From NCBI GenBank assembly GCA_015658495.1, contig DQOT01000182.1:1-17623 (forward strand): a stretch of 17,623 nucleotides of DNA, given 5' to 3'. The position numbers were made by a program, and so were the translations under genes. The notes below the pieces were generated by a model, which worked only from the letters and a program-made list of their open reading frames with translations, searched no databases and was not told the origin of the DNA. Below, piece by piece: positions 1-17,623 of the stretch (positions are counted from its first letter, which is position 1; each line of letters starts with the position of its first letter). This DNA is from Fidelibacterota bacterium. GTDB taxonomy: Bacteria > Fidelibacterota > Marinisomatia > Marinisomatales > UBA1611.

Positions 1-184
1 ATCCAATTTTTACCTGGTTTAAAAGAGCAGACGCATCATTTGTTTCAAGGGTAATAAAACGGAACAGGAGAAAGAAAACCGCACCAAAAATGGCAATCAT
101 AAATGGGATCAGGAAAAAAGAATAAAATAGGGTATAGATCCTGCTTGATTCTTTTTGTGATAATGGTGTTGTGTTTTTGTTCAT
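1..184 (-). CDS. N-terminal part of a membrane-anchored protein, cut by the window edge
   Basis: The reading frame opens with an ATG at 184 on the minus strand and stays open for 61 codons to the window edge, so only the N-terminus is visible. It has a short polar start (MNKNTTPLSQKESSRIY), one strongly hydrophobic span at about residues 17-42 rich in Phe, Ile and Leu, then a polar stretch ending in LLNQVKIG. This layout, a single N-terminal anchor followed by a presumably large soluble domain, is reminiscent of membrane-anchored HEAT-repeat proteins encoded with respiratory genes in some bacteria, but no repeat is visible here, so that is only a guess. It starts 14 nt after the stop of the 56-aa gene and is the last visible member of the minus-strand operon that begins at 1931. 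No convincing Shine-Dalgarno motif is seen. Confidence 0.6.
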   Translation of the reverse strand, partial: MNKNTTPLSQKESSRIYTLFYSFFLIPFMIAIFGAVFFLLFRFITLETNDASALLNQVKIG

Positions 185-198
185 TTTTTCAAAAGGTC

Positions 199-369
199 TC
201 AGACTTGATTATTTAAATCACCCTTCACTTTTAATTTTTCAATATCATTTTTTAAATGCTTTGTTAAATTTTGAAGACGCCGCACTTCCTTTTTCAATTT
301 CATTTGTTCACCTAATAGGATCATGGCAAAGACCAGAACCAGAATGGAGATCATGGGTAATGTATCCAT
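199..369 (-). CDS. 56-aa single-span membrane protein with coiled-coil tail
   Basis: The predicted 56-aa protein starts MDTLPMISILVLVFAMILLG, one transmembrane helix at about residues 4-20. A highly charged, Lys/Glu/Leu-rich tail at 22-50 follows (EQMKLKKEVRRLQNLTKHLK and onward) with leucine spacing that suggests a coiled coil. Its ATG at 369 reuses the last base of the preceding gene's TAA stop (TAATG), which argues for translational coupling and therefore for a real gene. I do not recognise the family. The shape, a membrane anchor plus cytoplasmic coiled coil, resembles small accessory or assembly proteins of membrane complexes, and the divergent heme A genes suggest a respiratory complex; that role is inferred. 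It overlaps a spurious plus-strand reading frame. Confidence 0.6.
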   Translation of the reverse strand: MDTLPMISILVLVFAMILLGEQMKLKKEVRRLQNLTKHLKNDIEKLKVKGDLNNQV

Positions 370-515
370 TACGACTCATTTTCGCTATCTTTTCCCTGTT
401 TTAATTGCAATCCCAAAAGAATTGGAAAAAAAAACAGGAGTATGCATCCAACCAATAGCAGTCCCACCGCCCATTCCAGATTTCGCATAAGCCATTCGAG
501 AGTTAACCATTCCAT
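369..515 (-). CDS. 48-aa single-span membrane protein
   Basis: The predicted 48-aa protein starts MEWLTLEWLMRNLEW. It has a hydrophobic helix at about residues 15-36 containing several Leu, a run of three Phe and a Pro, then a short polar tail ending KDSENES. The first 15 residues are amphipathic with three tryptophans, as often seen at a membrane interface. It begins 10 nt after the stop of the 35-aa gene and its TAA overlaps the next ATG by one base, so it sits in a tightly packed, apparently translationally coupled series. Family unknown. Small single-helix subunits are common in cytochrome oxidases and cytochrome b complexes, and the genomic setting makes that a reasonable hypothesis rather than an identification. 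No Shine-Dalgarno is visible in the short gap before it. Confidence 0.6.
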   Translation of the reverse strand: MEWLTLEWLMRNLEWAVGLLLVGCILLFFFPILLGLQLKQGKDSENES

Positions 516-525
516 ACTATCTATT

Positions 526-633
526 TTAAAGTACCCATGTCACTAACGTAACATAAATTAAAAGTAAGAGCGTGCATATGATCATAGATATAACCTGTGT
601 TTTTGTCATGCCTACTTTGGGTGCTTCAGACAT
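526..633 (-). CDS. 35-aa single-span membrane peptide
   Basis: The predicted 35-aa peptide has a polar N-terminus (MSEAPKVGMTKTQVIS) and one transmembrane helix at about 16-35 that runs to the C-terminus (ending TWVL). Its ATG at 633 uses the last A of the TAA stop of the 432-aa gene (TAATG), a junction typical of translational coupling. It is too short for most gene callers. The family is not recognised. The same TAATG arrangement recurs between the 48- and 56-aa genes, which strengthens the case that all three are translated together. A small subunit or assembly peptide of the membrane complex encoded further left is plausible, but this is inferred from context only. Confidence 0.55.
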   Translation of the reverse strand: MSEAPKVGMTKTQVISMIICTLLLLIYVTLVTWVL

Positions 634-1931
634 TATTTCGCTGCCCGTTTTGCTTTGACAATTGCTGCTTTGATCTTTCCGCGTAAAACTCTGTTATCCA
701 GAGCATTGACCTCATCCATATCGCCTTCCAATCCTTTGGCGATGAGTCGTTCCATCAATTGTTCATCTGTTTCGCCTGCATCTTCAGATCCACTTGTTGC
801 TTCCGGAATTTCCGGCATGGCTGGCCGATCAATCGTACCCCGTTTAATTTTAACGATCATGGCTTTGGCTTTTCCGCGGGTCACTTTATCCGTGTGAGCA
901 TTCACCGTATCCATGTCCCCTTCTAATCCTTTATTCACCAAATAAGCCACCAGGTCCTCCGGGGATAATGCAGCAATTCCACCGCCACTGGATGGTGCAG
1001 CGCCACCGGCAGGTTTGTCGGGCTTCGAGGGAGTAATTCCAGTTCGTTTTGCTTTCGTTATCCCAGCTTTTGCCATGCCGCGGATGGGCTTTTCAGGGAT
1101 GGCATTCACAAAATCCATGTTGCCTTCCAACCCCATGTTGATACCATAATCAATATAATCCTGTCGGGACGCAAATCCGCCAAATTGGTTTGCACCGCTA
1201 TCCACACTGCCTGCTTCATCTTCTTCGGTCTTAAATTCTACCTTGGGAACGACGGTATCTAATTTTTGCAGGATACGTGATTTGGCGGGCCAGTTAAATT
1301 GCGTTAAAAATGAAAAAAGACCTTTGGATGTCCGTTTGCAGGTAACCCAAACCCCAAACTCTGTTTCTTCAATGGTAAAATGAACATATTCGCTGGTCAG
1401 TGGAGATGTTCTGAAAGTGAATCCGAATTCCTTTTCTTTTTCCAAGGTCATGATCCGGCACTTGAAATAAGGGGCGATGGTCCTGGGACGGATCTTAAAA
1501 AATGATCCGGGAATTAAATCAAGATGGGTAAAAGAATACTTGTGAACATAGCGGTCAATATCAATAACAGGTAAGGCACGCTGAATACCATAGAACCACA
1601 CATTATACATATTCAAGGACGTGAGCATTTTCCACATGATCTCTTTGGTGGTGGAAAAATGATGTTTGACGATGCTTTCGCCGTCAAAGGGTTCCCAGGA
1701 TGTCCAACTTTCGCCTACACCATTTTTAGGAACAAGTGGAGCTTGAAGTTTGGCCTCGGGCTGTGCGATACCATCAAACTCAAGATCTTTCGATGAATAA
1801 TGCCGGATATTTCCGTCAGAAAATTCTATTTCATACTTGGTCGGGTAGAAATAGATCTTCTTTAGCGTGCCGCTTTCGCCTGTTTCGCGAATGGTACACT
1901 GCGTGCCCAGATTAATCCGGTTTAAATGCAT
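633..1931 (-). CDS. SRPBCC/START-like protein with three C-terminal GLEGxMDxVNA repeats
   Basis: This 432-aa soluble protein has three visible parts. Residues 8-53 form a small beta-rich domain (GTLKKIYFYPTKYEIEFSDG) resembling a Tudor/KOW/SH3-type barrel. Residues about 75-232 look like an SRPBCC/START (polyketide cyclase-like) ligand-binding fold, with an aromatic-rich opening around 88-115 and alternating strands to about 200. The C-terminal third carries three copies of a roughly 40-residue unit at 258-297, 326-365 and 391-430, each with a GLEG(N/D)MDxVNA core and ending in a basic KAKR/KIKR stretch, separated by Pro/Gly/Ser- or acid-rich linkers. There is no signal peptide or membrane span, so it is presumably cytoplasmic. 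An AAGGA motif at 1939-1943 on the minus strand supports this start. It is first in a leftward operon with three tiny membrane proteins. A lipid- or cofactor-binding assembly role is speculative. The ORF is convincing; its function is not known. Confidence 0.85.
   Translation of the reverse strand: MHLNRINLGTQCTIRETGESGTLKKIYFYPTKYEIEFSDGNIRHYSSKDLEFDGIAQPEAKLQAPLVPKNGVGESWTSWEPFDGESIVKHHFSTTKEIMWKMLTSLNMYNVWFYGIQRALPVIDIDRYVHKYSFTHLDLIPGSFFKIRPRTIAPYFKCRIMTLEKEKEFGFTFRTSPLTSEYVHFTIEETEFGVWVTCKRTSKGLFSFLTQFNWPAKSRILQKLDTVVPKVEFKTEEDEAGSVDSGANQFGGFASRQDYIDYGINMGLEGNMDFVNAIPEKPIRGMAKAGITKAKRTGITPSKPDKPAGGAAPSSGGGIAALSPEDLVAYLVNKGLEGDMDTVNAHTDKVTRGKAKAMIVKIKRGTIDRPAMPEIPEATSGSEDAGETDEQLMERLIAKGLEGDMDEVNALDNRVLRGKIKAAIVKAKRAAK
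642..1160 (-). repeat. Three in-frame tandem protein repeats (about 120 bp each)
   Basis: Three coding repeats lie at 1160-1041, 956-837 and 761-642 on the minus strand, encoding residues 258-297, 326-365 and 391-430 of the SRPBCC-like protein. The shared pattern is a hydrophobic helix start, GLEGxMDxVNA, about six variable residues, then RGxxKAxIxKxKR. They are separated by 28 and 25 residues of low-complexity linker. The protein pattern is much better conserved than the DNA, so the copies are old and under selection rather than a recent slippage product. Confidence 0.8.
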
Positions 1932-2076
1932 TTTAAATTCCTTGATGATTCCATGGATTTAATTTGGTGAAAATTGTCCCCAACCCAGCCCTGAATTTAA
2001 TAACTACCATCTCCTATTTGAAGCGGAAAAGTTTCATTCGATTCACTAAAAATGGCTCTAATTTTGCCGGCTGTTT

Positions 2077-3012
2077 ATGAACACATTTCGCACATTTTCT
2101 TTTATCACCACCGCCATGACATATTTACTGATATTCGTTGGAGGATTGGTCCGTGTTGCCGGTGCTGGAATGGGATGTCCTGATTGGCCCAAATGTTTCG
2201 ACCGGTGGATCCCGCCAACCAGCCTGGATCAATTGCCGGATCATATCGATCCTGCCAAATTCAATATCGTTTTAGCGTGGATAGAATACAGCAATCGTTT
2301 ATTGGGTGCATTGGTTGGGTTAGCCATCATGATAACTACTTATTTAGCTTTTAAATATTATAGAAATGTCATTCGGATCACGGGGTCAGTCCTTGCTGCA
2401 TTTTTTCTCACATTGGTTGAAGGGTGGCTCGGTTCTGTTTTGGTGGACACCGTATTAAATCCTATCACGATCACACTCCATTTATTATTGGCCTTGGTCA
2501 TTGTAATGCTTTTGCTCTATTCCGCGCAGGAAGCCTTTTATTTGGAAAATCATGATTCCGAAAAGGGAAGCCGATATCCTCCTAATATGAAATGGATGTT
2601 CGGCATCCTGTCTATCACTTTGCTCGCTGAAGTTGTATTGGGGACAGAGATTCGGGGTGGATTGGAAATGATCCGTGAAGATAATCCTATGCTGGACAGC
2701 CAATTTTTACTCCGGATGTTAGGCCCCTTCAAATACATCCATACGATGCTTGGATTTATCATCTCGGGATTATCTGGATTACTTTGGCTCCGTTTAGTGA
2801 AGCAGTCCCAAAATCCATCCACAATTATGATTCAATCATCCACGGCTATTTTAGGATTGGTCATAACACAGATCATCATGGGGGAACTATTGGTATTCCT
2901 CGATGTTATTCCGCTCATTCAACTTTTTCATATGTGGGTGGCATCCTGGATACTTGGGCTTGTTATGATCCAATACACCGCATGGAACCAATCACAATTG
3001 GCACATGAATAA
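2077..3012 (+). CDS. ctaA: Heme A synthase (COX15/CtaA family)
   Basis: This integral membrane enzyme oxidises the C8 methyl of heme O to a formyl group, giving heme A for aa3-type oxidases. The 311-aa product has about eight hydrophobic helices, the family's usual number. Diagnostic sequence includes VGGLVRVAGAGMGCPDWPKC at 21-40, holding the paired extracytoplasmic cysteines C34 and C40, and WIEYSNRLLGALVG at 68-81 with the conserved glutamate E70. Likely heme-ligand histidines are H135 (LHLLLAL), H222 (IHTMLG) and H285 (FHMWVAS). The fourth ligand position, three residues after the glutamate (His in Bacillus CtaA), is Asn73; I believe related Bacteroidota proteins share this. It is the first gene of a four-gene plus-strand operon and its end overlaps the SCO gene by 8 bp. 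No clear Shine-Dalgarno precedes the ATG. Confidence 0.93.
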   Translation: MNTFRTFSFITTAMTYLLIFVGGLVRVAGAGMGCPDWPKCFDRWIPPTSLDQLPDHIDPAKFNIVLAWIEYSNRLLGALVGLAIMITTYLAFKYYRNVIRITGSVLAAFFLTLVEGWLGSVLVDTVLNPITITLHLLLALVIVMLLLYSAQEAFYLENHDSEKGSRYPPNMKWMFGILSITLLAEVVLGTEIRGGLEMIREDNPMLDSQFLLRMLGPFKYIHTMLGFIISGLSGLLWLRLVKQSQNPSTIMIQSSTAILGLVITQIIMGELLVFLDVIPLIQLFHMWVASWILGLVMIQYTAWNQSQLAHE

Positions 3013-3592
3013 AAATAGTCTACTCATTTTAATGTCTGTCATTCTTTTGGGCGCCGGCGCTACCTGGGTGATCCAAAAAGCAAATTCGTCCCATGATCTC
3101 CCAGTGATCAAAGATGTTCCCTCATTTTTATTTAAAACACAGGATGGAGAATCATTTTCTGAAAATGAGCTGAAAGGGAAGATCACCGTGTTAGATTTCA
3201 TGTTCACAACTTGCGCAGGTCCTTGTCCCATCATGACAAATAACATGGCACATCTCTATCAAGATTACACAAATGTTGAGGAAGTCCAATTCGTTTCCAT
3301 CACGGTGGATCCAGCCGTGGATAATGAAGAAATCCTGAAACAATATGCAAACGCCAATGGCGTGGATGATGATCGCTGGCAATTCCTAACTTCGGACATT
3401 GATGCGATCAAAGATTTGAAGAAGAATGGATTCATGTTGTATGCCGATGAATTGCCCCGTGGACACGCGATCAAATTTGTATTGATCGACCCCAAAGGAA
3501 GAATCCGGAAGTATTATGACGGGACGGACAAAGCCAGTATAGCTGTCCTGCGAAATGATTTGAACAATCTGGTAAAGGAAATTCGATCTTAA
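3005..3592 (+). CDS. SCO1/SenC copper chaperone for cytochrome oxidase Cu-A site
   Basis: This is a membrane-anchored thioredoxin-fold protein that delivers copper to, or reduces cysteines of, cytochrome c oxidase subunit II on the outer face of the inner membrane. The 195-aa product has an N-terminal hydrophobic helix (residues 5-23) acting as anchor, then the SCO domain. The copper ligands are visible: CxxxC as C70-AGP-C74 in FMFTTCAGPCP, and H154 in RGHAIKFVLID. Other family landmarks are VSITVDP near 97-103 and the LIDPKGRIRKYYDGT stretch. Its ATG lies inside the last codons of the heme A synthase gene (8 bp overlap) and its stop is immediately followed by the ctaB ATG, so translation of the three is probably coupled. 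Length and motif spacing are normal. Confidence 0.93.
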   Translation: MNKNSLLILMSVILLGAGATWVIQKANSSHDLPVIKDVPSFLFKTQDGESFSENELKGKITVLDFMFTTCAGPCPIMTNNMAHLYQDYTNVEEVQFVSITVDPAVDNEEILKQYANANGVDDDRWQFLTSDIDAIKDLKKNGFMLYADELPRGHAIKFVLIDPKGRIRKYYDGTDKASIAVLRNDLNNLVKEIRS

Positions 3593-4474
3593 ATGAAACG
3601 TGTCCCGCCTAAGGCCAATTCTTTGCCAGCTGCTTATTTTGAGTTGACCAAACCCAGCATCACCTTTTTGATATTGGTCTCAACCGCATTGGGATATTAT
3701 CTCGGAGCCGGTGGAATTGATAATTGGTCTAGATTTTTTATCACCTTGATCGGTTCCGGATTGGTCTCATCCGGTGCAGGTGCATTGAATCATTTTGCGG
3801 AGCAGGAATCGGATCAACGCATGAATAGGACAAAATCCCGTCCTATTCCAACAGGAATGATTTCTCCAAATCACGCCATGTTCTTTGGAATTGCGATCAC
3901 GCTTTTGGGTGTGGGAATACTTTTTTTCCTGATCAATGAATTAACAGCGATCCTGGCTCTTATTACAACTTTGTTGTATTTATTCATTTATACTCCATTG
4001 AAAAAAATTACCTGGCTCAATACATCTATCGGAGCGATTCCCGGTGCCCTTCCACCTTTGGGCGGTTGGGTGGCAGCCACTGGAACGCTTAACCCGGAAG
4101 CATGGATCCTCTTTGGAATACTATTTTTATGGCAGCATCCCCATTTTTATTCCATCGCGTTTATGTGCAAAGAAGATTATAAAAGAGCGAATCTGAAAAT
4201 GCTCCCGGTCCTCGAAACGGATGGGAAACGAACCAACCGCCAGATTATTTGGCATGCCCTGTTATTAATCCCCGTATCCTTGATGCCGTCTTACATCGGC
4301 CTATTGGGCATGACCTATTTTTGGGGTGCGCTATTATTAGGAATAGGGTATCTTGTATCTGGTTTCCCTTTGGTTAAAAATTATTCACTGGGAAATGCCA
4401 AATTTCTTTTGAAAGTATCTGTGGTTTATTTACCGGCACTGTTTGGTATGATCATCCTGGATAAAATGGTGTGA
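3593..4474 (+). CDS. ctaB: Heme O synthase (protoheme IX farnesyltransferase)
   Basis: This UbiA-superfamily membrane prenyltransferase attaches a farnesyl group to heme B, producing heme O, the substrate of the heme A synthase encoded two genes upstream. The 293-aa product has multiple transmembrane helices. The first prenyl-diphosphate/Mg site is the NxxxExxxD form, N66-E70-D74, in the segment ALNHFAEQESDQRMNRTKSR. The second conserved block is YTPLKKITWLNTSIGAIPGA, and the heme O synthase hallmark LWQHPHFYSIAFMCKEDYKR is present just before LKMLPV. These separate it from UbiA or MenA. The ATG abuts the SCO stop (TAAATG) with no gap and the next gene starts one base after its TGA. Length is typical. 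Confidence 0.95.
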   Translation: MKRVPPKANSLPAAYFELTKPSITFLILVSTALGYYLGAGGIDNWSRFFITLIGSGLVSSGAGALNHFAEQESDQRMNRTKSRPIPTGMISPNHAMFFGIAITLLGVGILFFLINELTAILALITTLLYLFIYTPLKKITWLNTSIGAIPGALPPLGGWVAATGTLNPEAWILFGILFLWQHPHFYSIAFMCKEDYKRANLKMLPVLETDGKRTNRQIIWHALLLIPVSLMPSYIGLLGMTYFWGALLLGIGYLVSGFPLVKNYSLGNAKFLLKVSVVYLPALFGMIILDKMV

Positions 4475-4475
4475 T

Positions 4476-4991
4476 ATGAAAACAGATCAATTTTGGACTC
4501 GTATTATATTTATTGTGTCTGCTGTCATCAGTTTAGCTGTGGCATTTCTCATTTTAGGGCCAAGACCCGAGGGCATTGAAGGTTCACTGGATGTATCTAT
4601 GCTACCGTTGGTTAATGCTTCCTTGAATGGATTAACTATTCCTCTCTTGATATATGGATTTATTTTGATTAAGAAGAAGCAAAGGGACCATCATCGAAAT
4701 GTGATGCTAACAGCATTTGGAACATCATCATTATTTCTTGTATCCTATGTGATCTATCACTGGTTCAAAAGTGGCCCCAAAATGTATACCGGCGATTTTT
4801 CGATATTTTATTATATGATTCTATTAACGCATATCATTCTGGCTGTGAGCATTATTCCGTTGGCATTATTGACCTTATACAGGGGGTGGACTTTCCAGAT
4901 TGATAAACATCGAAAAATTGCAAAAATCACGTTTCCCATTTGGCTATATGTATCTATTACTGGTGTTATGATTTATCTTATGTTGTACTGA
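4476..4991 (+). CDS. DUF420 (CtaM-like) membrane protein of cytochrome oxidase assembly
   Basis: This 171-aa protein has four or five transmembrane helices and belongs to the DUF420 family. The signature is clear: LPLVNASLNGLTIPLLIYG at 43-61, the HHRNVMLTAFGTSSLFLVSY block, YVIYHW, a central LLTHIILAVSIIPLALLTLY helix and the C-terminal HRKIAKITFPIWLYVSITGV. DUF420 proteins sit in heme A/oxidase operons, and the Staphylococcus member CtaM is required for an active aa3-type quinol oxidase; the exact step remains unclear. It ends the operon, starting one base after the ctaB stop. The conserved His and Trp/Tyr residues in the helices would suit heme or copper handling, which is an inference. 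Confidence 0.88.
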   Translation: MKTDQFWTRIIFIVSAVISLAVAFLILGPRPEGIEGSLDVSMLPLVNASLNGLTIPLLIYGFILIKKKQRDHHRNVMLTAFGTSSLFLVSYVIYHWFKSGPKMYTGDFSIFYYMILLTHIILAVSIIPLALLTLYRGWTFQIDKHRKIAKITFPIWLYVSITGVMIYLMLY

Positions 4992-5008
4992 ATTTCATAA
5001 TTTTTTAC

Positions 5009-5036
5009 TTGTATTATATTTGTATTCATATATATA
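5009..5036 (+). promoter_or_regulatory. Candidate promoter for the helix-turn-helix gene
   Basis: In the 95-bp AT-rich gap after the DUF420 gene, TTGTAT at 5009-5014 lies 16 bp before TATATA at 5031-5036, an imperfect sigma-70-type pair. The surrounding sequence is so AT-rich that other pairings are possible, so this is a suggestion only. Confidence 0.25.
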
Positions 5037-5086
5037 GTCCATTACCTTAAGAAACAAATAACCTATCAACAAAAAAAGAGGTAATC

Positions 5087-5437
5087 ATGACAAGATCAGA
5101 AATCGTAATTGATTCCCTAAATAACTCCCGATATACCATTCAACAATGGTCCCAAATTTTGGGTGTTACTCGCGATACCATCCATAAATGGTTAAATGGA
5201 GTCAACAGTCCAAAACGTGCTACGGTGAATCACATTGCTGAAACTCTGGGAAAACAAGCCTTCTTTGCTGAAAAGGATGATGTTCAGTTTAAAGATACTG
5301 GCAATCCTGCTCCCGAACTTGACCTTGGCAAAAAATCCCACGCTCCGACAGGTGCAACATCTGCTCTGGTTGATGAATTGATTGCACAGGTTCAATACCT
5401 TCGGAATCGTGTTCAGGAACTGGAAGCACAAGCATAA
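5087..5437 (+). CDS. Small helix-turn-helix protein with C-terminal coiled coil
   Basis: This 116-aa protein has an N-terminal XRE/Cro-like helix-turn-helix at about residues 15-55 (TIQQWSQILGVTRDTIHKWL, then SPKRATVNHIAETLG). A polar Pro/Gly/Asp-rich linker spans 56-90 and an amphipathic helix runs from 93 to 115 (ALVDELIAQVQYLRNRVQEL) with heptad hydrophobics that should form a coiled-coil dimer. It is probably a DNA-binding regulator, with the coil as oligomerisation domain; its target is unknown. A good Shine-Dalgarno (AGAGG, 5077-5081) sits 5 nt before the ATG. It is a single-gene unit: a separate AT-rich upstream region and a strong terminator just downstream. Control of the adjacent heme A operon is possible but nothing in the sequence proves it. 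Confidence 0.85.
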   Translation: MTRSEIVIDSLNNSRYTIQQWSQILGVTRDTIHKWLNGVNSPKRATVNHIAETLGKQAFFAEKDDVQFKDTGNPAPELDLGKKSHAPTGATSALVDELIAQVQYLRNRVQELEAQA

Positions 5438-5464
5438 TTAATATTCCAGATTGATTACGAATAT

Positions 5465-5494
5465 AAAAAAGGCTCGCATTTGCGAGCCTTTTTT
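5465..5494 (+). terminator. Rho-independent terminator
   Basis: A perfect hairpin, GGCTCGC (5471-5477), loop ATTT, GCGAGCC (5482-5488), is preceded by six A and followed by six T (5489-5494). It lies 27 bp after the stop of the helix-turn-helix gene and should end its transcript. The A-run on the 5' side means it could also work in the other direction, but no minus-strand gene ends here. Confidence 0.93.
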
Positions 5495-5520
5495 GTTTTG
5501 AGATATCACAATTACGTATG

Positions 5521-5650
5521 AATGGATTGTTGGATAGAAAATGGGAGAAGGAAGATGGGAAATGGTGATTGGCAGTTGGTGAGCCGTGGTGAAAGGGTGG
5601 TTGGAATATTGGATTGCTGGATGAATGGAATAATGGATTGGTGGGAAATT
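5521..5650 (+). repeat. C-poor ATGG/TTGG-rich simple sequence, left copy
   Basis: About 130 bp built from degenerate TGGATTG, ATGG and TTGG units contains only four C on this strand, unlike any surrounding sequence. A short reading frame through it has Trp/Gly/Asp-rich low-complexity content and is not a credible gene. The stretch ends just where homology to the DUF4143 remnant begins. A similar stretch lies on the other side of that remnant at 6085-6160. No function is evident. Confidence 0.6.
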
Positions 5651-5652
5651 AG

Positions 5653-6084
5653 CAGTTTAATAAACATGAGTATTATTCCTTGTACTCCAAAATTCGAGCT
5701 CTAAAAAAAGAACAAAAACTCTATTTATGAGACTGGTCTATCCTGGAAGAGATAGGATATAAATTTGAAAATCTTGTTGCGTGTTAATTACTGAAATGTT
5801 GTCATTTAAAAGAAGATACGGTAGGATATAATATGGAATTGAGATTCATCCGGGATACAGATAAACGAGCAATTGATTTTGTTATTCTCCAAGATAAAAA
5901 ACCACTTTTTGCCGTTGAATGTAAAACCAGCGAAAGAGATTTGAGTCCCGCCATCAATAATTTTAAAGAGCGAACCGAAATACCATCTTTTTATCAGGTT
6001 CATACTGGGACAAAGGATGTCTTAAAAAAAGGATGCAGAATTTTACCATTTACGATATTTTGTAAAGAATTGGGAATGCCGTAA
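5653..6084 (+). pseudogene. Decayed C-terminal remnant of an AAA/DUF4143 ATPase
   Basis: Read in one frame, this stretch gives the end of an AAA_14/DUF4143-type ATP-binding protein. The pieces are EYYSLYSKIRALKKEQKLYL, a TGA stop at 5728-5730, then DWSILEEIGYKFENLVAC, a TAA stop at 5785-5787, then LLKCCHLKEDTVGYNMELRF and an intact tail to a TAA at 6082-6084. The tail includes the PD-(D/E)XK-like core of the family: IDFVILQDKK, then FAVECKTSERDLSP (D, E and K of the fold visible). In intact relatives the first stop position is normally Trp (WDWS) and the second His. The N-terminal AAA domain, normally some 200 residues, is absent. Because other genes here end in TGA, recoding is unlikely. The last 83 codons from an ATG at 5833 are open, but translation would give only a fragment. 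Confidence 0.75.
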
Positions 6085-6160
6085 GGATGGTGATTGGTTT
6101 TGTGTAGCTGGTTGAATGGTTGATTGGATTTAAAATGGGTGGCGAAAGACGTTTGATGGA
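6085..6160 (+). repeat. C-poor ATGG/TTGG-rich simple sequence, right copy
   Basis: Directly after the stop of the DUF4143 remnant lies about 75 bp of the same degenerate GGATGG, TGATTGG, TTGAATGG composition, with three C on the plus strand. It fills nearly all of the gap to the end of the convergent 1524-aa gene. No terminator hairpin for either flanking gene is evident within it. Confidence 0.5.
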
Positions 6161-6168
6161 AAAAAGAA

Positions 6169-9100
6169 TTACAATTTCTTCACCAATCCACCATATTGTT
6201 TATCAATCTCAAATCCATGTCCAAAGAAGAATTTCTCCACATAAAAACCAACCGTAATGACTTCAACCCCCCGATGCTTCATCCGTTTATAAAAATCCTC
6301 CATCAATCGTTTGCTTAATGCGATCCCGCGATATTTTTCCCGAACAGCAACCCATTCCAAATGGATGCGATTCTTTTCCATGTTTTTCCAATACAATCCA
6401 CCGACCATTCGATTACGGGAATTAAACATAAACAGGAAATCGTGCTGTGCAGTAAAGGTCCCGGATAGAGATGATTCCGATAATAGGGAATGGAATTGAC
6501 CGATCTCCTTGGGCAAAAAGGGTGGACGAATTCGATAAACATGACCATCCATTCCTTCTGTTTGAAATACCAAATTCAACCGATTATCCTCGCCATGAGT
6601 TGTGGTGACCAACTCAACATAATCGGCAGCATCAACATGGGGGAAAAGCATCCGGGCCAAGTAAAATTTTTCTTTTTCGCTTAATTTTACATTGGACTGA
6701 ATTTGCGTGATCCGTTCCTGCAGATTCCATGGACTCAATTTCTCTTGTCTCATATCCTGGATCATGGACTGAAATTCATAAACCAAATCTGGATTTTTCT
6801 CTTTAAAACAGGTCATCATAAAAAATCGAACGCGTGTTTCCGGATATTCATTCATAAGCGAATCCAATTCATAATCCTGATATAATGCTTGGAGGATGGA
6901 TGCGCGGGCTTTCAAGGTTGCATGGGGATTCAGGTCCAGCCAACGCTCAAAACGAAGGGATGCAAAAACCACCGGTTTCGTCAAAACACCAAATTTTTCT
7001 ATATCATTCAGGAAGCGGTCAATTCGATCCACACTACAGCCCAAACTTTCAAATTTCTTTCGGATAGTTCGCTGTTTTAGATCCGTTTTGAGTTGGTTTA
7101 AAATTTCTTTCCCTTTTTTCATTTTCACGGCCTGGAGCGTGGCGGTAAAGATGACTTCCCAGTCAGACATATGCTTCAGTCCTTTATATTTTTCTTCTGT
7201 CCGAACGATATAATCCGTGAATAAGGATAAAAAATGGTCTGCCACTGATTGCGTTGGTTTTCGTCCTGAAATTGAGATCAACCGAGTGCCTGTGGAATAA
7301 TCATGTTGCGGGATCACAAGGTTTGCAGGTGAGGGCGGCTGAATCGATAATTTGAATTCGGTTCGGTTCCAGAATTCCTGATAAGCCTGAATCCCATTCC
7401 AAATAAAATGAAGCCACCGCATTTGCCACCGATCTACTTTTGACTCATCTTTGATATCATCTCTGTTCCGTTCAAGATAGGCTGTTAATGTCTCGCCGTG
7501 AATATATTCTTCTGTGTAAAGTTGATATTCCGGCCAATATCCACCAAAATTTTCCACCAGCGGTTTATCCTTAAATCCGGCTCCCATGTTGATAAGCCAT
7601 TTGATCTCATCTTCGAGAAAAGACCGTTCCCAGCCATCATTCAGATTCACAACAAGATTATGCGTTCCGAGAGATCGTGTACGAACCAAAATCCTGAATA
7701 CGCTTTTATTATTTCGTGACCCCAAATGGGTTATCCAGACACTGTTTTTTGGGATATCATTCAGTCCGACGATACAATTGGAAGAGAAGAGGAAGATCGA
7801 CTCCCGAATCATGGATGTTTCTTTAATGGCTTCCATCAGCCTCTTGCGGTGAATGGATTTTACATTCTCCTCAAAAGTGACCACATCATCCCAAGTGTAT
7901 TCTTCGCCTGTTTCACGATCGATGGTCAGTTTAGATGATTTACCGATCCAGGTTCGAAATCCTTTTATTAAAGCGTAATACGCCTTTTGGGCAGTGGAGA
8001 AAAGGGGTTTGGAAACATCAGAGATTTGCCACCAAATCAGTTCCGATCTGGCCCAGACAAATCGGGTGGGGTGTATCGTGCCGAAATCTGCAACCATGAG
8101 CAAAACGGTTTGAATGAATTCCTGGTCAACGGATCCAGATTCCTTGAGATTTAAATGGGCTTCCTGTAAATATTTGATAAAAGCACGATAATGTTCATCG
8201 CTAGCTCGATTGATATTGAAAGAAAATCCTTTTGACCGGTCCTGCTCTTTTTGAAAGAGGTAGGCATCCCGGAGCATGGAAACGAGGAAATCCCCAGATA
8301 AAAGCGGCGTGAGTGCTTCAATTAATTTGATGCGAAATGACGGATTTGAATGAGTTTGATAATTCAAAAAGGTATCTATCACAACGCCGGACCAATTCCC
8401 AAGATCACCATCAACGATTTCTGTTAATAGATTAAATACACCAGGATCGTCTGCCAAATATTGCCGAACTGTATAATGAAGATTATAAAGTACAATATCA
8501 TATTTATTGTCCGGGATGACAGGTGAAAAGGAAGTTCCAATCTTGGGCTCATGTATTTGAACAGCACTGTAATGTTCCGCTTCCTTCAACCGGAAAATGG
8601 GTTCCCCGGTAAAATCTGAAAAAGGAAAATTCCCCAACCAGAGCGATGGAGACTGAATAAATGCGTCAAATTCGAAAATATCAGAATCAATAGTGTAGGT
8701 AAAATCACCCACTTGGATCTTGGATCCAGCCCAGGATAATAACAGAGTTTCGGTTTGTCCCTTAATTGATACTTTCTGCCCATCCCACCCCACATTTGTT
8801 CGCACGGTTCCAATCTCACGCAATAGCCAATTCGGGACTCGAATCTCTTTTGAACCGGAATGAAGTGGCACATAATTTTTTTCATACAATGGTTCAATAA
8901 TGTGGGCAAAATTCTTTAATACATTTTTTCGATTAAATGTTTCTTTGGGTGTCAATTCACCTTTTTCTGCAGAGAAATCCCTTTTGATGATGACAAAATT
9001 CACGATCCGTTCAAACGGGGACAGGAAACTGTTCACCGATAAGATCATGGAACTGTACAAATCACGAATGGTTTGAGTGTCTGCCGTTTCAATATTAATG

Positions 9101-10743
9101 GGGGAATTTTTCGTATCAGGATAAATCAAAACTGTATTGAATTCCCGGCCATCGCCCACGAGAAAAATGGATTTGACTGAATCAAAATCCTGGAACAGAT
9201 TCTCGATCTTTTGGGGTGCAATGGTTTGACCACGACTGTTTTTGTAAATATCCTTTTTCCGATCGAGGATAAAATAATGCCCATCTTTCTCTTTAAAAAT
9301 ATCACCTGTGTGGAACCAGCCATCAACGAATACATCTGCATCATCATCCTTATAATATCCTTTCGTCACGTAGGATCCTTTCAGGCACAATTCTCCGTCG
9401 TCAGCGATTTTTAGGGTTATTCCCGGGAGAGCCGTTCCAACAGAATCGATCACATATTCAGCCGGTGGCGTCATGGTGATGCCCCCAGTGGCTTCAGTCA
9501 TGCCGTATCCGCTCAACACACTCAAACCATGGGTTTGGTAAAATTTGAAAATATCCGGATCTAAATAACCTGCAGCAGATAATCCCCATTTCAATTTTCC
9601 GCCGGTAACAGATTTTAATTTTTTCTCAATGGCTGCATTGTCCTCAGAATCTAGGTCCAATTGTTCTTCTAGCATTTCGTAGAGTTGAACCCAGCGCTTG
9701 GGAATACTGATAAAGATAGATGGCTTCACCATGGGAAAATCTTTCAACAATGAATTGAATGCGGGGGATTCCGCGAAAGAATAGGTGGCACCCCAAAAAA
9801 TACTGCCCATCAATTCAAAATAGCGTCCGAAGGTGTGGAAGAGTGGCAGGGAACACAGAAACGTATCATCCGATCCAAATTCAGGCAAAGCCAATGCACG
9901 GGCAAACCGTTTACTCATCATATTAATTTGATTAAACGTGATCCCTTTTGGATTTGCCGTGGAGCCCGAGGTGTACATAATGGTCTGGGTGCGATCCGTA
10001 GACACAAAAGACAATCGCTGTTCCACATCAAAATTTTGTGTCCGATCCCGATTTTCGAAAAATGTTTCCCAATCCATGACATTTCCATGAATCAGGTTTG
10101 GATCATCCACGGCGATCACAGAAATGTCATGGTTGTGATGAACTTCATTCCACAGGCGAATGGCCGTTTTTCCGCCCACAAAGAGGTGAGACACTTCTGA
10201 TTGATTTAAAATAAAAGATAAATGTTCGGATGTGGAATTCAGCGGAATGGGAATGACACGAAACCCAAAAGACAAGCAAGCCAGATCCACAAGAACACCA
10301 TTCAGTTGATTATGGGTAAGTAATCCGATCACCGGTGGCTCTTCCGGTTTCTCTAAAACAGAAAGTGCTTTTCCTGTGAATTGTATTTTTAACCAAAGTT
10401 TCTTATAGGATAATGTTGTTAGATCATCACCGTGAATCATATTAAAAACAGTTATATCGCCATACCGTTTTGCCCGTTGTTCAATCATGTATCCGGTATG
10501 GAATTGGGAAAGATCAATGAGTTGAACAACTCGTTCCAACCATTTTTCGCTTACCTTGGCTTGGGAGATTGTTTTTGCCACGGATTGAAAATGAGCCAGA
10601 TCAAGAAACTGATGCATAATATCCCGATCCGGTGATTGATCGATACAATCATTTACCAAGCGGATCAAAGCATCGGCGTTCAGTGTTCCCTTATTGGCTT
10701 GGGAAATGGTTTCGTTAATCCGGGTTTGGAGTCCTGTGTCCAT
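6169..10743 (-). CDS. Giant fusion: acyl-CoA synthetase-type ligase, degenerate kinase-like segment and GNAT acetyltransferase
   Basis: The 1524-aa protein is about 2.5 times the usual length of an acyl-CoA synthetase. Residues 1-80 are helical. Residues about 81-620 form an ANL adenylation module: the ATP loop YTSGSTANPKG (257-267), GYGMTEATGG (412-421), HTGD (478-481), DRKKDIYKNSRG (494-505) and GELTPKETFNRK (595-606), the A10 region. This module should activate a fatty or other carboxylic acid with ATP. Residues 630-720 are beta-rich and 740-970 mainly helical. Residues about 975-1180 resemble a degenerate kinase fold: hinge-like EEYIHGETLTAYLER, then QPPSPANLVI where active kinases have HxDxxxxN. 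A helical region follows, and about 1395-1524 is a GNAT acyltransferase with the acyl-CoA loop VAVREKYRGIALSKRL (1465-1480). No membrane span or signal peptide is seen. It stands alone, with no Shine-Dalgarno before its ATG. The natural idea is that the ligase makes an acyl-CoA or acyl-adenylate and the GNAT domain transfers it; substrate and acceptor are unknown. Confidence 0.85.
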   Translation of the reverse strand: MDTGLQTRINETISQANKGTLNADALIRLVNDCIDQSPDRDIMHQFLDLAHFQSVAKTISQAKVSEKWLERVVQLIDLSQFHTGYMIEQRAKRYGDITVFNMIHGDDLTTLSYKKLWLKIQFTGKALSVLEKPEEPPVIGLLTHNQLNGVLVDLACLSFGFRVIPIPLNSTSEHLSFILNQSEVSHLFVGGKTAIRLWNEVHHNHDISVIAVDDPNLIHGNVMDWETFFENRDRTQNFDVEQRLSFVSTDRTQTIMYTSGSTANPKGITFNQINMMSKRFARALALPEFGSDDTFLCSLPLFHTFGRYFELMGSIFWGATYSFAESPAFNSLLKDFPMVKPSIFISIPKRWVQLYEMLEEQLDLDSEDNAAIEKKLKSVTGGKLKWGLSAAGYLDPDIFKFYQTHGLSVLSGYGMTEATGGITMTPPAEYVIDSVGTALPGITLKIADDGELCLKGSYVTKGYYKDDDADVFVDGWFHTGDIFKEKDGHYFILDRKKDIYKNSRGQTIAPQKIENLFQDFDSVKSIFLVGDGREFNTVLIYPDTKNSPINIETADTQTIRDLYSSMILSVNSFLSPFERIVNFVIIKRDFSAEKGELTPKETFNRKNVLKNFAHIIEPLYEKNYVPLHSGSKEIRVPNWLLREIGTVRTNVGWDGQKVSIKGQTETLLLSWAGSKIQVGDFTYTIDSDIFEFDAFIQSPSLWLGNFPFSDFTGEPIFRLKEAEHYSAVQIHEPKIGTSFSPVIPDNKYDIVLYNLHYTVRQYLADDPGVFNLLTEIVDGDLGNWSGVVIDTFLNYQTHSNPSFRIKLIEALTPLLSGDFLVSMLRDAYLFQKEQDRSKGFSFNINRASDEHYRAFIKYLQEAHLNLKESGSVDQEFIQTVLLMVADFGTIHPTRFVWARSELIWWQISDVSKPLFSTAQKAYYALIKGFRTWIGKSSKLTIDRETGEEYTWDDVVTFEENVKSIHRKRLMEAIKETSMIRESIFLFSSNCIVGLNDIPKNSVWITHLGSRNNKSVFRILVRTRSLGTHNLVVNLNDGWERSFLEDEIKWLINMGAGFKDKPLVENFGGYWPEYQLYTEEYIHGETLTAYLERNRDDIKDESKVDRWQMRWLHFIWNGIQAYQEFWNRTEFKLSIQPPSPANLVIPQHDYSTGTRLISISGRKPTQSVADHFLSLFTDYIVRTEEKYKGLKHMSDWEVIFTATLQAVKMKKGKEILNQLKTDLKQRTIRKKFESLGCSVDRIDRFLNDIEKFGVLTKPVVFASLRFERWLDLNPHATLKARASILQALYQDYELDSLMNEYPETRVRFFMMTCFKEKNPDLVYEFQSMIQDMRQEKLSPWNLQERITQIQSNVKLSEKEKFYLARMLFPHVDAADYVELVTTTHGEDNRLNLVFQTEGMDGHVYRIRPPFLPKEIGQFHSLLSESSLSGTFTAQHDFLFMFNSRNRMVGGLYWKNMEKNRIHLEWVAVREKYRGIALSKRLMEDFYKRMKHRGVEVITVGFYVEKFFFGHGFEIDKQYGGLVKKL

Positions 10744-10821
10744 AGGAGAAATTAATGGAGAGTTTTTATGAAAATTGAAGACAAATTGATTTAAAACAAT
10801 GAAAAGCAGTGAATTCAGGAA

Positions 10822-10953
10822 ATGAGAATATTCTTAAAGAAAATAGGGTTTTGCATTTTTATTTCTGCCATGATTCTGGCAATAATTGGTCTGATTATTT
10901 TCTTTACCCAGATATTAATCGTAGAAGGCAATACGAAGGAGATCAAAAAATAA
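10822..10953 (+). CDS. Possible 43-aa single-span membrane peptide
   Basis: An open frame from an ATG at 10822 encodes 43 residues: a basic start (MRIFLKKIG), a hydrophobic helix at about 9-34, and a polar tail ending EGNTKEIKK. The positive-inside charge pattern is right for a small membrane protein. An AGGA motif (10817-10820) lies only one base before the ATG, too close for good initiation, and there is no operon partner. It may be a real small protein or the relic of one. Confidence 0.35.
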   Translation: MRIFLKKIGFCIFISAMILAIIGLIIFFTQILIVEGNTKEIKK

Positions 10954-11002
10954 AACATTGTAAAATATTTTAACCCCCTTTGGTCCTCCTTGTGTAGACC
11001 GG

Positions 11003-11050
11003 GGAGATGGTTGACAAGTGTTCGGAGACATGGTTAACACTTTACTAACC
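11003..11050. repeat. Short direct repeat resembling an insertion-sequence end
   Basis: GGAGATGGTTGACA begins at 11003, and a near copy, GGAGACATGGTTAACAC, begins at 11024, so the two units are spaced 21 bp apart. Repeated (A)TGGTTGACA-type motifs of this spacing are what I recall at the ends of some IS481-like elements, where transposase binds. No transposase gene or matching second end is visible in the window, so this would be a solo end or decayed relic. Confidence 0.3.
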
Positions 11051-11110
11051 TGGTACGAAAAATCAAAATAATGTGGTTTTAAAAAAAGTTCATCATCTTA
11101 AAATAAATAC

Positions 11111-11140
11111 TGCCTTTTTACCACTTATTTATATTATAAT
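11111..11140 (+). promoter_or_regulatory. Candidate promoter (-10 box) for the HD-GYP gene
   Basis: A perfect TATAAT at 11135-11140 in a strongly AT-rich stretch lies 36 bp before the ATG at 11177. The expected -35 position (TGCCTT, 11111-11116) matches poorly, so either an activator is needed or the match is chance. Confidence 0.3.
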
Positions 11141-11176
11141 TTTGTCAGTCCAAAAGGGACAACACAGTATAGAATC

Positions 11177-12778
11177 ATGGATGCATTAAACAGAATCAAA
11201 TTTTTAGAAGATCGTCTCCATCGTCTGAGCGAGATCGGCATGGCCCTTTCCACGGAAAAGAACACGGATCGGTTGTTCGAGATGATCCTGGAAGAAGCCA
11301 GGAAGATCACCTGCGCAGACGGCCGAACCCTCTATTCCATGAATAAGGAAGGGAACCTGAATTTTGAAATCATGTGTAACGATACCATGAATACAGTCAT
11401 GGGTGGCACCTCTGGAGTGGAGATTCCTTATTATCCAGTAAAACTTTGGATCGATAACCAAACACCAAACCAGAAAAATGTATCCGCTTATGTTGCCCTC
11501 TCAGGGAGAACAGTAAATATTGTGGATGCCTATGAGGAGGAAGGATTCGATTTCGAAGGGACCAAGAATTTTGATAAAAAATCCGGGTACCACTCAAAAT
11601 CATTTCTCACCGTACCGCTCAAGAATCATGAGAATGAGATCATTGGCGTTATGCAGCTTATCAACGCCCGGAATGATCACGGTGAGGTGATCTCATTCAA
11701 TGTGGAAATGCAGGAACAGGTTGAATCACTGGCATCCCAAGGTGCAGTGGCGTTAACGAATAAGCGATTGGTAGAGGAATTAAAAACACTCTTCGAAGCT
11801 TTTATTAAATTGATTGCTACCGCCATTGATAAAAAGTCGGAATACACAGGGGGGCATTGTAACCGTGTACCGATAATCACCATGATGCTGGCAGATGCGG
11901 TGGCTGAAATAACTGAAGGAAAATACAAAGATTTTTCCATGACGGCTGACGAACGATATGAACTATACATCGCAGCATGGCTCCACGATTGCGGGAAAGT
12001 TGCCACGCCGCCCCATGTGGTAGATAAGGGCACCAAATTAGAAACAATCTTTGACAGAATAGAATTAATTAGGACTAGAACCGAACTGTTGAAGCGGGAT
12101 GCGGAAATCGCTTTTTTAAAACGACAGTTGAATGGGCAGGCCTCAAACAATTTTGACGATGAATTCAATAAAACGATCCGGCAGATTGAAGAAAATATGA
12201 AATTTTTAGAAGGCTGTAATGTTGGTGGCGAATTCATGAAACAGGAACTCCGGGAACGGGTCAAATCCATCGCTAAACAAAAGGTCAAATTATACGGGAA
12301 TGATCGGGATTTTCTGTCTGAAGAAGAGGTTAACAATTTGAATATCCCTAAGGGGACTTTGCTTCCTGAAGAAAGGGAAATCATTAACGATCATATTGTG
12401 ATCACTATCGAAATGCTGGAGCAATTACCCTATCCGAAACACCTGAAAAATGTACCGGAGTTCGCTGGCGGTCATCATGAGAAGATGGACGGTACCGGAT
12501 ATCCGAAAGGATTGAAGGCGAAACAAATGTCCACCCAGGCAAAAATGATGGCTATTGCGGATATTTATGAAGCACTCACAGCAGCAGATCGGCCTTACAA
12601 GGAAGGGAAAAAATTATCAGCTGCCATGCGTATCATGGGATTCATGAAAAATGATTACCACATCGATGTGGACTTGTTTGAGATCTTCGTGAGATCCGGT
12701 GTTTATAAAAAATATGCGGAAGAGCATGTGGCAAAAACACAAATTGATGAGGTAGATGAAGCATCCGTTTTGGGGTAA
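11177..12778 (+). CDS. GAF/HD-GYP domain cyclic-di-GMP phosphodiesterase
   Basis: The 533-aa protein probably hydrolyses the second messenger cyclic di-GMP in response to a signal bound by its sensor domain. A short helix (1-25) leads into a GAF domain at about 30-195, ending in the typical FLTVPLKNHENEIIGVMQLI strand pair. The HD-GYP domain follows: H227 in GGHCNR, the metal-binding H270-D271 in AWLHDCGKV, H406 in NDHI, then HHEKMDGTGYPKGL (433-446) with the GYP triad, IADIYEALTAADRPY (460-474) and a C-terminal helix bundle. All metal ligands I can place are present, so it should be active. Between HDCGK and NDH there is about 130 residues instead of the 30 or so in the minimal domain, largely charged, predicted coiled-coil helices; a known subfamily has this insertion. 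There is no membrane span, so it is cytoplasmic. A small gene follows after 3 nt. Confidence 0.9.
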   Translation: MDALNRIKFLEDRLHRLSEIGMALSTEKNTDRLFEMILEEARKITCADGRTLYSMNKEGNLNFEIMCNDTMNTVMGGTSGVEIPYYPVKLWIDNQTPNQKNVSAYVALSGRTVNIVDAYEEEGFDFEGTKNFDKKSGYHSKSFLTVPLKNHENEIIGVMQLINARNDHGEVISFNVEMQEQVESLASQGAVALTNKRLVEELKTLFEAFIKLIATAIDKKSEYTGGHCNRVPIITMMLADAVAEITEGKYKDFSMTADERYELYIAAWLHDCGKVATPPHVVDKGTKLETIFDRIELIRTRTELLKRDAEIAFLKRQLNGQASNNFDDEFNKTIRQIEENMKFLEGCNVGGEFMKQELRERVKSIAKQKVKLYGNDRDFLSEEEVNNLNIPKGTLLPEEREIINDHIVITIEMLEQLPYPKHLKNVPEFAGGHHEKMDGTGYPKGLKAKQMSTQAKMMAIADIYEALTAADRPYKEGKKLSAAMRIMGFMKNDYHIDVDLFEIFVRSGVYKKYAEEHVAKTQIDEVDEASVLG

Positions 12779-12781
12779 AGA

Positions 12782-13108
12782 ATGAATTTAATTTCCTTAT
12801 CAAAATACGAACTGAGAGATCAATTAATTTCCCTGATGGATACAGTGGTACACCATCTGGAAACAGATCCGGATGTGGATAAATTCCTGGATGAGACAGA
12901 TCTATTTGATGAGTGGGAAAAAGTGCTCCCGGATGCGGAATATCCCATTTTTATCATGGCCGTATTGAATAATACCCGACGGGATTCCATTATGGATACA
13001 ATTATGGATGCGATATTGGAAAAGGGCGAAAGTGCCGAAATTCCTGAAAAAAATGTATCCGAAGCCAAACCGGCACGGTCCCACGTGGGAGAACACCCTT
13101 TCAATTGA
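12782..13108 (+). CDS. Hypothetical 108-aa acidic helical protein
   Basis: The protein is unrecognised. It is acidic and predicted helical: an N-terminal amphipathic region (LSKYELRDQLISLMDTVVHH), a motif rich in Asp and Trp (FLDETDLFDEWEKVLPDAEY), a hydrophobic stretch around 55-66, DTIMDAILEKG near 72-82, and a disordered basic tail. There is no signal peptide or transmembrane helix. Its ATG lies 3 nt after the HD-GYP stop, so the two are almost certainly co-transcribed and it may be a partner of that phosphodiesterase; this link is inferred from position only. A larger antisense reading frame overlaps it but has no protein-like features. Confidence 0.7.
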   Translation: MNLISLSKYELRDQLISLMDTVVHHLETDPDVDKFLDETDLFDEWEKVLPDAEYPIFIMAVLNNTRRDSIMDTIMDAILEKGESAEIPEKNVSEAKPARSHVGEHPFN

Positions 13109-13156
13109 TCCATTCCCGGATTGTTCTCTTCACTCTCCTGAATTAAATTTGCTTCT

Positions 13157-14950
13157 ATGACACCTGATATTGCTATCATAATTGGCTTACTTGCTTTGGG
13201 ATTTATCCTTTTTGTAACAGAGATATTTTCCATCGATGTTACTGCCATGATCCTGCTCTCTATCCTGTTCCTCTTCGGATATCTGACACCGGAACAGGCG
13301 ATCTCTGGTTTTTCCAATCCTGCAGTCCTTACCATAGCCTTCTTATTCATTTTAAGTCATGCACTCCAAAAAACCGGCGTTTTAGAATATCTTGTAATTC
13401 GGATCAATAAGATCGCTGACCGCTCCAGGTTCCTGGGAAGAGCCGTTTATTTATTCACCATTGGTTTGGCTTCTGCGTTGGTGAATAATACAGCCATTGT
13501 TGCCATTTTCATGCCCGTGACGATTCGGCTGGCCCATAAATATAAATTGAGTCCTTCCAAGATGCTAATCCCATTGAGTTATGCTGCCATTTTAGGAGGA
13601 ACACTAACTTTGGTGGGTACATCCACGAATCTGTTGGTGAATTCCATTTATTCAGCAAATCCCAATGTTGAGCCCATGGGTATGTTTGAATTCACGCGAT
13701 ATGGCGCAATTTTGATGTCCATCGGATTACTCTATATTCTTTTTATTGCACCCCAATTACTACCATCCCGAACGGTTACATCCAGTTTAACCAAGAGTTA
13801 TCGTTTGGGTGGATATTTGACGGAAATGAAAATAACAGCGGAATCACCCTTGGTGGGGACAACTTGTTTAGACCGTGGCATCAATAAGCATTACGATGTG
13901 ATGGTTTTGGACATTCTTCGGGATGAGAAAATGATTACATCCAATATTCGCCAGACATCATTGGAAGCAGGTGATATCCTGTTTGTCCGGGGAACCCTGG
14001 ACAATTTTCTGCGCATGAAAGAAGTGGAAAAAATTACTTTATTAACTGACGAAAAATTGACACAACAAGAATTGGAAAAAGAAAACAATGTATTGGTGGA
14101 ATGTTTGTTAACGGAAAAATCGGACTTGGTGGGTCACAGTCTGATGAATTCGAATTTCCGTCGCCGATTCGGCACATTCATTCTGGCTATCCGTCGGGAA
14201 GGTACCATTTTTCGGAAAAAGGTTGCACATATCGTCCTTCAAGCATTTGATACGTTTTTGGTTTATGGTCCCTTAAATAAGGTAAATGAATTATCCAAAG
14301 GAGGAGACTTTATTGTGTTGGGAAAAGTGGAAGCCGAATTACGAAAACAACGTTTTTGGTGGATGTCCATCGTGGTAGTTTTGGCTGCGATTGGATTGGC
14401 AGCTGCGGGCATCATGCCCATTGTGAAAGGGGCCATGATCGGGGTTGTCTTATTGCTGGCTCTTAAAGTTTTAACACCGCAAGAAGGATACCAATCCATC
14501 CATTGGCAAGTGATCATCCTCATCGCTGCATTAATTCCGGTTGGGATTGTGGTCCAATCATCCGGGACGGCAGAATGGATTGGCGGATTCATTTCATCCG
14601 CCGTACGAATGGTACCTGTTGAATGGCAACCCCATGTTTTGTTAGCATTGATCTATTTGATCACCATGATCTTGACAGAAGTTTCCTCCAATGCAGCCAC
14701 CGCAATTATCATGACACCTATCGCATTGGCTGTAACCCAGCAAATGGGATTGGAACCAAGGGCATTCATTTTTGCCGTAGCGTTTGCAGCTTCCGCATCT
14801 TTTATAACCCCGGTCGGATACCAAACCAATTTGATGGTCTATGGTCCCGGTGGATACAAATTCAGTGATTATATTCGTGTTGGATTTCCTCTGGCATTGA
14901 TATTCTGGTTCACCGCCATTTACTTTTTACCGATACTTTGGCCAGTTTAA
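13157..14950 (+). CDS. SLC13/DASS-family permease with two TrkA-C domains
   Basis: This is an inner-membrane anion transporter of the sodium:sulfate/dicarboxylate (SLC13) type, 597 aa. The N-terminal membrane half (about 1-200) carries NNT (110-112) and GGTLTLVGTSTNLLVN (147-162), the first substrate-binding hairpin. A cytoplasmic insert at about 210-390 holds two TrkA-C-like (RCK-C) domains, recognisable from EAGDILFVRGTLDNFLRM and the related DTFLVYGPLNKVNEL at their ends. The C-terminal membrane half (395-597) carries the matching pair SSNAATAIIMTP (510-521) and SFITPVGYQTNLMVYGPGGY (548-567). The TrkA-C form is widespread in bacteria, and sulfate, sulfite or other anions are usual candidates; the rhodanese gene 2 nt downstream slightly favours a sulfur compound. 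The start has no obvious Shine-Dalgarno. Confidence 0.88.
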   Translation: MTPDIAIIIGLLALGFILFVTEIFSIDVTAMILLSILFLFGYLTPEQAISGFSNPAVLTIAFLFILSHALQKTGVLEYLVIRINKIADRSRFLGRAVYLFTIGLASALVNNTAIVAIFMPVTIRLAHKYKLSPSKMLIPLSYAAILGGTLTLVGTSTNLLVNSIYSANPNVEPMGMFEFTRYGAILMSIGLLYILFIAPQLLPSRTVTSSLTKSYRLGGYLTEMKITAESPLVGTTCLDRGINKHYDVMVLDILRDEKMITSNIRQTSLEAGDILFVRGTLDNFLRMKEVEKITLLTDEKLTQQELEKENNVLVECLLTEKSDLVGHSLMNSNFRRRFGTFILAIRREGTIFRKKVAHIVLQAFDTFLVYGPLNKVNELSKGGDFIVLGKVEAELRKQRFWWMSIVVVLAAIGLAAAGIMPIVKGAMIGVVLLLALKVLTPQEGYQSIHWQVIILIAALIPVGIVVQSSGTAEWIGGFISSAVRMVPVEWQPHVLLALIYLITMILTEVSSNAATAIIMTPIALAVTQQMGLEPRAFIFAVAFAASASFITPVGYQTNLMVYGPGGYKFSDYIRVGFPLALIFWFTAIYFLPILWPV

Positions 14951-14952
14951 AA

Positions 14953-15339
14953 ATGAAATTATTTATTAATATTAGTACGACTGCACTTGCTATAATTTTT
15001 CTATGGAATTGTGGAAAAAGTAATCCTGAAACCATTCCAACCATGACTAGTCCTCAAGGGGAAAAACTGTTATCTAACCAAGATTATATATTTCTGGATG
15101 TGCGGACAGAACAGGAACATGATGTGGGCCATATCCCCAATTCGACCCATATTCCCGTGGGATCACTGGAAACAAGAATTGATGAAATTGAAAAATTCAA
15201 AGACAAGAAAATTGTTGTGTATTGCCGAAGTGGAAACCGATCTGCAAAAGGAACAACAATTTTAATTAAATCTGGGTTTGAAGCTGTGAATTTGTCTGGC
15301 GGGATGCTGCAGTGGAAAGGGCCAGTTGACAAAAAATAA
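14953..15339 (+). CDS. Rhodanese-domain protein, probable lipoprotein
   Basis: The 128-aa protein contains a single rhodanese (sulfurtransferase) domain behind an export signal. The signal helix (MKLFINISTTALAIIFLWNC) ends in C20, a loose lipobox acceptable in Bacteroidota-like bacteria, so it is likely lipid-anchored on the periplasmic side. The domain shows IFLDVRTEQEHDVGHIPNST (46-65) and the active-site loop VVYCRSGNRSAKG (88-100) with catalytic C91, followed by NLSGGMLQWKGP. I chose the ATG at 14953, 2 nt after the permease stop, over the upstream ATG at 14938, because the latter overlaps the permease and spoils the signal peptide start. It may handle persulfide or thiosulfate sulfur in the periplasm; substrate unknown. 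Confidence 0.85.
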   Translation: MKLFINISTTALAIIFLWNCGKSNPETIPTMTSPQGEKLLSNQDYIFLDVRTEQEHDVGHIPNSTHIPVGSLETRIDEIEKFKDKKIVVYCRSGNRSAKGTTILIKSGFEAVNLSGGMLQWKGPVDKK

Positions 15340-15351
15340 ATGGAGTAAAAA

Positions 15352-15741
15352 ATGAATTACGGTTATCAAAAAACTGTTAAAAGATCCTTCGAAGATGTGG
15401 ATGGTGCACTTCGAAATGCTTTAATGGATGTTGGATTTGGAATCATTACGGAGATTGATGTTCAAAAAACGTTTAAAGAAAAATTAGATATAGATTATAT
15501 CAAATACCGGATCTTGGGTGCTTGTAATCCAACCTTGGCCAAACAGGCATTGGATCACCAACCGGAAGTAGGCATGCTCCTGCCCTGCAACGTGATCTTT
15601 TGGGAAAACGAAGATGGAACAGTTACCATTTCCGCCGTAGATGCGGAACAGCAACTCAAAGCAACAGATCAGGAAGACCTGGTTCAATTGGGCCGCGATG
15701 TGGACGGGTTACTTCGTCAGGCGGTGGATTCAATTTTGTAA
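15352..15741 (+). CDS. DUF302 family protein
   Basis: The 129-aa cytoplasmic protein matches the DUF302 family over its whole length: YIKYRILGACNPTLAKQAL (49-67), then EVGMLLPCNVIFWENEDGTV (72-91). The conserved cysteines C58 and C79 fall in the expected GACNP and LLPCN motifs. DUF302 proteins often appear near thiol, sulfur or copper genes and their chemistry is not settled. A good Shine-Dalgarno (GGAG, 15342-15345) sits 6 nt before the ATG. It lies 12 nt after the rhodanese gene, probably in one operon with it and the permease. Confidence 0.9.
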   Translation: MNYGYQKTVKRSFEDVDGALRNALMDVGFGIITEIDVQKTFKEKLDIDYIKYRILGACNPTLAKQALDHQPEVGMLLPCNVIFWENEDGTVTISAVDAEQQLKATDQEDLVQLGRDVDGLLRQAVDSIL

Positions 15742-15966
15742 ATGCATGGAGCACTTTGTGTTTACTTGCTCATCAAATTAGCTGCCAGACTAAATTGCCA
15801 GGTCCCAACCCTATACTATTATTATAAAAATAAAACAGCCATAATCGAAGAGCTGATAGAAGAGGGGTTCGGTATGCTGAATGAACAAGATGAAATCATC
15901 GCTGCCAAATCGCTCACCCCCCTTGAAAAGATAGAAGTTTTTTTCATCATTATTCTAACAGCGTAA
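15742..15966 (+). pseudogene. TetR-family regulator remnant, truncated at both ends
   Basis: Starting directly at the DUF302 stop, one open frame of 74 codons contains the second half of a TetR DNA-binding domain: LAARLNCQVPTLYYYYKNKT then AIIEELIEEGF, which matches the recognition helix and following helix of TetR proteins. The first helices of that domain are missing or altered (MHGALCVYLLI), and the ligand-binding domain stops after about 40 residues, while intact members have roughly 190-220 aa. A protein this short could not fold as a TetR dimer, so I treat it as a pseudogene. Its abutment to the DUF302 gene suggests a deletion junction. Confidence 0.7.
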
Positions 15967-16014
15967 GAATAAATATTTATCTTAAAGTGAAGATAGCTGG
16001 TAACTAAGGAATTA

Positions 16015-16698
16015 ATGGATAATTCAATGCGACCTAATTCGTTCAAAACTTTGAAACATACCTTAAGCTGGCTGTATGTGTGGGGTATTGCTTTTGGATA
16101 TATTGAGGCAGCCATAGTCATCTACCTCCGAAAAATTTATTATCCTGATGGATTTAGGTTTCCCATCGTATTGGCAGACATCGATATTGCCGCTGTGGAA
16201 ATGTTGCGGGAGTTAATGACACTGATCCTAATTCTGGCAGTGGCAGAATTGACCTTCCGGACGTTCCTTAAAAAATTTGCAGCATGTATGATTATCTTCG
16301 GGATATGGGATATTTTCTACTACCTTTTCCTGAAGATATATCTGGATTGGCCTGAAAGTTTTTTCACATGGGATATTCTGTTTCTCATCCCGTTGCCTTG
16401 GGTTGGCCCTGTACTGGCACCAATACTTGTGTCCTTAGCACTAATTTACGCTGGTATTGTTATCCTAGTAGATATGAATAGGGGTTACAAGTTTCAGTTC
16501 GATAAAAGGTTTTGGATAATGGAAATAATAGCAGGAATCATCATCATTATTTCTTTCATGATATCCGGGACTGTTGTTATAAATCAAACGATTCCAGCAT
16601 CCTTTCCTTGGATTATTTTCCTAGTAGGTTTGTTTTTCGGGTTGGTGGTTTTCCATTATTGTCTGGTGAAAGATTCGAATGTTTTAAGTGATCCATAA
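16015..16698 (+). CDS. Uncharacterised six-span membrane protein
   Basis: The 227-aa protein has about six hydrophobic helices. Notable sequence is GIAFGYIEAAIVIYLRKIYY (24-43) with a Glu inside the first helix, then WDIFYYLFLKIYLDWP and FFTWDILFLIPLPWVGPVLA, rich in Trp, Asp and Pro. I recall similar uncharacterised membrane proteins in several bacterial phyla, but no function. The chosen ATG is preceded by AAGGA (16006-16010) at a 4-nt spacing; a second ATG at 16027 would lie too far from it. It stands alone between the TetR relic and a structured intergenic region. Confidence 0.8.
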   Translation: MDNSMRPNSFKTLKHTLSWLYVWGIAFGYIEAAIVIYLRKIYYPDGFRFPIVLADIDIAAVEMLRELMTLILILAVAELTFRTFLKKFAACMIIFGIWDIFYYLFLKIYLDWPESFFTWDILFLIPLPWVGPVLAPILVSLALIYAGIVILVDMNRGYKFQFDKRFWIMEIIAGIIIIISFMISGTVVINQTIPASFPWIIFLVGLFFGLVVFHYCLVKDSNVLSDP

Positions 16699-16714
16699 CG
16701 ATTATATTACTACC

Positions 16715-16806
16715 AATAAAGCCCCGTCCACTTGTCCGCCGCCTGGCTGCCGGAACAAATAAGTCGGCATGATAAGAACCTGTAGGCGGAGTGGGGTATT
16801 TTATTT
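16715..16806 (+). other. Long imperfect, branched hairpin in the gap before the methyltransferase gene
   Basis: An outer arm contains CCAC (16728-16731) and TCCGCC (16735-16740) facing GGCGGA (16785-16790) and GTGG (16791-16794), extended by AATAAA opposite TTTATT at the base. An inner hairpin is TGCCG (16748-16752) with CGGCA (16765-16769) around a 12-nt loop. The G+C content is well above the neighbouring sequence, and the 3' side runs into TATTTTATTT. It could be a terminator for the membrane protein gene, a dispersed palindromic repeat, or a 5' leader of the methyltransferase mRNA. No known riboswitch class is recognised. Confidence 0.45.
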
Positions 16807-16883
16807 ATGGGATGATGGGTATATTTGTACTTGATATGAAAAAAGTATCCATAATGCTCATTTTGATAAAACGGAGTTTTTAG

Positions 16884-17585
16884 ATGCCTTTGTTTCTACG
16901 ACACCGGGCCAGTCAATTAAGTGAGATCATGGATCAGTCGGATTGTGATCCGGACAAGTTGTTTCGGACATATGGGCAATTCAAATATATCAATCAGTTA
17001 ACGTCTCAATGGCGACGGGTTTATTGCCGCATATTGCGTCCAGCAATGTGTAAGGAAAAGCGTCATTATCAGCTATTAGACATTGGTTGTGGAGGAGGAG
17101 ATATTACTTTTGCACTGCTGAAATGGGCAGAAGAAGACCAACTATCACTCAAGATCACTGGCATTGACACTGACCCAAGAGCCCTAGATTTTCTCGCGCA
17201 GATTCATGATCACAAAGGTATTCAGTTTTTAGGCACCAGCCTGAATGATCTGTATGAAGCTGATGAACAATTTGATTTTATTATTTCAAATCATCTGGTA
17301 CATCATTTATCCTCTACTGCCTTCAATGAGATCATGGCAAAATGTGAGAAGATGGTTCGCATGCAGGTGATTTTTAATGATATTGAACGTTCAGATATTG
17401 CCTGGTTGGGTTTTCGCTGCTTTGCCCCCCTCTTGTTTTATCGTAGTTATATTGTTATAGATGGGCTTAGATCCATCCGTCGCAGTTATTCAAAAGCAGA
17501 AGCAGAAAAGTCTGTCCGAAAGAATTGGATGATCAAGCGTTATTTCCCTTATCGATTGTTATTCATCTATGAAAAAGGCCTTTAA
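16884..17585 (+). CDS. Class I SAM-dependent methyltransferase
   Basis: The 233-aa protein has a Rossmann-type methyltransferase fold: motif I LLDIGCGGGD (64-73) binds SAM, the acidic ribose-binding position is in TGIDTDPRALDFLA (92-105), and FDFIISNHLVHHL (130-142) is the post-motif region. Before it, an N-terminal helical segment with SEIMDQSDCDPDKL and INQLTSQWRRV resembles methyltransferases found beside type III polyketide synthase and FAD-dependent oxidoreductase genes, so a small aromatic or polyketide product is one candidate substrate. The neighbouring genes that could test this lie outside the window. The ATG has a GGAG (16873-16876) 7 nt upstream. Length is normal; the last 38 bases of the window show nothing more. 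Confidence 0.88.
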   Translation: MPLFLRHRASQLSEIMDQSDCDPDKLFRTYGQFKYINQLTSQWRRVYCRILRPAMCKEKRHYQLLDIGCGGGDITFALLKWAEEDQLSLKITGIDTDPRALDFLAQIHDHKGIQFLGTSLNDLYEADEQFDFIISNHLVHHLSSTAFNEIMAKCEKMVRMQVIFNDIERSDIAWLGFRCFAPLLFYRSYIVIDGLRSIRRSYSKAEAEKSVRKNWMIKRYFPYRLLFIYEKGL

Positions 17586-17623
17586 TTTTATTCCAATTTT
17601 TAGTAATCCATATCCATTCCGCC

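What the first reader, a model, noticed from the sequence alone, without database searches (positions are those of the whole stretch)
6169..10743. 1524-aa ligase-to-GNAT fusion protein in a single gene
An ANL adenylation module (motifs at residues 257-267, 412-421, 478-481 and 494-505) is fused, through some 770 residues of unassigned sequence, to a GNAT domain at the C-terminus. Acyl activation and acyl transfer on one chain suggests a self-contained acylating machine, perhaps for lipids, peptides or proteins, without a carrier domain I can see. Motif calls are direct; the coupled reaction is inference.
Basis: partly seen in the sequence, partly recalled or inferred. Interest (0 to 1): 0.75.

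Follow-up and report, generated by a model that had tools for sequence, protein, structure and literature searches.

The report
Ancient ligase–acetyltransferase fusion protein family
A marine bacterium carries a very long protein that joins an acid-activating enzyme to an acetyltransferase-like tail; the same one-gene design recurs in distantly related bacteria, so it is a real but uncharacterised kind of protein, possibly tied to central carbon metabolism.

Summary
[quoted passage not shown] It is not a local fusion. Single ORFs of about 1500-1790 aa with the same order occur in Neomarinimicrobiota, Ignavibacteria, Calditrichota, KSB1 and Acidobacteriota, and a second subfamily reaches further. 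ANL and GNAT distances correlate (r = 0.93), so the parts evolved together. The coupled reaction is unproven. Other ANL motif residues are kept, but the catalytic A10 lysine position is Thr/Ser in 325 of 325 rows, with an invariant Lys two residues earlier. The GNAT's best solved match is Gcn5 histone acetyltransferase, yet the acetyl-CoA loop consensus is met in 0 of 114 rows of the window's clade (74 of 136 in subfamily II). Part of the 770-residue middle is weakly protein-kinase-like without catalytic residues. The gene lies near citrate synthase in several arrangements in other phyla, not in the Neomarinimicrobiota regions examined. My best guess is a ligase-fed protein acyltransferase acting on central metabolism, uncertain for this clade. 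Structure prediction was never accepted.

The parts
6169..10743 (-). whole gene, 1524 aa plus stop
   Evidence: same architecture in 325 family rows of at least 1400 aa (the rows include near-duplicates, 231 remain at 85% identity)
10489..10743 (-). residues 1-85, N-terminal segment, no known domain, least conserved part
   Evidence: mean identity 0.21
9352..10482 (-). AMP-binding (ANL) large domain, residues 88-464
   Evidence: PF00501 E 1.4e-52; nearest solved chains are carboxylic acid reductases, adenylation part
8878..9237 (-). ANL small C-terminal domain, residues 503-622
   Evidence: PF23562 E 2.9e-12
8938..8946 (-). residues 600-602 (K-E-T): invariant K600 and Thr at the canonical A10 lysine position 602
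7879..8856 (-). residues 630-955, unassigned; starts with a conserved PxW..RE.G....W / LWLGN segment
7144..7881 (-). residues 955-1200, weakly protein-kinase-like, catalytic residues absent
6562..7143 (-). residues 1201-1394, unassigned, conserved
6172..6561 (-). GNAT domain, residues 1395-1524
   Evidence: PF13673, PF00583 above cut-off; family profile hits Gcn5, E 2e-11
6313..6330 (-). residues 1472-1477 RGIALS at the place of GNAT motif A (R/Q-x-x-G-x-G/A); both Gly replaced
   Evidence: consensus as given in PMC8556138
10744..11176 (.). 433-base divergent intergenic region shared with the GAF/HD gene
   Evidence: promoter-like matches 4 found against 2.5 expected in 10600-11300, not informative
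11177..12778 (+). GAF plus HD domain protein, divergent neighbour; homologues in 26 of 72 neighbourhoods (window included)

Best explanation
This is one member of an ancient, uncharacterised family of single-chain proteins built as N-segment, AMP-forming acid ligase, a long middle containing a degenerate kinase-like region, and a Gcn5-like GNAT. Shown here: the architecture, its conservation, and the co-divergence of its parts. Inferred: the ligase adenylates a carboxylic acid (using K600 in place of the usual A10 lysine) and makes an acyl-CoA, and the middle acts as a non-catalytic scaffold or sensor. Also inferred: the GNAT uses acyl-CoA to modify a lysine or amine on a protein of central carbon metabolism, with citrate synthase the best candidate outside Neomarinimicrobiota. 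In the window's clade the GNAT acetyl-CoA loop is altered, so transfer there may use another donor mode or may have become regulatory.
For: Single-ORF architecture over phyla. ANL-GNAT distance correlation 0.93; the 8 paralogous ligases fall on one side of a branch from the 93 family ANL domains, SH-like support 100. ANL residues K266, E417, D481, R495, K600, R605 at 323, 324, 325, 325, 325, 325 of 325. GNAT profile best PDB match Gcn5, E 2e-11. Citrate synthase in 28 of 138 regions (27 distinct, L090 and L135 being the same): same strand upstream in records of the Ignavibacteria group (titled Ignavibacteriae, Melioribacteraceae, Bacteroidetes or only bacterium, or unnamed), convergent in Acidobacteriota and in KSB1 L073 (another citrate synthase type), divergent in KSB1-phylum L245. 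In Neomarinimicrobiota all 13 examined gene-bearing genomes have the eukaryote-type citrate synthase, and 5 of 7 examined genomes without the gene have the other type.
Against: Citrate synthase is absent from 110 of 138 regions, among them every Neomarinimicrobiota region examined and 14 of 14 Calditrichota-phylum regions, some with short flanks; none was found in the window's own 82%-complete assembly. GNAT motif A met in 0 of 114 clade rows. The canonical A10 lysine is replaced in all rows. The citrate-synthase-type association is small (family-level Fisher p 0.035), not corrected for descent, from 20 genomes chosen out of 36, and two gene-less genomes also have the eukaryote type. Subfamily II has other neighbours, and by my count 27 of the 120 proteins listed carry the ligase but no precomputed GNAT domain. 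No structure or activity.
Confidence: 0.33

Rival explanations
1. In this clade the protein is an active acid-CoA ligase whose GNAT-like and kinase-like parts are catalytically dead regulatory modules, for example binding acyl-CoA or the ligase's own lysine as feedback.
For: The ANL catalytic positions stay fixed while the GNAT motif A pattern [QRK]xxGx[GA] is met in 0 of 114 clade rows (11 of 114 if Ser is allowed last). Position 1507, Tyr in 69 of 70 rows of group B, is there Phe in 36, Tyr in 36 and Ser in 33. The GNAT domain is nevertheless as conserved as the ANL (0.62 against 0.61 mean identity), as expected of a retained binding module.
Against: G1475 is kept in 132 of 136 subfamily II rows, where motif A is partly intact (74 of 136), so dead-module status would be specific to some lineages. 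Gcn5-type similarity.
Confidence: 0.27
2. PatZ-like sensor: the synthetase part no longer makes acyl-CoA but binds it and controls a GNAT lysine acetyltransferase, as the inactive NDP-forming domain does in type I and II bacterial GNATs.
For: Same overall logic (large synthetase-like part plus terminal GNAT) in PMC8556138 (passages); Gcn5-like GNAT; displaced A10 lysine.
Against: Here the synthetase is AMP-forming, with P-loop, A5, A7 and A8 residues invariant or nearly so, unlike the dead NDP-forming domain.
Confidence: 0.2
3. Small-molecule or lipid N-acyltransferase: the ligase loads a fatty or other acid and the GNAT places it on an amino acid, polyamine or lipid head group.
For: ANL half matches long-chain acyl-CoA ligases and carboxylic acid reductase. 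Beta-oxidation genes nearby in KSB1 L078, with homologues of two of them near five other loci, L054, L057, L061, L062 and L077. Squalene-synthesis genes lie upstream in ten loci of the Ignavibacteria group.
Against: The GNAT profile is nearest Gcn5-type proteins; amino-acid acetyltransferases rank lower (6e-5). The neighbour sets differ between phyla.
Confidence: 0.15
4. Chance or assembly-made fusion of two unrelated genes.
For: The assembly is fragmented (388 contigs, 82% complete).
Against: The same single ORF recurs in independent assemblies and phyla (49 of 72 loci closed), with conserved synteny in about 20 relatives.
Confidence: 0.01

Closest known systems
Type I/II bacterial GNAT lysine acetyltransferases (PatZ/Pat of enterics, PatA of Streptomyces)
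   Same: Large acyl-CoA-synthetase-type region and a GNAT domain on one chain; central-metabolism connection
   Different: Theirs is an inactive NDP-forming synthetase domain (PMC8556138, passages); here it is an AMP-forming ANL with conserved motifs, plus a 770-residue middle
AMP-forming ligases of the carboxylic acid reductase / long-chain acyl-CoA synthetase type
   Same: PF00501 plus PF23562; best solved matches 5mso and 6oz1
   Different: No carrier or reductase found; A10 lysine position is Thr/Ser with an invariant Lys two residues earlier
Gcn5/PCAF-type histone (lysine) acetyltransferases
   Same: GNAT family profile best match 1qst, E 2e-11, over 90 positions
   Different: Motif A G-x-G/A lost in the window's clade; the catalytic Glu of Gcn5 (recalled) aligns with a non-acidic position, a mostly acidic position (E1463 here; E or D in 320 of 325 rows) lying two residues on
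AcuA/AcsA pair of Bacillus (separate GNAT and AMP-forming acetyl-CoA synthetase)
   Same: Pairs a GNAT with an AMP-forming ligase (PMC11255334, start of abstract in search listings)
   Different: Two separate proteins; here one chain with other domains
Acyl-ACP synthetase / phospholipid acyltransferase fusions (Aas type)
   Same: ANL fused to an acyltransferase; NCBIfam matches to the ANL half only, far below cut-off
   Different: No PlsC-type domain found among Pfam matches

Membership tests
ANL (AMP-forming) superfamily | A3 P-loop, A5, A7 Asp and A8 Arg | tested here: met
ANL (AMP-forming) superfamily | Catalytic Lys at the canonical A10 position | tested here: not met
   T602 in the window, T/S in 325 of 325 rows; K600 two residues earlier in 325 of 325; 8 of 8 fetched paralogous ligases (some near-identical to each other) have K at the canonical place. 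Importance of this Lys: PMC8388817 (passages)
ANL (AMP-forming) superfamily | Adenylation activity | not testable with these tools
   needs an assay
GNAT superfamily | Profile match above curated cut-off | tested here: met
   PF13673 26.9 bits (cut-off 23.6), PF00583 24.6 (20.7)
GNAT superfamily | Motif A R/Q-x-x-G-x-G/A | tested here: not met
   RGIALS in the window; by [QRK]xxGx[GA] 0 of 114 clade rows, 8 of 70 group B, 4 of 5 group C, 74 of 136 subfamily II; with Ser also allowed last 11, 29, 5 and 84
[quoted passage not shown]
   AMP-forming PF00501/PF23562 instead
Carboxylic acid reductase | Carrier and NAD(P)-reductase domains after the ANL | tested here: not met
   no such Pfam family at E <= 1
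Aas-type acyltransferase-ligase fusion | PlsC-type acyltransferase domain | tested here: not met
   no such Pfam family at E <= 1
Protein kinase-like fold | Kinase profile match and catalytic HRD/DFG residues | tested here: inconclusive
   hhalign against 24 protein kinase domains: 25.3 (subfamily I) and 18.7 (II, cleaned); 0 of 120 and 1 of 120 scrambled or reversed controls reach them; probabilities only 5.4% and 0.8%. Cleaned subfamily II scored 20.9 against the APH family over another stretch, without controls. No significant Pfam or PDB match. Catalytic Asp absent by alignment

The most novel reading that the evidence does not exclude
A self-supplying protein acylating machine: an AMP-forming ligase with a relocated catalytic lysine makes acyl-CoA on the spot for a Gcn5-like acyltransferase on the same chain, organised by a pseudokinase-like scaffold, and tunes citrate synthase. 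It would be a new architectural type of bacterial lysine acyltransferase spread over several phyla.
Probability: 0.13. Interest if true: 0.8.

Novelty: new variant of a known kind. Interest (0 to 1): 0.5.

Why it matters
In the review passages that I read, bacterial GNATs fused to an acyl-CoA synthetase part have an NDP-forming, inactive one (PMC8556138). A broad family with an AMP-forming ligase, a displaced catalytic lysine in every row examined and a large uncharacterised middle would extend both enzyme families. It also gives a concrete test: is eukaryote-type citrate synthase acylated by it? Some members lie on contigs of 3.6-6.0 Mb, close to whole-genome size, so an experimental host may exist.

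Tried and rejected
Rejected: assembly artefact. Defence function: no PADLOC match for three members. Carrier-dependent (CAR/NRPS) and PlsC fusions: no such domains. The Chromatiaceae hit L103 is a 66-residue match inside a 157-aa open frame unlike the family (its tail looks like a membrane-protein end, my reading); I took it as chance and dropped it from later neighbour counts. Pfam NB-ARC in 4 of 15 members of A3, best 0.0012, was not pursued. The kinase idea: the first PDB hint was JAK2 pseudokinase at E about 0.5, behind a colony stimulating factor chain at 0.41, and both were gone with the wider profile (no hits). My first subfamily II set for hhalign wrongly held 4 subfamily I rows (P0013, P0017, P0047, P0077; found). 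Cleaned, its score fell from 22.7 to 18.7 and 1 of 60 shuffled controls reached it, so I call the kinase likeness weak. One of the four, P0077, was also mislabelled in the trees; with it corrected both trees separate the two subfamilies. ORF-based neighbour lists missed some citrate synthase genes, for example the one of L135 found, apparently under longer antisense frames in GC-rich DNA; (tblastn) replaces them. Promoter scan uninformative. Paper searches for the architecture found no description (only titles and abstract starts seen, of the listed papers); some searches gave background only.

Full report
1. What is there. The ORF at 6169-10743 reads on the minus strand as 1524 aa from an ATG. 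Pfam gives PF00501 at 88-464, PF23562 at 503-622 and GNAT at 1411-1498, all above curated cut-offs. The best solved relatives of the ligase half are carboxylic acid reductases (5mso, E 2.1e-28; 6oz1, 1.4e-26). Residues 630-1395 match no Pfam family at E <= 1 in the window's protein, and over 15 members nothing that I count as significant (best NB-ARC, 0.0012, with 4 members matching).

2. It is an old family, not a local fusion. A search with residues 630-1524 found 276 proteins, of which 120 were listed. Of these 113 exceed 1450 aa, and by my count 11 have no precomputed GNAT domain, though the match covers the C-terminal part. That search admits only proteins of 0.55-1.75 times the query length and scored a capped candidate list, so it cannot show a much shorter stand-alone middle. 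Six-frame genome searches have no such limit. In genome contigs 72 loci were found, in records titled Neomarinimicrobiota/Marinimicrobia, Calditrichota/Caldithrix, Ignavibacteria/Melioribacteraceae, KSB1, FCB group, Bacteroidetes, Chlorobiota, Acidobacteria and Thermoanaerobaculales, some only bacterium. Of the 72, 49 hold a closed single ORF of 1525-1763 aa with the ligase P-loop motif. Of the other 23, 21 run off a contig end (the rejected L103 and L101, whose match lies in two frames, among them). The two closed exceptions are L050 (795 aa, beginning 50 bases into its contig) and L089 (1306 aa, without the motif). Tallies for the middle profile: 87 of 245 genomes of the window's phylum, 24 of 197 of the class of L081's genome (one of these a 97-aa frame at E 8.5e-4, likely chance), 33 of 347 of the phylum of L074's genome, titled Acidobacteria, 10 of 82 of L073's phylum, titled KSB1, 22 of 40 of L071's phylum, titled Calditrichota. 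So the gene is common in some groups and absent from most genomes in others. Weak hits led to a second subfamily of the same length and architecture. Its database names include Aminicenantes, Zixibacteria, Kapaibacterium, Krumholzibacteria, Bacteroidales and Lysobacterales (120 of 136 hits listed, 27 of them by my count with the ligase but no precomputed GNAT domain).

3. The parts belong together. On 231 rows (85% dereplicated from 325), pairwise distances of the ANL and GNAT segments correlate at 0.93, and ANL with the kinase-like segment at 0.93. A FastTree of 93 family ANL domains and 8 paralogous ligases from the same phylum puts the paralogues on one side of a branch with SH-like support 100. 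With one mislabelled row corrected, the two subfamilies separate in both the ANL and the C-terminal tree (SH-like support only, and long branches are flagged in the C-terminal tree).

4. Ligase: kept, with a displaced lysine. P-loop, A5, A7 and A8 residues are invariant or nearly so. The A10 region is the surprise. Ungapped alignment to two CAR structures and to 8 of 8 paralogues places residue 602 at the canonical catalytic lysine. In this family it is Thr in 192 and Ser in 133 of 325 rows, while K600 and R605 are found in 325 of 325, giving the motif ELTxKx[ST]xxR. The role of the canonical A10 lysine is described in PMC8388817 (passages). That K600 takes over that role is inference, and I did not survey how rare the motif is among all ligases.

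5. GNAT: Gcn5-like, eroded in this clade. A profile of 18 family GNAT segments has Tetrahymena Gcn5 as best PDB match (2e-11; the next distinct protein 3e-6). Motif A (R/Q-x-x-G-x-G/A, PMC8556138, passages) reads RGIALS in the window. By the pattern [QRK]xxGx[GA] it is met in 0 of 114 rows of at least 47% identity to the window's protein, 8 of 70 rows of 33-47%, 4 of 5 other subfamily I rows and 74 of 136 subfamily II rows (11, 29, 5 and 84 if Ser is allowed last); the first Gly is kept in 132 of those 136. Yet in the window's clade the GNAT is as conserved as the ligase (0.62 against 0.61; 68 rows), so it is not decaying. This weakens, and does not exclude, acyl transfer in the window's own protein.

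6. Middle. Residues 955-1200 give the only hint of a known fold. A 15-row profile touched the JAK2 pseudokinase at E about 0.5, behind an unrelated chain at 0.41, and a wider profile found nothing. Profile-profile comparison with 24 bacterial protein kinase domains aligned the hinge region in both subfamilies in the same register, reaching the catalytic loop in subfamily II, where PxN is kept and the HRD Asp is not. Scores were 25.3 and, after removing four misplaced rows, 18.7; 0 and 1 of 120 scrambled or reversed controls reached them. The hhalign probabilities are only 5.4% and 0.8%, and subfamily II scored 20.9 against the APH family over a different stretch. I treat kinase likeness as a lead.

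7. Neighbours. In the window the gene stands alone on its strand, with a GAF/HD gene divergent and cytochrome-oxidase assembly genes (COX15, SCO1, UbiA-type, DUF420) convergent. The arrangement recurs in about 20 relatives but, being non-co-directional, says little. In other phyla citrate synthase recurs: 28 of 138 regions, of which 27 are distinct (the 138 hold at least four genomes fetched twice); of the 89 regions with at least 2.5 kb on both sides, 22 have it within 6 kb. Arrangements differ: same strand upstream, 79 bases to 3 kb away, in the Ignavibacteria group (some records titled Bacteroidetes or only bacterium, some unnamed); convergent, 9 bases to 5.8 kb away, in six distinct Acidobacteriota regions; convergent with a different citrate synthase subtype in KSB1 L073; divergent in L245 of the KSB1 phylum. 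None of the Neomarinimicrobiota regions examined (those of families f30 and f31 were not) and none of 14 Calditrichota-phylum regions show it. In the window's phylum 13 of 13 examined genomes with the gene have the eukaryote-type enzyme and 5 of 7 without it have the other type (these 20 are a chosen subset of the 36 genomes with a citrate synthase). By taxonomic family this is 8 of 8 against 2 of 5, Fisher p 0.035, uncorrected for descent. The window's own assembly, 82% complete, shows no citrate synthase, while 36 of 41 genomes in that set do. In one Acidobacteriota group of subfamily II the neighbours are instead class I fumarase, methylaspartate mutase E, GlmL, AtuA-like and DUF4387 genes. 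A common theme may be carboxylate and central carbon metabolism; beta-oxidation and squalene genes in some loci leave room for others.

8. Reading. I favour a ligase-fed protein acyltransferase tied to central metabolism (0.33). Close behind are an active ligase with dead regulatory modules in this clade (0.27) and a PatZ-like sensor (0.20). Architecturally it resembles type I GNATs (PMC8556138) but fails their defining feature, an NDP-forming synthetase domain. Public annotation names members only generically where a name is shown, as AMP-binding protein, long-chain acyl-CoA synthetase, GNAT family N-acetyltransferase or hypothetical protein. Six searches of the held papers found no description of this architecture.

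Noticed in passing
window 633-1931 (-): 432-aa protein without a Pfam match whose C-terminal half holds three tandem repeats of roughly 35-40 residues (GLEGxMDxVNA...RGxxKAxIxKxKR, my reading of the translation); homologues in 16 of 72 neighbourhoods, window included.
   Followed up: no
window 12782-13108 (+): 108-aa protein with no Pfam match, beside the GAF/HD gene; homologues in 19 of 72 neighbourhoods, window included.
   Followed up: no
L153-L162 (subfamily II, Acidobacteriota): In several of these loci the fusion gene lies near class I fumarase, methylaspartate mutase E, GlmL, AtuA-like, DUF4387 and a possible P-loop protein, suggesting a methylaspartate-type glutamate pathway.
   Followed up: partly
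L081, L069 and other Ignavibacteria-group loci: HpnC, a second HpnC/D-like synthase and HpnE squalene genes sit upstream of citrate synthase and the fusion gene in ten loci, with a CTP synthase-like gene (PyrG by my reading, not scanned) downstream in ten.
   Followed up: partly
Neomarinimicrobiota genomes G034, G036, G038, G047, G048 against 13 others: Two citrate synthase subtypes replace each other within the phylum; the eukaryote-like type goes with the fusion gene in the genomes examined.
   Followed up: partly
L100 3114-7637 (+): 1508-aa protein directly upstream of the fusion gene in a Calditrichaceae record, no NCBIfam match at 1e-10; another large protein family sits upstream in 6 of 27 regions.
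   Followed up: no
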